From: Fundidesulfovibrio soli | GTDB taxonomy: Bacteria > Desulfobacterota > Desulfovibrionia > Desulfovibrionales > Desulfovibrionaceae | Assembly (NCBI RefSeq): GCF_022808695.1 | Contig: NZ_JAKZKW010000001.1 | Span: forward strand, 496,001 to 560,000 | Reading direction: 5' to 3' | Length of the DNA stretch: 64,000 bases | Shown: piece by piece, positions 1-64,000 of the stretch | How positions within the stretch are numbered: position 1 is the stretch's first letter | Layout of the letters: every line of letters starts with the position of its first letter | The notes under the pieces: model-generated | Told to the model about the DNA's origin: nothing | Database searches by the model: none | Seen by the model: only the letters and a program-made list of their open reading frames with translations | Position numbers and translations under genes: made by a program

Positions 1-1
1 C

Positions 2-616
2 ATCATCGGGGCCAACGGCGCGGGCAAGTCCACCACGCTCATGGCCATCAGTTCCATCCTGCGGCCGATGGCCGGCCAGGTGTTCTACGAAGGCGCGGAC
101 ACCGCCTCCGTGGCCGCCGAGAAGCTGCCCGCCATGGGCCTGTGCCAGGTGCCCGAGGGCAGGCGCATCTTCCCCCGGCTCACCGTGGCCGAGAACCTGG
201 ACATGGGCGCCTACTTCCGCAAGGACGCCGACGCCGTCCGCCACGACCTGGAGCACGTGTTTGAGCTGTTCCCGCGCCTGCGCGAACGCCGCGACCAGAA
301 GGGCGGCACCCTCTCAGGCGGCGAGCAGCAGATGCTGGCCATCGGGCGCGCGCTCATGGGCAGGCCCAAGCTCCTGCTTCTGGACGAACCCTCCCTGGGC
401 CTGGCCCCGCTCATCGTGGAGCACATCTTCGCCATCATCCGCCGCATCAACGAGGAGAGCGACATGACCGTGCTCCTCGTGGAGCAGAACGCCAACCTGG
501 CCCTGGGCCTGGCGCGCCGGGGCTACGTGATGGAGACGGGCCGCATCTCCATGACCGACACCGCCGAGAACCTGCTGCAAAATCCCGACATCCGCCGGGC
601 CTACCTGGGCGAGTAG
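2..616 (+). CDS. livF: Branched-chain amino acid ABC transporter ATP-binding protein (LivF type), 5' end cut off
   Basis: This is the ATPase of a branched-chain amino acid (or urea/amide-like) ABC importer, acting on the cytoplasmic face of the membrane. The reading frame is open from base 2 and begins inside the Walker A motif (GANGAGKST), so about the first 30 residues lie outside the window. Downstream are the signature LSGGEQQ and Walker B LLLLDEPSLGLAP, where the SLGLAP sequence is typical of LivF, and the usual C-terminus ending AYLGE. The other liv genes would lie upstream. An EamA transporter gene follows after 7 nt, so co-transcription is likely. The family is certain; the substrate is inferred from the family only. 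Confidence 0.93.
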   Translation: MIGANGAGKSTTLMAISSILRPMAGQVFYEGADTASVAAEKLPAMGLCQVPEGRRIFPRLTVAENLDMGAYFRKDADAVRHDLEHVFELFPRLRERRDQKGGTLSGGEQQMLAIGRALMGRPKLLLLDEPSLGLAPLIVEHIFAIIRRINEESDMTVLLVEQNANLALGLARRGYVMETGRISMTDTAENLLQNPDIRRAYLGE

Positions 617-623
617 CCCCGCC

Positions 624-1454
624 GTGACCCGCTCCCGCGCGACGCTCGCGCTGGCCCTCACGGCCTGCCTGTGGTCCGTTGGCGGGGTGTTCATCAAATC
701 CGTCGAATGGAACCCCCTGGCCATTGCCGGGGCGCGTTCCGCCATCGCCGCAGCCACCCTGTTCGTGCTGCTGGGCAGGCCTCGCGTCAGCTTCAGCTGG
801 CCGCTGCTCGGCGCTGCGGTGAGCACCGCCGCCTGCATGCTGCTCTTCGTGACGGCTACGCGCCTGACCACGGCCGCCAACGCCGTGGTGCTGCAGTATC
901 TCGCGCCCCTGCACGTGGCCATCCTGGCCCCCAAGTTCCTGGGCGAGCCCACCAAGCCGCGCGACTGGGCAGCCCTCGCCGTGGCCATGGCTGGCATGGC
1001 CCTCTTCTTCTGGGACGACGTCTCCCCCGACGGCAAGCTGGGCATCCTGCTGGCTCTCGGCTCCAGCGTCGCCTTCGCCGGGATCCCCCTGTGCCTGCGC
1101 CGCCTGGGCGGCCGCGGCGGCCAGACCGAGGCCGTGCTCCTGGGCAACGCCCTGCTGGCCCTGGTCTGCCTGCCCTTCTATTTCCAGGGCTCCCCGCCGG
1201 ACATGAAGGGCGTTGGGGCGCTCATGATCCTGGGCGTAATCCAGACAGGACTGGCCTACTACATCTACACCCGGGCCGTGCAGCACGTGCGCGCCCTGGA
1301 GGCCATGCTCATCCCGGTGATCGAGCCCATCCTGAACCCCGTCTGGGTGTTCCTGTTCATCGGGGAGCGCCCCAGCCTGCACGCCACCATCGGCGGCCTG
1401 ATCGTGCTGGGCGCGGCGGCCGTGCAGGGCATCCTCGCGGCGAGGGGCAAATGA
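624..1454 (+). CDS. EamA/DMT-family transporter (first of three)
   Basis: A 276-residue inner-membrane protein of the drug/metabolite transporter superfamily, whose members commonly export amino acids or other small metabolites. It is almost entirely hydrophobic and shows the usual two EamA repeats of about five membrane helices each. The second-half helix containing ALEAMLIPVIEPILNPVWVFLF matches the conserved end of EamA domains. The GTG start lies 7 nt after livF, and the stop overlaps the ATG of the next transporter (ATGA), so the two are probably translationally coupled. Substrate unknown; linkage to livF and a second EamA protein suggests amino acid traffic, which is inference. Confidence 0.85.
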   Translation: MTRSRATLALALTACLWSVGGVFIKSVEWNPLAIAGARSAIAAATLFVLLGRPRVSFSWPLLGAAVSTAACMLLFVTATRLTTAANAVVLQYLAPLHVAILAPKFLGEPTKPRDWAALAVAMAGMALFFWDDVSPDGKLGILLALGSSVAFAGIPLCLRRLGGRGGQTEAVLLGNALLALVCLPFYFQGSPPDMKGVGALMILGVIQTGLAYYIYTRAVQHVRALEAMLIPVIEPILNPVWVFLFIGERPSLHATIGGLIVLGAAAVQGILAARGK

Positions 1455-2353
1455 GCCTGACCACCCTCAAGCTGTTCGTCACGGCCGTGATCTGGGGCGG
1501 CACGTTCATCGCCGGGCGCGTGCTCGGGCCGGAGATCGCGCCCTTCTCGGCATCCTTCCTGCGCTTCGTCTCCGCCAACGTGTTCCTGCTGGCCTTCTTC
1601 CTGCTCAAGGAGGGCCGCCTGCCGAAGATCACGCCCGGCCTGGCCCTGCTTGTGCTGGGCCTGGGGGCCACGGGCGTGTTTGGCTACAACGCCTTCTTCC
1701 TCTGGGGCCTCAAGACCGTGCCCGCCGGGCGCGCGGCCATCATCGTGGCCGGGAACCCGGTGTTCATCGCGCTGTTCTCCTGGCTTTTGTTCAAGGAGCC
1801 CATGGGCTGGGCCAAGGGCCTGGGCATCCTCACCTGCCTGACCGGAGCCGCGCTGGTGATCGGGCACGGCAACCCGCTGGGGCTGTTCACCGGCGGCATG
1901 GGGCTTGGCGAGCTCTCCATCGCAGGGGCGCTGTTCTGCTGGGTGGCGTATTCGCTGCTGGGCAAGCAGGTGATGGGCAGGCTCACACCCTTGGCCGCCG
2001 TGACCCTCTCCTGCCTGGCGGGCATGTGCATGCTGCTGCCGCCCGCCCTGAACGAGAATTTGGCCGCCCAGGCCGCTGGGCTCAGCCTCAAAGGCTGGGC
2101 TTCCGTCGTCTACCTGGGGGTGCTGGGCACGGGCCTGGGCTTCGTCTGGTTCTACGAAGGCATCCAGAGCATCGGGGCCTCCCGGGCGGCGGTGTTCATC
2201 AACTTCGTGCCCGTCTCCGCAGCGGCCTTGGGGGCCTGGATGCTGGGCGAACCCGTGGACGCCACCCTGATCGTGGGTGGCGCCCTGGTGCTGGGCGGCG
2301 TGGCGCTGACCAACCGCAAGGCCGCCCCGATCTCCGCACGCGTCAGTTCGTAG
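1451..2353 (+). CDS. EamA/DMT-family transporter (second of three)
   Basis: A 300-residue polytopic membrane protein with two EamA repeats. The N-terminus carries the typical VIWGGTFIAGR sequence of the first helix, and the second repeat ends in the conserved IPVSAAALGAWMLGE-like stretch (here FVPVSAAALGAWMLGE). The ATG overlaps the TGA of the preceding EamA gene. The open frame extends far upstream, but that part lies antiphase in the previous gene and is not coding. Two overlapping EamA genes could work as a pair or act on related substrates; the sequence does not decide this. Confidence 0.86.
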   Translation: MSLTTLKLFVTAVIWGGTFIAGRVLGPEIAPFSASFLRFVSANVFLLAFFLLKEGRLPKITPGLALLVLGLGATGVFGYNAFFLWGLKTVPAGRAAIIVAGNPVFIALFSWLLFKEPMGWAKGLGILTCLTGAALVIGHGNPLGLFTGGMGLGELSIAGALFCWVAYSLLGKQVMGRLTPLAAVTLSCLAGMCMLLPPALNENLAAQAAGLSLKGWASVVYLGVLGTGLGFVWFYEGIQSIGASRAAVFINFVPVSAAALGAWMLGEPVDATLIVGGALVLGGVALTNRKAAPISARVSS

Positions 2354-2412
2354 GGCTTCCCAAATCCCGCCCAGGTGTTTACCTTGCAAGGATGACGTTG
2401 CGAGGTGAGAGC

Positions 2413-3027
2413 ATGACCAGACCGACCCGCCTTGTTTCCCGGCTCCTGACCGGTTCCGGCTGTCTGCTGGCCCTCTGCATCATGCTGGGTGCCGCCCATG
2501 CCGGGCCGTATGAGGTCCGCAAGGGCGACACCCTCAAGTCCTTCGCGGCCGCCAACAACATCTCCGTCAAGGATCTGACTCAAGCCAACAAGCTGCCCTC
2601 CGGAGCCAGGCTCAAGCCCGGCCAGATCATCCAGGTTCCGGACGCCCCGGCTCTGCCACGGCCCGACATCACCATCCCCGGCGAGAACCTCAACTCCCTC
2701 ACCGGCCAGAACGCACAGGGCGGCCAGGGCTACTCGAAGATCGAGCCTCCGAAACCCGCCGCGTCCGGCAAGCCCTCGAAGCGCGGCGTGACCGTGGCTC
2801 CCGAGTTTCGCCCAGCCGTCGACGCAGTGACGCCCAAGACCGACGTGCAGAAAGAGCCTAAGACATATGACCGCAGCGCCCCCGGCGTCTCCGCAGTGAT
2901 CCACCAGGATGACAAGACCGAAATACGCGGCGTGGTCAACCTGCCCGGCGGGCAGAAGCAGCCGGGCCAGCCGGACCGCGAGGCCTCCTCGCCTTCGGCG
3001 GGGGTGCTGCTGCGCCGCAGCTTCTGA
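2413..3027 (+). CDS. Secreted LysM-domain protein
   Basis: A 204-residue exported protein that probably binds peptidoglycan. Residues 1-30 form a signal peptide (Arg-containing N-region, hydrophobic core, AHA cleavage site). Residues about 33-76 are one LysM domain (YEVRKGDTLKSFAAANN, then GQIIQVP). The rest is low-complexity, rich in Pro, Lys and Gln, and looks disordered, ending in Arg-Ser-Phe without a second domain. The ATG at 2413 is chosen because GAGGTGAG sits just before it; an in-frame ATG at 2392 has no such site. It lies between EamA genes with larger gaps and may have its own promoter. No catalytic domain is visible. Confidence 0.8.
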   Translation: MTRPTRLVSRLLTGSGCLLALCIMLGAAHAGPYEVRKGDTLKSFAAANNISVKDLTQANKLPSGARLKPGQIIQVPDAPALPRPDITIPGENLNSLTGQNAQGGQGYSKIEPPKPAASGKPSKRGVTVAPEFRPAVDAVTPKTDVQKEPKTYDRSAPGVSAVIHQDDKTEIRGVVNLPGGQKQPGQPDREASSPSAGVLLRRSF

Positions 3028-3074
3028 TTTCCGCTTTCCATCCCCGGGCGAAGCGTATAGTCATTTTGCCCACC

Positions 3075-3923
3075 ATGTTCACAGGTTACGCCCTGGTGGC
3101 CGCCGCCGCCCTGATGTGGGGACTCATCGGCCCGCTCTCCAAGTTCGCCTTCCAGGCCGGGATGGCCCCCCTGGAGGTGGCTTTCTGGCGCGCCATGCTG
3201 GCCTGGGTGCTCTACGCGGGCCAGGCGGTTGCCACGGGCCGCTTGAAGGTGGAGCCGCGCGACGTGCCCTGGATTCTGGGCTTCGGCGTGGTCTGCATCG
3301 CCGGGCTGTTCGTGAGCTACGTGCTGGCCGTGCGCGAAGGCGGCGCGGCCCTGGCCTCGGTGCTGCTCTACACAGCGCCCGCCTGGGTGGCCCTGCTGGC
3401 CTGGCGCATCCTCAAGGAGCCCATGACCCGCATCAAGGCCATCGCCGTGGCGGCCACGGTTCTGGGCGTGGCCGGGGTCAGCCTTGGCGACGGGCTGGGC
3501 TCATCCGTCAATGTGGCGGCCATCGGCCTGGGCCTCACGGCGGGCCTCACCTATGCGCTCTACTACATCTTCGGCAAGGCCTTCCTCACGCGCTACGCCA
3601 CGCCCACCATCTTCCTCTACGCGCTGCCCACCGGGGCCGCCTGCATGGTTCCGTTCATCGATTTCGGCCCACGCCCGGCCACGGCCTGGATCTCCTGCGC
3701 GGTCATGGCCGTGTGCAGTACCTACGGGGCCTACTCGCTCTATTACGCGGGCCTGCGCCGCATCGAGGCCAGCCGCGCCGCCGTGGTGGCCTCCCTGGAG
3801 CCGGTGGTGGCCGCGGTGCTGGCCTTCATCCTCTTCGACGAACGCTTCTGCGCCCTGGGCTACGCCGGCTCCGCCCTGATCCTGGGCGCGGTGCTGCTGA
3901 CCATCCTCGCGGGGAAACGCTGA
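3075..3923 (+). CDS. EamA/DMT-family transporter (third of three)
   Basis: A polytopic membrane protein of about 282 residues with two EamA repeats; the second ends with the conserved ASRAAVVASLEPVVAAVLAF and LFDERF sequences. An in-frame TTG at 3066 would add three residues; ATG 3075 is preferred, although no strong ribosome-binding site is seen for either. The TGA stop overlaps the ATG of the Nudix gene, so the two are probably coupled. It differs in sequence from the two EamA proteins upstream and is not a recent duplicate. Substrate unknown. Confidence 0.84.
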   Translation: MFTGYALVAAAALMWGLIGPLSKFAFQAGMAPLEVAFWRAMLAWVLYAGQAVATGRLKVEPRDVPWILGFGVVCIAGLFVSYVLAVREGGAALASVLLYTAPAWVALLAWRILKEPMTRIKAIAVAATVLGVAGVSLGDGLGSSVNVAAIGLGLTAGLTYALYYIFGKAFLTRYATPTIFLYALPTGAACMVPFIDFGPRPATAWISCAVMAVCSTYGAYSLYYAGLRRIEASRAAVVASLEPVVAAVLAFILFDERFCALGYAGSALILGAVLLTILAGKR

Positions 3924-4636
3924 TGTACACTACCCATCCCGTTCCTGACGGCCTTGTCCTGCTTGATACGTGCGAACCGCCCTCGCCCTCCGCGTCCGCG
4001 CTTGAACGCGTGGAGGCGCTCTGGGCCGAGGCCCTGGCCCGCACCCCTGGGCTCTTCAACGGCCGCCTGTTCAGCCTGGTGGACCTCGACGGCGCCCGCG
4101 CCCTGGGCTTCATGGCCCAGTACAAGTGGTACGTGGCCCAGCTGGCCGAGCCCTCCCTCTACGAAGAGCTGCGGGTGCGCTCCCTGGCCGTGAGCGGCCT
4201 GGTGAACGTGCGCGGGCACCTGGTGTTCGGCAAGCGCCGGGCAGGACTCTCCCTGGAGGGCGGCCTGTGGGAGCTGGCCCCCTCGGGAACGCTCTCCGAC
4301 GTCAGCCGGGAGCCGGACGGCTCGCTCTCCTGGCGCGGCCAGTTCGCCCGGGAGCTCACGGAGGAGTTGGGGCTCACCGCGCCCCTTGGCTCACTCAAGG
4401 CCTTCGCCCTGGTGGAGGACACTACCACGAACATCTGGGAGCTCGGTGTCTCCGCGGAGCTGGACATGGACCCCGGCGACGTGCTCGCCGCCTACGCCGG
4501 GCTGGAGCGCACCGAGCACGACCAGCTTTCCATCGTGCCCCTGGCCGACGTGCCCCGCTTCCACACGACGCGCCGCAAGGAGCTCACCGGCGTCACCGGC
4601 CCGTTGCTGGCCGCCGCCGGGTACATCGAACCCTGA
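3923..4636 (+). CDS. Nudix-family hydrolase-like protein
   Basis: A 237-residue cytoplasmic protein. The catalytic core of the Nudix box is present (RELTEELGL, matching REUxEExGU) after GGLWELAPSG, which resembles the usual GGxWELPGG lead-in. The spacing between the two parts is longer than the standard GX5EX7 pattern, so the first box glutamate is not in its canonical place. An N-terminal extension of about 85 residues precedes the Nudix fold, as in several larger Nudix proteins. These enzymes hydrolyse nucleoside diphosphate-X substrates; the substrate here cannot be told. Its start overlaps the stop of the third EamA transporter. Confidence 0.68.
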   Translation: MYTTHPVPDGLVLLDTCEPPSPSASALERVEALWAEALARTPGLFNGRLFSLVDLDGARALGFMAQYKWYVAQLAEPSLYEELRVRSLAVSGLVNVRGHLVFGKRRAGLSLEGGLWELAPSGTLSDVSREPDGSLSWRGQFARELTEELGLTAPLGSLKAFALVEDTTTNIWELGVSAELDMDPGDVLAAYAGLERTEHDQLSIVPLADVPRFHTTRRKELTGVTGPLLAAAGYIEP

Positions 4637-4733
4637 GCGCAGCCGCCTCCCTGCCCGCCACAGCCGGGCCATGGCCCGGATCATGCATGCACGAGCGGGC
4701 ACCGTATACGCAAGCAACCGGGAGGACCCAAGC

Positions 4734-6104
4734 GTGACCTTCACCTACCTCATCGTCGGAGCAGGCCCCACCGGCCTCGGCGCGGCCCGCCGCCTCAAGG
4801 AACTGGGCGTGGGCGACTTCGCCGTGCTGGAGGCCAACCCCTATCCGGGCGGCCTGTCGGCCAGCTTCACTGACGGCCAGGGCTTCACCTGGGACGTGGG
4901 CGGGCATGTGGTCTTCTCCCATTACGACTATTTCGACCGGATGCTCGACGAGGCCCTGGAGGGCAAATACCTGGAGCACCAGCGCGAAGCCTGGGTGCGC
5001 ATCGCCAAGACCTGGGTGCCCTACCCCTTCCAGAACAACATCCGCTATCTGCCCCCTGAGCTGGTCTGGGAGTGCGTGCGCGGCCTGATGCCCGGCGCGC
5101 GGCCCTTCTGCGCCCCCGGCGAGGCCCCGGCCGACTTCATGCAGTGGATCGAGCACATCTTCGGCGCGGGCATCGCCCGGCTGTTCATGATGCCCTACAA
5201 CTTCAAGGTCTGGGCCACGCCCCCCGAACTCATGAGCTACAAGTGGATCGGGGAGCGCGTGAGCGTGGTCGATCTGGAGCGCGTGCTCAAGAACGTGCTG
5301 TTGCAACTCGACGACGTGTCCTGGGGCCCCAACCACCTGTTCAAGTTCCCCCTGCACGGCGGCACGGGGGCCATCTACCGGCACGTGGCAGCCAAACTGG
5401 ACGAGCACATCCGCTACAACCGCCGCGTCGTCGGCATCGACCATGCCGCCAAAGAGGTGCTCTGCGACACGGGCGAGCGCTTCGGCTACCAGCACCTGCT
5501 CTTCTCCGGCCCGCTGGACCTGCTGGTGCACGAGAAGCTCGGCGCCGTTCCCGACGCCGTGCGCGAGGCCGCCGGGCAGCTGGCCCACAGCGGCGGCTGG
5601 ATCGGCGGCGTGGGCGTGGACGGCCCCAAGACGGACTCGCGCTGCTGGATGTATTTCCCCGAGTCGGACAACCCCTTCTACCGCGTCACCAACTTCCACC
5701 ACTATTCGCCCAACAACACCCCCGACCCCGACGGCATGACCGTGCGCAAGCGCGCCTACATGACCGAGGTCAGCTTCTCGGAGCACAAGCCCGAACCCAC
5801 CGGGCATCTGGACAGCGTGGTGGACGGTCTTGTAAACGTCTCGCTCATGACGCCAGCCGAGCGCGACGCCGTGGTCTCCACCTGGGAGATGCGCCTCGAC
5901 TACTCCTACCCCGTCCCCACCCTGGGCCGCGACAAGGCCCTGGGCCTGATCCAGCCCTGGCTGGAGGAGCGCTCAATCTACGGGCGCGGCCGCTTCGGGG
6001 GGTGGAAGTACGAGGTGAGCAACATGGATCATTCCGTGATGCAGGGCGTCGAGTGGGCCGAGCGCATGGTCACCGGCAAACCGGAAACCACCTATACCCT
6101 CTGA
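4734..6104 (+). CDS. FAD-dependent amine-oxidase/protoporphyrinogen-oxidase-like oxidoreductase
   Basis: A 456-residue flavoprotein. It opens with a Rossmann FAD-binding motif (LIVGAGPTGLGAARRL, residues about 6-21) followed by EANPYPGGLSAS, the second dinucleotide-binding stretch of the amine oxidase/UDP-galactopyranose mutase superfamily, and DVGGHVVFSHYDYF. The GTG start is set by GGAGG at 4721-4725; the open frame upstream is noise. Members act on amines, porphyrins, carotenoids or nucleotide sugars, and this subgroup is often found near polysaccharide genes. Here the following gene is a peptidase with the ribosome-binding site overlapping the stop, so co-translation is likely. The exact reaction is unknown. 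Confidence 0.82.
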   Translation: MTFTYLIVGAGPTGLGAARRLKELGVGDFAVLEANPYPGGLSASFTDGQGFTWDVGGHVVFSHYDYFDRMLDEALEGKYLEHQREAWVRIAKTWVPYPFQNNIRYLPPELVWECVRGLMPGARPFCAPGEAPADFMQWIEHIFGAGIARLFMMPYNFKVWATPPELMSYKWIGERVSVVDLERVLKNVLLQLDDVSWGPNHLFKFPLHGGTGAIYRHVAAKLDEHIRYNRRVVGIDHAAKEVLCDTGERFGYQHLLFSGPLDLLVHEKLGAVPDAVREAAGQLAHSGGWIGGVGVDGPKTDSRCWMYFPESDNPFYRVTNFHHYSPNNTPDPDGMTVRKRAYMTEVSFSEHKPEPTGHLDSVVDGLVNVSLMTPAERDAVVSTWEMRLDYSYPVPTLGRDKALGLIQPWLEERSIYGRGRFGGWKYEVSNMDHSVMQGVEWAERMVTGKPETTYTL

Positions 6105-6112
6105 GGTTCCCC

Positions 6113-7213
6113 TTGTCTGACGCCTTTTTCCCCCCCGACGTGTACGCCAAACGCCGCGAGGCCCTACGCGCACGCATGCGCGATGCGGGCCAGAGCGCCC
6201 TGCTGGTCTCCCACGCGGCCAACCGCTTCTACCTGAGCGGCTTCGAACTGCACGATTCGCAGTGCAACGAATCCTCGGGGATGCTGCTCATCCTCCCCAA
6301 TGGGCGCGACAAGCTGCTCACCGACCCCCGGTTCCACGACGCCGCGCGGCGCGTATGGCCCGAGGAGGACATCTTCATCTACTCCGGCCACCGCCACACC
6401 CGCATCGGCGAGTTCCTCAAGGGCGCGCACAACGGCCCCATCGGCATCGAGACCAAGGCCATGAGCGTGGATTTCCACACCCGGCTGCGCGAGAACCTGG
6501 ACCTGGCCCCCAGCGACGGGCTGGTGGAGGGGTTGCGGCGCATCAAGGAGCCCGCCGAGATCGATGCGCTGGAGCGCACCACGGCGCTCAACGAGCGCGT
6601 GATGCTGGCCGCGCCCGAGGTGCTTCAGCCCGGGCGCAGCGAGGGCGAGGCCGCCTGGCGGCTGGAGCAGCTCTTCCGTGATTTCGGTGCCAGCGAACTC
6701 TCCTTCGCGCCCATCGTGGCCGTGGACTCCAACGCCGCCCTGCCCCACGCCGAGCCGGGCCGCACGCTCATCACCGATGAGTGCATGGTGCTCGTGGACA
6801 TGGGCGGACGCCTGGACGGCTACTGCTCCGACCAGACCCGAACCTTCTGGGTCGGCTCCAACCCGCCGGACCACTTCCTGCGCGCACTGGAGCGTACCCA
6901 GGAGGCCCAGGCCAAGGCTCTTGAGGTCATCCGCCCCGGCCTGCCCATAGCCGACGCCTACCGCGCGGCCTACGCCAGCTTCGAGCGCCACGGCGTAGAG
7001 AAGGCCTTCACCCACGCCCTTGGCCACGGCATCGGGCTGGAGACCCACGAGGCCCCCAGCGTCTCGCCCCTGGCAGAAGGCGTGCTGGAGCCGGGCATGG
7101 TCATCACTGTGGAGCCCGGCCTGTACTACCCCGAGTGGGGCGGCATCCGCTGGGAGCACACAGTCGTAGTCACGGAGGACGGCTGCCGCATTCTGGGAGA
7201 AACCGGTGCCTGA
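6113..7213 (+). CDS. Aminopeptidase P / Xaa-Pro dipeptidase family metallopeptidase (M24B)
   Basis: A 366-residue cytoplasmic peptidase that removes an N-terminal residue before proline or cleaves X-Pro dipeptides. The N-terminal creatinase-like domain covers about residues 1-130. The catalytic pita-bread domain shows all five metal ligands in order: two Asp in DMGGRLDGYCSDQTRTF, His in HALGHGIGLETHE, Glu in TVEPGLYY, and Glu in GGIRWEHTV. The TTG start at 6113 is chosen because TGAGG at 6102-6106 is well placed, overlapping the stop of the preceding gene. The stop overlaps the start of the next small gene by 8 nt. Confidence 0.9.
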   Translation: MSDAFFPPDVYAKRREALRARMRDAGQSALLVSHAANRFYLSGFELHDSQCNESSGMLLILPNGRDKLLTDPRFHDAARRVWPEEDIFIYSGHRHTRIGEFLKGAHNGPIGIETKAMSVDFHTRLRENLDLAPSDGLVEGLRRIKEPAEIDALERTTALNERVMLAAPEVLQPGRSEGEAAWRLEQLFRDFGASELSFAPIVAVDSNAALPHAEPGRTLITDECMVLVDMGGRLDGYCSDQTRTFWVGSNPPDHFLRALERTQEAQAKALEVIRPGLPIADAYRAAYASFERHGVEKAFTHALGHGIGLETHEAPSVSPLAEGVLEPGMVITVEPGLYYPEWGGIRWEHTVVVTEDGCRILGETGA

Positions 7214-7469
7214 GCCGCGCCCGCGAAAACGCAGGCAGCCTTATGAGGCCCCGCAAATCTCGGCGCGCCTCTACCTCAAGCTCGACCCCAAATACCTTGG
7301 GATGCTGCGTTTCCTGCTGGAGGCCCAGAGCCATCTGGGCCTGGCCACCACGCTGGACCGCCACGCCGGAATCGCCAAGCTGATCTATTCGCCCGACTGC
7401 GAACGGGAGATGGCCGCGTTTCTCGAGCAGGCGGCGGAGCTCATCCCGCTTCAGCGCATCGCCATCTGA
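7206..7469 (+). CDS. DUF4911-type small protein
   Basis: An 87-residue protein with a basic N-terminus (RPRKRRQ) followed by a compact domain (ARLYLKLDPKYLGMLRFLLE) resembling the DUF4911 family, which is common in Desulfovibrio-type genomes and has no known function. No signal peptide or membrane segment. The GTG start lies inside the end of the aminopeptidase gene, so it is probably the last gene of that operon. The match to DUF4911 is from memory of the pattern. Confidence 0.65.
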   Translation: MPEPRPRKRRQPYEAPQISARLYLKLDPKYLGMLRFLLEAQSHLGLATTLDRHAGIAKLIYSPDCEREMAAFLEQAAELIPLQRIAI

Positions 7470-7604
7470 AAAATGAGGGGGCTGAAGTGCCTCCGGCGGC
7501 CAAAGAGTGTTGAATGTTGGTTATGTTTCAGACGCGGTGAGTCGTAGCGGGTCCAGCCGTGGCCTCTCCGGGGCCACGGCTGGAGCCGGGACAAACGGGT
7601 GGAG

Positions 7605-7660
7605 CCTCCGGCGGCCAAAGGACGAAGTCCTGCCTTCGGCCCTCTGGACTCCCTTTCCCC
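7605..7660. repeat. Dispersed intergenic repeat, degraded copy
   Basis: Begins CCTCCGGCGGCCAAAG, then GACGAAGTCCTGCC and a CTCTGGACTCCC tail. The same modules occur at 7490-7507, 7954-8036, 18388-18462 and 18581-18620. This copy has lost the internal AAAGGGA/TCCCTTT pairing. Confidence 0.7.
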
Positions 7661-7800
7661 CTCGCTGCGTTCCCGGCTGCCCCGTCCCGATGCCGCCCCC
7701 TCGCATGCAATCCATCCTGAACTTCCACATTGAACATCTCGCTGATTCCGCGCACCAGACCGGCACGCTGTTATTTTTCCATCACCCGATTGTGGCAAGA

Positions 7801-7895
7801 GAGCCGTCGGGGGGGTGCTGCTCCGGGGCTGGCGCGACGATATTCTTTAAATATATCGGCGTGCAAGCCCCGGGACAGCACCCCCCCGACGGCTC
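7801..7895. repeat. Long perfect-arm hairpin A with conserved AT-rich centre
   Basis: A 20-bp perfect inverted repeat: GAGCCGTCGGGGGGGTGCTG at 7801-7820 pairs exactly with 7876-7895. Inside it CCGGGGCT (7823-7830) pairs with AGCCCCGG (7866-7873), then GCGCG/CGTGC and CGATAT/ATATCG close a small AT-rich loop (TCTTTAAAT). The central sequence GATATTCTTTAAATATATC is nearly the same as in hairpin B at 47990-48078, whose arms are unrelated. There is no T-run, so it is not an ordinary terminator. Confidence 0.85.
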
Positions 7896-7953
7896 CCACC
7901 CCAAATAAAAAAGCTGCCGGGTATGAGCCACAGCAGCCTTCAACTACGCGAAG

Positions 7954-8036
7954 CGATAAAGGATTCCAAAGGACGAAGTTCCTTTGGCGTGAGAGTGCAG
8001 AGAGGGCGGAGCCCTCTTTGCCCGCCGGAGGCTCTA
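7954..8036. repeat. Dispersed intergenic repeat, full copy
   Basis: Modules in order: GGATTCCAAAGGACGAAG, TTCCTTTGGCG, GAGAGTGCAGAGAGGGCGG, AGCCCTCTTTG, CCCGCCGGAGGC. Two hairpins can form (CCAAAGGA with TCCTTTGG; GAGGGC with GCCCTC). It is nearly the exact reverse complement of the copy at 18388-18462. It lies just downstream of btaB. Confidence 0.8.
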
Positions 8037-8057
8037 ACTCCTCCCGCTCAACCGCTC

Positions 8058-8693
8058 CTAATCAGTGATCTTACGCACCCAGGCCAGGTAGGCGTACCCT
8101 CCGCGCACCGACTCCAGGTTCAGGTGCGCGCGCCCGGCGCGCTCCATGTTGCGCAGATACCCCAGCAGTTCCGGCCTGAAGCTCACCCCGAACAGATCCA
8201 GCCAGCGCGAATGCGCCCAGTGCAGCCATCCGGGCAGGCCGCCCTCTCCCCAGAAGTCCACCACGGCCAGGGTGCCGCCGGGCCGCAACAAGGCCCAGGC
8301 AGCCTCCAGGGCCGGGCCCCAGGCCGGAATCATGGACAAAGAATAGGAGAAGAACACCGCGTCGAAGGGCACGTCCGTGCCGCCGACGGCGCACCCGAGC
8401 CGCTCCGCCGGGCAGCAGATCAACTCCACTCCGCTGCCTTCGAGCTTCCTGCCCGCCGTCTCCAGCATCTTGCGGGAGATATCCAGCCCGCAGAGGCTCA
8501 AATCAGGCCGCAGGCGGCGCAACCGCTCCAGGTTGCGACCGGTGCCGCACCCCACCTCCAGCACGCGCCCGCACTTGGGCGCGGGCAGCTCCTCCAGCAG
8601 ACGGTCGCGCCCGAGCAGATAGAAGCGGCGGGTGATGTCGTAAAAGTGGCGCTGCACCGCGTAGATGCGATCCATCTTCAGGGCGTGGTCCAT
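8058..8693 (-). CDS. btaB: Betaine lipid N-methyltransferase (BtaB-like)
   Basis: A 211-residue class I SAM-dependent methyltransferase. Motif I is VLEVGCGTGRNL, preceded by the family-like YDITRRFYLLGRDRL, and FFSYSLSMIPAW is typical of BtaB. In known systems BtaB methylates diacylglycerylhomoserine three times to give the betaine lipid DGTS, at the membrane. It starts 4 nt after the btaA stop, so the two form an operon. The pairing with a DUF3419/BtaA gene is what makes this assignment strong; alone it would be called a generic methyltransferase. In phosphate-limited bacteria these genes replace phospholipids; no Pho box was recognised. Confidence 0.85.
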   Translation of the reverse strand: MDHALKMDRIYAVQRHFYDITRRFYLLGRDRLLEELPAPKCGRVLEVGCGTGRNLERLRRLRPDLSLCGLDISRKMLETAGRKLEGSGVELICCPAERLGCAVGGTDVPFDAVFFSYSLSMIPAWGPALEAAWALLRPGGTLAVVDFWGEGGLPGWLHWAHSRWLDLFGVSFRPELLGYLRNMERAGRAHLNLESVRGGYAYLAWVRKITD

Positions 8694-8697
8694 GGTT

Positions 8698-9924
8698 TCA
8701 CCCCGCGAAGCGGTAAAGGTGGAATCCCCCGTACAGGCAGGAGCGGTCCTGGGGGGTCAGCTCACGGCTGAGAGCCTCGTCGTAACGGAAACACGCCAAG
8801 AGCGCGGGCGGCAGCTGCCGTTCCAGGGGGGAGGTCTCCCCAGCGGTGCGGAAGATGACGCGCGCCCCGGACCGGGAGGTGCGGGCGATCTCGGCCCAGA
8901 GGCGGCCGAGCAGCTGCGGGGTCATCCAGTCCTGCGAATCCAGGAGCACGTAGCGGTCCAGGCTGCGGGCTGGCTGGCGCTCCAGCCAGTCGATCAGCGA
9001 GGCGTTGATCACCGTGGCGGCGGGCGCGGCCTCCTTGAGGGCCGGGAAGTTCTCGGAGCGCAGATAGGCGGGCAGCGCCGGGCTGTCGATCTTGTCGTAG
9101 CGCCGTCCGAAGGCCTGCCAGGCGAAGGGGTTGTCGGCCAGCGGGAAGCCGCAGGCCAGCTTCTCAACGCGTTCGCGGTAGGCCTCCAGCATGCCGCCCG
9201 GGCACTCGCGCTCCATGGCCTTGTACTGCTGCGGCGGCACGCCCAGGCTGTAGAGCACCGGCGCGAAGCGGGAGAGCAGCCTGGCCAGGGGCCCGGTGAA
9301 CAGGGGCTCCAGCTCCTTCTTGAAGGCCTCGCGCTGCTCGTCGATGGTGCGGGCCTTGAGGATGCGCTGCGGGTCGCGCCCGGAGAGGCGGCAGAGGGTG
9401 CGCATCAGGCGCAGGAAACGGCCCATGCGGGCGTGCTCGTAGATGTTCTCCGCGAACATCTCGATGCGCGGCGCGCCCAGGAAGGAGCGCGCGCCCTGCC
9501 AGTAGGCGGCGGTGTCGCGCGGAAGGTGCGGTTCGATGTGGCGGGAGAAGGCCCAGACGTTGGCCTTGTCGTCGGCGCGGCCGAAGAAGCGGAAGAAGGC
9601 CTCGTGTGTGGGCAGGCGGCGCGCGGCCTCCAGCTTGAGGCGGCTCAGGTGCACGTGGTGGATGTTGAGGTCCACGGCGGTGACGGAGCCCGCGCCCCCG
9701 AGCAGGTAGTGGCAGATGTTGCAGCCGCCGGAAGCGATGGTCACCACGCGGTGGCCGGGTTCCAGCTCCAGGGCGTGAAGATCGACCCTGGGGTCCTCCC
9801 ATATCTGGTTGTAGACGAAGCCGGAGAACCAGGAGACGAACAGGCGCTCCAGCACGCCCTGGCGGGAGAAGGCGGGGCTATGGCTGACGGCGGCCTTGAG
9901 CAGGCCTGCACAGGATTGCGACAT
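8698..9924 (-). CDS. btaA: SAM:diacylglycerol 3-amino-3-carboxypropyltransferase (BtaA-like, DUF3419)
   Basis: A 408-residue protein of the DUF3419 family. Known BtaA transfers the 3-amino-3-carboxypropyl group of SAM to diacylglycerol, the first step of betaine lipid synthesis. Family marks include NQIWEDPRVD near residue 38, the SAM-binding TIASGGCNICHYLL, VDLNIHHVHLSRLKLEA, and near the C-terminus YVLLDSQDWM and VIFRTAGE. ATG at 9924 is the only sensible start. It is the first gene of a two-gene operon with btaB. Pathway assignment follows from both genes being present; the lipid itself has not been shown here. Confidence 0.88.
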   Translation of the reverse strand: MSQSCAGLLKAAVSHSPAFSRQGVLERLFVSWFSGFVYNQIWEDPRVDLHALELEPGHRVVTIASGGCNICHYLLGGAGSVTAVDLNIHHVHLSRLKLEAARRLPTHEAFFRFFGRADDKANVWAFSRHIEPHLPRDTAAYWQGARSFLGAPRIEMFAENIYEHARMGRFLRLMRTLCRLSGRDPQRILKARTIDEQREAFKKELEPLFTGPLARLLSRFAPVLYSLGVPPQQYKAMERECPGGMLEAYRERVEKLACGFPLADNPFAWQAFGRRYDKIDSPALPAYLRSENFPALKEAAPAATVINASLIDWLERQPARSLDRYVLLDSQDWMTPQLLGRLWAEIARTSRSGARVIFRTAGETSPLERQLPPALLACFRYDEALSRELTPQDRSCLYGGFHLYRFAG

Positions 9925-10076
9925 GTGAACCCTCGGGGGAGCGATTTTCCTCCTTCTAGGCCCGAGGGGTTACGGAAGCGTGACGTAGGTGCGGCAATCG
10001 TTGCCGTGCGCGGCGTCGCGTCTCGCCGCGGCCGAAGCGATTGAATTTTGCCCACCTCCGGGGTAACAGCCTGCAC

Positions 10077-11621
10077 ATGTTCCTGAAACCGACGTCCGCC
10101 GCGCTGTGCTTGGCGATCTTGTTCCTCGTGGGGTTCGCTTCCCCGGGAGGCGCACAGGTTTCCGGCCAGAGGCAGACTCAAGGCAAGGAACAGGCCAAGG
10201 AGCAGGCCCAGCCGCAGGACGTGACGGCCCACGTGGTCAACCGCCTGAGCTACGGCCCCTTCCCCGGCGAGATCGAACGCGTGAAGGGCATAGGCCTGCA
10301 GGCCTACATAGACAGCCAGCTCGATCCGCAGTCCCTTCCCGAGCCCCAAGCCCTCAAGGACAGGCTGGCCGCCCTCAAGACCGCCTCCATGGACACGGTG
10401 CAGCTGTTCCGCACATACGGCCCCAAGGCTCCCGGAGGCCCGCGCCCCCACCCCACCATCGACGAGATCAACTCCGCGCGCGCCAAGGCCGCGATCATCG
10501 CCCGCGAAGCCGCCGAGGCCAAGCTCTGGCGGGCGATACTCTCGCCCAGGCAACTGGAGGAGCTGCTCTGCGATTTCTGGTACAACCACTTCAACGTCCC
10601 GGCCGCCAAGGGCCTGGCCCACCTCTGGGTGGGCAGCTATGAGCGCGAGGCCATCCGCCCCTTCGTGCTGGGCAAATTCGAGGACATGCTCCAGGCCGTC
10701 ACCCGCCATCCGGCCATGCTCATCTACCTGGAGAACTGGCAGAGCGCCTCGCCCGAGAGCGCCGTCGGCAAGGGGCAGCAGCGCCCCCTGACCGAACTGC
10801 ACGCCCGAGAGCTCCTGGCCGCGCACACCTTCGGGCCCGATGCCGTGCTCAAGCCCCAGGACGTGACCTCCCTGGCGATGATCCTGGCCGGGTGGAGCAT
10901 CGGCGCGCCGCGCGGCCAGAACGACAAGAACGGCTTCCTCTTCGACGAGAAGCGCCACGACAACCGGGACAAGTCCTTCCTGGGCGCCACCATCAAGGGC
11001 GCTGGCATGGCCGAGGGCGTGGAGGCCCTGCGCATGCTGGCCCTGCACCCGCAGACGGCCAAAAACGTCTGCACCAAGCTGGCGCGCTTCTTCGTGGCGG
11101 ACGACCCGCCCAAGCCGCTGGTGGAGGCCCTGACCAAGACCTACCTGGACACCAAGGGCGACCTGCGCCAGGTGACCCGCGCCCTGCTCACCGGCCAGGA
11201 GTTTCTGGGCGTGAAATACGCAGGAGGCAAATTCAAGAACCCGCTGCGCTACGTGGTCTCCATCGTGCGCGCCTCTGACAGGGGCGTGGGCGAGGTGCGC
11301 TCCCTGGCGGAGATCCTGGAGTGGCTCGGCATGCCCCTCCACGACGCCCCGGGCACCTCGGGCTACAAGGACGTGCGCGACGGCTGGCTCTCTGCCGAAT
11401 CGCTGGTGAACCGGCTGGACCTGGCGGTCATGGCGGGCAAGGGCGCGCTCTCCTGCTGGGCGACCGGGCCGTGCGGCCCGCCCGCGCCGCTGGACCCCGA
11501 GGCCCTGCTCAAGACCATGGGGCTCACCCTGACGCCCGTGACGCGCCAGGCCGTGGACGCCGCCCCGGCGCAGCTCAAGGCCGCGATTCTGCTGGGCAGC
11601 CCGGAGGGGCAGCAATACTGA
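10077..11621 (+). CDS. Exported DUF1800 protein
   Basis: A 514-residue protein of the DUF1800 family, exported by a signal peptide at residues 1-29 (hydrophobic core, ending GGAQ). A Gln/Lys-rich linker precedes the family domain, which starts VVNRLSYGPFPGEIERV and contains LCDFWYNHFNVPAAKG and LTELHARELLAAHTFG, both conserved in the family. A TTG at 10041 would add 12 residues before the signal; ATG 10077 fits the signal better. It is followed by a DUF1501 gene, the usual partner. The biochemical role of the pair is not known; an outer-surface or polysaccharide role has been suggested from context elsewhere only. Confidence 0.86.
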   Translation: MFLKPTSAALCLAILFLVGFASPGGAQVSGQRQTQGKEQAKEQAQPQDVTAHVVNRLSYGPFPGEIERVKGIGLQAYIDSQLDPQSLPEPQALKDRLAALKTASMDTVQLFRTYGPKAPGGPRPHPTIDEINSARAKAAIIAREAAEAKLWRAILSPRQLEELLCDFWYNHFNVPAAKGLAHLWVGSYEREAIRPFVLGKFEDMLQAVTRHPAMLIYLENWQSASPESAVGKGQQRPLTELHARELLAAHTFGPDAVLKPQDVTSLAMILAGWSIGAPRGQNDKNGFLFDEKRHDNRDKSFLGATIKGAGMAEGVEALRMLALHPQTAKNVCTKLARFFVADDPPKPLVEALTKTYLDTKGDLRQVTRALLTGQEFLGVKYAGGKFKNPLRYVVSIVRASDRGVGEVRSLAEILEWLGMPLHDAPGTSGYKDVRDGWLSAESLVNRLDLAVMAGKGALSCWATGPCGPPAPLDPEALLKTMGLTLTPVTRQAVDAAPAQLKAAILLGSPEGQQY

Positions 11622-11661
11622 TGGGTGCCGCAAACGCCACCAACGCCCTGGGAGCGGAATC

Positions 11662-12888
11662 ATGAGACGCAGGCAGTTCCTCGCCGCCGGGGCGACGACC
11701 GCGCTGGCCTCGCTGCTGCCGCTGGGGCTCGGCTCCGATGCCTTGGCCCAGGGCGGCGAATCCAAGCGCCTGATCGTCATTTTCCTGCGCGGCGGCCTCG
11801 ACGGCCTCTCCGCCCTGCCCCCGCAGGACGACCCCATCTACTGCCGCTGCCGCCCACGAACCGCCATCCCCCCAGCCGGACAGGAAGGCGGCGCCCTGGC
11901 CCTGGCGCCCGGCTTCGGCCTGCACCCGGCCCTGGAGCCCCTGCTGGAGCCCTGGAAGGCGGGGCTGCTGGCCTTCGTTCCCGCCTGCGGCCTGCCCACG
12001 CCCCTGCGCAGCCACCCCGAGGCCCAGAAGGCCATGGAGAGCGGCAACCCGCGCGAACCACACGTGCGCGACGGCTTCTTCGCCAGGCTGCTGCCCCTGC
12101 TGGGGCCGGGAGCCAAGGGGCTCACGCTTTCCCCCTCGCCGCCCATAATCAGCCAGGGCAGGCCGGGCTTCCAGCAGATCAAGCCCACGGGCTTCCCGCC
12201 GCCGCTGTGGCGCATCGAGCGCCCTGAGGCGTTCACATCCTTCGACGCGATCTACGGCAAGGCTCCCGAGCCATGGGGCCGCAACTACCGCCAGGCCCAG
12301 ATCGTGCTCAAGAACCGCCTCACGGAGATGGACCGCGAGATGACCGCGGCGTCATCAGGCGCGCCCTCGGTGCACGCCCTGCCGGACATGGCGGGCAAGA
12401 TCGTCGCCTACCTGGGCCAGAACCCCGCTACGCGGCTGGTGTACGCGGCCTTCGGCGGCATCGACGCCCACTTCGACCAGGGCGCGGCCAAAGGCCGCCT
12501 GGCGGACGCCCTGGCCTCCATCGGCAAGGGCGTGGCCGCATTGGCCAAGGCCCTGGGGCCTGACCTCAAGGACACGATGGTGCTGGTGATGAGCGAGTTC
12601 GGCAGGAGCCTGCGCGAGAACGAATACGGCGGCACGGAGAACGGCCACGGCACCGTGCTGATGGCCCTGGGCGGTCCCACGGCGGGCGGCGCGCTGCACG
12701 GCGCGTGGCCTGGGCTGTCGCCGGAAAAACTCTCCGACGGGCTGGACCTGGCCGTCACTGTGGACTACCGCGAGGTGCTGGCCGGTGTGGTCACCGCCCA
12801 TTTCGGACTGGGCCTCGAGGCCGTGGCCCAGGCTCTGCCCGGCTACACGCCTGACGGTTCCGTTCAGCCCCTCTTCCGCCGGGGCTGA
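11662..12888 (+). CDS. Tat-exported DUF1501 protein
   Basis: A 408-residue DUF1501 protein, distantly related to sulfatase/phosphatase-fold proteins. The N-terminus is a twin-arginine signal (RRRQFLAAGATT, then a hydrophobic stretch ending ALAQ), so it is exported folded. Family marks include VIFLRGGLDGLSAL near residue 38, FGGIDAHFDQG, VMSEFGRSLREN and ENGHGTVLMALGG. It starts 40 nt after the DUF1800 gene and the two are almost certainly co-expressed. The function is unknown. A folded export route suggests a bound metal or cofactor, which is inference. The tatC gene is in this window at 20647-21792. Confidence 0.87.
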   Translation: MRRRQFLAAGATTALASLLPLGLGSDALAQGGESKRLIVIFLRGGLDGLSALPPQDDPIYCRCRPRTAIPPAGQEGGALALAPGFGLHPALEPLLEPWKAGLLAFVPACGLPTPLRSHPEAQKAMESGNPREPHVRDGFFARLLPLLGPGAKGLTLSPSPPIISQGRPGFQQIKPTGFPPPLWRIERPEAFTSFDAIYGKAPEPWGRNYRQAQIVLKNRLTEMDREMTAASSGAPSVHALPDMAGKIVAYLGQNPATRLVYAAFGGIDAHFDQGAAKGRLADALASIGKGVAALAKALGPDLKDTMVLVMSEFGRSLRENEYGGTENGHGTVLMALGGPTAGGALHGAWPGLSPEKLSDGLDLAVTVDYREVLAGVVTAHFGLGLEAVAQALPGYTPDGSVQPLFRRG

Positions 12889-12991
12889 AGCCCTAAAGAT
12901 TCTCCTGAAACTGCCGACCAGTTTCCTTGGGAAGCGAGCGCGCCATGCGGCGCGGCTTGACATGGATGTCCTCAAGCCCAAGGAGTTGCAC

Positions 12992-13414
12992 ATGGCCAAA
13001 GTTCTTTCCCTGCGTGAATTTACGCGGGGCAGGTCGGGCGCGGTCCAACAACCGCGGTTCGACGGGCCGGGCGGCGAACCCTACATCAACGACAGCCAGG
13101 TCTGGTCCAAGGACTACAGCAAGCTGGAAAACGTGGTGTTCGGTGTTCTGAAGATCCGCGAGGTTCTCAACTATTACCTGTATTACGACGACGTCTGGAC
13201 CTATCTCATCCTCAACCTTCTGGACGCGGCCGCCATGTCCAGCCCCGGGGACCACGCCGAACTGACGGAGGCGGTGGCGCAGATGCGCAACTACATCCTC
13301 CAGGCGGTGGACGCGGGCAACAGGAAGAACATGTACGCCGCGCTGCTCATCCTGGACCTGATCGCCAAGGCCCCCGGGTTCAAGGCGCAGGTCATGGGCC
13401 TGCCACAAGACTAG
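12992..13414 (+). CDS. Conserved-looking hypothetical protein, 140 aa
   Basis: Not recognised. A soluble, acidic, probably mostly helical protein: after a basic N-terminus comes EPYINDSQVWSKDYSKLENV, then a hydrophobic helical core rich in Tyr and Leu, and a second helical part (NYILQAVDAGNRKNMYAALLIL). The ATG at 12992 is preceded by AAGGAG at 12980-12985 with 6-nt spacing, a good start. It follows the DUF1501 gene after about 100 nt and may be transcribed separately. A small GC stem follows the stop (13415-13433) without a T-run. Confidence 0.65.
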   Translation: MAKVLSLREFTRGRSGAVQQPRFDGPGGEPYINDSQVWSKDYSKLENVVFGVLKIREVLNYYLYYDDVWTYLILNLLDAAAMSSPGDHAELTEAVAQMRNYILQAVDAGNRKNMYAALLILDLIAKAPGFKAQVMGLPQD

Positions 13415-13605
13415 AGGGCGTTCCAAGCGCCCTGCACGACGCGCATACCCTGCGAGGGACGCCATGACGGGCGGTTCCCTCGCGGGCGTGCGCCGGCCTC
13501 GCGGCCACTGGCCGCAGCGTACGAAAAGCGGCTGCGGTCAGCGGGCATGATTATGCCTCCGCGCCAGCATCCGATCCCCTCGCTAATTCACATCGTCGGG
13601 AAGAC

Positions 13606-14382
13606 TCAGGAAATGGAACAAGACCGCGCCTTGGCGTTGGCCGCCAGGAACGGGCAGAACTCCAGGGCCTGGGCGCTCAGGGCGGTCTCCTCCCCGCGCC
13701 CGGTGTAGAGTTCCAGGGGAGGCTCGATCGTGGTTTCGCTTCCGCCGTTCTTCACCGCTTCGAGCAGGATCAGGCGCGCGGGCTCGTCCAGACGGGAGTG
13801 GACCATGCGCAGCCGCTTGGGCGCCAGGCGCGCCTCAATGCAGGCGCCGAGCAGCTCCCCCAGGCGCGCCGCCGGAAAAATCATCCCCAGCGTCCCTCTG
13901 TTGGACAACACCCAGAAGGCCGCGGCCAGGAAATCCTCCAGGCCTCCCCGGGCTTCGAAGCGCGCCAGGGTGCGCGCGGCATCCCTGCATGGCTGGCCCG
14001 TGCCCAGGATCCTGTAGGGCGGGTTGGCCAGCACGAGCCCCCTGCTCTCCGGGGTCAGGCCGTCCCGCGCGGCGCGGATGTCAAAGGTCCGGGCCTCGAA
14101 CCTGTCCTCAAGGCCCAGCAGCCGGGCGTTTTCGAGGGATGATCCGGTCATGGCCGGGTCGATGTCCAGCCCTAAGCAGGAGCGCAGCGCGGGGTGGAGC
14201 ATCAGGGCCGCGAAGGAGGCCACGCCGCAGCCCGACCCCAGGTCGGCGGCGGCCACGTTGCGCTTGGGCCTGACAAAGGCGGCCAGCAGCAGCGGATCGA
14301 GGGAGAAGCGGTAGCCCCCCTCGGGCTGGCGCAGCCCGTTGGGGAAGGCATCCCGGGCCAGGCTTGCGGCTTCTCCGCCCAT
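13606..14382 (-). CDS. tRNA1(Val) adenine-N6 methyltransferase-like protein (TrmN6/YfiC family)
   Basis: A 258-residue SAM-dependent N6-adenine or N-methyltransferase. It has DLGSGCGVASFAALML (motif I) and the catalytic NPPY motif (VLANPPYRIL), the arrangement of YfiC/TrmN6 proteins that modify A37 of tRNA-Val. The N-terminal RQPEGGYRFSLDPLLLAAF also fits that family. ATG 14382 is chosen because it lies 2 nt after the murJ stop; the upstream open frame is inside murJ. The RNA target is inferred from the family; other NPPY enzymes (HemK, RsmC-like) are less likely. Confidence 0.8.
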   Translation of the reverse strand: MGGEAASLARDAFPNGLRQPEGGYRFSLDPLLLAAFVRPKRNVAAADLGSGCGVASFAALMLHPALRSCLGLDIDPAMTGSSLENARLLGLEDRFEARTFDIRAARDGLTPESRGLVLANPPYRILGTGQPCRDAARTLARFEARGGLEDFLAAAFWVLSNRGTLGMIFPAARLGELLGACIEARLAPKRLRMVHSRLDEPARLILLEAVKNGGSETTIEPPLELYTGRGEETALSAQALEFCPFLAANAKARSCSIS

Positions 14383-14384
14383 GC

Positions 14385-15926
14385 CTAGGCCGCCTTCTTT
14401 CCCCGGGCGAGCCTGCGCCACACGAAGCCGGTGAGCAGTTTCGCCTCCTCCACGCGCAACGCGGAGGCCAGCAGCAGGTAGGCCACGGCCCAGAAGGCGA
14501 TCAGGGCCAGGGCGGCGTATTTGTTCACGGGCGTAAGCCAGGCCCCCAGGCCGATGAGCAGGCTCAGGGCGGCGCTCACGGCCACGCCGCGCCCCATTTG
14601 CGCCCAATCACCAAGATGCGAGCGCAGGGCGCGCCAGAGCAGCCAGACGTTGAGCCAGGAGGAAAGCGAGGTGGCCAGGGCCAGCCCGGTATGGGACATG
14701 GGGAACATCAGCGCCGCAGCCAGGGCGATGTTCACCACCACGCTGATGAACCCGGCGCGGACCGGGGTTTTGGTGTCGTGCAGGGCGTAGAAGGCCGAGA
14801 CCAGGGGCCGCACGCAGGCGAAGGCGGGCAGGCCCACGCAGTAGGCAACCAGGGCCTGCGCCGTGGCCTGGGCGGCCTCCGGCGTGAAGGCCCCGCGACC
14901 GAAGAGCACGTCCACCATCGGCGCGGCCAGGGCCATGAGCCCCGCCGTGGCGGGCAGGCAGATGAACAGCGTCAGGCGCAGGGAGGCGTTGAGGGTGCGT
15001 GTGAACTCGCCGTCCTCGCGTGTCGCGGCCAGCCGGGAGAGGCTCGGCAGGGCCACGGTGCCAACGGCCACCCCGAACACCCCCAGGGGGAACTGCACCA
15101 GCCTGTCGGCGTAATACAGCGCCGAGATGGAGCCCGCCGCCAGGAACGATGCCAGCAGCGTGCCCACCACGATATTGAGCTGGTAGATGGCCGCGCCGAA
15201 CACCGTGGGCAGCATCAGCCTGCCCATGCGCACAACTCCCGCGTCCTTGAAGGACCACGGCCCGAACCACCTGAAGCCGAAACGCCTGAGCGTGGGCACC
15301 TGCAGGTAGATCTGCCCGAAGCCGCCCACGATCACGGACCAGGCCAGGGCCTGGGGCACGTCCAGCCCGAAGAGCCAGGCCACGCCCGCGCCCGCGATGA
15401 TGACGGTGTTGAGCTCGCTGGTGGCCAGGGCCGGCGTGAGGAAGTGGCCCATGGAGTTGAGCGCGCCCATGCACAGGGCCACCACGGAGATCTGGATGAT
15501 GTAGGGGAACACGATGCGCACCAGATGAACAGTCAGCTCCATCTGGTCCGGGTTGCCCGCGAAGCCCGGGGCGATGAGCAGGGTCAGCGGGCGGGCGAAG
15601 ACGATGGCCAGCGCCGAGACCACGCCCAGGATCAGCAGCAGCCAGACCAGGGCCGAGCGCGTCATGGCGAAGGCGGCCTCGTCGCCCTCCTCACCGCGCA
15701 GCTTGGAGAACACCGGCACGAAGGCCATGGTCATGGAGCCCTCGGCGAAGAGCCTGCGCAGGGTGTTGGGCAGCCTGTAGGCCACGTAGAAGGCGTCCGC
15801 GGCGGGCCCGGCCCCAAGGACGTAGGCGACGATGACGTCGCGGAAGAAGCCCAGCACCCGCGAGAGCAGCGTGGCCCCGCCGACGATGCCCGCGTCGCGG
15901 GCGATCTGTTTGACGTGTTCTGACAT
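14385..15926 (-). CDS. murJ: Lipid II flippase MurJ (MviN)
   Basis: A 513-residue inner-membrane protein of the MOP superfamily with about 14 hydrophobic segments. It flips the peptidoglycan precursor lipid II to the periplasm. Family marks are the N-terminal LLSRVLGFFRDVIVAYVLG, AFYVAYRLPNTLRRLFAEGS and MAFVPVFS, essentially the MurJ consensus. ATG 15926 follows an AGGTG ribosome-binding-like sequence; an alternative GTG at 15938 would overlap it. The trmN6-like gene follows in the same operon. Confidence 0.95.
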   Translation of the reverse strand: MSEHVKQIARDAGIVGGATLLSRVLGFFRDVIVAYVLGAGPAADAFYVAYRLPNTLRRLFAEGSMTMAFVPVFSKLRGEEGDEAAFAMTRSALVWLLLILGVVSALAIVFARPLTLLIAPGFAGNPDQMELTVHLVRIVFPYIIQISVVALCMGALNSMGHFLTPALATSELNTVIIAGAGVAWLFGLDVPQALAWSVIVGGFGQIYLQVPTLRRFGFRWFGPWSFKDAGVVRMGRLMLPTVFGAAIYQLNIVVGTLLASFLAAGSISALYYADRLVQFPLGVFGVAVGTVALPSLSRLAATREDGEFTRTLNASLRLTLFICLPATAGLMALAAPMVDVLFGRGAFTPEAAQATAQALVAYCVGLPAFACVRPLVSAFYALHDTKTPVRAGFISVVVNIALAAALMFPMSHTGLALATSLSSWLNVWLLWRALRSHLGDWAQMGRGVAVSAALSLLIGLGAWLTPVNKYAALALIAFWAVAYLLLASALRVEEAKLLTGFVWRRLARGKKAA

Positions 15927-15976
15927 GGCGGGCCGCACCTTAGGTCAATCGTGCGGAGGCGTCTACGCTCCGGGGA

Positions 15977-17449
15977 TCACCAGAAAATCTTTCTGAAGCG
16001 TTCGAACAGGCCCTCCTCCGCGGCTTCCTCCGAACTCCCCAGATCCTTCCGGTTGGCCTGCTCGCGCGCCTTGAAGATACGGGTGATGTTATCCATGAGC
16101 ATCTGATTGTGCTCGAGCACCGTACGGAAGGCCTCGCGATCGATTTCGAGGCAGGTGGTGTTTTGCGTGGCTACCACGTCGGCGGTTCTGGGTTCGCCGG
16201 TCAGCAGGGCCATCTCGCCGAACATGTCGCCCTGCCCCAGCTTAGCCAGTTCCTTCTCGCCAACCCGCACGGACACGGCCCCGTCCGCGATGATGAACAT
16301 GGTCGTGCCGCTCTGGCCCCTGGTCACAATGAAGGCCCCGGGCAGATAGGCGCGCATGCCCGCAAACTGGGCCAACAGCTCGAGCTCGCTGGCGTGCATA
16401 CCGGCGAAGAGGCCCGCCCCGCCGAGAAGCTTCACCAGATCCGCCGAGGGATGCGGGCAGGGGTGCTCCTGCTCCTGCAGCATCACGCGCCGGGGAGCCG
16501 GGAACTCGATGCCCAGCTTGCGGAACTCGTACCAGGCCCCGGCCAGCACTTCGCTGCGGGCGGCCACCGTGTCCTCGTAGTCGGCCACGTAAAAGACCGC
16601 CCTGAATACCATGTGATCCTGCCCTATTTCGGCCAGGCGCACGCGCGGGGCGGGCAGCGGGGCCACAAGGCGGGATCGGCGCAGCACGTCCTCCAGGGCG
16701 CTCATGACCTTCACCGGCGGCGCATGCAGCGGCGCGGGCAGAGAGACCACCGCGTTCACCTGCGGAATCGGCTGGGAGATGTTCTGCAGCCGCTCCTTGG
16801 CGATGGCGTTGTTGGGGATGAGCACCTGGTTCTGGGTGAAGGTGACCAGCTTGGTGTAGCGCCAGGTTATCTCAGCCACCTGGCCCTCCTGGTCGCCCAC
16901 CTTGATCCAGTCGCCCACCTGGAAGGGCTTCTCGGTCTGGATGAGCAGGCCGGAGAACAGGCTGCCGATGGTATCCTGCATGGAGAGGCCCACCACGGCG
17001 GTGAGTATGGCCGAAGAGGTCATCAGCGAGCCCACGTCAACGCCGAGGATGCCGTGCAGGCCAAGCCCCGCCAGGGCCACCATGCCCAGGAAGGATATCA
17101 GGGAGAGCAGGATCTTGTTGACTGGGCGGCCCTTGATGCGGGCCATGTACATGCCGCCGTACACGTCGTGCAGGAAGGCCCGGAACGCCAGCCAGGCCAG
17201 CAGCACGTACAGGGCGGACACGGGGGCCTGGAACAGGCCCAGGAGCACGCGGGATTCCAGCAGGCGAAGCGCCCCCAAGGCCGCCAGCCATTTGCCCAAG
17301 GACAGCGCTCCCGCGGCGCCCTTGTCGCTGTAGCGCAGCTGCAACAGGTGCATGGCCACGGAGAGCGTGGCGAGAGCGGCGATGGACACCAGGGCGGAGA
17401 CGGAGGCCTGCGAGAACGCATTCATGGCCTGGGTCAGCGGATATTCCAT
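15977..17449 (-). CDS. MscS-type mechanosensitive channel with C-terminal cyclic-nucleotide-binding domain
   Basis: A 490-residue membrane protein. Residues about 12-160 hold four or five hydrophobic segments. The pore helix and MscS core follow (SAILTAVVGLSMQDTIG, then GLLIQTEKPFQVGDWIKV, and QNQVLIPNN), which is the hallmark of MscS proteins. From about residue 360 there is a cNMP-binding domain whose phosphate-binding cassette reads GEMALLTGEPRTA, with the conserved Glu and Arg. The C-terminus is charged. Such fusions gate in response to cyclic nucleotides or membrane tension; the ligand is not known. The gene is divergent from tatD, which starts about 80 nt away. Confidence 0.88.
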   Translation of the reverse strand: MEYPLTQAMNAFSQASVSALVSIAALATLSVAMHLLQLRYSDKGAAGALSLGKWLAALGALRLLESRVLLGLFQAPVSALYVLLAWLAFRAFLHDVYGGMYMARIKGRPVNKILLSLISFLGMVALAGLGLHGILGVDVGSLMTSSAILTAVVGLSMQDTIGSLFSGLLIQTEKPFQVGDWIKVGDQEGQVAEITWRYTKLVTFTQNQVLIPNNAIAKERLQNISQPIPQVNAVVSLPAPLHAPPVKVMSALEDVLRRSRLVAPLPAPRVRLAEIGQDHMVFRAVFYVADYEDTVAARSEVLAGAWYEFRKLGIEFPAPRRVMLQEQEHPCPHPSADLVKLLGGAGLFAGMHASELELLAQFAGMRAYLPGAFIVTRGQSGTTMFIIADGAVSVRVGEKELAKLGQGDMFGEMALLTGEPRTADVVATQNTTCLEIDREAFRTVLEHNQMLMDNITRIFKAREQANRKDLGSSEEAAEEGLFERFRKIFW

Positions 17450-17529
17450 GGCGCGCACTCTATCCGGCTGATGCCGCAAGGCAACGATTTTTTCTTGCCC
17501 GCGGCAGCACGCTGCGATACCGCCCCCTG

Positions 17530-18369
17530 GTGTCGAAAAGCAAAGCCAACCGCCCCCTGCCCGAATCCCTGGGCCTGCCGTGCGTCGGCGTGGAGACCCA
17601 CGCCCATCTGGACTACAAACGCCTGGACCCGCAGGAGCTGCCCCTGGTGCTCGCGCGCGCCCGCAATGCCGGCGTCGATCTGATCGGCAACGTGTTCCTG
17701 GGCGTGGAGGCATACGCGGCCAACGCCCCGCTCATGCGCGCCCACCCCGAGATATTCTTCCTGCTGGGCGTCCACCCCAACGACGCCGCCGAAACCGACG
17801 TGGCCCGCGTGGCGGACATGGCCGCCCTCTTCGCCGCCGACCCGAACCTCAAGGCCCTGGGCGAGATCGGGCTGGACTACTACTGGAAGGACACCCCGCC
17901 CGAGCTGCAGAAGCGCCTCTTCCGGGAGCAGCTGGCCCTGGCCCGCGAGATCGGCATTCCCGTCGCCATCCACAGCCGCGACGCCGCCGAGGACACCCTG
18001 GCCGTGCTGGACGACTCCGGCATGGAGGGCGAGCGGGTGCTCTGGCACTGTTTCGGGGCCGGGCCCGACCTGGCGGCCGAGCTGATCCGGCGGGGATACA
18101 CCATCTCCATCCCCGGTCCGGTGACGTATGCGAAGAACGAGGAGCTGCGCCGGGCAGTGGCCGGGATCGAGCTCTCGCGCATGGTGCTGGAGTCAGACGC
18201 GCCCTTCCTCACCCCGGAGCCCTACCGGGGCCGCCCCAACGAACCGGCCTACACCGTGTTCACTGCACAGGAAGTGGCGCGGATCAAAGGGCTGGACACC
18301 GCCCAGGTGTGGCGCTCCACGGGGGACAACGCCCGCAGGTTCTACGGGCTGCCGCCAGCGGGGCAATGA
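17530..18369 (+). CDS. TatD-family metal-dependent hydrolase
   Basis: A 279-residue TIM-barrel deoxyribonuclease-like hydrolase. The metal ligands are in place: ETHAHLD (HxHxD), GEIGLDYYW, HSRDA, HCFGA and ESDAPFL. TatD proteins are 3'-5' DNA exonucleases or related hydrolases in the cytoplasm, and the name does not imply a role in Tat export. The start is GTG at 17530. The gene stands alone between a divergent MscS gene and a terminator hairpin at 18484-18519. Confidence 0.9.
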   Translation: MSKSKANRPLPESLGLPCVGVETHAHLDYKRLDPQELPLVLARARNAGVDLIGNVFLGVEAYAANAPLMRAHPEIFFLLGVHPNDAAETDVARVADMAALFAADPNLKALGEIGLDYYWKDTPPELQKRLFREQLALAREIGIPVAIHSRDAAEDTLAVLDDSGMEGERVLWHCFGAGPDLAAELIRRGYTISIPGPVTYAKNEELRRAVAGIELSRMVLESDAPFLTPEPYRGRPNEPAYTVFTAQEVARIKGLDTAQVWRSTGDNARRFYGLPPAGQ

Positions 18370-18387
18370 ATGCGGCCGTAGGGGGAT

Positions 18388-18462
18388 GCCTCCGGCGGCC
18401 AAAGAGGGCGCCGCCCTCTCTGGACTCTCCCGCCAAAGGAACTTCGTCCCTTTGGAATCCTC
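18388..18462. repeat. Dispersed intergenic repeat, full copy (inverse of 7954-8036)
   Basis: Starts GCCTCCGGCGGCCAAAGAG and runs through GGGCGCCGCCCTC, TGGACTCTCCCGCC and AAAGGAACTTCG to TCCCTTTGGAATCC. It is the reverse complement of the 7954-8036 copy with only a few differences. It lies between the tatD stop and its terminator. Confidence 0.8.
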
Positions 18463-18483
18463 CATTGCTTCGCATCCTTGGAT

Positions 18484-18519
18484 GCTCCCGCGTTCTTCAT
18501 GCGGGAGCCTTCTGTTTTT
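18484..18519 (+). terminator. Rho-independent terminator after tatD
   Basis: GCTCCCGC at 18484-18491 pairs with GCGGGAGC at 18501-18508 and is followed by CTTCTGTTTTT. Confidence 0.75.
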
Positions 18520-18580
18520 GGAATGCGTCAGGTGTGTGCCGAGCCGGGACGTGTCGACAGCGACCAGGGCGAAGCTGAAA

Positions 18581-18620
18581 GGGAGTGCAGAGGGACGAAG
18601 TCCCTTTGCCCGCCGGAGGC
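18581..18620. repeat. Dispersed intergenic repeat, partial copy
   Basis: GGAGTGCAGAGGGACGAAG, TCCCTTTGCCCGCCGGAGG. The hairpin GGGACGAAGTCCC is intact. It lies just downstream of the ABC permease gene (which ends at 18640 on the minus strand). Confidence 0.75.
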
Positions 18621-18639
18621 CCGTCTCCCCCTATCTCCC

Positions 18640-19926
18640 TCACTCTCCCCCGCGCAGGGCCTCGATGGGGTCCATTGCGGCGGCGCTCCTGGCAGGCTTC
18701 AGCCCAAATATCAAGGCGATGGCCAGGGCCGAGGCCAGGGCCAGCAAAAACAGCTTCAGCGACAGCCTGATCTCCAGAAGCCCCAGCTTGGTCAGCAGTT
18801 GCCCCATGCCTATGCCCAGGGTCATCCCCGCCACCGCACCTATCAGCGTCAGCCAGACCGCCTCGGACAGGAACTGCAGCGTGATGTCCAGCGAGGTGGC
18901 CCCCATGGCCTTGCGCAGACCGATCTCCTCCTGCCGCTCGCTCACGGAGAGGAACAGCAGGTTGGCCAGCACGAACCCGCCCACGATCATGGCCGCGCCC
19001 GCCGTGATACCCAGGAAGACCATGATCCCGCCGGTGATCATGGTCAGGAACTTGAGCACCTCGCTGGCTGAGATGACGCTGAAATCGTCCGGCATGTCGT
19101 CGCCCAGCCTGTGCAGGTGCCGCAGCAGGGATTTGAGGCTGGCCAGATGGTCATCCATCAGCTCTGGCTCCAGGAACTTCACGCGAAGCCCCCGGAAATA
19201 CTTGCGTTCCAGGTTGAAGCGCTGGGTGAGCGTGGTGATGGGCATGATGAGCCTGTCATCCACGGAGACGCCCCCGCCGCCCGGGGTGAAGCCTCGGTAG
19301 GCCAGCCTGCCCACCACCTGCACGGGCAGGTCGCCAGCGAGGAGGACCTTGCCGATGGGCGATTCGTCCCCGAAGAGTTCGCGAGCCGGCGCATCGCCGA
19401 TGAGGCAGACCTTGGCCGAGTGGAGCACGTCCTCCTCGGAGATGTCGCGCCCCTCCACCAGGGGCCAGTTCCAGGCCCTGGCGTAATCGGCGGTGGTGCC
19501 CACGATCAGCGGGGTGACCATGTTGCGGTTCTCGTAGCGCAGGGTCACGGCCTGCTTGGCGCGCATGGGCGTGACCAGGTAGGCCCCGGGCAGGGAGCGC
19601 TCGATGGCGCGGGCGTCGTCCCAGGTCAGGGTCAGGGTGCGCTGGCCCACGGCGCGGGTCTCGATGTTGCCGCCGAAGACCAGCACCGCGTCCGGGCCGA
19701 ACCACTCCACGATCTCCAGGGCCTTGCGGCGCGCGCCGTCCACGGCGGCGATGATGATGGTCAGCGCGGCGATGCCAAGGGCCACGGCCAGCACCACAAA
19801 GGCCGAGCGCAGCTTGTAGGCCATGAGCGCCCCCCAGGCCGCGCCCTGCGCGCGCAGGACGCTCCTGGCCAGGCGCAGTGCCTCAGGCGATGGTGCCGTC
19901 CTGAACCAGGACGCGGCGCTTGGCAT
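18640..19926 (-). CDS. ABC transporter permease, MacB/FtsX type
   Basis: A 428-residue inner-membrane permease. One membrane helix near residues 40-60 is followed by a periplasmic MacB-core-like domain of about 200 residues, then three helices ([19 protein letters not shown] onwards) with the conserved [15 protein letters not shown] cytoplasmic loop of the FtsX domain, ending [11 protein letters not shown] as MacB-like proteins do. ATG 19926 is preferred; the gene overlaps the ATPase gene by 44 nt, so the two subunits are made together. MacB-type systems export macrolides, peptides or lipoproteins; the cargo is unknown. No adaptor gene is adjacent, but an HlyD-type adaptor lies at 26866-28149. 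Confidence 0.88.
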
Positions 19927-20557
19927 GGCTGGCGGTCTCCTCGTCGTGGGTGACAACGATGATGGTCTTGCCTTGGCCGTTCACCTCGGCAAAGAGGCTC
20001 ATGATCTCGGCGGATGTCTTGGAATCGAGCTGCCCGGTGGGCTCGTCGGCCAGGATCAGGTCAGGGTCGTTGAGCATGGCCCGGGCCAGGGCCACGCGCT
20101 GCTGCTGGCCGCCCGAAAGCTGGGACGGCTTGTGGCGCATCCTGTCCGCCAGGCCCACCTGGGCGAGCAGGTGCTCGGCGCGCTGGCGCAGCTGGTGCTG
20201 GGGGGCCGGGCTGTAGAGGCCGGGCAACAGCACGTTGTCAAGCGCGGTGGCGTAGGGGATCAGGTAGAAGCTCTGGAACACGAAGCCGATGGACTGGTTG
20301 CGCAGGCCGGAAAGTTCGTCGTCGGAGAGGCCGGAGACGTCGCTCCCGCGCAGCAGGTAGCGCCCGGCCGTGGGCCTGTCCAGCAAGCCGATGATATGCA
20401 GCAGCGTGGACTTGCCTGAACCGGACGGCCCCTGCAGGGCCAGGAACTCGCCGGCCCCGATGTCCAGGGAGACGTCACGCAGCACCACGGTGGGCGTTTC
20501 CGCGATGCGGTAGGTCTTGTCCACGTGCTCCAGACGGATGAGCGGGTCGCTTGGCAT
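19883..20557 (-). CDS. ABC transporter ATP-binding protein (LolD/MacB type)
   Basis: A 224-residue ATPase, partner of the overlapping permease. Walker A is GPSGSGKST, the signature is [14 protein letters not shown] and Walker B is [12 protein letters not shown], the form typical of the LolD/FtsE/MacB group. The Q-loop region [18 protein letters not shown] also fits. It is first in a two-gene operon. It energises a mechanotransmission-type system rather than classic transport, known for the group. Confidence 0.92.
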
Positions 20558-20646
20558 GGCGGGGATAGTGCCAGATGGCGGCGGCGAGGTCGAGCCCCTG
20601 GGGCCTGAAAGAGTTCGCGCCGGGGGAAGGCCCCCGGCGCGTGCGG

Positions 20647-21792
20647 TTATTTCTTGGGTTTGCCGTCCGGCTCGGCGGGTGCTTCCGCCGGTTTCGGGGC
20701 ATCGGGCTTGTCCGGCCCGGGCGCAACGGGTTCGGCCACTAGCTCGGCCGAAGGCTCCGCCGTCTGGGGTGAGGTTTCGCCGTAGGCGAGTTCGGCAGCC
20801 GTGTGGGCTTCCTGATCGGCCTGAGCCACCTCGCGGACTTCCTCCATTTCGGCGGCAGCTGCCTCGGGGGCCTGTCCGGGCGCGGGCTCGGGGCTGGTGT
20901 CAGGTGCGGCCTCGGGCGCGGCTTCGACAGCCGTTTCGGGAGATGCCTCGGGAGCCTGTTCGGGCGCGGCCTCGACAGCAGGCGTCTCGGCGCCCTGCTC
21001 CACGGCGGGCTGCCCCTCTTCGGGCTGCTCCTCGGGGGCCGGGGGCGTCGGGCGCTTGCCGAAGAAGTAGGCCACCCAGATGCCCACCTCGTAGAGGACG
21101 ACCATGGGCGCGGCCATGAGAATCTGGTTCACCACGTCCGGGGTGGGGGTCAGCACGGCGGCGATCACGAAGAAGATCACGATGGCCCAGCGGCGCTTGG
21201 CGCGCAGCCACTTGTGGTCCACCACGCCGAAGCGCGCCAGGAAGAAGATGAACACCGGCATCTCGAAAATGATGCCGAAAGCGAAGAGCAGCCCCAACGC
21301 CAACGAGTAGTATTCAGAGAGCTTGGGCTGCAGCGTGATGATGTCCGAGGCGTAGTTGGCCAGAAACGTGAATCCGAAGGGGAAGACGATGAAGTAGCCG
21401 AAACAGGCTCCGGCCACGAAGCAAAGGGCCGTGAAGAAGGCCACGGGGATGGCCAGCTTGCGCTCTTCCTCGTAGAGGCCCGGGGCGATGAAGCTCCATA
21501 TCTGATAGAAAATGTAGGGGCTCGCCAGGAATATTCCGCAGACGAAGGCCGCTTTCATGGAGACAAAGAAACCTTCCGTGAGCCCTGTGGTCTGGATGAC
21601 GCTGGCAGGAGGCAAAACCTCCTTCAAGGGCTTGAGCATCACATCCAGGATTTTCTCGGCAAAGGCGAAGCACGCGGCGAAACCAATGACCGCCGCGAAA
21701 ATGACCCGGATGAGCCGCGTGCGCAGCTCCTCCAGGTGGTCCAACAGGCTCATCTCATGGCCGGGACCGTTCGCTTCGGGGATGGGGCTCAC
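20647..21792 (-). CDS. tatC: Twin-arginine translocase subunit TatC with long acidic Ala/Pro/Glu tail
   Basis: A 381-residue protein: the first about 250 residues are TatC (MSLLDHLEELRTRL near residue 14, six membrane helices, SFIAPGLYEEERK, and FEMPVFIFFLARFGVV), the receptor for twin-arginine signals such as that of the DUF1501 protein in this window. After the last helix comes a tail of about 130 residues made almost only of Ala, Glu, Pro and Gln, ending KPKK; TatC is usually about 250 residues, so this tail is unusual. The GTG start overlaps the secF stop (GTGA). tatA/tatB are not in the window. Confidence 0.92.
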   Translation of the reverse strand: MSPIPEANGPGHEMSLLDHLEELRTRLIRVIFAAVIGFAACFAFAEKILDVMLKPLKEVLPPASVIQTTGLTEGFFVSMKAAFVCGIFLASPYIFYQIWSFIAPGLYEEERKLAIPVAFFTALCFVAGACFGYFIVFPFGFTFLANYASDIITLQPKLSEYYSLALGLLFAFGIIFEMPVFIFFLARFGVVDHKWLRAKRRWAIVIFFVIAAVLTPTPDVVNQILMAAPMVVLYEVGIWVAYFFGKRPTPPAPEEQPEEGQPAVEQGAETPAVEAAPEQAPEASPETAVEAAPEAAPDTSPEPAPGQAPEAAAAEMEEVREVAQADQEAHTAAELAYGETSPQTAEPSAELVAEPVAPGPDKPDAPKPAEAPAEPDGKPKK

Positions 21793-22877
21793 GCCTTGCC
21801 GCCTTCGGCCGCGCCCTGCTCGTCCTGCTGGAAGGAATCAAGGCCGGAGCCCAGGTCCACCAGGATGGGCGAGGCCACGAACACGGAGGAGTAGGTGCCG
21901 GTGATGATGCCGATGATCATGGCAAGGGCGAAGTCCTTAAGCACGGAGCCGCCGAACAGATAGAGCGCGGTCACGGTGAAGATCGTGATCAGCGAGGTGA
22001 GCATGGTGCGCGAGAGGGTCTGGTTCACGGCGTCGTTGATGACCTTCTCGAAGGGCTCGTCCTTGGCATGGCCAAGGCGTTCGCGGATGCGGTCGTACAC
22101 GATGATGGTGTCGTTGAGGGAGTAGCCCAGGATGGTCAGCAGGGCCGCCACGATGGTCAGGTCGAACTCGATGCCCAGGATGGAGAAGATGCCGATGGTG
22201 ATGAACACGTCGTGCACGTCCGCCACCAAGGCGCCCAGGGCGTACTTGAGCTTGAGCGCCCAGCACAGCACCAGGGTCACGAGGATGGCCGCGATGATCA
22301 GGTAGCCGGTGGAGAGGCCGAAGTGGCGCAAGGCCCACATGGCCGAGGCCAGGCCCGCGCCCATGAGGCCTGCGGCCATCCAGCGCTGCTCGAACCGGCC
22401 GGAGATGTACACCGCGATGATGACCACCGCATAGAAGATGGCGTTGAGCGCGCCGGCGCGCAGGTCCTCGCCGACCTTGGGGCCGACGACCTCCACGCGC
22501 TGCACCTCGAAGGCGCCCTCGCCCATTTCGGCCTTGAGGGCCTTGTCCACCCTGGAGCGGACTTCCTCAAGGGGTTCGCCCTTCTCGGCGGCGCTGATCA
22601 GGAAGGAGTTGTCCTTCTCCTGGCCGAGGCGCTGCACGGTCAGGTGGGGCAGCCCGGCCGCGTCCAGGGGTTTCTGGATGTCGCCGGCGGAGACGGCCTT
22701 GGCGAACTTGAGCTGGACGGTCATGCCGCCAGCGAAGTCGACGCCGTACTTCGGCCCGCCCCTGGCCACGAGCGAGACGACGCCCGCCAGCACCAGCAGC
22801 AGGGACAGAACGTAGGCGTAGCGGCGGTAGCCGAGAAAATTGAAATTGATGTTCGGCTTGATCAGCTCAAAACCCAT
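21789..22877 (-). CDS. secF: Protein translocase subunit SecF
   Basis: A 362-residue membrane protein of the SecDF complex, which uses the proton gradient to finish Sec-dependent export. It has the N-terminal helix, the GVDFAGGMTVQLKF motif, a periplasmic domain of about 90 residues, and the conserved GYSLNDTIIVYDRIRE segment and NQTLSRTMLTS. SecF is nearly always preceded by secD; here the upstream gene is a small unrelated protein and secD is not in the window. The stop overlaps the start of tatC. Function is secure; the arrangement is odd. Confidence 0.94.
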   Translation of the reverse strand: MGFELIKPNINFNFLGYRRYAYVLSLLLVLAGVVSLVARGGPKYGVDFAGGMTVQLKFAKAVSAGDIQKPLDAAGLPHLTVQRLGQEKDNSFLISAAEKGEPLEEVRSRVDKALKAEMGEGAFEVQRVEVVGPKVGEDLRAGALNAIFYAVVIIAVYISGRFEQRWMAAGLMGAGLASAMWALRHFGLSTGYLIIAAILVTLVLCWALKLKYALGALVADVHDVFITIGIFSILGIEFDLTIVAALLTILGYSLNDTIIVYDRIRERLGHAKDEPFEKVINDAVNQTLSRTMLTSLITIFTVTALYLFGGSVLKDFALAMIIGIITGTYSSVFVASPILVDLGSGLDSFQQDEQGAAEGGKA

Positions 22878-23012
22878 GAGGATCCCCCAAAGCGGAAATG
22901 ACGCCGGAAGCGGCGTAAGCAGAATGAAATCGGTCTTTTCTAGGGCAATGTCAAGTGCCCCGGGTCTGGGTGGCGGCGCGCAGAAAGTGGAGGACGGTCT
23001 GACCGGGTGGCA

Positions 23013-23366
23013 TCAGCCCTTTTTCTGGGCTTTTTTGTTTTGGTCCTTGCCGGAGTCGCGGTTCTGGTCTTTGCTGGAATCCTTGGAGGCCGTCTTGGCC
23101 GGGGCCTGTTTGCGGTTGTTCAGGCCCTGCAGGCTCTTCACCACCTTCTTGGAGGGGGCGGCACGTTCGGTGAGGTCCGGCCGGGGGCTGATGCCCCTGA
23201 AGTCGTCCTCGGGGCTGTTCAGGGGCGTAGGGTCAACAGGCTCCACCCGATTGAGGTCCACAAGCCTGGTCATGGCCTGGACCCCTTCGGCGGAGCAAAG
23301 CTGGCCGCCCTTGACGAGCAGCGCCAGGAACAGCCCGAGCAGCAGGATGAGACGAAGATTGAACAC
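23013..23366 (-). CDS. Small exported Lys/Gln-rich hypothetical protein
   Basis: A 117-residue protein with a short N-terminal hydrophobic segment (LILLLGLFLALLV) that could be a signal peptide or anchor, with a Cys just after it (GGQLC). The rest is soluble, with Pro-rich and then Lys/Asp/Gln-rich low-complexity sequence, ending KKAQKKG. The GTG start at 23366 is preceded by AAGGAG. No domain is recognised. It lies upstream of secF on the same strand, separated by about 135 nt, after the hflC terminator. Confidence 0.6.
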   Translation of the reverse strand: MFNLRLILLLGLFLALLVKGGQLCSAEGVQAMTRLVDLNRVEPVDPTPLNSPEDDFRGISPRPDLTERAAPSKKVVKSLQGLNNRKQAPAKTASKDSSKDQNRDSGKDQNKKAQKKG

Positions 23367-23505
23367 CCGGAGGCACTCCTTGTCGGTCCCGGCCGGTCTC
23401 ACCGGAATCCGGCGGACGGCCCAATGCGGGGAGGACCCGCATCGGATACACCCGGCCCGCACCGATGGCAAGGAAGACATGCCCCGTTGGGGATTACCAT
23501 TTCAT

Positions 23506-23536
23506 GAAAAAAAGCGGGGGCTTCGCAGCCCCCGCT
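23506..23536 (-). terminator. Rho-independent terminator after hflC
   Basis: Read on the minus strand, AGCGGGGGCTGCGAAGCCCC continues to a full 9-10 bp stem and is followed by seven T residues. It starts only 4 nt after the hflC stop. Confidence 0.9.
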
Positions 23537-23540
23537 CTCT

Positions 23541-24386
23541 CTACTTGAGATACTTGAGGAATCCAGATCCGGGCGTGAGCACCACCCGGCTGTTGTCGTG
23601 CAGGGACTTGCGGTAGGCCTCGAGGCTGCGCATGAACCCGTAGAACTCGGGGGACTGGCCCAGGGCCTCGCTGTAGACGCGGGTGGCGTCGGCGTCGCCC
23701 TGGCCGCGCAGGGTTTCGGAGGCCTTGTTGGCGTCGGCCAGCAGGATGGTGCGCTCCTTGTCCGCAGTGGACTTGATCTTGGCGGACTCCTCCAGACCCT
23801 CGGAGCGATAGAGCTTGGCCTGGCGCTCGCGCTCGGAGCGCATGCGCCCGAAGATGGCCTTCTCGTTCTGGGGGGGCAGGTCCGTGCGTTTGACGCGCAC
23901 GTCCATGATCTGCAGGCCGTAGGGCTTCACAGTCTCGTTGACGTTGCTGGTGACCACCGCCATGATTTCAGCCCTCCGGGAGGAGACGACTTCCTTCATG
24001 GAGTAGCTGCCGATGGCCACGCGGACCTCGGCGTAGATCAGGTCGTCCAGGCGGGCCTTGGCCCGCTCGACGGTGCGAAGCGTCTGGTAGAACTGCAGGG
24101 GGTCGATGATGCGCCACTTGGCGTAGTTGTCCACCACCAGGGTTTTCTTCTCCTTGGTGAGCACCTCGGCGGAGCTGGCCTCGTAGCTGATCACCCGGGA
24201 ATCGATGAGCACCACGTTCTGGATGAAGGGCAGCTTGAAGTGCAGCCCCGGCCCCAAGGTTTCGGACACGGGCTTGCCCAGCTGCAGCAGGATCGCCTGC
24301 TGTGTCTCGTCCACGGTGTAGACGCACTGCATGGCCACAATGGCGGAAAGCAGCAGGGAGCCGATGACAATGACTAAGCTCCTCAT
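23541..24386 (-). CDS. hflC: HflC, SPFH-domain membrane protease regulator
   Basis: A 281-residue membrane-anchored protein. Residues about 5-22 form the anchor, followed by TVDETQQAILLQLGKP, the start of the SPFH domain, and later ERQAKLYRSEGLEESAKIKSTAD-like helical sequence (ERQAKLYRSEGLEE here), typical of HflC. With HflK it forms a large periplasmic cage around the FtsH protease and limits its attack on membrane proteins. It follows hflK with a 2-nt gap, and a strong terminator closes the operon. Confidence 0.95.
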   Translation of the reverse strand: MRSLVIVIGSLLLSAIVAMQCVYTVDETQQAILLQLGKPVSETLGPGLHFKLPFIQNVVLIDSRVISYEASSAEVLTKEKKTLVVDNYAKWRIIDPLQFYQTLRTVERAKARLDDLIYAEVRVAIGSYSMKEVVSSRRAEIMAVVTSNVNETVKPYGLQIMDVRVKRTDLPPQNEKAIFGRMRSERERQAKLYRSEGLEESAKIKSTADKERTILLADANKASETLRGQGDADATRVYSEALGQSPEFYGFMRSLEAYRKSLHDNSRVVLTPGSGFLKYLK

Positions 24387-24388
24387 GG

Positions 24389-25459
24389 CTATTTCCCCCC
24401 CTTGTCGCCGGATTTCACCCGGCCCTGGCGGTCAAGCGGCAGATACGGAACAGCATGCTTGAGCGCTTCGTCGCTCATGATGATCTTCTCGAGGTCCGGG
24501 TTGGAGAAGATCTCCTCCATGGCCTCGATGAAGAGGCGGTCGTGGGTGATGTCCTTGGCCTTGTTGTACTCCGCCAGCATGGCCAGGAAGCGGGACGCCT
24601 CGCCCTGGGCCTTGCGGACCACCGACTCCCTGTAGGCCTGGGCGTCGTTCAGCACGGACGCGGCCTGGCCGCGCGCCTTGGGCAGGATGTCGTTGGCGTA
24701 GGATTCGGCCTCGTTGATGAAGCGGTCCTTGTCCTCCATGGCGCTGGCCACGTCCTTGAAGGCCTCCATCACGTCCTTGGGCGCGTGCACGTCCTGGAGC
24801 TGCACGGCCACAACGGTGACGCCGGAGTTGTAGCGGTCCAGGATGGATTGCAGCAGCTCCTTGGTGGTGTTCTGGATCTCCAGCTTGCCGGAGGTCAGCA
24901 CGGAGTCGATGGTCTTGTTGCCGATGACCTCGCGCATGGCCGCCTCGGCCGCCGCCTTGACCGTGGGCACCGGCCTCTGGAGGCGGAAGAGCCACTCCAC
25001 GGGGTCGCCGATCTGGAACTGCACGATGAACTGCACGTCCACGATGTTGTCGTCACCGGTGAGCATCAGGGCCTCTTCGGGCACGCCCCGGTACTGGAAG
25101 CTGCCGTCCTGCTTCATCCCGGCGGTCACGTAGCCCACCTCGATCTTCTGGACCTCAGACACTTTAGGCTTCAGCACGCTTTCCACCGGGAAGGGGATGT
25201 GGTAGTGAGGCCCCGGGCCGGTGGTCCGGTCGTAGGCGCCGAAACGCTTGACCACGCCCACCTCGCCCGGCTCCACGATGTAGATGCCCGAAGCCAGCCA
25301 GAGCAGGGCCACGATGATGAAGATCACCTTCGGCCCGCCGGGGATGTTGAAATTGAATTCGCTCAGACGCTTGAACTCATCGCCCAAGCCCTTGAAATCA
25401 GGCCCCGAGCCGAATTGGCGTTGCCTTTTGTCCTGCAATTTTTCCCAATCCCAGTTCAT
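24389..25459 (-). CDS. hflK: HflK, SPFH-domain membrane protease regulator
   Basis: A 356-residue protein: a cytoplasmic N-terminal part rich in Phe and Gly, one membrane helix (VIFIIVALLWLASGIYIV, residues about 45-62), then the SPFH domain (EPGEVGVVKRFGAYDRT) and a long helical region (AESYANDILPKARGQAASV). It is the HflC partner in FtsH control. ATG 25459 is the start used; the much longer open frame upstream runs antisense through the phosphomannomutase gene. The divergent gene begins only 36 nt away, so the two promoters must overlap. Confidence 0.95.
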   Translation of the reverse strand: MNWDWEKLQDKRQRQFGSGPDFKGLGDEFKRLSEFNFNIPGGPKVIFIIVALLWLASGIYIVEPGEVGVVKRFGAYDRTTGPGPHYHIPFPVESVLKPKVSEVQKIEVGYVTAGMKQDGSFQYRGVPEEALMLTGDDNIVDVQFIVQFQIGDPVEWLFRLQRPVPTVKAAAEAAMREVIGNKTIDSVLTSGKLEIQNTTKELLQSILDRYNSGVTVVAVQLQDVHAPKDVMEAFKDVASAMEDKDRFINEAESYANDILPKARGQAASVLNDAQAYRESVVRKAQGEASRFLAMLAEYNKAKDITHDRLFIEAMEEIFSNPDLEKIIMSDEALKHAVPYLPLDRQGRVKSGDKGGK

Positions 25460-25495
25460 CTGAAACTCCCTAGAAGGTACAGACCGGAACCCGAT

Positions 25496-26863
25496 ATGAA
25501 GCCCATCGTTCCAGACATTTTCAGAGCATACGACATACGGGGAATCGTCGACAAGGACTTTGACCCAGGTTGGGTGGAGGTTTTTGGCCGCGCCTGCGGG
25601 GCCTACTTCCTCAAGAACGGCTACCGGCGCGCCGTAGTGGGCCACGACGCCCGCCTGAGCTCCCCCGAATACCAGCTGCGCCTGGCCCAGGGCCTGGCCT
25701 CCACCGGAGTGGACGTTATCCTCGTGGGCATGGTCTCCACGCCTGTGTGCTATTTCGCAGCCAAACACCTCGGCGTCAATGCGGGCGTGATGGTCACGGC
25801 CAGCCACAACCCGCCGGAGTTCAACGGCTTCAAGGTCATCGCCGGGCCGTCCACAATTTACGGCGACGAGATCCAGGCTCTCTACGCCCTCATGGCGGCG
25901 GGCGACTTCCCCACGGGCGCGGGGCTCATCTCCACCCACGACGTGCTGCCCGCCTACATCGAGGAGCTTACCAGCCAGGTGAAGCTCTCGCGCCCCCTCA
26001 AGGTGGTGCTGGACGGCGGCAACGGCGCCGGCGGGCCGGCCACGGCCGCCGTGCTGCGCGGCATCGGCGCCGAGGTGGTGGAGCTCTACTGCGAGCCCGA
26101 CGGCAACTTCCCCAACCACCACCCCGACCCGGTGGTGGAGAAGTACATGACCGACCTCATCGCCAAGGTGCAAAGCGAGGGCGCGGCCTGCGGCATCGGC
26201 CTGGACGGCGACGGCGACCGGCTGGGCGTGGTGGACGAGACGGGCCGCCTGCTCTTCGGGGACCAGCTGCTGGCCATCTACGCCCGCGAGACCCTCAAGG
26301 ATTTCCCCGGAGCCACCGTCATCGGCGAGGTCAAGTGCTCGCACCTGACCTACAAGGACATCGCGGCCCACGGCGGCGACCCGGTCATGGGGGCCACCGG
26401 CCACTCGCTGATCAAGGCGCGCATGCAGGCCACCGGGGCCAAGCTGGCGGGCGAGATGAGCGGGCACATGTTCTTCGCGGACCGCTACTACGGCTTCGAC
26501 GACGCCACCTACGCGGCCATGCGCTTCCTCGAAGTGTTGGACCGCCACCCCGAGGCCACGGCGGGCACCCTGCTGGCCGACTGGCCCAGGACCTACAACA
26601 CCCCCGAGATCCGCTTCGACTGCCCCGACGCCATCAAGTTCGACGTGGTGCGCCGCGCCCAGGAGTATTTCCGCTCCCGCTACGACATCATCGACGTGGA
26701 CGGCGCGCGCGTGGTCTTCCCGGACGGCTGGGGCCTGATCCGGGCCTCCAACACCCAGCCGGTGCTGGTGCTGCGCTTCGAGGCCGAGAGCCCCGAACGC
26801 CTGGCCGGGATCAGGGCGCTCATCGAGGAGCCCCTGGCCGGCTGGATCAAGGAAATGAGCTGA
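25496..26863 (+). CDS. manB: Phosphomannomutase/phosphoglucomutase
   Basis: A 455-residue enzyme of the alpha-D-phosphohexomutase family, converting hexose 6- and 1-phosphates for nucleotide-sugar and polysaccharide synthesis. All four family signatures are present: VTASHNPPEFNGFK (active serine), DGDGDRLGVV (Mg2+ loop), GEMSGHMFF (sugar binding) and RASNTQPVLVLRFE (phosphate binding). The N-terminal FRAYDIRGIVD is typical of bacterial PMM/PGM. The symbol is tentative, since algC/manB/pgm cannot be told apart by eye. An HlyD-type gene follows after 2 nt. Confidence 0.93.
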   Translation: MKPIVPDIFRAYDIRGIVDKDFDPGWVEVFGRACGAYFLKNGYRRAVVGHDARLSSPEYQLRLAQGLASTGVDVILVGMVSTPVCYFAAKHLGVNAGVMVTASHNPPEFNGFKVIAGPSTIYGDEIQALYALMAAGDFPTGAGLISTHDVLPAYIEELTSQVKLSRPLKVVLDGGNGAGGPATAAVLRGIGAEVVELYCEPDGNFPNHHPDPVVEKYMTDLIAKVQSEGAACGIGLDGDGDRLGVVDETGRLLFGDQLLAIYARETLKDFPGATVIGEVKCSHLTYKDIAAHGGDPVMGATGHSLIKARMQATGAKLAGEMSGHMFFADRYYGFDDATYAAMRFLEVLDRHPEATAGTLLADWPRTYNTPEIRFDCPDAIKFDVVRRAQEYFRSRYDIIDVDGARVVFPDGWGLIRASNTQPVLVLRFEAESPERLAGIRALIEEPLAGWIKEMS

Positions 26864-26865
26864 CC

Positions 26866-28149
26866 GTGCTGCGCAGGCATTGGAAATGGTTCGCCCTCGC
26901 GGCGCTGCTGGCCGCCGTGGCCCTGGCTGTCTGGCGGCCCGGCATGCAGGACCGCGAGGCCAAGGTGCTGGCCACGGCCGAGGTGCGCCAGGGCGACGTG
27001 CGCAAGGTGCTCCAGGCCACGGGCATCGTGAAGGCCCAGGTCGGGGCCATCGTGCGCATCGGCGCGCGCGCCACCGGCACCCTCAAGGAGATGCACGTGC
27101 GCGTGGGCGACGCGGTGAAGGCCGGGCAGACCATCGCCGTCATCGACGATCGCGAACTGCAGGCCCAGCGCGAGGAGGCCCAGGCCAAGCTGGAGCGCGC
27201 CCAGGCCGAGAAGCAGCGTGTGGACGACGTGTATCCACGGCGCATCGCCGAGGCCGACGCCCAGCTCAAGCTGGCCGAGGCCCAGTGGGACTACGCCAAG
27301 GCCAACGCCGCCCGCCAGACCCAACTGCTCAAGCAGAACCTGGTGGCCCGCGACACCCAGGAGGCGGCCATGCGCGAGGAGCTGGTCACCGCCAACACGG
27401 TGCGCGCCCGCAAAGCAACGCTGGACCTGAACAAGACCGAATTCATCAAGGAGAAGGTCAAGGCGGACAAGAGCGTGGAGGAGGCCGAGGCCGGGCTTCA
27501 GACCATCGTCACGCGCATCACCTACACGCGGATAGTCTCGCCCATCGACGGCGTGGTCAGCCAGGTCAGCACCCAGCAGGGCGAGACCGTGGTGGCGGGC
27601 CTGCAGGTGGCCAACCTCATCACCGTGCTGGACCCCACCCGCCTTGAAATGTGGATCTACGTGGACGAGACCGACGTGGGCCAGGTGAAGCCGGACATGC
27701 CCGTGGAGTTCCGCGTGGACGCCTACCCGGACACGACGTTCACAGGCAGCGTGGGGACCATCTACCCCCAGCCGGAGATCCGCGACAACATCGTCTATTA
27801 CCAGGCGCTCGTGCGCCTGAGCGCGGAAAACGCCACCCGCCTGCGCCCTGAAATGACCACCCAATGCCAGATCGTGGTGCAGAAGAAGCAGGGCGTGCTG
27901 GTGATCCCCAACTCGGCGCTCAAGTGGGTGGACAACAAGCAGACGGTGTTCCTGGTGCGGGACGGCAAGGCGGAGAGGGTTTACCCTGAACTCGGACTGG
28001 CCGGGCTCAACGAGACGGAAGTGCTGTCGGGGCTGAGCGCGGGGCAGTTGGTGGCCACGCAGATCGTGCTGCCCGGCGCGGCCAAGAAACCCGCGCCCGC
28101 GCAGAGCGGAGGGCAGCAGCAGTCAGGGCCGCCGCCCATGAGGCGATAA
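26866..28149 (+). CDS. HlyD/MacA-type periplasmic adaptor
   Basis: A 427-residue membrane-fusion protein with an N-terminal anchor (residues about 8-26). It has the lipoyl half ATGTLKEMHVRVGDAVKAGQ, a coiled-coil hairpin of about 130 residues rich in Ala, Glu and Lys, the second lipoyl half with IVSPIDGVVSQVSTQQGETV, then beta-barrel and membrane-proximal domains. The C-terminus is a Gln/Pro-rich tail. It joins an inner-membrane exporter to an outer channel. GTG 26866 starts 2 nt after the mutase gene. No exporter gene follows; the MacB-type pair at 18640-20557 is the nearest candidate partner. Confidence 0.87.
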   Translation: MLRRHWKWFALAALLAAVALAVWRPGMQDREAKVLATAEVRQGDVRKVLQATGIVKAQVGAIVRIGARATGTLKEMHVRVGDAVKAGQTIAVIDDRELQAQREEAQAKLERAQAEKQRVDDVYPRRIAEADAQLKLAEAQWDYAKANAARQTQLLKQNLVARDTQEAAMREELVTANTVRARKATLDLNKTEFIKEKVKADKSVEEAEAGLQTIVTRITYTRIVSPIDGVVSQVSTQQGETVVAGLQVANLITVLDPTRLEMWIYVDETDVGQVKPDMPVEFRVDAYPDTTFTGSVGTIYPQPEIRDNIVYYQALVRLSAENATRLRPEMTTQCQIVVQKKQGVLVIPNSALKWVDNKQTVFLVRDGKAERVYPELGLAGLNETEVLSGLSAGQLVATQIVLPGAAKKPAPAQSGGQQQSGPPPMRR

Positions 28150-28251
28150 AGAACCCACTTGGGCAGAGATTCATAACGTACTAATCATGCACCCAACAAA
28201 ACCGTAGGCTTTTATCATGTCAAAATAAGCGTTGTTAATCTCAGAATGTCA

Positions 28252-29958
28252 TTATTTTTGAGAATCCATGATTGCAGCAATAGCCTGCTTACGATGCTTC
28301 TCAATCAGAACCTTACCCAATTCATTCCCTTTGGCCACCTGATCGTTCCCTCCTAAGCGAACATATTCAGACCAGACCTCTTCGGCGACGGGAAGAACGC
28401 TTTCTTTGGAAACCAACGCTATATCGATATTGGCAATCTGCTGCACACCTGGATTGGGCAAATGCGTTTGACCTAAAGTCCAAACAGCCGAGACATAAAA
28501 CAATAGATTATTGAGATGCTTGCGATATTCTTCTCCTGCATGCTGCCTTAGTACCTCGGAAATCATTTGAACGATAAGAGGGCATTTCAAATAGATATCA
28601 ATCGGATAGTCCGCGTTGAAAATACGTCGGTAGGCTTCTTCGTTCTTAATGAGACTCGATGGGCGGGCCCGTGCATTTCCAGGGTCGGACAAAGCGCAAG
28701 CCATCACTGATTGCGCTACGAAAGGGATGCCGAAAATTTTCTTAATTGGCTTGCCGATGTTTTTATAGTAATTTTTCCGGCGATCATAATAAAGCCCTTT
28801 TGAATAAAGATACTCCTCGATGTCACGATGAATCTTGTCTGTCGCCCTCAATGAAGATGGCGGGATTGGGGTTTGGCTGTTTGTAGCCTTTATTATACGA
28901 TCGCGACTTTCTTGACTTTGTGGCTTTAATACTCTGACCAATAAGTTCCTTGGTTCCTTAGAGACATCTTTGGCGTGCAATGCATTGAATATTTCCCTCG
29001 ACGACTGAAGACCATTGACGATCTCTGCGTCTTTAATCGTCAACACCTTGCCACTCAAGCTTGCATCAGAACATATCAAAGAAACCCCATTATTAAGCCA
29101 CCAAAAATCTTCAGTTGGCGCCTCCTCTAACGTCCTACGTATCTCACCATTTACTTCTGTTTTACCTTGATAATCCCTGACATTCCCTTCGAACAAATGG
29201 GACCTTAGATGCCCAGCCTCATCTGTGATAAATGCAAGATAGTCCCTCAACGAGACGAGACAGACAAATCCTTCTTGACCTGTCGAGATTGGGTTTTCAG
29301 CTAACCTTAGACTTGTAGATAGCGACGGACTACGCCGAGCGTTTGCAAGTAAATTTGATGCGGTTATGAATTTAAATGAAAATGTCGACGGGTTAAAGAG
29401 CCCTTTGATGGTTTGTTCGAGCGCAGGAACCTTTCTTTCAACATTATTATGAACTTCAAGCCCTTTTGTAACATAGTAATATTCAAATGATACACTTGGA
29501 AATTTAGATGTTAACGCGAGAAAAGTTCTCCTAAAACCAGCAACACGATCAAGAAGCGATTTATTATACACTGTCGAAAGCGCTTTCACATCTTTTCCTA
29601 AATCAAATATGTCCCTTGCGCTGCTAATCATCTTATCAATTGCCGACTCACTGAAACTTTGCGAAGTTTTAGACTGTATTAATGCCAGTCGAAGATGAAC
29701 ACCTTTTTTAAGTAAAGATACATCAATATCATCATTGAATGGTACGTCATTAATGAAAAAGAAGAATGAGTCTATTCCTCCATCCCCACCCCCATCAACT
29801 ACACCAGATGTAAGCTCTTCGTATGACAAATCATCATCTTTGAGGGCTTGTTCAGCAGAAAATACTTCAAAATATTCTTCCTCACTCAAACCTTGTCCGA
29901 CTTCTGACAACCGCTGATCCAACAATTGACCTAACAATATCAAGTCATTACTGGACAT
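28252..29958 (-). CDS. AIPR-type abortive phage infection protein in an AT-rich island
   Basis: A 568-residue protein resembling the AIPR (abortive infection phage resistance) family, known from plasmid AbiR-like and other phage-defence systems. Near the N-terminus GGGDGGID (residues 56-63) followed about 30 residues later by IQSK (94-97) fits a PD-(D/E)xK nuclease-like site with Gln in the middle position. The central WWLNNGVSLIC and DAEIVNGLQSSREIF are hallmark AIPR sequences, and KATNSQTPIPPSSLRATD also fits. ATG 29958 is preceded by AAGGGAG. Base composition is far lower in GC than all neighbours, and codon use differs, pointing to horizontal acquisition. No partner gene or recombinase accompanies it. 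Confidence 0.86.
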   Translation of the reverse strand: MSSNDLILLGQLLDQRLSEVGQGLSEEEYFEVFSAEQALKDDDLSYEELTSGVVDGGGDGGIDSFFFFINDVPFNDDIDVSLLKKGVHLRLALIQSKTSQSFSESAIDKMISSARDIFDLGKDVKALSTVYNKSLLDRVAGFRRTFLALTSKFPSVSFEYYYVTKGLEVHNNVERKVPALEQTIKGLFNPSTFSFKFITASNLLANARRSPSLSTSLRLAENPISTGQEGFVCLVSLRDYLAFITDEAGHLRSHLFEGNVRDYQGKTEVNGEIRRTLEEAPTEDFWWLNNGVSLICSDASLSGKVLTIKDAEIVNGLQSSREIFNALHAKDVSKEPRNLLVRVLKPQSQESRDRIIKATNSQTPIPPSSLRATDKIHRDIEEYLYSKGLYYDRRKNYYKNIGKPIKKIFGIPFVAQSVMACALSDPGNARARPSSLIKNEEAYRRIFNADYPIDIYLKCPLIVQMISEVLRQHAGEEYRKHLNNLLFYVSAVWTLGQTHLPNPGVQQIANIDIALVSKESVLPVAEEVWSEYVRLGGNDQVAKGNELGKVLIEKHRKQAIAAIMDSQK

Positions 29959-30137
29959 ACCCACTCCCTTGTTTATCCTTAAAGCCAATTAAGTTAGCAA
30001 AGCCTTGGGAAGCATACCCATTACAACACCAAAAATTCTAATTGCCCCACCCATACCATAGCATCAGCAAAATTCAAACACGATTTATCCACATTGATTC
30101 TACTGCTAATATATATCCAATCATAAACGTCATATGC

Positions 30138-30923
30138 TCAACCGTTTTCGCGCTCAGCACGCCCGAGCCCGTACAACCCGTCCAGAAAACCAACCTGCAA
30201 CGACCCCGGCCCCTTGACCCCGGCGGCGGCCTTGCCCCCGCATTCCCCCATCACGGCCATGGCGTGCAGCGTAGCCGTGAAGGCGTCCGCGTTCACGGCC
30301 AGGAACGCCCCAACCAGCGCGGTGGCCGTGCAGCCCATGCCCGTGACCAGCGTCATCATGGGGTGCCCGCCCTCCAGCAGGTGCACGCGCTCCCCGTCCG
30401 CCACCACGTCCACGGCCCCGCTCACGCACACGGCGCAACCGTGCCGCTGGGCCACCGCCTTCGCGGCCTCCACGGCCTGGACGCTCTCGTGGACGCTGTC
30501 CACGCCCTTGGACGATGCCTCAATCCCAGCCAGGAAGAGAATCTCCGAGGCGTTGCCCCGGATGGCCGCCATCTTGACTTCCTTAAGCAGCTTCGCGGCC
30601 AGCTCGCGCCTGAAGCTCGTGGCCCCGCAGGCCACGGGGTCGAAGGCCACGGGCACCCCGGCGGCGTTGGCGGCTTTGCCCGCCGCCAGCATGCTCTCCA
30701 CATAGGCGGGCGCGGGGGTGCCCATGTTCAGCACCACGGCGGAGGCGAACCCGGCCAGTTCTGCCGCGTCCGGGGCGGCGTGGCTCATGGCCGGGGAGGC
30801 CCCCAGGGCCAGCAGGGCGTTGGCCGTGACGTTGGTGACCACGTTGTTGGTGACGGAGAGCACCAGCGGGGCGCGCTGGCGGATGGCGGCGATGTCTGAG
30901 CGGAGTGCTGCGCGGTCGATCAT
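30138..30923 (-). CDS. thiM: Hydroxyethylthiazole kinase ThiM
   Basis: A 261-residue cytoplasmic kinase that phosphorylates 4-methyl-5-(2-hydroxyethyl)thiazole to salvage the thiazole half of thiamine. It shows the family marks [43 protein letters not shown] and the nucleotide-binding [19 protein letters not shown] riboswitch lies directly upstream, which independently confirms thiamine function. thiE and thiD, its common partners, are absent; the AT-rich AIPR gene lies directly downstream. The start codon has its AAGGAG inside a small hairpin (30930-30944). Confidence 0.95.
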
Positions 30924-30929
30924 GGGCGG

Positions 30930-30944
30930 GCTCCTTGGCGGAGC
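30930..30944 (-). promoter_or_regulatory. Hairpin enclosing the thiM ribosome-binding site
   Basis: On the minus strand GCTCC, loop GCCAA, GGAGC: the AAGGAG of thiM forms the loop edge and 3' arm. It ends 6 nt before the ATG. It can work as the translational output of the TPP riboswitch, which is inference. Confidence 0.6.
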
Positions 30945-30989
30945 GCCGGGTGGTTCGGGGATGTGCCGGGCCTCAGGCCGCCCGGGGTC

Positions 30990-31072
30990 CGATTCCCTCC
31001 GGCAGTCCGAACTGCGTCAGGTTCAATGGGTATGATCTCAGTTCCGGCGTCGAAGCCGGAACACCCCAATCG
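30990..31072 (-). promoter_or_regulatory. TPP (THI-box) riboswitch upstream of thiM
   Basis: On the minus strand the conserved elements appear in order: GGGGTG (P1-P2 5' side), CTGAGATCATACCC, GAACCTGACGCAGTT, and GGAGGGAA. These match the THI-box consensus (GGGGxG, CUGAGA, ACCCxxxGAACCUGA, AGGGAA). The variable P3 arm carries GTTCCGGCTTCGACGCCGGAAC, shown here as GTTCCGGC paired with GCCGGAAC. It senses thiamine pyrophosphate and lowers thiM expression. Confidence 0.95.
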
Positions 31073-31215
31073 GCGAACGCAGGCTAGCCCCGCGACCGCA
31101 TCTATGCAAGCGTCCGGAAGGAACGCGGGGAGAAAATCCTTCGCCCCGCTGCGTGTTGACTTGCACCGCCCCAGGGCGTAGCGGCCCGCATTCACAGCAC
31201 CCACCGGACCGGACA

Positions 31216-32454
31216 ATGAATCCTCCCAACACTCCAGACGCCCCCGGCCAGAGCCAGGCCCAGGACCAGGCCCCGACGACCCTCTTCAGCTTCGGGTTCA
31301 TCGGCCTGTGCCTGCTCATCTTCCTGGCCTACTGCAACATCACGGTCTACTACAGCCTCTACGTCCACCTCGCGAACATCGGCATCCCCGAGGGCTGGCG
31401 CGGCTTCCTGATCGGCAGCTCCTCGCTGGCCACCATCGCGTGCTACCTGGTGCTGAGCCCCTTCATGACCAGGCGGCGGGCCGCGGCCTGCGCCATCGCG
31501 GGGGCGCTCACGCTCATGGCCTGCGGCTCGGGCTACCTGTTCCTGCAGAGCCCCGGCGGCATCCTGGCGCTGCGCCTGGCCAACGGCCTGGGCATCTACC
31601 TGATCATGGCCGCCTCCATGACCCTGCTGGTCTCCCTGATCCCCTCGGGGCGCAGCGGGCAGGCCTTCGGGCTCTATTCGGTGGCCATCCTGCTGCCCTA
31701 CTCCATCGTGCCCAGCGTCTTCGACGCCCTGGGCCCGCGACTTGGCTCGCTGGCGAACGGCTACACCATCATGTCGCTGTGCCTGGTGCCCGCCATGGCC
31801 GTGGTCTTCGTGGTGGGCAGGCGGCGCAAGGCCGACTCCCGCCCGGAGCCCTCCGTGAGCCTGCGCGACATGTACGCCAACGCCGCCCGGCCGCGCATCG
31901 CGCTGCTACTTTGCATCAACGCGCTCTACATCGTCGGGTTCTCGTCCATGTTCTTCATGGCCAAGGGATTCTTCGAGTCCAAGGGATTCCAGGGGGTGGG
32001 GTTCTTCTTCACCATGCAGATGGTCTGCATGATCGTGCTGCGCCTGATGGCCAACAGGCTCTTCGACAGGGTGCGCAAGCTGCGCCTGGTCCGGCTGAGC
32101 TTCGCGCTCACCGCCGCCGGGTTCGTGATGCTCACCTGGGCCCAGGGGCTCGGCATGGTCTGCGCCTCGGCCCTGCTGCTGGGCGTGGGCATGGGCCTGA
32201 GCTCGCCCGCGCTCTACGGGCTGATGTTCACCATCTCGGACGAGCGCTACCGGGCCGTGAACTCCAACCTGATGACCATGTCATTGCAGACGGGCAGCTT
32301 CCTGGGCCCCATGATCGGCAGCGAGGCCGTGCACCTGCTGGGCTACGCCCACTTCCCCCTGGCGAACGCCGCCGTGATCCTGGCCGGGGCGGCCGTGAGC
32401 TTCATCATCGTCGCCCGCCGCTTCGACCCTGACGGCGCCGCCGCAAGGGCCTAG
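31216..32454 (+). CDS. Major facilitator superfamily transporter
   Basis: A 412-residue inner-membrane protein with about 12 hydrophobic segments. The N-terminal 25 residues are Pro/Gln-rich and cytoplasmic. Between helices 6 and 7 lies the basic GRRRKADSRPEPS loop, and the MFS-like motif RLMANRLFDRVRKLR follows in the second half. Substrate cannot be deduced. ATG 31216 is taken as the start; upstream is the riboswitch region of the divergent thiM. The TAG stop is embedded in the end of the hairpin repeat at 32455-32577. Confidence 0.83.
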   Translation: MNPPNTPDAPGQSQAQDQAPTTLFSFGFIGLCLLIFLAYCNITVYYSLYVHLANIGIPEGWRGFLIGSSSLATIACYLVLSPFMTRRRAAACAIAGALTLMACGSGYLFLQSPGGILALRLANGLGIYLIMAASMTLLVSLIPSGRSGQAFGLYSVAILLPYSIVPSVFDALGPRLGSLANGYTIMSLCLVPAMAVVFVVGRRRKADSRPEPSVSLRDMYANAARPRIALLLCINALYIVGFSSMFFMAKGFFESKGFQGVGFFFTMQMVCMIVLRLMANRLFDRVRKLRLVRLSFALTAAGFVMLTWAQGLGMVCASALLLGVGMGLSSPALYGLMFTISDERYRAVNSNLMTMSLQTGSFLGPMIGSEAVHLLGYAHFPLANAAVILAGAAVSFIIVARRFDPDGAAARA

Positions 32455-32577
32455 CAGCCTGTTGAAAAAACTCCGCTGGCTGCGTTGCCTCGAAAAAGTC
32501 AAAACCTCGCGTAGGCGCGCTACGCGTCTGCCTTGACTTTTTCGAGCGCCTTGCCAGCGAACTTTTTGAACAGGCTG
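32455..32577. repeat. Long imperfect palindrome, CAGCCTGTTG family, copy 1
   Basis: 123 nt, starting CAGCCTGTTGAAAAAACTCC and ending AACTTTTTGAACAGGCTG; the arms pair along most of their length (CGAAAAAGTCAA with TTGACTTTTTCG; GCGTAG with CTACGC). The preceding TAG (32452-32454) is the MFS stop. Copy 2 is at 35446-35596. The family looks like a repetitive intergenic palindrome of the kind seen in Desulfovibrio-type genomes. Confidence 0.85.
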
Positions 32578-32609
32578 CGGGAAACTATTTCAGCGGTCAC
32601 CCAGCCCCA

Positions 32610-32645
32610 AAAAGAAACCGGCGGAAGGTTTCCCCTCCGCCGGTT
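32610..32645 (-). terminator. Rho-independent terminator after the response-regulator/TPR gene
   Basis: AACCGGCGGA at 32616-32625 pairs perfectly with TCCGCCGGTT at 32636-32645; on the minus strand the stem is followed by TCTTTTT. Confidence 0.85.
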
Positions 32646-32679
32646 CTCCTGAGAGTCCGCAAGCAACTAAGAGATGCTG

Positions 32680-33861
32680 CTAGGCGGCGTAGTTGCGGCG
32701 CATCTTATGCAGACCCTCGGTGACCACCCCGGCCACGTAGAGCACGGCGTTGAGCATGCTGGGGATGGCGTCCGGGATGATGGGGCCGGAGGGCTTGTCC
32801 TCCAGGACGCGGACCACCTCACGCTCGCCCCAGACCTTTCCGGTCCAACGCTGGTAGAGGTCCTGGGCCTCCTCCTCGTGGGCGTCCAGCCGCAGGGCCT
32901 GGGTCACGGCCTTGGCGGCCAGGGCGGGTTCGCGCTTGAAATGGTAGGCCTTGGCCAGCTCCAGGTGCCCCTTGGCGTTGTCCGGGTCCAGGCGCAGGGC
33001 GTTGCTCAGAGCCATGACCGCACCGTCCCAGTCCATCTCGCGGGCCAGGCGCATGCCCAGGCTCAGGAACGGGTTGAAGCCGCTGCGGTCGTTCTGCAGG
33101 ATGCTCACGAATTCCTTCTTGTAGTGCTCGAAGCGCTTGGTGCGGGCGCAGATGTCCGCGGCGCGGGTCATGGCCTTGCGGTAGCGCACCTCGTCGCCCA
33201 GGGCCTGCCAGCAGCGGGCCAGGCCCAGATGCGCCTCGTACATGAGCTCGCTCAGGCGGGCGGCGGTGGTGAAGGCCGAGACCGCCTGGCTGTACTCCTC
33301 GCGCTCCAGCAACTGCAGGCCGCGCTCGTAATGGTGCCGGGCCTCGTCCGTGGTCTCCAGGGTCTTCTCCAGGACCTCGACGGCCTCCTCGGCCTGCCCT
33401 TCCTCGATCAGCGCCGTGCAAGCGGCCACATTGCCCAGCTCCGAGCGCAGGCAGGAGCCGACCTTGCGGGCCAGGGCCAGATGCTTGAAGAAGGTATCCA
33501 GGGTGTAGGGGCGCAGCATGAAGCCCACGCAGCCCAGGCCGATGGCCTCCAGCACGCGTTCGCGGCTCACGGAGCGTCCGATCATGACCACGGGGATGGA
33601 TGCGAAGCGCGGGTCCGCCTTCAGGGTGCGCATGAAGTCCCAGCCGGTGCCGTCGCAGAGCACGTCGTCTATGAAGACCACGTCGGCCCCGTGCTTGCGG
33701 AGGTGCTCCAGGGCGCTCTTGCCGCCGGGCACGGCGCGCGAGAAGGGGATGCGGGCGTTCTTGAGGCTCAGGCGGTCAACCCTTGCGTGGCCTTCGCTTG
33801 CGCTGACAACCAGTGCGGAGCGCAGCAGGGGCTGGGAGTCGGGAGTCTTGTAAGCGTACAT
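32680..33861 (-). CDS. Response-regulator receiver domain fused to TPR repeats
   Basis: A 393-residue cytoplasmic protein. Residues about 10-135 form a receiver-like domain: ADVVFIDDVLCDGTGWDF carries the acidic pocket and probable phosphoacceptor Asp, and IPVVMIGRS the conserved switch. The Lys normally near the end (KP) is Arg here (FMLRPYT), so phosphorylation may be altered. The rest is a chain of TPR-like helical pairs (ALRLDPDNAKGHLELAKAY is the clearest), for protein binding. No output DNA-binding or enzyme domain. ATG 33861 is preceded by GAGG. It is followed by its own terminator and is monocistronic. Confidence 0.8.
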   Translation of the reverse strand: MYAYKTPDSQPLLRSALVVSASEGHARVDRLSLKNARIPFSRAVPGGKSALEHLRKHGADVVFIDDVLCDGTGWDFMRTLKADPRFASIPVVMIGRSVSRERVLEAIGLGCVGFMLRPYTLDTFFKHLALARKVGSCLRSELGNVAACTALIEEGQAEEAVEVLEKTLETTDEARHHYERGLQLLEREEYSQAVSAFTTAARLSELMYEAHLGLARCWQALGDEVRYRKAMTRAADICARTKRFEHYKKEFVSILQNDRSGFNPFLSLGMRLAREMDWDGAVMALSNALRLDPDNAKGHLELAKAYHFKREPALAAKAVTQALRLDAHEEEAQDLYQRWTGKVWGEREVVRVLEDKPSGPIIPDAIPSMLNAVLYVAGVVTEGLHKMRRNYAA

Positions 33862-34032
33862 GGCAAACCTCGCTTCGTCTGGATACGCGGGACGCACTCG
33901 TCCTGCGGATTGCGGCGCGGCCTCCTGCCGTGGCAGGTGCAGCCGCACCGCAATCTCCTCTCCCTTGCGAGGCATATCGGAACGAACGGGATTTGCTTTA
34001 GGGGTGTTCGGGCTAGTTGTGGGATTCGGGCT

Positions 34033-34563
34033 TTACTCCGACCAGTTCTCGAGCTCCTGGGTCAGGCGCTCCACCAACTCGTCCAGTGGGCTGTCCGGGG
34101 CCACCAGGTGGGCGCAGGCCAGATAGTAGGGTTCGCGCTCCTGCACGGTCCTGCGGACTTCGTCCTCGAGCGAAAGGTTGGTGAGCGCGGGCCGCTGCTC
34201 GGGCAGCAGCTCCTCCATGAGCCGGGCCACCACCTTCTCCGGGTCGGCCTGGAGGTACACGGTGACGCCCTGGCCCAAGAGCTCGCGGTTGCGGGCCTTG
34301 AGCACCGCGCCGCCGCCCGTGGCCACCACGTTGCCCGGGGTCTCGGCCACGGCGGCCAGGACGGCGGTCTCCAGTTCGCGGAAGGAATCCCAGCCTTCGG
34401 TCTCCACCACGTCCGCGATGGTGCGGCCGGTGGTGTGGGTGAACTCCTCGTCCAGGTCCATGAAGGGGCGGGAGAGGGCCTGGGCCAGCCTGCGGCCCAC
34501 GGTGGTCTTGCCGCAGGCGCGAGGGCCCACCAGGTAGATGTTCTTGTCGGGTGATACGGCCAT
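34033..34563 (-). CDS. aroK: Shikimate kinase
   Basis: A 176-residue kinase phosphorylating shikimate in aromatic amino acid synthesis. It has Walker A GPRACGKTTVG, the DLDEEF metal/shikimate site, FRELE, ATGGGAVL and EREPYYLACA (the PLYxE/A-like lid region). ATG 34563 follows GGAGG with 5-nt spacing; the frame upstream overlaps the divergent trmJ and is not coding. The aroK/aroL distinction cannot be made. It is divergent from trmJ, with about 97 nt between the starts. Confidence 0.92.
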   Translation of the reverse strand: MAVSPDKNIYLVGPRACGKTTVGRRLAQALSRPFMDLDEEFTHTTGRTIADVVETEGWDSFRELETAVLAAVAETPGNVVATGGGAVLKARNRELLGQGVTVYLQADPEKVVARLMEELLPEQRPALTNLSLEDEVRRTVQEREPYYLACAHLVAPDSPLDELVERLTQELENWSE

Positions 34564-34660
34564 GATTCCTCCCTTTGTTGCCTTGGAAGCCGCCCGGTTA
34601 TCATTCACGGCCTTGCAAGCCAAGCCGTCCGGGGCTACAGGCCCCGCCACGGAGGCGAAC

Positions 34661-35443
34661 ATGCTGAGCAACCTGGCTGTCGTGCTATTCAGACCGAAAT
34701 TTTCCGCCAACATCGGCTCAACGGCCCGGGCCATGGCCAACATGGGCTGCTCGCGGCTGATCGTGGTCAGCCCGCAGGAGTGGGACGAGGGCCGAGCACG
34801 CGCCTTGGCCACCCAGAAAGGGCAGGAGATCCTCGACTCCATGACCGTGGTGGACGACCTGGCCCAGGCCCTGGCCCCTTTCCAGGCCGTCTACGGCACC
34901 ACGGCCCGCACAGGAGGGTGGAGAAAGGGCCTGCTCACCCCGGAGACCGCCGCCGCGCGGGGCATGGAGGCCGTGCGCGCAGGCTCCGGCGTGGCCATCC
35001 TCTTCGGGCCGGAGGACAAGGGCCTGACCAACGACGAGACCAAGGTCTGCGACAGGCTCGTGTGCATCCCCACCTCGGAGGAGGCATCCTCGCTGAACCT
35101 TTCCCAGGCCGTGCTCATCATCCTGTACGAGTTCATGAAGGCCGCCACGGCCCGCGCCGTGCCCGCCGCGGCCCTCCAGAGCGCCGAGGAGCCCGGTGAG
35201 CCCGCCCCGGCGCAGGAATCCCGCGCCGCCACCCACAAGGAGCGCGAGGCCCTGTTCGCCAACCTGCGCGAGGCCCTCACCGCCATCGACTTCATCAAGG
35301 ACGACAACCCCGACTACTGGATGCTGCCCGTGCGAGCCTTCGTGGAGCGCATCCGCCTCAAGCGCGCGGAGTTCAACATGCTCATGGGCCTATGCCGCCA
35401 GGTGAAGTGGGCCGTGGGGGCCAAGCGCCCGCCCAAGGCCTAA
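34661..35443 (+). CDS. trmJ: tRNA (cytidine/uridine-2'-O-)-methyltransferase TrmJ-like (SpoU/SPOUT)
   Basis: A 260-residue SPOUT methyltransferase. The motifs are NIGSTARAMANMG (motif 1), ILFGPEDKGLTNDE (motif 2) and IPTSEEASSLNLSQAV (motif 3, knot), as in TrmJ, which 2'-O-methylates position 32 of tRNAs. The C-terminal part (residues about 170-260), with an Ala/Pro linker and FNMLMGLCRQ, also matches TrmJ. Start ATG 34661 has GGAGG 5 nt upstream. The gene ends just before copy 2 of the long palindrome. Confidence 0.9.
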   Translation: MLSNLAVVLFRPKFSANIGSTARAMANMGCSRLIVVSPQEWDEGRARALATQKGQEILDSMTVVDDLAQALAPFQAVYGTTARTGGWRKGLLTPETAAARGMEAVRAGSGVAILFGPEDKGLTNDETKVCDRLVCIPTSEEASSLNLSQAVLIILYEFMKAATARAVPAAALQSAEEPGEPAPAQESRAATHKEREALFANLREALTAIDFIKDDNPDYWMLPVRAFVERIRLKRAEFNMLMGLCRQVKWAVGAKRPPKA

Positions 35444-35445
35444 CT

Positions 35446-35596
35446 GTCCCTTGAAAAATCCACGCGGGTTGCGTTGCGGCGAAAAACCCAAACCCTCACG
35501 TATGCCCAATACGCATCGGGTTTGGGTTGTTCCTGCGCCTTGCCCGCGCGTTTTTTGAACGGACCGAACAAATCGTCTTCATCAACAGGCTGCTAG
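35446..35596. repeat. Long imperfect palindrome, CAGCCTGTTG family, copy 2 plus extra end
   Basis: 35446-35564 folds like copy 1 but with different paired bases: AAACCCAAACCC-like left arm (ACCCAAACCC) pairs with GGGTTTGGGT, and CGTAT with ATACG, where copy 1 has GTCAA/TTGAC and GCGTAG/CTACGC. Shared unpaired parts include TTGCGTTGC and CGAAAAA. At 35582-35596 a separate family end (minus strand CTAGCAGCCTGTTGA) includes the TAG stop of the aldolase gene. Confidence 0.8.
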
Positions 35597-36777
35597 CCGC
35601 CAAAGCTCTCCACCCGGCGGAAGTACTCCTCGCGGCAGGCGTTCTCCACGCTGAGCAGGGTGTCGAAGGCTTCCCGGAAGCCGGTGCGCCCCGTGGCGAA
35701 CAACCCGTGCCCAAGCACCACGGCCCCGCGCCTCCCGAGCATGGCCGGGGGCAGCGTGTTCACCAGCCCGCGCGGCCCCGTGCCCACCTCGCCCGGCACC
35801 ACTGGGATCTCCGCCAGGATGCCCCGCTCCCCCAGGAAGCGGGGGCGCGAGCAGTCCACGTGGCAACGCGCGGCGTCCGGACAGTTCGCCACGTCGCAAT
35901 CCATGGAGAGGATCACCGCGAAGCGCGGGTGCCCGTGCAGGATGACCCCGGCCCCGGTGAGGGCCACTATTGCCTGATGCGCGGTCAGTTCGCTGGAGGC
36001 CGTGAGCCCCGCGCAGGAGGAGCCGTCCAGGTGGCAAGGGTCCACGCAGTCCGGCAGCTCGTCCAGTGAGGAGCCGGTCTGGCTGATGAGCAGCACCCCG
36101 TCCAGATTGCAGGAGATGTTGCCGAAGAAGGAATCCACCAGCCCCAGGCCCACGGTGGCCTTGCCCGCGGCGTCCATGGCCGCCAGGGCCTGCTCCCTGG
36201 TCTCGAAGGGGCCTTCGGCCAGCTCCGGGGCCACGGTGCGCGGCGGGGCCAGGAATCTTTTGGCAGTGTGGAAGGCGGCCTCGTAGGCAGGGTCGGACCG
36301 GCCCTCCCGCTTGAGGGCCAGGTAGTCGGAAAAGAACTTCACGAAGCTGGCGAAACACACGGAACTGGCGCTGACGAAGGCCTGCTCCGGGCTCACCGCG
36401 CCGTGGGCCAGCACCCCCCTGCCCCGCACGATCACGCTCTTTCGCCGGGACAGGGCCTCGGCCAGGGTCGCCGCGTCGAAGGATTCCACCACAGGCAGAT
36501 CGTGCAGGAAGGTGCGCGTCTCGCAGTCGCGCGGCAGGATGGCCCCGCCGCTGCGCCCGGCCAGGAAGTCCACGATGGTGGCGTACGGCTCGCCGAGCGG
36601 CAGCCAGAGCAGCGAGTTGATGCCCATGCGCTCGAACACCCCGGCCAGCACGGCGTTCTCGGGGGCTTCGCGGTTGAAGGCCAGCCTGTCGTCCAGGAAG
36701 CCCAGCACGGGCGCGCCCGGCTCGCAGAGCCCGGCGGCAGCCAGCTTGCGGGCGTAGATGTCCAGTTCATCAAGCAT
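35593..36777 (-). CDS. Two-domain class II aldolase/adducin-family protein
   Basis: A 394-residue protein with two tandem class II aldolase/adducin folds. The second (about residues 200-394) keeps the metal ligands: LHGHPRFAVILS (HxH) and VVLGHGLFATG, plus GNISCNLDGVLLISQTGSS for phosphate binding. The first (about 1-195) is degenerate: the position of the last His reads RGRGVLAHG and the HxH is missing. Such enzymes cleave or join DHAP or glycolaldehyde units to aldehydes. It overlaps the AOR gene by 8 nt, so aldehyde production and oxidation may be linked. ATG 36777 is chosen on that basis. The true substrate is unknown. Confidence 0.82.
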   Translation of the reverse strand: MLDELDIYARKLAAAGLCEPGAPVLGFLDDRLAFNREAPENAVLAGVFERMGINSLLWLPLGEPYATIVDFLAGRSGGAILPRDCETRTFLHDLPVVESFDAATLAEALSRRKSVIVRGRGVLAHGAVSPEQAFVSASSVCFASFVKFFSDYLALKREGRSDPAYEAAFHTAKRFLAPPRTVAPELAEGPFETREQALAAMDAAGKATVGLGLVDSFFGNISCNLDGVLLISQTGSSLDELPDCVDPCHLDGSSCAGLTASSELTAHQAIVALTGAGVILHGHPRFAVILSMDCDVANCPDAARCHVDCSRPRFLGERGILAEIPVVPGEVGTGPRGLVNTLPPAMLGRRGAVVLGHGLFATGRTGFREAFDTLLSVENACREEYFRRVESFGG

Positions 36778-38575
36778 GGCCGCCCTCCCCGCCTTCACCT
36801 TCCCCGCCCGGACCTTCCGGCCTGAAGCGGCGGTAGCTCTCCAACAGGCCCAGTTCGCGGGATTTCTCCAGGGTGGGCAGCCCGTGGGCGTCCAGGCCGC
36901 GCACCGCGTAATAGCGCGCCCTGGCCTCCAGGAAGGCCTCGCGCGGGATGGGCCGCGCGTCCGGCTCGGTTCCCATGGCCCCTGGTGCGGCAAAGAGGCG
37001 CTCCGGCAGGACGTCCTGCGCAGCGCCGAAGCCCAGCCGGGCGTTCATCAGGCACTCCCGGTACCGGATGCGCTCACCCGCGCGGGCGAACAACTCCGCC
37101 GCGCCCCCCAGGCCGGTGACGGCCTCGAATGCGTGTCCGTATTCCTCCAGCGAGGCGGCGTAGAAGATGTTGCGGCAGACCACCAGGCTGTCGCCCACGG
37201 CCCCGGCGTTTTCGGCCAGGGCGATGATCCGGGCCTTGCCCAGGAAGCTGAAGCGGTCCGTGGCCACAGGCTTGCGCAGCACCTCGTGGCTCATGGGCAG
37301 CGCCCCCAGGTGGCAGCCGCCGCGCGGGGACACGGCGCTGGCCAGGGCTAGGCCGTATGCGCCGCGCGGGTCCTGCGCGGGCAGCTCCAGGCCCTTCACG
37401 GTCATGGCCGATTCGGGACGGCCCTGCGAGCGCGCCAGGGCTGCCGCGCCTTGGGCCAGGTCCGGCCTGCGGCCTTGGGCCAGGTCTTCGATGGCGGCCA
37501 GCAGCCGCGCGGTGTCGGGGGCCGCGCCGGTCAGCTCGGCCTCGCAAGCCAGGGTGGAGGCGGTGGACACCGGGTCCAGCCCCAGCTCCAGGCACAGGGC
37601 GTTCGCCTGGGCCGCGAAATCGAGGTTCGCAACGTCCAGCAGGGCCGTGAAGTGCGAGAGCGCGTCCAGGTCCGGCAGGGTGCGGCCGTCGGCGGCCACC
37701 CTGCCGCAGCGGATGTGGCAGCCCCGGCAGCCGTAGGGGGCGCTCTCGAAGCGCCGGGCCAGTTGCACCGCGTTGCACTGCGTTGCGGCGGCGAAGCGCG
37801 AGGCCCGGAAGTTGCGCGTGGGCATCATGGAGCGGGCGTCCATAAGGTCGTACAGGGCGCAGGAGCCGAAGCGGGAGAGGCCGTGCCCGCCGGAGAGATA
37901 GGGCGAGGCGGCGGTCAGGCGCAGGATGTCCTCGCGCGCGGCCTTGAGCCCGGCCGGGTCGGCCACCGCCACCCTGCCCGAGTCTTTCACGGCGATGTAT
38001 TTCAAATTCTTCGCAGCCCAGCCGAGCCCCAGCCCGCCGCGCTGGAAGCCGTGGCGCGCGTCCACCCAGACCGAGGCCATGCGCGCCCCGTGTTCGGCCG
38101 CAGGCCCTGTGGCGGCAACCGCGCCATCCCAGCGCAGGGACGTAAGCAGCCGGGAGCGGTTCAGGCCCGCGAGGCCCGAAGCGTCCTCCAGGGCGCAGAC
38201 GCCGTCCGCGATCTTCAGCCCCATCGGCGTGTCCGCCCTGCCGGTGACCACCACGCCGTCGAACCCGGCCTTCTTGAGCTGCGCGCCCAGGCGTCCGCCC
38301 GCCTGCGCATCGAAGAAGCCGCCGGTCAGCGGCGAGCGCGAGGCCAGGCAGGCCCGCCCGGCCGAGGGGGCAACCGTGCCGGTGAGCGGCCCGGCGAAGA
38401 GGCACAAGGGCATCTCCGGGTGGTCCCAGGGCAGGTGGATGCAGGGATCGAGGTAATATCCGGCCAGGCCCCTGCCGCCGATCCACAGGCGCAGCAACTC
38501 CTGGTCGGGCGTTTCCACGCTCGCTGTGCCGCGCGTGAGGTCCACGCGGAGGATTTTTCCGGTCCATCCGTTCAT
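36770..38575 (-). CDS. Tungsten/molybdenum aldehyde:ferredoxin oxidoreductase (AOR family)
   Basis: A 601-residue cytoplasmic enzyme oxidising aldehydes to acids and reducing ferredoxin. N-terminal NGWTGKILRVDLTRG and the GGRGLAGYYLD stretch are typical, as are RSPLTGGFFDA, GFDGVVVTGRA and AAKNLKYIAVKDSGRV. The 4Fe-4S cysteines are CRGCHIRC (about residue 280) and a later Cys in GDSLVVCRNIF, with CLELGLDPVSTAS between. ATG 38575 (MNGWTGK) is the sensible start. The pterin cofactor genes are not here. The downstream aldolase starts inside the last codons. Metal choice (W or Mo) is inferred from the family. Confidence 0.92.
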   Translation of the reverse strand: MNGWTGKILRVDLTRGTASVETPDQELLRLWIGGRGLAGYYLDPCIHLPWDHPEMPLCLFAGPLTGTVAPSAGRACLASRSPLTGGFFDAQAGGRLGAQLKKAGFDGVVVTGRADTPMGLKIADGVCALEDASGLAGLNRSRLLTSLRWDGAVAATGPAAEHGARMASVWVDARHGFQRGGLGLGWAAKNLKYIAVKDSGRVAVADPAGLKAAREDILRLTAASPYLSGGHGLSRFGSCALYDLMDARSMMPTRNFRASRFAAATQCNAVQLARRFESAPYGCRGCHIRCGRVAADGRTLPDLDALSHFTALLDVANLDFAAQANALCLELGLDPVSTASTLACEAELTGAAPDTARLLAAIEDLAQGRRPDLAQGAAALARSQGRPESAMTVKGLELPAQDPRGAYGLALASAVSPRGGCHLGALPMSHEVLRKPVATDRFSFLGKARIIALAENAGAVGDSLVVCRNIFYAASLEEYGHAFEAVTGLGGAAELFARAGERIRYRECLMNARLGFGAAQDVLPERLFAAPGAMGTEPDARPIPREAFLEARARYYAVRGLDAHGLPTLEKSRELGLLESYRRFRPEGPGGEGEGGEGGHA

Positions 38576-38680
38576 GGCCGCGATACCTACCCGCGCCCGG
38601 GGCCTGCGGGCAACCCCCAAGTTCGGCGCAACCCTAAAGTTATCCGGGTTACGGCCGATGACGGCAGTGAGGACACCGCC

Positions 38681-39583
38681 ATGAACATAACAGGCACCAG
38701 CACCATCTTCGGCAAATCAGGCCCCTTCGCGCAGTTCGTCCAGCCGCTCTCCAGGGAGGCCGTGGACGCCTTCGCCAGCGTGATCGCCGGGCACTCCACG
38801 CCTGCCGACGCCGCCAAGACGCCTGCCTCGGCGGAGAACGCCGCCACCGGCTCCCAGGCCTCCAACAGCCAGCCCCAGGGCAAGCTGGAGCGGGCGCTTG
38901 AGCACGCCGTGAACTACGTGCAGAACCACTTCGGCGACAACGCCGCCCGCGTGGTCATGGGCCTGGTGATCGCCAAGACCGGCGGGCAGAACGTCACCGA
39001 GGAGAGCCTTAGCGAAGGGCTGGTGGACGGCCTGGAGTTCATCGACCGCACGTTCGGCACGAAGGCCGGGGACAAGGCCATAGCCTTCTTCAACGGCGAG
39101 CTGAACAAGACCATCAACAACTATTTCCAGAACGGCCAAAACGAGGAGTTCGGGGTCCAGACCGTGAGCGGAGCCCAGGCAGCCCTGGGCCAGGCCACGG
39201 CCAAGGCCACGGCCGACCTGCAGAACGCCCTGGCCGCCAACTCCGGCGACACCTCGCTGACCGACCTGCTCCCCGAGCCCGGCGAGGAGGCCGAAGCGGC
39301 CGAGACCGGCGCCGAAACCGAAGCCGCCGCTCCGGCGACCGACACCGCCGCTGCCACGGACACAACCACGGCCAACGCCGCGTCAGCGGACGCCACCGCT
39401 GCGGACGCCGCAACAACCGGCGGCACCAGCTCCACCGACACCGCGACCCAGGCCGCCGCAGCACAGTCGGGGCATCATCACCACCATCATGTGCGCCGCC
39501 GCAGGGGCCACCGCTCCAAGCAACTGGCGGGCTATGCCCCCCGTGAGCTGCAGCGCGGTGTGGCCGTCAACACCTCCGCCTAG
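38681..39583 (+). CDS. Hypothetical protein with Ala/Thr-rich linker and natural His6 tract
   Basis: A 300-residue protein, not recognised by a named family beyond a soluble helical domain at about 60-180 (LERALEHAVNYVQNHFGDN, then GLEFIDRTFGTKAGDKA). A low-complexity linker of about 75 residues rich in Ala, Thr, Asp and Glu follows, then HHHHHH, RRRRGHR and a short tail. No signal peptide. The poly-basic end could bind metal, DNA or membranes. It is a single gene, transcribed divergently from the AOR operon, and closed by the terminator at 39605-39647. Confidence 0.65.
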   Translation: MNITGTSTIFGKSGPFAQFVQPLSREAVDAFASVIAGHSTPADAAKTPASAENAATGSQASNSQPQGKLERALEHAVNYVQNHFGDNAARVVMGLVIAKTGGQNVTEESLSEGLVDGLEFIDRTFGTKAGDKAIAFFNGELNKTINNYFQNGQNEEFGVQTVSGAQAALGQATAKATADLQNALAANSGDTSLTDLLPEPGEEAEAAETGAETEAAAPATDTAAATDTTTANAASADATAADAATTGGTSSTDTATQAAAAQSGHHHHHHVRRRRGHRSKQLAGYAPRELQRGVAVNTSA

Positions 39584-39604
39584 CGGAATTGCTCATCAGA
39601 TGAC

Positions 39605-39647
39605 AAAAGCCCGGCTCCGGCGGTCAAACCGCCGGAGCCGGGCTTTT
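39605..39647. terminator. Bidirectional Rho-independent terminator
   Basis: A 20-bp perfect stem, AAAAGCCCGGCTCCGGCGGT at 39605-39624 pairing with 39628-39647 around a CAA loop. Its T/A ends make it work for the His-tract gene on the plus strand and the phosphofructokinase gene on the minus strand. Confidence 0.92.
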
Positions 39648-39766
39648 CGGTTCTTTTTTGGGGCTTGCCCCGGCAACCGGGACGTGCCGGCCCGGTACTC
39701 ACGCTCCTCATCCGTGTTTGCGGCGGGAGCGCGGCACGCTCCATCCGCGCGCCAATCCGCCCGCGC

Positions 39767-41104
39767 CTACACCAGGCAGGCAGGCCCCACGCCGTCCTTG
39801 CACATGGGCGAGATGGCGTACTGGCCCGTGGACTCCAGCACGGCCCGCCAGTAATCCGAGGCCAGATCCAGCTTCTTGCGCTTCCTGGTCACCAGCTCCA
39901 GCGGAAGGTGCACGTAGCGGCCGTAGACCTTGCTGACCACCATGCCCGTCTTGCCCGCCATGGCCGCATGCACCGCGAACTGCCCCAGGAAGCCGCAATA
40001 CACGCGGTCGTTGGCGTTGGCCGGGACCGAGCGGATGATATAGCTGGGGTCGATGTACTTGAGCGTCATGGGCTGGCCGCGCTCCTTCATGTACTCCGTA
40101 ATCTCGCCGGAGAGCAGCGTGGCGATGTCGCCCAGCACCGGGTTGCCCGAGGCGTCGGTCTTGCCGGACTGCTCCAGCAGGTGCTGCCCCGCTCCCTCGG
40201 CCACAACGATCACCGCGTGCTTGCGGGCCTTGAGGCGTTTCTCCAGCGCGGGCAGCAGGCCGTGCTCGCCCCGGAGCTGGAAGGGATCCTCCGGCACGAG
40301 CACGAAGTTGACCTCCTTGAGCGCCAGGGTGGCCTGGGCCGCGATGAAGCCGGACTCGCGCCCCATGAGCTTCACCAGCCCCACGCCGCCGAGCACGCCA
40401 AGGGCCTCGGTGTGGGCGCAGCGGATGGCCTCGGTGGCCTTCTCCACGGCTGTGTCGAACCCGAAGGATTGGGTGACGAGGCTGATGTCGTTGTCGATGG
40501 TCTTGGGCACGCCGATCACGGCGATCCTGGCCCCGCGCCGCACCACTTCCTCGTGGATGGCGCGCGCCGCCTTGAGCGTGCCGTCGCCGCCGATGACGAA
40601 GAGCACCCCGATGTTGGAGCGCTCCAGGGCGTCCACGATCTCCTCCGGCGGCTGCGGCCCCCGCGAGGAGCCGAGCATGGTGCCGCCGAACTCGTGGATG
40701 TTGGAGACGTTGGACGGGGTCAGCTCCACGATCTCGTGGCCGTACTTGGGGATGAAGCCCTGCAGCCCGTAGCGGATGCCCAGCGTGGCGGCCAGGTTGT
40801 AATTGTGGTGGGCCTCCATGACGATGGAGCGGATGACGTCGTTGATGCCCGGGCAGAGTCCGCCGCAGGTCACGATGGCTGCCTTGACCTTGGAGGAGTC
40901 GAAAAAGATGTTGGCGCGCGGCCCGGCGGGCTCAAAGAGCACGTCGGCGTTCTGGGCGGGGTCGTCCAGGTCCTCCGGGGAGACGCGCAACGGCACCTTG
41001 ATGTCGTCGGGCACGAAACGGCAGTAGGTCAGCGGGGAGGGTATCGCCGCCGGGCCCAGGGTCTTGATGCCGGTGTCGAGGGTCTTGTGCTTTGCGCGGG
41101 GCAT
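39767..41104 (-). CDS. pfkA: ATP-dependent 6-phosphofructokinase, PPi-PFK-related clade
   Basis: A 445-residue glycolytic enzyme phosphorylating fructose 6-phosphate. It has CGGLCPGINDVIRS, GGDGTLKAA and GVPKTIDNDI. The Gly in GGDG predicts ATP as donor, while Lys in PKTIDND is shared with pyrophosphate enzymes; the pair of residues is seen in the plant and trypanosome ATP-PFK group. The length of about 445 also fits that group rather than the 320-residue E. coli type. ATG 41104 is preceded by GGAGGAG. Monocistronic, with a shared terminator. Kinetics and regulation cannot be told. Confidence 0.9.
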   Translation of the reverse strand: MPRAKHKTLDTGIKTLGPAAIPSPLTYCRFVPDDIKVPLRVSPEDLDDPAQNADVLFEPAGPRANIFFDSSKVKAAIVTCGGLCPGINDVIRSIVMEAHHNYNLAATLGIRYGLQGFIPKYGHEIVELTPSNVSNIHEFGGTMLGSSRGPQPPEEIVDALERSNIGVLFVIGGDGTLKAARAIHEEVVRRGARIAVIGVPKTIDNDISLVTQSFGFDTAVEKATEAIRCAHTEALGVLGGVGLVKLMGRESGFIAAQATLALKEVNFVLVPEDPFQLRGEHGLLPALEKRLKARKHAVIVVAEGAGQHLLEQSGKTDASGNPVLGDIATLLSGEITEYMKERGQPMTLKYIDPSYIIRSVPANANDRVYCGFLGQFAVHAAMAGKTGMVVSKVYGRYVHLPLELVTRKRKKLDLASDYWRAVLESTGQYAISPMCKDGVGPACLV

Positions 41105-41426
41105 GGCTCCTCCGTGGATTGCGGTTCGCTCGCCCCAGTGCATAGACCATCGGCCCGGAAATTCAAAGACGCTTGCGCCCACGTGCGGCCATTATCCGCT
41201 CGGCGCGGCTGCGGTGCGGCAATTTTGTAACATCGACACAAATTGATACAAATTTGTAAGCCATGCCCCCGCGACCCATTCCACCCGACCATTTTGAAAC
41301 AAGATAAAAAGTGCCGCGCCCGCCCCCCGTGGGGATGCCCGCCATGATGCCGGGCAGACATCCCCAAGGAGGACGGACGCGGAGCGCGCATCGCCTCAGA
41401 CGCTTCCTGACCGGCCTGTGCAGCCA
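41105..41426. other. Intergenic region with AT-rich palindromes
   Basis: About 320 nt upstream of the phosphofructokinase gene. At 41238-41257 ACAAATTGAT is followed directly by the palindrome ACAAATTTGT, a possible operator. At 41333-41366 GGGGATG pairs with CATCCCC around CCCG/CGGG, without a T-run. No gene is seen. Confidence 0.5.
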
Positions 41427-41630
41427 TCAGATCGCGCCGCACATGCGCTTGTAGTTGTCGCATTCCGCCTTGCTCGCGAAGGGGCAGGGCTCCTTGGCGA
41501 ACCACCCGCGCCCAGGGCACCAGAAGGAGCCCTTGAAGGGCTCGTTGCAGCCCCTGGAGCCGCCGAGCGCCCGGGATTTGGACCCGAAACTGATCCTGCC
41601 GTTGCCTGTGGAGACCTTCCAAAGTGACAT
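41427..41630 (-). CDS. Small cysteine-rich hypothetical protein
   Basis: A 67-residue soluble protein with five cysteines in its C-terminal half (RGCNEPF, FWCPGRG, EPCPF, AECDN, RMCGAI) and aromatic residues between, suggesting a metal-binding or disulfide-stabilised mini-domain. The start is ATG 41630 (MSLWKV) with GGAGG 8 nt upstream; an ATG two codons earlier is too close to that site. No family recognised. It stands alone, divergent from rdgC. Confidence 0.6.
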   Translation of the reverse strand: MSLWKVSTGNGRISFGSKSRALGGSRGCNEPFKGSFWCPGRGWFAKEPCPFASKAECDNYKRMCGAI

Positions 41631-41792
41631 GTTCATATCCTCCGTTTGAGGTATGATTAGCATAAAGCGGGCCATCCAAGCCGCCGGTCATCCCGGCAGT
41701 GGCGCGCCGCTGAAAAAGAGGGTAGGTGCTCGGTGGCCGGCCCGGCAGCAACCGCAAGCCGGGACGCACACACATCCGCACTGGAGGTTCCC

Positions 41793-42413
41793 GTGGGCAT
41801 TCTCGCTGCAAGCGGCAGCTTCACCCGCTACGCCGTGGTCGGGGACATGACGGGCCAGATCGCCTCGGAAATTCCCGAGCGCCTGGCGAAATACAGCTTC
41901 CGCGACATCGACAACACCGCCGACGAGCGCAGCTTCGGCTGGGTCTGCCTGGAAGACTGGCTGGACAGCTTCTGGCACGCCGCCCCACCCGAGAAGGCGC
42001 ACTACGTGGCCTTCTCCCTGCGGCTCGACACCCGCCGGGTGCCCCCCGCCGTGTTCAAGAAGCATTTCCTGCTGGCCGTGAAGGCCGAGAAGGAGGCCAT
42101 GAAGGAGACGGGCAAATCCTTCATCACCAAGGACCGCAAGTCCGAAATCAAGGACCAGGTCATGCTCAAGCTGCGCACCCGCTTCCTGCCCATTCCGGCG
42201 GTGTTCGACGCGGTGTGGAACCTGCGCTCCAACATGGTGCTGCTGGCCACCACCAACTCCAAGGTGCGCGCCCTGTTCGAGGATCATTTCAACATGAGCT
42301 TCGGGCTGAGCCTGGAGCCGCTGACCCCCTACTTCCTGGCCCGGCGCATGACGGACGAATCCCGCCACGCCCTGCTCGACGACCTCGAACCCAGCCCCTT
42401 CGCGGCCCCCTAG
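41793..42413 (+). CDS. rdgC: RdgC-like recombination-associated protein
   Basis: A 206-residue protein resembling RdgC, a ring-shaped DNA-binding protein that restrains RecA. The N-terminal SFTRYAVVGDM, KYSFRDIDNTADERSFGWV and SLRLDTRRVPPAVFKKH are in the family pattern; E. coli RdgC is about 300 residues, so this is the shorter form seen in delta-type genomes. GTG 41793 is set by GGAGG 5 nt upstream. A second unknown gene follows after 9 nt and may complete the function. The assignment is by pattern and moderately firm. Confidence 0.72.
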   Translation: MGILAASGSFTRYAVVGDMTGQIASEIPERLAKYSFRDIDNTADERSFGWVCLEDWLDSFWHAAPPEKAHYVAFSLRLDTRRVPPAVFKKHFLLAVKAEKEAMKETGKSFITKDRKSEIKDQVMLKLRTRFLPIPAVFDAVWNLRSNMVLLATTNSKVRALFEDHFNMSFGLSLEPLTPYFLARRMTDESRHALLDDLEPSPFAAP

Positions 42414-42422
42414 GAGGACCCC

Positions 42423-42947
42423 ATGGATCTCATCAAGGCCGCAATACAGGACGGCGTGCTCGGCCAGGACTTCCTGACCTGGCTCTGGTTCCGCTCGGAG
42501 AAGAACGGCTGGCTCTTCCGCTCGTCCGACGGGCGCGAGTTCAACGTCTACCTGGAGCAGCGCCTCTCCGTGCGCGGCGGGTCCGGCGACAACGTGGAGA
42601 AGGCCGTGGTCACCGGCCCCCACGCCGAGTTCACCGAGGCCAAGCTGGGCCTGCGCAACGGCAAGCTGGTGGACAAGGCCCTCCTGCGCCTGGAGCGCGA
42701 CGGGGCCACCTGGACCGTGCTGCTGGGTTCCGACGACTTCTCGCTCTCCGGGCTCAAGACCCCCAAGATCGAGACGCGCCTGGAGGAAGGCGACGACCCC
42801 GACGCCCCCTTCCTGGAGAAGATGATGCTCCTGGACCAGTGCCTGGAGTTCGTGGACGACCTCTACCGCCAGTTCCTGGAGATACGGCTCTCCACGGGCT
42901 GGAACGACGAGCTTCGCACCTTCCGGGAGTGGCTGTCGGAACAGTGA
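42423..42947 (+). CDS. Hypothetical protein downstream of rdgC
   Basis: A 174-residue soluble protein not assigned to a named family. It starts MDLIKAAIQDGVLGQDFLTW and is mostly mixed alpha/beta with a helical end rich in Leu and Glu (LEKMMLLDQCLEFVDDLY). It begins 9 nt after rdgC with AGGAGG before its ATG, and is followed by a terminator, so the two form one operon. It may be the other half of the RdgC function split off from the longer proteins; this is a guess. Confidence 0.7.
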   Translation: MDLIKAAIQDGVLGQDFLTWLWFRSEKNGWLFRSSDGREFNVYLEQRLSVRGGSGDNVEKAVVTGPHAEFTEAKLGLRNGKLVDKALLRLERDGATWTVLLGSDDFSLSGLKTPKIETRLEEGDDPDAPFLEKMMLLDQCLEFVDDLYRQFLEIRLSTGWNDELRTFREWLSEQ

Positions 42948-42971
42948 GAAAACGGAGGAGATTGAGAATCG

Positions 42972-42998
42972 AAGGCCCCGCCTCGGCGGGGCCTTTTT
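42972..42998 (+). terminator. Rho-independent terminator after the rdgC operon
   Basis: AAGGCCCCGCC, loop TCG, GGCGGGGCCTT followed by TTT (the stem can be read as 9-11 bp). Confidence 0.88.
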
Positions 42999-43005
42999 AA
43001 TTGGG

Positions 43006-43225
43006 GGCTGGGCGGGGCTCCGCCCCGGGCCCCGCCGGGGGAAATGATTTCCCCCGGACCCCCTCGACGTGGTCCTTCCTCTGGCGCATCCTCATAGGAC
43101 GGCTGGGACCGGCTTCGGGAAAGATGTCACAGGACAGCAGGAAAAACGCGCCCCAAGTCCGGTCGCGGGGTGCAGGGGCATCATGCCCCTGCCGGTGGGG
43201 TGCGGGGAGGCGGAGCCTTCCCGTC
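43006..43225. repeat. GC-rich hairpin repeats between the rdgC operon and the permease
   Basis: GGGCGGGGCTCCGCCCCGGG and CCGGGGGAAATGATTTCCCC are two hairpins in 43012-43067. Then GCAGGGGCATCATGCCCCTG at 43172 onwards is another, followed by GGGGAGGCGGAGCCTTCCC. They resemble the boilerplate palindromes common after genes in these organisms and belong to a different family from 7954-8036. No gene is seen. Confidence 0.65.
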
Positions 43226-43234
43226 TCCTCCCTG

Positions 43235-45778
43235 CTACTCGTTGCGCAGGTGCGGCCAGGCCTTGCTGGAAAGCATCCGCCACAGGCTCCGCATGGCCAT
43301 GCCCAGGGTCAGCGCTATGCCAAGCCCCAGGGTCAGGGCCACGGGCGCGGCGAAGAATCCCCAGGAGGTCTGCATGGTCTGGGTGACGAAGAACCAGGAG
43401 AGCCCGGCTCCCAGGATCAGCGCGGCAAGCCCGGCGGCCAGCCCGGCCAGCCCGTACTCGCCCAGCATCACGGCCATGATGTCCGCCCGGGTGGCCCCGC
43501 AGACCTTGTAGATCACCGCCTCGTAGATCCTGCGCCCCATGGAGGCCCGCAGGCTCTGGGCCAGCACAAGAAGCCCCGCCAGCAGCGTGACCACCGCGCT
43601 GGCCCGCACGGCCACGGCGATCTGCTCCGCCAGGTTGCCCACGTCCGCCAGGGCCTCGTCCACCCGCTGCACGCTCACGTTGCCGAAGCGCGCCCCCACC
43701 CTCCGGTAGACCTCCTCGGCGGCTTCCGGGGCCGTGGGCGAAACGTAGGCCGTGGCCAGATAGGTCATGGGCTGGTCCTCGATGACGCCGGGCGAGAGCA
43801 CGAACACGTGGTTGAGCGCCAGGGAGAGCCAGCGGATGCGGCGCAGGCTGGAGACGGTCAGCTCAATCTCGCGGCCGTAGACGGATACGGTGAGCCTGTC
43901 GCCCACTTTGAGACCCAGTCCCTGGGCCACCTCGGCGTCCATGGAGACCAGCGGCGGGCCGGAATAGTCCTGCGGCCACCACTTCCCGGCCTCCAGCTTC
44001 GCGCCGTGGGGCATTTCCCTGGCCCAGGTCAGGCTGCGGTCGCCGCGCACGGCCCAGGTTACGTTCTCGGCCACGGCCAGTTGATCCACAGGGACGCCCT
44101 TGACGCTCACGATGCGCCCGCGCAGCGAGGGGGCCTTCTCGACACGCTCAACGCCGGGCACCGAGGAGACCAGGGATGTGAATTCGTCGATCTGGTAGGG
44201 CTGCACATCCAGGAAAAAGAACGATGGGGCCTGCTCCGGCAGTTCGGAGCGCATGGCGTACTGGAAATTGGCGTCGGAAAGGCTCACCGCCGCCAGCACC
44301 GTGAGCCCAAGCCCGAGGCAGGCCACCACCGAACCGCTGGGGTTGCCCGGACGGGAAAAGCCCCTGATGGCCAGGGCGGCGCGCGGGTCCGAGGGCAGCG
44401 GCACGGCCCTAGCGGCCACCGACATGACCCAGGCCAGCGCCCGGAAGGCCACGGCGCAGGCCGCGACCGAACCCAGGAAGCCCCAGCCCAGCAGCCGGTT
44501 GGGCGACGTGGCCAGCACCAGCAGGGCCAGGGCCAGCCCGCACGCTGCGGATACGGCCAGGGCGGCGCGGCCGGGGCGCGGGCGGCGCGGGTCCGTGTAG
44601 CCTCGGAACAGGCTCATGGCCCCCACCCGCGTACGTGAGGAGAGGGGCGGGACGCTGCAAGCCACGGCCGTGAGCAGCCCGAAGAGCGCGGCCAGGCCCA
44701 GGGCTTTGGGGTACACGCCCGACACGGGGGCCACGGGCAGCACGTCGGCCAGCAGCGGACCGGCCAGCAGGCCGGCCAGCGCGCCCACGGCCACGCCCGC
44801 AAGGACGCCCGCGCAGGCCAACAGCATGATCTGCGGGAAGAATATCCAGAACACGGTCCGGCTCGAGGCGCCGATGGCCTTGAACGTGGCGATGGTTGCG
44901 GTCTTGGAGTCCAGGTAGCCCGCCACCGCCTCGAAGACCCCCAGACCGCCCAGCAGCAGCGCGGAGAGCCCCACCAGGGACATGAGCCCGGCCAGCCTGC
45001 GGAAGCCGTCGCCCACCGTGGGCGAGACCTCGCTGGCGGTGCGGATGCGCACCCCGGGGTCCTTGAGCTCGGCCTTGAGGCGCGCGGCTGCGAGGTCAGG
45101 GTCGGAGGCCGCCCCAGGGGCGTCGGGCAGCAGGAGGCGGTATTCGTATCGCACCAGGCTGCCCGGCAGCAGCAGCCCCGTGGCCTCCATGCCCTTGGAA
45201 GAGATCACGGCGCGCGGCCCGAAGGCCAGCAGCCTGAAAGCCCGGTCCGGCTCCTGCAGGATGGTGGCCCGCACCTGGAATTCGGCATCACCGACGGCCA
45301 TTCTGTCCCCGACCTTCAGGCCCAGGCGGGCCAGCAGGTCGGGGTGGACCACCACGCCGTAGAGGCCGTCGCGCAGCGCAAGCGCCGAGCCCAGAAGCTC
45401 GCCCGTGGAGAGCACCGCCTCCCCGCGCAGGGGGTAGGCTTCGTCCACGGCCTTGAGCGAGGCCAGGGTGCGCCTGGGCTCGCCTTCGAGCCTGGAGGCC
45501 ATGGCCCGCATCTCCATGACCTCGGAGACGCGCCCCAGGCCCTTGAGCACGGCCAGTTCCTGCGGGGCCAGGGGGGTGTGGCTCTGGCTCACGGCCACAT
45601 CGCCGCCGGTGATCAGCGCGGCCTGTCCCTCCACGGCGCTGCGGAACGCGGCCGCAAGCGAGCCCACCGCCGCTATGGCGGCCACGCCCAGGGCCAGGCA
45701 GCCCAGAAACGTCCAGACGCCCTTCAAGCCGCCGCGCATCTCCCGCCGGGAGAGGCGCACAAACATCCCGAAATCCAT
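43235..45778 (-). CDS. Large ABC-type permease (FtsX/YbbP-like) without adjacent ATPase
   Basis: An 847-residue membrane protein with two FtsX-type domains, the layout of YbbP/LolC-E-like permeases. An N-terminal helix (GVWTFLGCLALGVAAIAAVG) and a periplasmic domain precede the first bundle (LSALLLGGLGVFEAVAGYLD, then TFKAIGASSRTVFW). A second unit ends with helices around VVTLLAGLLVLAQSL and AVIYKVCGATRADI. The ATG at 45778 has GGAGG 5 nt upstream. In E. coli ybbP pairs with the ATPase ybbA; no ATPase gene is next to it here. Function unknown; lipoprotein or lysophospholipid-linked export is possible. Confidence 0.82.
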   Translation of the reverse strand: MDFGMFVRLSRREMRGGLKGVWTFLGCLALGVAAIAAVGSLAAAFRSAVEGQAALITGGDVAVSQSHTPLAPQELAVLKGLGRVSEVMEMRAMASRLEGEPRRTLASLKAVDEAYPLRGEAVLSTGELLGSALALRDGLYGVVVHPDLLARLGLKVGDRMAVGDAEFQVRATILQEPDRAFRLLAFGPRAVISSKGMEATGLLLPGSLVRYEYRLLLPDAPGAASDPDLAAARLKAELKDPGVRIRTASEVSPTVGDGFRRLAGLMSLVGLSALLLGGLGVFEAVAGYLDSKTATIATFKAIGASSRTVFWIFFPQIMLLACAGVLAGVAVGALAGLLAGPLLADVLPVAPVSGVYPKALGLAALFGLLTAVACSVPPLSSRTRVGAMSLFRGYTDPRRPRPGRAALAVSAACGLALALLVLATSPNRLLGWGFLGSVAACAVAFRALAWVMSVAARAVPLPSDPRAALAIRGFSRPGNPSGSVVACLGLGLTVLAAVSLSDANFQYAMRSELPEQAPSFFFLDVQPYQIDEFTSLVSSVPGVERVEKAPSLRGRIVSVKGVPVDQLAVAENVTWAVRGDRSLTWAREMPHGAKLEAGKWWPQDYSGPPLVSMDAEVAQGLGLKVGDRLTVSVYGREIELTVSSLRRIRWLSLALNHVFVLSPGVIEDQPMTYLATAYVSPTAPEAAEEVYRRVGARFGNVSVQRVDEALADVGNLAEQIAVAVRASAVVTLLAGLLVLAQSLRASMGRRIYEAVIYKVCGATRADIMAVMLGEYGLAGLAAGLAALILGAGLSWFFVTQTMQTSWGFFAAPVALTLGLGIALTLGMAMRSLWRMLSSKAWPHLRNE

Positions 45779-45934
45779 TGAGTCCTCCACGTCCGCAGGC
45801 GCGGGCGTCGCCTTACGCTATGACCCACTTCCGCCCGGTTTGCCAGAGCGGGATTTTCCCCCGCCCGCTTGACCTGCGCCTCGCCCGGGGCCACAATCGG
45901 GCCTCAACCCGACTCCCACGCGAGGTCAGCCCGA

Positions 45935-47053
45935 ATGAACGCTCCCCAGCCAAGCACCGTCTACTTCGCGGGCCTGCGCGCCCGAGGCCCCAAGGACAAC
46001 AAGCTCTCCCGCATCGCCAAGCTCTTCGACAAGGCCGGGTTCAAGTCCCTGGCCGCGGACGGCGCGCTCACGGCCGTGAAGGTCCACTTCGGCGAACTCG
46101 GCAACGACACCTTCATCAGCCCCGTCCTGGTGCGCGCGGTCGTGGACCGGCTGCGCAAGCACGGGGCCAACCCGTTCCTGACGGACACGGCCACGCTCTA
46201 CTCCGGCTCGCGCCACAACGCCGTGGACCACCTGCGCACCACCGTAATGCACGGTTTCAGCTACGAGACCGCCGGGGCCCCCGCGCTCATCGCCGACGGC
46301 CTGCGCGGCAACGACTGGCGCGAGGTCGAGGTGAACCTCAAGCACTTCAAGAAGGTCAAGATCGCCTCCGGCATCCTGGACTCCGACTCCATGATCGCCG
46401 TGTCCCACTTCAAGGGCCACGAGATGGCCGGCTTCGGCGGGGCCATCAAGAACCTGGCCATGGGCTGCTCGCCCCCGGCGGGCAAGCGGGACCAGCATTC
46501 GCCCCGCTTCCAGGTCAGCGCGGGCAAGTGCGTGGGCTGCGCCGAGTGCCTGCGCGTCTGCCCGGAGAACGCCGTGAAGTTCGCGGCCAAGAAGGCCGCC
46601 ATCGACAAGTCCATGTGCGTGGGCTGCGGCGAGTGCATGACCGTGTGCCGCACCAAGGCCATCAGCATGGACTGGGCCACGGAACTGGGCCCCTTCACCG
46701 AAAAGATGGTGGAATACGCCCTCGGGGCCGTGAAAAACCGCCAGGACAAGACCGCCTACTTCAACTTCCTGGTGAACATCACTCCGGACTGCGACTGCGC
46801 CTCCTGGTCGGACGCGCCCATCGTGCCCGACATAGGCATCCTCGCCTCCTGGGACCCCGTAGCCATTGACAAAGCCTGCCTTGATCTGGTCAATCGCCAA
46901 CACGGCCTCCACGGCTCCCAGCTGGGCTCCAACTTCGACCCCGGCGGGCACAAGTTCTTGGGCACGTGGAAGCACACCCAGGGGGACCTCCAGCTCTCCT
47001 ACGCCGAGGAAATCGGACTGGGCACGCGGAATTACGTGCTCAAGGAGATCTGA
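45935..47053 (+). CDS. DUF362 domain protein with two 4Fe-4S clusters
   Basis: A 372-residue iron-sulfur protein. The N-terminal and outer part is DUF362-like (VKVHFGELGNDTFISPVLVR, TDTATLYSG, SHFKGHEMAGFGGAIKNLAMG). In the middle are two ferredoxin motifs: CVGCAECLRVCPENAV (residues about 192-207) and CVGCGECMTVC (about 219-229). These proteins are common in anaerobes; the role is probably electron transfer, the partner unknown. ATG 45935 follows GAGGT. It stands alone, divergent from the permease. Confidence 0.85.
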   Translation: MNAPQPSTVYFAGLRARGPKDNKLSRIAKLFDKAGFKSLAADGALTAVKVHFGELGNDTFISPVLVRAVVDRLRKHGANPFLTDTATLYSGSRHNAVDHLRTTVMHGFSYETAGAPALIADGLRGNDWREVEVNLKHFKKVKIASGILDSDSMIAVSHFKGHEMAGFGGAIKNLAMGCSPPAGKRDQHSPRFQVSAGKCVGCAECLRVCPENAVKFAAKKAAIDKSMCVGCGECMTVCRTKAISMDWATELGPFTEKMVEYALGAVKNRQDKTAYFNFLVNITPDCDCASWSDAPIVPDIGILASWDPVAIDKACLDLVNRQHGLHGSQLGSNFDPGGHKFLGTWKHTQGDLQLSYAEEIGLGTRNYVLKEI

Positions 47054-47186
47054 GCCCCGCTCCATTCCGCCTTTATGGCGGCCCCCCGGATCGGCCGGGC
47101 GGGCCGCCTGTTCCGATGATTGCCGGACACTCCCGGCGGTTCCATCGGAAGCGCATCCGCCACCAGCGTCAAGCAACGCCCCAAGC

Positions 47187-47221
47187 TGTCCCCCGCGAAG
47201 CGGATTTCGCCTAGGGGGACC
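47187..47221 (+). promoter_or_regulatory. Structured 5' leader upstream of the acetate carrier
   Basis: In the 273-nt gap before the AceTr gene, GTCCCCC (47188-47194) pairs with GGGGGAC (47214-47220), with GCGAA/TTCGC inside. A second imperfect stem, CCGATG to CATCGG, is centred near 47130. No known riboswitch is recognised. Confidence 0.35.
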
Positions 47222-47326
47222 GTTCTCAAGGCCGTTGCGCCTGCCGGCCCAGGCCGTCGAAATTTCGCGCCGCCGGAAGGGACTGTCCTCAACCATAAAA
47301 CCGACCGAAAAAGGAGCTTTTCGGCC

Positions 47327-47878
47327 ATGAGCCAGACCACAGCCAATCCCGCCCCCGTAGGCCTGCTCGGCTTCGGGATGACCACCATCCTGCTCAACAT
47401 CCACAACGCCGGGTTCTTCCCCATCAGCGCCATGATCCTTGGCATGGGCATTTTCTACGGCGGCATCGCCCAGGTCATCGCCGGGGTGCTCGAATACAAG
47501 AAGGGCAACACCTTCGCCTACACCGCGTTCACCAGCTACGGCATGTTCTGGCTGACCCTGGTGTTCCTCATCGTGGCCCCCAAGATGGGCCTGACCGCCC
47601 CCACCGAGCACGCCTACATGGGCTGGTACCTGTTCGTGTGGGGCGTCTTCACCTTCTTCATGTGGATCGGCACGCTGAAGAAAGGCCCGGTGCTCAAGTT
47701 CATCTTCGGCTCGCTCACCGTGCTCTTCTTCCTGCTGGCCATCAGGGACTGGACCGGCTCGGCGCTCATCGGCACCATCGCGGGCTGGGAGGGCATCGTC
47801 TGCGGCGCTTCCGCCTTCTACCTGGGCGTGGCCGAGGTGCTGGAGGAGGCCTGCGGCCGCAAGGTGCTTCCCTTCTAG
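47327..47878 (+). CDS. satP: AceTr-family acetate/succinate transporter (YaaH/SatP, GPR1/FUN34)
   Basis: A 183-residue membrane protein with six hydrophobic segments. The family signature NPAPVGLLGFGMTT is at residues 7-20, and FYGGIAQVIAGVLEYKKGNTF and the closing VLEEACGRKVLPF also fit. Known members carry acetate and succinate with protons or act as channels. In an incompletely oxidising sulfate reducer it would exchange acetate, which is inference. ATG 47327 follows AAGGAG. A long leader with hairpins precedes it. Confidence 0.9.
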   Translation: MSQTTANPAPVGLLGFGMTTILLNIHNAGFFPISAMILGMGIFYGGIAQVIAGVLEYKKGNTFAYTAFTSYGMFWLTLVFLIVAPKMGLTAPTEHAYMGWYLFVWGVFTFFMWIGTLKKGPVLKFIFGSLTVLFFLLAIRDWTGSALIGTIAGWEGIVCGASAFYLGVAEVLEEACGRKVLPF

Positions 47879-48319
47879 GTCCGACCGGATTTCGACCCCT
47901 TCGCGTCGAGGCCGCCCGCCCGGATTTCCTGGCTGGCGGCCTCGAACCGTCTTGCGGCAATATGACAACACCCAAAGCAGGGTCGCCCAGCTTCCGGCTG
48001 CCCCTCCCGTGCGCGGCGCAGCCTGATAATCTTCAAATATATCAGCCCGCGGCGCGGGCGGGAGGGGCAGCCGGACGCGGTTCAGCCCAGGGGATGGCCA
48101 AAGCGGACACCTTTCCCGGCTGGCGTGCCCCCCCGCCGGCGCTGGCGGAATTCCCGGCCGCCGCGCCCCTCGACTCCCGGCTTCAGGCGTGGTAGGCAGC
48201 CCCTTGAAAAAAAGGGGAGTGCTTCAAGGTATTTCTCTTTTCCGCCCGGTTTGTCCTTTGGTGGTCAGAGGCCATTTCCCCCCGGGCGGTTTTTTCACAA
48301 TCAGACTGCGGAGAACGCC
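47879..48319. other. Intergenic region containing hairpin B
   Basis: About 440 nt between the acetate carrier and the small gene at 48320. Besides hairpin B (47990-48078) it holds no recognisable gene. The last 100 nt are comparatively AT-rich and probably contain the promoter of the ubiE operon. Confidence 0.6.
47990..48078. repeat. Long hairpin B with the same AT-rich centre as hairpin A
   Basis: CCGGCTGCCCCTCCCG at 47994-48009 pairs perfectly with 48059-48074, GCGC with GCGC inside, and CTGAT (48023-48027) with ATCAG (48041-48045). The centre GATAATCTTCAAATATATC differs from hairpin A at few positions. Flanking the shared core, hairpin A has a C-G pair where B has T-A, a compensatory change. 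No T-run. Confidence 0.85.
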
Positions 48320-48499
48320 GTGGACAAGATACAGGACAAGGCCCTGCAGGTGGCCAAGGAGATCGTGGTGAAGTTCGTGGAGACGGGGCGCATCTCCCCC
48401 TCCAACTTCACGGCGCACTTCTCGCGGATATATCTCGAGGTGCTTCGCACCATCACCGAGCACACCCCCTACCAGGGCGAAACCAAGGACACGGACTAG
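48320..48499 (+). CDS. Small conserved-type hypothetical protein, 59 aa
   Basis: A 59-residue, probably all-helical soluble protein (DKALQVAKEIVVKFVETGR, then ISPSNFTAHFSRIYLEVLR). The ISPSNF...IYLEVLR pattern resembles short proteins common in Desulfovibrio genomes; no function is known. The GTG start at 48320 has GGAGA 6 nt upstream. It is 1 nt from ubiE, so it is first in that operon. Confidence 0.65.
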   Translation: MDKIQDKALQVAKEIVVKFVETGRISPSNFTAHFSRIYLEVLRTITEHTPYQGETKDTD

Positions 48500-48500
48500 A

Positions 48501-49211
48501 ATGGCGTCCGATCATGGCCGCAGCGTGGCCTCCATGTTCGGCCGCATCGCCGGCTGGTACGATTTTCTGAATCATTTCTTGAGCCTCGGGCTGGACATTC
48601 TCTGGCGCAGGCGTCTGGTGGACCACATCGGGGTTTCCGCCTCGGGCAGCCCCCGCGTGCTGGACCTTGCGGCCGGAACCCTGGACGTCTCCCTTGAGAT
48701 CGCCCGGCGCTTCCCTCGCGCGCGCATCGCCGCGGCGGACTTCTGCCTGCCCATGCTGGCGCAGGGCGCACAGAAGCTGGCCCGGCGCGGGGTGGCCTCC
48801 ATCGCCCCGGTGCAGGCCGATGGCAGGGCCCTGCCCTTCCCGGACGAGACGTTCGAGGCCGCCACCATCGCCTTCGGCATCCGCAACATCCGGCCCCGCT
48901 CCGAGGCCTACGCGGAGCTCTTGCGCGTGCTCAGGCCCGGGGGCAGGCTCTGCATTCTGGAATTCGGTTCTGGGAAGCAGCGCATCCTGGGCGGGGTGTA
49001 CAACCTGTACCTGAACCGGCTTCTGCCGCTTTTGGGGAAAATTTTCTCGAAGGATGACGGGGCGTATCAGTATCTGGCCGACACCATACGCGAATTCCCG
49101 GACGCGCCCTCCCTGGCTCAGGAGATGCGCGACGCGGGCTTCGCCTCGGTCGATTGGGAGCGCCTGGCTTTCGGCATCGTGGTCATACACGTGGGCGTCA
49201 AGCAGGGTTGA
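48501..49211 (+). CDS. menG: Demethylmenaquinone methyltransferase (UbiE/MenG)
   Basis: A 236-residue SAM-dependent methyltransferase for the last step of menaquinone synthesis. It has MFGRIAGWYDFLNHFLSLGL and LDLAAGTLDVSLEIA (motif I), and AFGIRNI before the helical end, all typical of UbiE/MenG. Close by are mqnB and a polyprenyl diphosphate synthase, giving the other parts of the menaquinone molecule. It follows the small gene by 1 nt. Confidence 0.92.
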   Translation: MASDHGRSVASMFGRIAGWYDFLNHFLSLGLDILWRRRLVDHIGVSASGSPRVLDLAAGTLDVSLEIARRFPRARIAAADFCLPMLAQGAQKLARRGVASIAPVQADGRALPFPDETFEAATIAFGIRNIRPRSEAYAELLRVLRPGGRLCILEFGSGKQRILGGVYNLYLNRLLPLLGKIFSKDDGAYQYLADTIREFPDAPSLAQEMRDAGFASVDWERLAFGIVVIHVGVKQG

Positions 49212-49227
49212 GGGGCGAAGGGAGAGG

Positions 49228-49425
49228 TCAGCGCTTCATCAGCCAGACCAGCGTCACCCCGGCGAGCATGGCGCACAGCCCCATGATCCGCAGGGTCCTG
49301 GTTTTGGTGGAGGCCAGCGCGCGCAGCACCTCCGGCATCTTGTCCGCGAGCAGAAAATAAGGCAGGCCCTCGATCACGAGCGCGATGCCGAGCCCCATGG
49401 CGACGATCTTCCAGTCGATGTTCAT
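49228..49425 (-). CDS. DUF2065 small membrane protein
   Basis: A 65-residue protein with two hydrophobic segments (IVAMGLGIALVIEGLPYFLL and LRIMGLCAMLAGVTLVWL), as in the DUF2065 family, often found near hflC in other bacteria. The start is ATG 49425; a GTG three codons upstream is possible. It lies convergent to ubiE, on the opposite strand of an otherwise plus-strand region. Function unknown. Confidence 0.75.
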   Translation of the reverse strand: MNIDWKIVAMGLGIALVIEGLPYFLLADKMPEVLRALASTKTRTLRIMGLCAMLAGVTLVWLMKR

Positions 49426-49527
49426 GGGCAGCACCTAGCCCCAGCGGGGAGGTCCTGTCCAGTGTGCTTGCTGGCCGGGGCAAACTCCGGTAAGGACCCT
49501 TCGCCCGATTTCATTTTGGAGAAACAT

Positions 49528-50841
<1,314 letters not shown>

Positions 50842-50842
50842 C

Positions 50843-51064
50843 ATGCCCTTGCCCTGCCTGAATTGCGCCCACGACTGCTGACGCGGCTTCCTGGAAGCGA
50901 GTTCGCTTCTGAAGTCGCTACCCAGCGGCGGCGCGATCGAGGTGGAGATCCGCCCGGAACAGCGCCGCAAGCTCGACCTGGTGGCGGCCCATCGCAAGGC
51001 GGACGTGGAGTCCGTGCGCGAGGCCGAGGAGGGCCTGTGCGTGGCCGTGGTCAGGAAGCGCTGA
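50843..51064 (+). CDS. Probable TusA/SirA-like selenoprotein read through an in-frame TGA (Sec13)
   Basis: A 73-residue small protein if TGA 50879-50881 encodes selenocysteine. N-terminal: MPLPCLNCAHDC, then Sec, then RGFLEASSLLKSLPSGG, AIEVEI, and a C-terminal half ending GLCVAVVRKR. The spacing from Cys12 to the LP at 26-27 equals that from the catalytic Cys to the LP of TusA (CPxP...LP), so Cys12 sits on the TusA cysteine and Sec13 on its proline. GGAGG at 50831-50835 lies 7 nt before the ATG, which otherwise would make a useless 12-mer. The stop is 1 nt before mqnB. A SECIS-like hairpin starts 2 nt after the TGA. TusA proteins move sulfur or selenium; a Cys-Sec redox or persulfide role is inference. 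The alternative is a gene killed by one mutation. Confidence 0.72.
50883..50918 (+). promoter_or_regulatory. Candidate bacterial SECIS hairpin
   Basis: GCGGCTTC (50883-50890) pairs with GAAGTCGC (50911-50918), 8 bp with one G-U. Bulge CTG opposite T. GAAGCG (50894-50899) pairs with CGCTTC (50904-50909), closing the loop AGTT (50900-50903). The loop begins 18 nt after the TGA, as in E. coli fdhF, and has G and U at the same two loop positions. The bulged U is three positions earlier than in E. coli. Confidence 0.72.
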
Positions 51065-51065
51065 G

Positions 51066-51800
51066 ATGACGCTGGCCCTGGCGGCGGCCACCCCGGGCGA
51101 GCTGCGCCACGCCCTGGCCAAAATAGCGCCGGAGCTGGCCGGGCCGGAGTGGGCTGGACTGATCCCCGCGCGGGGCGCGGTCCAGGCGGAGATTCGCGGG
51201 CGTGACGTCCTGCTGCTGGTCACGGGCGTAGGCCCCCTGTCGGCGGCCCTGGAGGCGGCCACGGCCCTTGAGCGCTACCGGGTGACGGGGATGCTCAACC
51301 TGGGTGTCGCCGGCAGCTTCGATACGGCCAAGGCCCCCCTGTGCGCCCCGGTTGCCGCCAGCGAAGAGGTCTGCGCCGATTTCGGCGTGGCCGGGCGGGA
51401 CGGCCTTGCCGACGCCTCCGGCTTCCCCTTTCCGCAATGGGAGGGCGTGGGCGGGAAGATTTTCGACCGGCTTCGCCTGGACCCGGACGAAGCCGCCAAG
51501 GCCCTGGGGCTCGCCCTGCCTCCGGGCTGGACGCGCGCCCCGGCGCTGACCTCCGGGGTTGTCACGGGCGGGGCGGAGCGTGCCGCTGCCCTGGCCGCCA
51601 GGCACGCAACGCTCACCGAGAGCATGGAGGGGTTCGCCCTCGCCCTGGCCTGCAAGGCGCGGGGCTTGCCTTTTTTGGAAGTTCGGACCATCTCCAACGC
51701 TGTCGGAGAACGCGACCTCAAGCAGTGGAAGCTCGCCCTGGCCCTCGCCGGGCTGGGAGACGTACTGGCCGGGCTCATGCCCGAGCCGGGTGTCGGGTAA
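51066..51800 (+). CDS. mqnB: Futalosine hydrolase MqnB
   Basis: A 244-residue nucleosidase-fold enzyme removing hypoxanthine from futalosine in the futalosine route to menaquinone. It resembles MTAN/futalosine hydrolases: LLLVTGVGPLSAALEAA near residue 50, LNLGVAGSF, and SMEGFALALACKARGLPFLEVRTISN towards the end (catalytic SMEG and RTISN). Start ATG 51066 is 1 nt after the preceding stop. It is linked with ubiE/menG and a polyprenyl synthase. mqnA, C and D are outside the window. Confidence 0.88.
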   Translation: MTLALAAATPGELRHALAKIAPELAGPEWAGLIPARGAVQAEIRGRDVLLLVTGVGPLSAALEAATALERYRVTGMLNLGVAGSFDTAKAPLCAPVAASEEVCADFGVAGRDGLADASGFPFPQWEGVGGKIFDRLRLDPDEAAKALGLALPPGWTRAPALTSGVVTGGAERAAALAARHATLTESMEGFALALACKARGLPFLEVRTISNAVGERDLKQWKLALALAGLGDVLAGLMPEPGVG

Positions 51801-51831
51801 ACCGGGTCATGCCCGCCAACACAAGATTGCA

Positions 51832-52800
51832 ATGAACACATTCGCCTCATACCTGGCCGGGGAGCTTCCGAAGATCGAAACGTGCCTGCGCAGCCACGTG
51901 AGCACGCTCAATCCCTACGTCAGGCCCATGGCCGAGCATGTGCTCCAGGCCGGCGGCAAGCGGCTGCGCCCCGTGCTCACGCTGCTGTGCGCCCGCGCCC
52001 TGGGCTACTCCGGGGGCGACCCCTACCCCCTGGCCTGCTCGCTGGAGGTGCTGCACTCGGCCACGCTGCTGCACGACGACGTGCTCGACGGCTCGGAGCT
52101 GCGCCGGGGCAGGCCCGCCGCGCACACGCTCTTCGGCGTGGGGCAGTCCATCCTGGCGGGCGACGCGCTGCTGGCCCTGGCCAACGTCATGATCGCCTCC
52201 TACAACGTCCCGCCGCTCATGGTCTGCCTTTCCCAGGCCATCCTGAACACCGCCAGCGGCGAAGTGCAGGAGATCGCCCGCGTGCGCGACGTGACCATGG
52301 ACATGCAGGGCTACCTGGACATCATCACCGGCAAGACCGCCTGCCTGATCCAGTCCGCCTGCGAGGCGGGGGCGTTGCTGGCAGGGGCCGCGCCGGAACT
52401 GGTCAAGGCCGCGGCGGATTTCGGCATGAACATCGGCATCGCCTTCCAGTTGGTGGACGACGCCCTGGACTACTCCTCTCCCAAGGAAGTCTCCGGCAAG
52501 CCCAAGGGCGCGGATATTCGCGAAGGCAAGCTCACGCTGCCGCTGATCTTCTATCTCGAATCCCTCGACCCCGCCGGGCGCGAGCGCTTTACAAAAGCCT
52601 TCAAAGAGAACACATTGCAGGAGAGTGAGCTGGAATCCACCCTCGTAGCGATCAACGCAGGAGGCTTTGTGGAACGCACGCGCGACATGGCCGCCTCCTA
52701 CATCAAGGACGCCGGGCGGTGTTTGGCGGTCTTCCCCGCCACCCCGGAAACCACGCTGCTATATGCCGCCTTGGAGGGCATGGCCAAGCGCGACAAGTAA
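51832..52800 (+). CDS. Polyprenyl (octaprenyl/heptaprenyl) diphosphate synthase
   Basis: A 322-residue trans-prenyltransferase building the side chain of menaquinone. It has GGKRLRPVL, the first Asp-rich motif LLHDDVLDGSELRRG (DDxxD), ITGKTACLI and the second motif FQLVDDALDY (DDxxD). The residues before the first motif (LHSATLLH) favour a long-chain synthase. ATG 51832 lies 31 nt after mqnB. It completes a menaquinone-linked operon. Confidence 0.92.
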   Translation: MNTFASYLAGELPKIETCLRSHVSTLNPYVRPMAEHVLQAGGKRLRPVLTLLCARALGYSGGDPYPLACSLEVLHSATLLHDDVLDGSELRRGRPAAHTLFGVGQSILAGDALLALANVMIASYNVPPLMVCLSQAILNTASGEVQEIARVRDVTMDMQGYLDIITGKTACLIQSACEAGALLAGAAPELVKAAADFGMNIGIAFQLVDDALDYSSPKEVSGKPKGADIREGKLTLPLIFYLESLDPAGRERFTKAFKENTLQESELESTLVAINAGGFVERTRDMAASYIKDAGRCLAVFPATPETTLLYAALEGMAKRDK

Positions 52801-52809
52801 GACCGCCAC

Positions 52810-55296
52810 ATGACCAGCAGCACCATCGCCACTCTTCGGGAATGCATGCGGCTCACCTTCCCCCCGGTGATGCTGCAGCTATTGGAAGAGGCGGTGAAGG
52901 CGACCCCCGATTTCGACGTCCTGGCCAGGATCATGGCCCTGGACCCCGTGCTCACGGCCACGGTGCTCACCCTGGCCAATTCCCCCTACTACGGCTCCGC
53001 CCAGAAAGTGACCGACCTGCAGCGGGCGGCCACCATCCTGGGCACGCGCGAGATCCTCAAGATCGCCCTCTCCGTCACCTACCAGAAGCACCTGAGCGTG
53101 GCCCTGACGGATCGAGGCATCGATTTCTACGCCAACTGGCGCATCATCATCTGGGCGGCCATCGCCGCGGAGCTGCTGGCGGAACGCCTCTGCCCCGAAA
53201 CGGCGGACCAGGTCTATCTGTCGGCCCTGCTCAAGGACATCTCCCTGCTGCTGATGGCCTGCCACGAGCCGGAGCACCTGGCCAAGGAGGACAACGGCCC
53301 GCCCCTGACCGCCCTCGCACACGGCCAGTTGGAGAGAGAGCGCGAGCGCTGGCTGGCCGACCATTGTCTGCTCACCACCCAGCTGCTGCAGGAATGGAAC
53401 ATCCCCCTGCACGACCCGAAGTGCATCGAGCACCACCACGACCTGGAAGGCATCGACTCCCACTCCGTCCCCACCCAGTGCATCATCCTGGCCACCCGCT
53501 GGGCCGAACTGGAGATCGGAGCCCATCACCCCCCGGCGGAGGTCGTCCATTTCAGAAGCTTCCTGTTGCGCCGCCTCGGGCTCACCCGGGAGGAGCTGGA
53601 CGAAATCCATTCCCGCTGCATCCAGCGCTTCCAAACCGTGCTCTCCACCCTGGGCATAGACGAATCCCCCCCGGACGAACGCTACTACCAGCACGGCATC
53701 CGGCAGATGCAGGAGTTCCACTTCCTGGCTTCCGAGATCGCCACGGCCGCCGGAGGCAAGCTGGACGCCGCCAGGATCATCGGCAGGCACCTCAAGTGGG
53801 AATGGGGCGTGGACGAGTGGGAACTGGCCCTGGGTGTGCCCGAGTACCGCGACTGGGACCTGTTCAGGGCCTCCAGGTCCAATGGGGTGGTCTGCGCGCA
53901 GCAGGGCGAGAGCTTCGAGGAGCTGGGCTGGACCCTGAGCCACGGCGCGCATTTCCCCATCGTCGCGCGAGGCGTCCACCTGGGCGAGTTGCGCCTCTCC
54001 AAAAGGGGCCTGCGCGGCGACGTGCTCAAGGAGGTGGGGCTCTACGTCTCCTTCGCCAGCCAGAATTACGAGCAGTACGCCCTGCGCCAGACCGTGCTGG
54101 AGCTCAAGGCCCACACGCTGGATCAGCTCCCCGTGGGCGTGGCCCGTCTCTCCCCCAAGGGCGCCATCATGGAGATCAACAACCGCCTGCGGGACTTCCT
54201 GGCGGTCCCCGGAGTGGAGCGCGGGGCGGACCTCTGGACCTCGCTTGGCGAGGGCAAGGGCTTCGCGCGCGACGGTCAATGGGACAACTTCCTCAAGGAC
54301 GCTTCCGCGCGCTCCCTGCACAAAATTTTCTGCCTCTGGCAGGGCGAGCACCAGGCCCACGACTCCTGCGTGTACCTTGCGGCCGAGAAACGCACCTGGC
54401 AGGGCCGCGAGGAGATACTGCTCTTCCTGGAGGACGTCTCCCTCGTCTCCGGCTGGGAGTTCAAGGCCCTCAAACAGGGGGAATTCCTCGAAAAGCTCGT
54501 GGGCTCCATGCGCGACACGGTGTTCACCATCGACGTCACCGGGCGCATCACCTTCGCCTCTCCCCGCGCCATCGACCTGCTGGGGCGCAACCTCTTCGAC
54601 TGCTCCTCCCCTACCCATTCCTTCCAGGGCGAGTGGGGGCCGCAGATGCTTGCCGGAGCACCCGCCCCGGTGGAGACGGTGCTGCCCTCCCTGGGGGCCG
54701 CCGGGCGCACGCTGGAGCTGGTCTTCTCCCCCCTGCCCAGCGCCTCTGGCGGCATGCGCCAGTGGCTCGTGGTGGGGCGCGACATCACCGCCGTGCGCCG
54801 CCTGGAGGAGAAGCTCAAACGCATGGCCCTGTTCGACGGCCTCACCGGGCTTCTGAACCACTACCAGTTCCACGTGGTGCTGGAGCGGGAGGTCAACCGC
54901 TCGCGCCGCACCGGGCGCCCCCTGGGCCTGTTCTTCTTCGACCTGGACAACTTCAAGACCGTCAACGACAATCTGGGCCACCAGGCCGGGGACGAGGTGC
55001 TGCGCACCGTGTCGCGCATCCTCAAGGCCCGCCTGCGCAAAGGCATGGACTACCCCTGCCGCTACGGCGGGGACGAATTCGCGGTGGTCGTCACCGAGAT
55101 CGAGCCGAGCCAGCTCGAACACCTGGCCGGACGCGTGCTCGAGGCGGTCCAGGAGGAGTTCAAGGGCGTGCTGGGCCTTTCCGTCGGCATGGCCATGCTC
55201 CAGGAAGACGAGTTGCCCTCCTCCCTGCTGCGCAGGGCGGACCAGGCTTCTTATCAAGCTAAGAACCAGGGGGGCCACCGCTTCCTCTGGGCCTGA
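52810..55296 (+). CDS. HDOD-PAS-GGDEF signalling protein (probable diguanylate cyclase)
   Basis: An 828-residue cytoplasmic protein. The N-terminal about 15-215 is an HDOD domain (LTATVLTLANSPYYG, ATILGTREILKIAL). A middle part, about 300-440, is GAF-like, then a PAS-like domain near 565-640 (TVFTIDVTGRITFASPRA), and a GGDEF domain from about 670 with YGGDEFAVV (GGDEF at 753-757) and FFDLDNFKTVNDNLGHQAGD. The active motif is intact, so it should make cyclic di-GMP; the RxxD inhibitory site reads KxxD. No EAL domain. It starts 9 nt after the polyprenyl synthase. Confidence 0.88.
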   Translation: MTSSTIATLRECMRLTFPPVMLQLLEEAVKATPDFDVLARIMALDPVLTATVLTLANSPYYGSAQKVTDLQRAATILGTREILKIALSVTYQKHLSVALTDRGIDFYANWRIIIWAAIAAELLAERLCPETADQVYLSALLKDISLLLMACHEPEHLAKEDNGPPLTALAHGQLERERERWLADHCLLTTQLLQEWNIPLHDPKCIEHHHDLEGIDSHSVPTQCIILATRWAELEIGAHHPPAEVVHFRSFLLRRLGLTREELDEIHSRCIQRFQTVLSTLGIDESPPDERYYQHGIRQMQEFHFLASEIATAAGGKLDAARIIGRHLKWEWGVDEWELALGVPEYRDWDLFRASRSNGVVCAQQGESFEELGWTLSHGAHFPIVARGVHLGELRLSKRGLRGDVLKEVGLYVSFASQNYEQYALRQTVLELKAHTLDQLPVGVARLSPKGAIMEINNRLRDFLAVPGVERGADLWTSLGEGKGFARDGQWDNFLKDASARSLHKIFCLWQGEHQAHDSCVYLAAEKRTWQGREEILLFLEDVSLVSGWEFKALKQGEFLEKLVGSMRDTVFTIDVTGRITFASPRAIDLLGRNLFDCSSPTHSFQGEWGPQMLAGAPAPVETVLPSLGAAGRTLELVFSPLPSASGGMRQWLVVGRDITAVRRLEEKLKRMALFDGLTGLLNHYQFHVVLEREVNRSRRTGRPLGLFFFDLDNFKTVNDNLGHQAGDEVLRTVSRILKARLRKGMDYPCRYGGDEFAVVVTEIEPSQLEHLAGRVLEAVQEEFKGVLGLSVGMAMLQEDELPSSLLRRADQASYQAKNQGGHRFLWA

Positions 55297-55377
55297 ACAT
55301 TGGCGATACGTACCGCCGGTCGGCCCTCGGGCCTGTCCGGCGTGAAACTCCCTACACTTACTGACGAGGAAATCCGC

Positions 55378-58365
55378 ATGCTCTTTCGGGTGGAAGTAGC
55401 TCCCAAGCCACACGTTCTCGACGTTCCCGGACGCCGCGCCGCGATGAGGATCACGCATGAACTGGGCGTGGAGGTCGACGGCGCCGCCGTGGTGAAAACC
55501 TACACCGTGGCCGGGCTGGACAGGCAGGAGATCGACCGGGTCATCGAGGCGGCCGCCCTGCACGACCCCGTGTCCCACGTGGCGTCGATCACGCCGCTGG
55601 CCCAAGGTTTCGACTGGATCATCGAGGTGGGCCTGCGCCCCGGCGTCACCGACAACGAAGGCCGCACCGCCAAGGAGACCCTGGCCCTGGTGCTCGGGCT
55701 GGACAAGGCCCGCGTCCGCTCCCTGGCCGTGTACACCTCCAGCCAGTACGCCCTCTCCGGCAAGCTGGACCTCGCGCAGGTGGAGCACATCGCCAAGGAC
55801 CACCTCTGCAACGAACTGATCCAGCGCTACGAGGTCAAGTCCGCCGCGCAGTGGGCCGAGAAGGCCGGCTTCGAGCCCCGCGCCGCCCAGGTGACCGGCC
55901 GCGCCAGCGACGAGGTGCTCACCATCGACCTCGCCGCCATGAGCGACGACGAGCTGATGGCCTTCAGCCGCGACAACGTGCTGGCCCTCTCCCTGGAGGA
56001 GATGCTGGCCATCCGCGACCACTACTCCGCCCCCGGGGTGGCCGAACGCCGCAAGGCTGCCGGGCTCCCGGCCCAGCCCACCGACGCGGAGCTTGAGGTG
56101 CTGGCCCAGACCTGGTCCGAGCACTGCAAGCATAAGATCTTCTCCGCCGACATCGACTACGAGAACGCCGAGACCGGCACGCGCCAGAGCATCCAGAGCC
56201 TCTACAAGACCTATATCCAGGGTTCCACCGCGGCCATCCGCAAATCCATGGGCGCGGGAGACATCTGCCTCTCGGTCTTCAAGGACAACGCGGGCGTGAT
56301 CCGCTTCACCGACGAGCACCACCTCTGCGTCAAGGTGGAGACGCACAACTCACCCTCCGCGCTGGACCCCTACGGCGGCGCGCTCACCGGCATCGTGGGC
56401 GTCAACCGCGACCCCATGGGCACCGGCATGGGCGCGAACCTGCTCTGCAACACGGACGTGTTCTGCTTCGCCTCCCCCTTCCACGACGAGCCCCTGCCCC
56501 CGCGCCTGCTGCACCCGCGCCGCGTGATGGAAGGCGTGCGCGAGGGCGTGGAGCACGGCGGCAACAAGTCCGGCATCCCCACGGTGAACGGCTCGGTGGT
56601 GTTCCACGAGCGTTTCCTGGGCAAGCCCCTGGTGTTCTGCGGCACCGTGGGCATCATGCCCGCCGAGGTGGGCGGCAAGCCCAGCTTCGAGAAGCGCGCC
56701 CTGCCCGGCGACCGCATCGTCATGACCGGCGGGCGCATCGGCAAGGACGGCATCCACGGGGCCACCTTCTCCTCCGAGGAGCTGCACGAAGGCTCCCCGG
56801 CCACCGCGGTGCAGATCGGCGACCCCATCACCCAGCGCAAGATGTACGACTTCCTCATGCGCGCCAGGGATCTGGGCCTCTACCACGCCATCACGGACAA
56901 CGGCGCGGGCGGCCTGTCCTCCTCCGTGGGCGAGATGGCCCAGGACAGCGGCGGCGCGGAGCTCGACCTCTCCAAGGCCCCGCTCAAGTACGACGGCCTG
57001 CGCCCCTGGGAGATACTGCTCTCCGAGGCCCAGGAGCGCATGACAGTGGCCGTCGGCCCGGACCAGTTCGAAAGCTTCATGGCCCTGGCCGCAGAGATGG
57101 ACGTCGAAGCCACCGACCTGGGCCGCTTCACGGACTCCGGCACCCTGAGCGTGAGCTATGGCCAGAAGCCCGTGGCCATGCTGGACATGGACTTCCTGCA
57201 CGGCGGCACCCCCAGGATGCGTCTGGAGGCCCGCTGGGAGCGCCCGGAAGCCATCTGCCAGCCCCAGCCCGCCGTTGAGGACCAGGCCGGCCTGCTCATG
57301 AGCATGCTGGGCCGCCTGAACATCTGCAGCAAGGAGTACATGATCCGCCAGTACGACCACGAGGTCAAAGGCGCCAGCGTGGTCAAGCCCCTGGTGGGCG
57401 TGAAGCGCGACGGCCCGGCGGACGCGGCCGTGATGCGCCCGGTGCTCGCCCGCAAGGAGGCCCTGGTGCTCTCCCACGGCATCTGCCCCAAGTACTCCGA
57501 CCTGGACGCCTACTGGATGATGGCCGGAGCCATCGACGAGGCCGTGCGCAACGCCGTGGCCACCGGCGCCGACCTGGCCCACATGGCCGGTGTGGACAAC
57601 TTCTGCTGGTGCGACCCGGTGCAGTCCGCCAAGACGCCCGACGGCCGCTACAAGCTTGCCCAGCTGGTGCGCGCCAACCAGGCCCTGGCCCACTTCTGCC
57701 AAGCCTACGGCGTGCCCTGCGTCTCCGGCAAGGACTCCATGAAGAACGACTACACCGGCGGCGGGTCCAAGATCTCCATCCCGCCCACGGTGCTCTTCAC
57801 GGTGCTCTCCGTGATACCCGACGCGGCCCAGACCATGACCTCCGACCTCAAGCAGGCCGGGGACGTGCTCTATATGCTGGGCCTGACCCGCCCCGAGCTT
57901 GGCGGATCCGAACTGGCGGAAGAGCTGGGCTTCACCGACTGCCGCGTGCCCCAGGTGGACGCCCTCTCGGCCAAGGCCCGCTACCGCAACCTGCGCCGGG
58001 CCATCAAAGGCCGGGTCGTCAACGCCTGCCACGACTGCTCCGACGGCGGCCTGGCCGTGGCCCTGGCGGAAATGTGCATCGGCGGCCGCTTGGGCGCGGA
58101 CGTGGACCTGCTGCGCGTGCCCGCCAGCCAGGACTGCGCCACCCCCTTGGAGGTGCTCTACTCCGAGAGCCACTCCCGCTTCGTGGTCAGCGTGCCCTCC
58201 GGCAACGTGCCCAGCTTCGAGAAGCTCTTCGCCGGGCAGTGGATCGCCCCCATCGGACGCGTCACGGACGATGGAACGCTCACCATCCGCAACGGTGGAG
58301 CCGCCTTGTTGCGCTGCGGCGTGGATGACCTGGCCCAGGCATTCAAGGCCACACTGGACTGGTAG
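55378..58365 (+). CDS. purL: Phosphoribosylformylglycinamidine synthase, PurL with PurS-like N-terminus
   Basis: A 995-residue enzyme converting FGAR to FGAM in purine synthesis. The N-terminal about 190 residues carry PurS-like sequence (FRVEVAPKPHVLDVPG, GVTDNEGRTAKETL), followed by PurL: TWSEHCKHKIFSA, HNSPSALDPYGGA, TDNGAGGLSSSVGEMA, GKDSMKN and ACHDCSDGGLAVALAEM. The glutaminase domain (PurQ) is missing, so it needs a separate subunit. ATG 55378 has GAGGA upstream; an ATG earlier at 55300 has no such site. A terminator follows. Confidence 0.93.
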   Translation: MLFRVEVAPKPHVLDVPGRRAAMRITHELGVEVDGAAVVKTYTVAGLDRQEIDRVIEAAALHDPVSHVASITPLAQGFDWIIEVGLRPGVTDNEGRTAKETLALVLGLDKARVRSLAVYTSSQYALSGKLDLAQVEHIAKDHLCNELIQRYEVKSAAQWAEKAGFEPRAAQVTGRASDEVLTIDLAAMSDDELMAFSRDNVLALSLEEMLAIRDHYSAPGVAERRKAAGLPAQPTDAELEVLAQTWSEHCKHKIFSADIDYENAETGTRQSIQSLYKTYIQGSTAAIRKSMGAGDICLSVFKDNAGVIRFTDEHHLCVKVETHNSPSALDPYGGALTGIVGVNRDPMGTGMGANLLCNTDVFCFASPFHDEPLPPRLLHPRRVMEGVREGVEHGGNKSGIPTVNGSVVFHERFLGKPLVFCGTVGIMPAEVGGKPSFEKRALPGDRIVMTGGRIGKDGIHGATFSSEELHEGSPATAVQIGDPITQRKMYDFLMRARDLGLYHAITDNGAGGLSSSVGEMAQDSGGAELDLSKAPLKYDGLRPWEILLSEAQERMTVAVGPDQFESFMALAAEMDVEATDLGRFTDSGTLSVSYGQKPVAMLDMDFLHGGTPRMRLEARWERPEAICQPQPAVEDQAGLLMSMLGRLNICSKEYMIRQYDHEVKGASVVKPLVGVKRDGPADAAVMRPVLARKEALVLSHGICPKYSDLDAYWMMAGAIDEAVRNAVATGADLAHMAGVDNFCWCDPVQSAKTPDGRYKLAQLVRANQALAHFCQAYGVPCVSGKDSMKNDYTGGGSKISIPPTVLFTVLSVIPDAAQTMTSDLKQAGDVLYMLGLTRPELGGSELAEELGFTDCRVPQVDALSAKARYRNLRRAIKGRVVNACHDCSDGGLAVALAEMCIGGRLGADVDLLRVPASQDCATPLEVLYSESHSRFVVSVPSGNVPSFEKLFAGQWIAPIGRVTDDGTLTIRNGGAALLRCGVDDLAQAFKATLDW

Positions 58366-58388
58366 AACAACTATAGGATGTGACAATT

Positions 58389-58418
58389 GAGCCCCGTCCG
58401 CCTGCGGGCGGGGCTTTT
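58389..58418 (+). terminator. Rho-independent terminator after purL
   Basis: AGCCCCGTCCGC pairs with GCGGGCGGGGCT (one G-U), then TTTTG. Confidence 0.9.
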
Positions 58419-58715
58419 TGATTTGTAAGGCGCAAATCTCCTTCAAGCATCGCTGTTTTAGGCATTTAGTATTGCAAATTCCTAATCCATAGCGTAGCGT
58501 AATATCGCTTGCAGAATCCTTATTAGTGTAGCTGTACTCGACAACTCTGCCGTACAGCGCCAAGGACGGGCGTATTGTCCTGGCGGACCTCCGTGGGCCG
58601 TTGCTTTCATCAGTTACGCACCTTCCTTGCCTTGGATTGCGGCTGCAAGCCCTTGGCCGCATCATTCGGCCAGGCGCCTGATCTGTTGCAACCAGAACCC
58701 GCAGGGAGGGGCCGT
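58419..58715. other. Comparatively AT-rich upstream region of the cytochrome-chemoreceptor operon
   Basis: About 300 nt without a gene. GCTGTAC at 58531-58537 and GTACAGC at 58552-58558 form a perfect inverted repeat with a 14-nt spacer, a possible operator. Candidate promoter boxes are weak. An open frame through this stretch joins the cytochrome gene but lacks a start signal before 58716. Confidence 0.45.
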
Positions 58716-59174
58716 ATGCGCCGGGCAGCCGTATTGTTAGCCGTTGGTGTATGCTTTGTGCCGTTGTTGGCAGTGTCGAACGCATTGTCCGCAGGGTACA
58801 CCGGATCCAAAGCCTGCGCTGAATGCCATCAGAAAGAATTCGAATCCTACTCCAAGTCGGCCAAGAAGGCCCACTCCTTCCAATCCATCCAGATCATGGC
58901 CTCGAAGCTCACCCCGGCCGAGCTTCAAGAGTGCTACGGCTGCCATACCACCGGTTACGGACAGCCGGGCGGTTTCATCAGCATGGAAAAGACGCCCCAA
59001 CTCGCCAACGCCGGGTGCGAGGTCTGCCACGGGCCGGGCGAAGCCCATGCCCAGTCCGGCGACAAGTCCCTCATCAAGACCTCGCTCTCCGTCGAGCAAT
59101 GCCAGGCCTGCCATAACGAACAGCGTGTGAAATCCTTTGGTTTCAAGCCGATGCTGTACGGCGGCGCACACTAG
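58716..59174 (+). CDS. Periplasmic tetrahaem cytochrome c
   Basis: A 152-residue exported protein: signal peptide at residues 1-26 (ending NALSA), then four CxxCH haem sites: CAECH, CYGCH, CEVCH and CQACH. The order and the GPGEAH sequence after the third site resemble the cytochrome c554/multihaem cytochrome family used in periplasmic electron transfer. ATG 58716 is preceded by GGGAGG. The chemoreceptor gene starts 13 nt after the stop, with its ribosome-binding site abutting this stop, so the two are co-transcribed; the cytochrome may pass redox information to the receptor, which is inference. Confidence 0.88.
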
Positions 59175-59187
59175 GGAGGAAACGGCT

Positions 59188-61230
59188 GTGCATGTGTTCC
59201 ATCAGTCACTCGGGTTCCGCGTCCTCTTGCTGATCACCGTCGTCACGGTGACCGTGTTCACGGGCCTGTTCCTGGCCAACTCCACCTGGCAGTCGCGCTC
59301 CACCATGGAGCTGGTGACCGCGAACTCCAACCGCGTTTCCCACCTAATGCTCATGGCGGTGGAGGAGCCCATGCGCCTGGGCAAGAACTCCGAGACCGCC
59401 GGAGTGTTCGAGAAAATGGCCAAGCGCGATGCGGCGGGGCACATTTTCCTGACCGACTACAAAGGCAACGTGACCTACTCCACCAACCAGAAGGCCCTGC
59501 GCAAGGATCTGGCGCCCTTCCTGCGCAGCCAGGCCGTCACCGGCCTGCTGGAGAAGGGCCTCGCCGGCGCCGAGGGTTCCGCCCAGACTGAGCTGGGCGG
59601 TTCGAGCTTCATGGCCATGGCCACCCCCATCCGCAACGAGGCCGAGTGCCACCACTGCCACGGGGCTACCAAGCCCATCCTGGGCACCATCGTCGTCCTG
59701 CAGGACATCACCTCCACCTTGGCCCAGGCCCGGCATGACCAGCTCATGAACGGCGCCATCTCGCTGTCCGGCCTGGTGCTGCTGCTCTGCCTGGTCACCT
59801 GGTTCATGAGGCGGGCGGTGCTGAGCCGCATCCAGGCCATCGTCTCCAACACCGCCCTGGTGCGCCAGGGCCGCCACGACGTGGACTTCAGCATGCGCGG
59901 CCAGGACGAGCTGTCCGGCCTGTCCCGCGACCTGGCCGGAATGGTGCGGACCATCCAGGATCAGCTGGAATACAACAAAAGCGTCTTGGAGGGCGTCAAC
60001 ATTCCGCTCTTCGTCACCGACCAGAACGGCGACTTCTGTTTCGCCAACTCACCGCTCTCGAAGATCCTGGGGCACTCGGAAGAGGAGCTCAACTGCCGCC
60101 GCGCCGACCTGATCCTGAGCGCGGGCGGAGCGACGCTGGACCTCTGCGCCACAGTGCTGGCCACGGGCACCGCCTCGGGCGGGAAGATCCTCTTCGAGCG
60201 GGAGGATGGCGAGATCTTCCCCTTGCATTACGAGGTCTCCCCCCTACGCGGGGCCAAGGGCCAGATGCTCGGCGTGATCGGCGTGCTCATGGATCTGACC
60301 GAAGAGGAAGAGGCCAAGGTGCAGATCGAGACGCAGCGCGCCAACCTGATGGACGTGGCGCGGGAGGTCATGTCGGTCTCGGCCAACCTCTCCGAAGCAG
60401 CCACCGAGCTGGCGGCCCAGATGGAAGTGGTGGCCCACAGCGTGGAGGACACAGCCGCGCTCACGGCCAACCTCACCAAGGCCATGGACCAGATGAACGA
60501 CACCGTGCTGGAGGTGGCCCGCAACGCCAGCGAGACATCCAAGGCATCCGAGCAGGCTCAGACGGTGGCCCAGAAGGGCGGCACCGAAGTGAGGCTCACA
60601 GTGGACGAGACACGCCAGGTGGCCTCCCGCGCGGAGTCCCTTGCCGAATCGCTCAGCGAGCTGACAGAGAGGGCCATGAACATCGGACGCGTCATGGGCG
60701 TGGTGGGCGACATCGCCGACCAGACCAACCTGCTGGCCCTCAACGCCGCCATCGAAGCGGCCCGGGCGGGCGACGCTGGGCGCGGCTTCGCCGTAGTGGC
60801 CGACGAGGTGCGCAAACTGGCCGAAAAAACCATGCAGGCCACCGCCGAGGTCAGCCACGCCGTGACCGAGATACAGGACGGCACCAAGCATGTGGCCGGA
60901 GGCATGGCCGGAACCAAGGAATCCGTGGAGCACGCCGCCAGCATGGCGGAGCGCTCGGGCTCCGTGTTCTCAGACATCGTGTCGCACTCCGGCCGCATCG
61001 CGGACATGATCCGCTCCATCGCATCGGCCGCGGAGCAGCAATCCTCCACCAGCGAGGCCATCAACGACAACGTCTCCCATATCAACGGCCTCTCGCAGGA
61101 CGTGGCCATGCGCGTCATGGAGGCCAACAAGCGCATCACGGCAGTGCGGGACATGTCCCGCCATCTGGCGGTGCTCGCGGGGCGATTCTCCGGCAACGGC
61201 GACGGGGGAAAGGAAGCACTTCCCTCTTGA
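59188..61230 (+). CDS. Haem-binding methyl-accepting chemotaxis protein (DcrA-like)
   Basis: A 680-residue chemoreceptor. Membrane helices lie at about 10-30 and 186-206, enclosing a periplasmic domain of about 155 residues with a c-type haem site CHHCH at 154-158 (in [10 protein letters not shown]). Then come a HAMP domain, a PAS-like domain ([19 protein letters not shown]), and the signalling domain with its hairpin tip ([18 protein letters not shown], then [18 protein letters not shown]). DcrA of Desulfovibrio vulgaris, an oxygen/redox sensor, has the same CHHCH motif and PAS arrangement. GTG 59188 follows GGGAGGA. The rubredoxin-Roo genes next to it support a role in oxygen response. Confidence 0.9.
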
Positions 61231-61473
61231 CAGGCGGGCCAGTCGCGCATGATAGCTCTCGATAGTCGCGTGGTGCCCTCCGTAACCGGAGCCCCACCGG
61301 CCTGTTGGAGCAGGGAGTTTTTTCCGCGCCGCGCCCCAGAGCCCGGCCGGTTTGCGCAACCGACGAATTGACCTCTTTGCCGCTCAGGCAAGGCTCGCCC
61401 CCGTGGCGGAGTCCGGCGCTGGGGGTAAAAAGATGGCGATCCGTCCTTTACCGTTCTCATCTGGAGGATTTTC

Positions 61474-61632
61474 ATGGATAAATATGTCTGCAACGTCTGC
61501 GGATATGTGTACAACCCCGCCGAAGGCGATCCCGACAACAACGTCGCCCCCGGCACCCCCTGGGAGAAGGTCCCCGAAGATTGGACCTGCCCCGTCTGCG
61601 GCGCCCCCAAGGGCGAATTCTCCAAGGAATAG
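61474..61632 (+). CDS. rub: Rubredoxin
   Basis: A 52-residue iron-binding electron carrier, [19 protein letters not shown] at the start and CPVCGAPK later, so the four Cys (CxxCG and CPxCG) bind one Fe. [14 protein letters not shown] is nearly invariant in the family. ATG 61474 has GGAGG 6 nt upstream. It lies directly before roo, to which it gives electrons in Desulfovibrio. A GC hairpin separates the two genes. Confidence 0.97.
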
Positions 61633-61645
61633 CATCCCTTTCCAC

Positions 61646-61676
61646 GCCCGCCGGCCCCCCCCGGCGGGCTTCTCCA
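61646..61676 (+). terminator. Weak terminator-like hairpin between rubredoxin and roo
   Basis: GCCCGCCGG (61646-61654) pairs perfectly with CCGGCGGGC (61661-61669), followed by TTCTCCATTTTTG. The interrupted T-tract suggests partial read-through and more rubredoxin than Roo transcript, which is inference. Confidence 0.5.
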
Positions 61677-61693
61677 TTTTTGAGGTATCCCCG

Positions 61694-62899
61694 ATGAAAT
61701 CCGTCGAGATTCTTAAAGACATTCATTATATTGGCGCAGTGGACTGGGACCGCCGCAACTTCCACGGCTACTCCCTCTCCCCCAAGGGCACCACATACAA
61801 CGCCTTCCTGATCCAGGACGAAAAGAACACCGTGGTCGACACGGTGGACGCCGCCTTTGCGGGCGACCTGCTGTGCAAGATCGCGCACGTCATGCCCGTG
61901 GAGAAAGTGGACTACATCGTGGTCAACCACGTGGAGCCCGACCACTCCGGCGCCCTGCCCCGCCTGGTGGCCGCCAGCAAGCCCGAAAAAATCATCTGCT
62001 CGATCATGGGCGAGAAGGCCATCAAGGAGTACTACGACGCCAAGGACTGGCCCCTGCACGTGGTCAAGACCGGCGACACGCTCTCCATCGGCAAGCGCAC
62101 CCTGCACTTCATGGAAACCAGGATGCTGCACTGGCCCGACTCCATGATGACCTACATCCCCCACGACAAGCTGCTCATCTCGCAGGACGCCTTCGGCCAG
62201 AACTACGCCACCTCCGAGCGATTCGCGGACGAGGTGGACCAGGCCGAACTGGCCAGGCAGCTCTCGCGCTATTACGCCAACATCGTGCTGCCCTACTCCT
62301 CCGTGACCCTCAAGATCCTTGAGGAAGTGGGCAAGCAGGGCTGGGACGTCCAGATGATCGCCCCGGACCACGGCCTGCTCTGGCGCGGCGAGGGAGTGGG
62401 CCAGGTCATCGAGGCCTACCGCAACTTCGCCCTGCAGAAGCCCGCCAACAAGGCCGTGGTGTTCTTCGACACCATGTGGCGCTCCACCGAGATGATGGCG
62501 CACGCCGTGGCCCAGGGCCTCTCCGACGCGGGCACCCCGGTGACGGTCATGTCCCTGAAGGCCAACCACCACTCCGACGTGATGACCGAGGTGTTCGAAT
62601 CCGGCGCGGTGCTGGTGGGCTCGGCCACGCACAACAACGGCGTGCTGCCGCCCGTCTCCGCCATGCTCACCTACATGAAGGGCCTGCGCCCCCAGAACAA
62701 GGTGGCCGCGGCCTTCGGCTCCTACGGCTGGAGCGGCGAATCCCTCAAGCTGCTCACCGAGCAACTCACGGCCATGCACTTCGACGTGATCGAGGGCGTG
62801 CGCGCCAAGAACAGGCCCACCCACGAGCAGCTCAAGGCCTGCGTGGAGCTGGGACGCAAGGTGGCCGAGGCCCTGCAGGCCAAGATCGCCGCGTTCTAG
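61694..62899 (+). CDS. roo: Rubredoxin:oxygen oxidoreductase (flavodiiron protein Roo)
   Basis: A 401-residue cytoplasmic flavodiiron protein that reduces O2 to water (and often NO) with electrons from rubredoxin. The diiron site ligands are in NHVEPDHSGALP (HxExDH) followed by His and Asp in METRMLHWPDSM and SQDAFGQ; the final His is in APDHGLLWRG. The C-terminal 150 residues are a flavodoxin domain (FDTMWRSTEMMAHAV for FMN phosphate). ATG 61694 is the start. It is the last gene before a strong terminator. It supports aerotolerance. Confidence 0.95.
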   Translation: MKSVEILKDIHYIGAVDWDRRNFHGYSLSPKGTTYNAFLIQDEKNTVVDTVDAAFAGDLLCKIAHVMPVEKVDYIVVNHVEPDHSGALPRLVAASKPEKIICSIMGEKAIKEYYDAKDWPLHVVKTGDTLSIGKRTLHFMETRMLHWPDSMMTYIPHDKLLISQDAFGQNYATSERFADEVDQAELARQLSRYYANIVLPYSSVTLKILEEVGKQGWDVQMIAPDHGLLWRGEGVGQVIEAYRNFALQKPANKAVVFFDTMWRSTEMMAHAVAQGLSDAGTPVTVMSLKANHHSDVMTEVFESGAVLVGSATHNNGVLPPVSAMLTYMKGLRPQNKVAAAFGSYGWSGESLKLLTEQLTAMHFDVIEGVRAKNRPTHEQLKACVELGRKVAEALQAKIAAF

Positions 62900-63215
62900 G
62901 GTCCCGCCGGCGCGCGACTTCACACGACTCAGCGCAGCCCCCTCTGGATCTTCCGGAGGGGGCTCTTTTTTTGGGGGTGTATGCGGTTGCGCGCCCGGAT
63001 CGCCAGAAGGATGTCGCGAAGAACTCCGGCGCCTGCCTGTACCACGTGGAGGCCCGGAAGCCGGGCTGGCCTTTGGAAGGTGTGCGGCGGCACGAGATGC
63101 CAGTCTTCCTCGTCCGCCCGCGTTGACCATCCCCCCTGTTTGATGTAGTTGCTGGGCGCCGCCCGATTCTGCTCATTCCGCCCGGCGGTTCCATAGCACA
63201 ACACGTCGACACACC
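62900..63215. other. Intergenic region with terminator, otherwise empty
   Basis: Holds the roo terminator at 62936-62972 and about 240 nt with no convincing gene. Short open frames (for example from 62981) lack ribosome-binding sites and family features. The promoter of the acyltransferase gene should lie here. Confidence 0.5.
62936..62972 (+). terminator. Rho-independent terminator after roo
   Basis: AGCCCCCTCTGG pairs with CCGGAGGGGGCT (one G-U), then C and eight T residues. Confidence 0.92.
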
Positions 63216-64000
63216 ATGACATATACCCATATTCAAGCCCTGCGAGCCATCCTGTGCATCATGGTGGCCTTCGTGCACGTCAAGATCTACCTCTTGAAAC
63301 AGGGCGACCCCTCGTACTTCATACACGTTCCCGACCTGATCGGCGGCGTGCCCTGCGCATTCTTCGCCATCTCCGGGTACTTCATGGCCTTCCTGGTGGA
63401 CAGGAACTCCAAGCACTTCCTGGCGCAGCGCCTGGTGCGCGTGTACCCCATGTATTTCATGGTCATCGTCATGGCTTTCGTGATGCGCGCCTTCACCAAC
63501 CACCAGCTCAACCTGGACGACCTGCCCTACGTCATGTCCCTGCTGCCCTTCGGCATGGGCAAGAGCTACAAGCTGGGCATCGAGTGGACCCTGGTCTACG
63601 AGATATGGTATTATCTCATCTGCGCGCTGTTCGCCCGCCCCAAGTGGACGAAGTATTTCCCGGGGTTCCTGCTGGCCTGGCTGTTCGCCTGCATCATCGT
63701 CCACATCTTCGCCTTCAAGCCGCCGCAGCCCGTGCCCAACATGCTCAACATCTGGTTCTCCATCTGGAACCCGTCCTTTATATTGGGCGCGCTGACGTTC
63801 TATTACATCCAGCGGTACAATGAGCCTTTCACCCAACAGATGATGCTCCTGGTGATGACGGCCGTGTCGCTGGCCTGCCTGGAGCTCTGGGCTGTGCGTT
63901 TCTCAGTACTCTACATCCTGGGCGTACTCTCCTGCTTCTTGCTCTACGGGCTCATCAAGCTGGAGAGCCGCGTCAGCTCGCCGCCAATGCTGGCCCAATA
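63216..64000 (+). CDS. Acyltransferase family 3 (OafA/NodX-like), 3' end cut off
   Basis: The first 261 residues of a multi-pass membrane O-acyltransferase that acetylates surface polysaccharides or related molecules. The family start QALRAILCIMVAFVHVK has the R-x10-H catalytic signature, and ISGYFMAFLVDRNS and LVRVYPMYF follow as usual. GIEWTLVYEIWYYLI is another conserved piece. At least six hydrophobic segments are visible. ATG 63216 is the start; no strong ribosome-binding site is seen. The gene runs out of the window. Confidence 0.87.
   Translation, partial: MTYTHIQALRAILCIMVAFVHVKIYLLKQGDPSYFIHVPDLIGGVPCAFFAISGYFMAFLVDRNSKHFLAQRLVRVYPMYFMVIVMAFVMRAFTNHQLNLDDLPYVMSLLPFGMGKSYKLGIEWTLVYEIWYYLICALFARPKWTKYFPGFLLAWLFACIIVHIFAFKPPQPVPNMLNIWFSIWNPSFILGALTFYYIQRYNEPFTQQMMLLVMTAVSLACLELWAVRFSVLYILGVLSCFLLYGLIKLESRVSSPPMLAQ

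What the first reader, a model, noticed from the sequence alone, without database searches (positions are those of the whole stretch)
50843..51064. Probable new selenoprotein: TusA-like protein with Cys-Sec in place of Cys-Pro
Seen: ATG with GGAGG 7 nt upstream, 12 codons, in-frame TGA, then 60 sense codons without interruption ending 1 nt before the mqnB ATG. The protein after the TGA continues as a TusA/SirA-like domain, and the distance from Cys12 to the Leu-Pro pair equals that in TusA, so the TGA sits on the Pro of CPxP. Known: SirA/TusA-like and YedF proteins with Sec exist, but there the Sec replaces the Cys. Inference: a Cys-Sec vicinal pair, plus CxxC just upstream, would make a small redox or sulfur/selenium carrier of a new type, made together with a nucleotide-sugar dehydrogenase and menaquinone enzymes.
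Basis: partly seen in the sequence, partly recalled or inferred. Interest (0 to 1): 0.93.

Follow-up and report, generated by a model that had tools for sequence, protein, structure and literature searches.

The report
Selenium-containing TusA-like protein, cysteine-selenocysteine pair
A small gene that looks cut short by a stop codon most likely encodes a selenium-containing protein of an apparently undescribed family, shared by many sulfur-metabolising bacteria and shaped like a known sulfur carrier, so it may be a missing piece in how cells move selenium or sulfur.

Summary
Window 50843-51064 encodes a 73-residue protein with selenocysteine (Sec) at codon 13. Homologues in 83 genomes all read Cys-UGA at the site; no Cys form was found. 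A SECIS-type hairpin follows the UGA, with covariation. The genome has selA, selB, selC and selD. AlphaFold gives the TusA fold with Cys-Sec at the start of helix 1. C12 and U13 occur in 105 of 105 distinct members; the TusA prolines are lost. In eight relatives the gene before it is the selenium-associated LysR regulator or a close relative of it (one also has selD and yedF nearby), in two it is selB. No NCBIfam model fits, Pfam TusA stays below its cut-off, and a 2026 table of 119 selenoprotein families has no TusA/SirA row. Most likely mechanism, inferred: a chalcogen (Se or S) carrier/reductase using the Cys-Sec pair. The upstream CxxC and the menaquinone neighbourhood are lineage-specific.

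The parts
50843..51064 (+). Coding sequence of the DCU selenoprotein (73 residues with Sec13, plus stop)
50831..50835 (+). Shine-Dalgarno-like GGAGG, 7 nt before the ATG
50876..50881 (+). Codons for Cys12 and Sec13 (TGC TGA); C and U in 105 of 105 distinct members
50883..50918 (+). SECIS-type hairpin: upper stem 50893-50910 with AGUU loop at 50900-50903, plus a lower stem; -22.5 kcal/mol and z -3.9 on 42 nt (on 54 nt the single-sequence optimum is a different fold)
49528..50841 (+). Upstream gene: nucleotide sugar dehydrogenase (TIGR03026; GTG start assigned by eye)
51066..51800 (+). Downstream gene: futalosine hydrolase MqnB (TIGR03664)
48501..49211 (+). Further upstream: MenG/UbiE methyltransferase (TIGR01934)
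51832..52800 (+). Further downstream: polyprenyl diphosphate synthase-like protein (no NCBIfam cut-off reached)

Best explanation
It is a genuine selenoprotein gene of a so far unnamed family (here called DCU). The UGA at codon 13 is decoded as selenocysteine through a SECIS hairpin whose conserved stem starts 12 nt later. The protein has the TusA/SirA fold. Cys12 sits where TusA carries its persulfide cysteine, and Sec13 replaces the following proline at the N-terminus of helix 1. Most likely it works as a chalcogen carrier/reductase: a zero-valent selenium or sulfur atom is picked up on Sec or Cys, and the neighbour attacks to release HSe- or HS-, leaving a Cys-Sec selenenylsulfide that thioredoxin-like reductants reopen. 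Selenium is the preferred cargo because several lineages place the gene with the selenium LysR regulator, selD/yedF or selB. Shown by computation: gene, Sec decoding signals, fold model, invariance of Cys-Sec, selenium-gene neighbours. Inferred: the chemistry, the cargo and the partners.
For: 83 distinct genomes have one in-frame TGA in the match and none has Cys: 53 of 247, 30 of 395 (G000 in both), G064; I read the Cys-UGA site itself in all 83. SECIS: 102 of 105 distinct members have five paired positions (G-U allowed) at one fixed place after the UGA; over 147 offsets the median is 1 of 104. Hold-out: 18 of 20 loci fetched later and 8 of 8 others also have the stem. Covariation on 74 sequences: 99.8% of cells paired, six of six pairs with two-sided changes, score 0.403 versus 0.203 (sd 0.012) in shuffles, 0 of 500 as high. 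Loop, G position and spacing fit the published bacterial model. selA, selB, selC, selD in the genome, selD itself with a TGA. Fold: pLDDT 89.9 and 92.0; TusA-type PDB entries head both Foldseek lists. Profile match to TusA/YedF: probability 72%, score 27.2, against at most 1.1% and 12.7 in 20 column-shuffled controls. Neighbours: six of six upstream LysR proteins exceed the cut-off of NF040786, selenium metabolism-associated LysR; two more loci have a close relative of that regulator upstream; G569 also has selD and yedF 2-4 kb on; selB is upstream in L101 and L178.
Against: No protein, labelling or mass-spectrometry evidence. Five of the loci tested lack the five-pair stem (L009, L010, L023; L296, L297), and the single-sequence optimum holds the hairpin in 86, 96 or 94 of 105 members by length folded (54, 42, 36 nt); the window's own gene is among the misses at 54 nt. 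No Foldseek match has E 0.001 or less, other folds also rank high, and no PDB sequence is significantly similar. The two models share most of their alignment. The two TusA aspartates (45, 51) that the IscS-TusA paper calls absolutely conserved are absent. Selenium genes are neighbours in a minority of loci: 6 of 77 stretches searched (4 of 20 regions, 2 of 57 loci). In the window's own lineage the neighbours are a sugar-nucleotide dehydrogenase and mqnB; in another genus a TauE/SafE transporter follows. 353 of 395 phylum genomes exceed the selB cut-off but 30 of 395 have the gene, so it is not a general need of Sec synthesis.
Confidence: 0.6

Rival explanations
1. The protein handles sulfur, not selenium: a Sec-boosted sulfur relay or polysulfide/thiosulfate/sulfite-linked reductase of sulfate reducers and disproportionators.
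For: The closest folds are TusA and the thiosulfate-uptake protein YeeD/TsuB. In 12 loci of one genus group a shared transporter cluster follows at 5-75 nt; all 9 of these that were scanned match Pfam TauE/SafE. Bearers include cable bacteria, Desulfocapsa and Desulfobulbus.
Against: The selenium regulator, SelD/YedF and SelB neighbours; proteins matching Pfam TusA are also present in 29 of 29 relatives searched, over the cut-off in 28.
Confidence: 0.25
2. The vicinal Cys-Sec pair is a metal(loid) or organometal site or a redox/detoxification switch, like other proteins with a CU pair.
For: CU pairs are listed for SaoL (MerB-like), HgcA, SaoC, SaoB, MbdU, Csac_0668 and KCU-star in the 2026 table.
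Against: No NCBIfam model of a selenoprotein matched the 23 and 50 members scanned. No mercury or arsenic family is among the 25 of 40 Pfam families shown for 64 of 101 same-strand neighbours, a partial list.
Confidence: 0.1
3. The early UGA is mainly a selenium-dependent translation switch for the downstream gene (mqnB here), the peptide being secondary.
For: UGA at codon 13 and a one-base gap to mqnB.
Against: The downstream gene differs between lineages, while the whole TusA-type domain is conserved under purifying selection.
Confidence: 0.03
4. Not a selenoprotein: a 12-codon ORF that ends at the UGA followed by a separate or decayed reading frame, or a sequencing error.
For: UGA is a stop in most genes, and no experiment exists.
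Against: 83 genomes with Cys-UGA at the site, conserved flanks, SECIS covariation, one folded domain spanning the UGA, full Sec machinery.
Confidence: 0.02

Closest known systems
TusA / SirA family (PF01206; E. coli TusA, PDB 1dcj and 3lvj; SirA-like 3hz7)
   Same: Fold order, length, spacing from the cysteine to the Gly after helix 1, cysteine at the start of helix 1; TM by query length 0.77, 0.77, 0.78 for the window model and 0.72, 0.73, 0.63 for the second model
   Different: Sec in place of the first Pro of CPxP, second Pro lost (Gly 98, Ala 6, Pro 1 of 105), Asp45/Asp51 lost; best Pfam score 22.2 bits against a cut-off of 28.6
YeeD / TsuB (thiosulfate uptake, PDB 8k1r)
   Same: First in both Foldseek lists, TM by query length 0.78-0.84
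   Different: Acts with or fused to the YeeE transporter; YeeE is not among the 25 of 40 Pfam families shown for 64 of 101 DCU neighbours (partial list), though TauE/SafE transporters follow in one genus group
YedF (SirA-like plus DsrE-like domains, linked to SelD)
   Same: TusA-type domain tied to selenium metabolism; both occur in one cluster in G569
   Different: DCU has no DsrE domain, carries Sec, and is a single domain of about 70-80 residues
CU-motif selenoproteins (SaoL, HgcA, SaoC, SaoB, MbdU, KCU-star/DUF466, Csac_0668 2Fe-2S)
   Same: Adjacent Cys-Sec in the table
   Different: No match to any selenoprotein model of NCBIfam in the members scanned

Membership tests
Bacterial selenoprotein gene | In-frame UGA conserved with coding sequence on both sides | tested here: met
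   One TGA inside the match in all accepted homologues, site read in all 83 genomes; pS/pN
Bacterial selenoprotein gene | SECIS hairpin just after the UGA (loop 3-9 nt, G in first two loop positions, 16-37 nt spacing, MFE at most -7.5) | tested here: met
   stem in 102 of 105 distinct members, 18 of 20 and 8 of 8 hold-out loci; G at the second loop position in 103 of 105 and 20 of 20; MFE of 54 nt at most -7.5 in 104 of 105, but the hairpin is in that optimum in 86 of 105
Bacterial selenoprotein gene | selA, selB, selC, selD in the genome | tested here: met
   control genomes over the cut-off: selC 5, selB 2, selA 1, selD 2 of 14
Bacterial selenoprotein gene | Sec found in the protein | not testable with these tools
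   Needs 75Se labelling or mass spectrometry
Selenoprotein with Cys-containing orthologues (usual criterion of homology searches) | Cys form at the Sec position somewhere | tested here: not met
   No Cys form among accepted hits, though the profiles carried Cys at that position; other phyla were not searched by profile
TusA / SirA (PF01206) | TusA fold | tested here: met
   Predicted models only:
TusA / SirA (PF01206) | Pfam gathering score reached | tested here: not met
   TusA hit at E 1 or better in 4 of 23 and 7 of 50 members, best 22.2 bits against 28.6; none for the window protein
TusA / SirA (PF01206) | CPxP motif | tested here: not met
   Cys kept in 105 of 105, first Pro is Sec in 105 of 105, second Pro in 1 of 105
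TusA / SirA (PF01206) | Asp45 and Asp51 near the cysteine (paper passages) | tested here: not met
   the 24 TusA/YedF controls also vary there (D or E at 45 in 21 of 24; D at 51 in 3 of 24), so the feature discriminates weakly
YedF (TIGR03527) | SirA-like plus DsrE-like domains | tested here: not met
   Single domain of 73 residues; no NCBIfam match
Selenoprotein families with NCBIfam models | match to the model | tested here: not met
   23 and 50 members scanned at E 1 or better; no selenoprotein model among the 5 and 10 families that matched

The most novel reading that the evidence does not exclude
The family is a dedicated selenium carrier that itself needs Sec: a TusA-type protein whose Cys-Sec pair takes Se0 from a lyase or selenodithiol and hands selenide to SelD under control of the selenium LysR regulator, i.e. 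a self-sustaining step in Sec synthesis that exists only in Sec form.
Probability: 0.3. Interest if true: 0.92.

Novelty: new variant of a known kind. Interest (0 to 1): 0.82.

Why it matters
It appears to add a widespread, unannotated selenoprotein family to Desulfobacterota, including cable bacteria. It would escape a current pipeline: the deep-Sep homology step asks for a known Sec homologue or at least two Cys homologues (passages), and I found no Cys form. Earlier work looked for a SirA-like subfamily tied to selenium, did not find one, and settled on YedF (Lin 2015 and Zhang 2008, passages); this is a candidate. The in vivo selenium donor to SelD is called incompletely elucidated in the 2026 review; this small protein makes that question testable.

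Tried and rejected
Ordinary stop or pseudogene: rejected. CxxC as part of the site: not conserved. Menaquinone/sugar operon as the clue to function: lineage-limited. Rfam on 501 bases around the gene: three matches far below their gathering scores. PDB sequence search with profile A2: one match at E 1.8. Single-sequence Pfam/NCBIfam: nothing useful. The first TusA set held one wrong-frame row (L220); repeated without it, where the local alignment starts after the Cys-Sec site, so the Cys12-to-TusA-Cys match rests on extending that alignment without gaps. Dropped as chance: weaker hits (E 0.06 or more) and seven (E 0.0025-0.0087, partial; three without stops, one with two TAA, three with a TGA). 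The threshold was set after seeing the scores. One search mixed strands and was redone. L083 was missed by my script and seen later as L264. Promoter scan: one site at 52298, none upstream of the gene.

Full report
What is there. The translation with U is MPLPCLNCAHDCU followed by sixty residues. The neighbours are MenG/UbiE, a nucleotide sugar dehydrogenase, futalosine hydrolase and a polyprenyl synthase-like protein.

Relatives. A protein search of 99 relatives found convincing homologues in 23 genomes, own included, each with exactly one TGA in the match. A profile of these (A1) found 53 of 247 genomes of the same family and 23 of 395 of the phylum. A broader profile (A2) found 30 of 395 at E 8.1e-4 or better, including all 23. 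Together these are 83 distinct genomes, each with one TGA in the match and none with Cys, although the profiles carried Cys at the site. I read the site in all 83: it is Cys-UGA each time (the last 20). Named bearers are Desulfobulbaceae, Desulfocapsa, Candidatus Electrothrix, Desulfacinum, Desulforhabdus, Desulfogranum and Desulfovibrionaceae; a few MAGs carry only the label Deltaproteobacteria or Pseudomonadota. That pattern requires TGA, so it says nothing about Cys forms; the profile searches do, within this phylum only.

Sec decoding. The genome has tRNA-Sec (79.1 bits; its next best match, 52.9, also passes the cut-off of 47; 5 of 14 control genomes pass it), SelA (604 bits; 1 of 14 controls pass), SelD (336 bits, itself with one TGA; 2 of 14) and SelB (E 1.8e-111; 2 of 14). 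All 30 family-bearing phylum genomes have a SelB match at E 4.5e-103 or better, but 353 of 395 genomes exceed the SelB cut-off, so this is consistency, not proof. After the UGA, 102 of 105 distinct members have five paired positions at the same place with a 4-nt (77) or 6-nt (25) loop, and G at the second loop position in 103 of 105. The same test over 147 offsets gives 101 of 104 there, 72 and 25 at the two adjacent offsets (same stem), 21 at the next best, and a median of 1 of 104. On 74 sequences 99.8% of cells pair, all six pairs show two-sided changes, and the covariation score is twice that of shuffles; these 74 are the clades with the 4-nt loop, a choice made, and the shuffles do not keep relatedness. 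Hold-out loci: 8 of 8 (7 distinct stretches) and 18 of 20. The single-sequence optimum holds the hairpin in 86 of 105 on 54 nt, 96 on 42 nt and 94 on 36 nt. The window's own element folds as the hairpin on 42 nt (-22.5 kcal/mol, z -3.9), while on 54 nt another fold is slightly better. Loop size, G position and spacing fit the bacterial SECIS constraints in PMC13188914, section 5, which I read.

Coding after the UGA. Twenty-two hand-picked pairs give in sum pS 0.406 and pN 0.099 after the UGA, and pS 0.565 and pN 0.052 over the seven codons before it; in every pair pS exceeds pN after the UGA.

Fold. AlphaFold models of the window protein (pLDDT 89.9) and of a MAG member labelled Desulfobulbus propionicus (92.0) agree; their alignments overlap, so they are not independent. 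The window model has strand 5-7, helix 12-25, strand 31-36, helix 38-50 and strands 53-60 and 66-72. Foldseek puts YeeD/TsuB first for both, then SirA-like 3hz7 (rank 4 and 48), TusA 1dcj (7 and 5) and TusA-IscS 3lvj (14 and 3); no E-value is 0.001 or less, and methyltransferases and fatty acid synthase domains rank among them. Profile comparison with 24 TusA/YedF domains gives probability 72%, score 27.2, against at most 1.1% and 12.7 for 20 column-shuffled controls. An earlier run with one bad row gave 86.9% and put Cys12 on the TusA cysteine. Counting without gaps from the glycine after helix 1 gives the same register, so Sec13 lies on the first Pro of CPxP. From the N-terminal strand (IDYRGDCU against LDxRGLxC, by eye) Sec would fall on the Cys instead; a one-residue deletion before the site reconciles the two.

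Conservation. C12 and U13 are kept in 105 of 105 distinct members and residue 11 is D (102) or E (3); Gly replaces the second Pro in 98 of 105, and the TusA aspartates are absent. One later, more divergent locus has Asn before Cys-Sec (L291). So it is TusA-like in fold and probably in mode of action, but not a member by TusA's sequence hallmarks.

Neighbours. In parts of the Desulfovibrionaceae the setting of the window recurs (sugar dehydrogenase upstream, MqnB downstream). In 12 loci of one genus group it lies between an S1-type protein and a transporter, TauE/SafE in the 9 scanned. In six phylum genomes the gene before it (22-179 nt from its last codon to the DCU motif) is LysR, and all six exceed the cut-off of NF040786, selenium metabolism-associated LysR (254.6-273.3 against 250). 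Two more have a protein 59% identical to one of these there; it was not scanned against NF040786. In one (G569) selD and yedF follow within 4 kb. In two Desulfobulbaceae loci the gene before it is SelB (376.6 bits for L101; L178 85% identical). Of 77 stretches searched for SelA, SelB, SelD, YedF or this regulator, 6 had any, so the link is clear but confined to some lineages. Pfam was run on 64 of 101 same-strand neighbours, with 25 of 40 families shown: TauE 9, MqnB-type 8, LysR 6, CxxCxxCC 6, CreA 5, sugar dehydrogenase 5.

Known or not. Pfam TusA matches 4 of 23 and 7 of 50 members, all below its cut-off (best 22.2 of 28.6 bits); NCBIfam of June 2026 has no relevant model. Table 1 of the 2026 review PMC13188914 (119 families/subfamilies; section 7 parts 1-2 of 3 read) has no TusA, SirA, YedF or PF01206 row. 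deep-Sep (2025, passages with its Table 3) lists nine new families, none named TusA-like; three are hypothetical proteins without domains. Passages of Lin 2015, Zhang 2008 and Fujita 2007 (12 of 22 places) name no such selenoprotein. Kivenson 2021 (passages) names a Sec 'sulfurtransferase' among previously known types and refers to a supplementary table that I did not see. Paper searches with TusA or SirA-like and Sec terms gave listings in which I saw no description of it; most listed papers were not opened. Subscription papers and supplements were not read, and the 2007 Olavius paper is not held, so prior mention cannot be excluded.

Mechanism. TusA carries sulfur on Cys19, received from the IscS persulfide (passages of PMC2854127). 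An adjacent selenol would let the protein both take up a chalcogen atom and release it as HSe- or HS- through a Cys-Sec bridge. That step is inference. The selenium-gene neighbours favour selenium as cargo; the TauE/SafE neighbours and TusA/YeeD kinship favour sulfur. I put about 0.6 on the chalcogen carrier/reductase reading with selenium preferred, and 0.25 on sulfur only. That the gene is a selenoprotein I hold at about 0.97.

Noticed in passing
window 30977-31078 (-): TPP riboswitch above the Rfam gathering score.
   Followed up: no
L101/L191, L100/L145, L178/L202, L172/L185, L105/L207, L097/L198: Six Desulfobulbia MAGs carry two paralogues of the DCU family: one of the DYRKDCUWGF type (or DYRRDCUWGF), which includes the two selB neighbours, and one mostly of the DYRGDCUKG type.
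   Followed up: partly
L043, L045, L048, L051, L055, L060, L063-L065, L067, L068, L163: In one Desulfovibrionaceae genus group the DCU gene lies between an S1-type (rpsA-like) gene and a transporter 5-75 nt on, TauE/SafE in the 9 of 12 scanned.
   Followed up: partly
L124, L126, L155, L161, L172, L189: A CxxCxxCC putative metal-chelating protein lies directly upstream of the DCU gene; in four of the six a protein that looks like a ferredoxin by eye follows on the other strand.
   Followed up: no
L108, L116, L165, L186, L191, L194, L199, L202: One protein cluster lies upstream in cable bacteria and relatives, CreA by Pfam in the 5 scanned; a small membrane-like protein (by eye) follows in five related loci.
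   Followed up: no
L244 10869-11915 (-): A gene that looks molybdopterin-related by eye lies between the DCU gene and selD/yedF in G569.
   Followed up: no
L088, L089, L090, L288-L292: A divergent branch reads roughly DSRKDCUK(G/A)xVGVGLRFR, with a SECIS stem in the same register in L288-L292, and may be a separate subfamily.
   Followed up: partly
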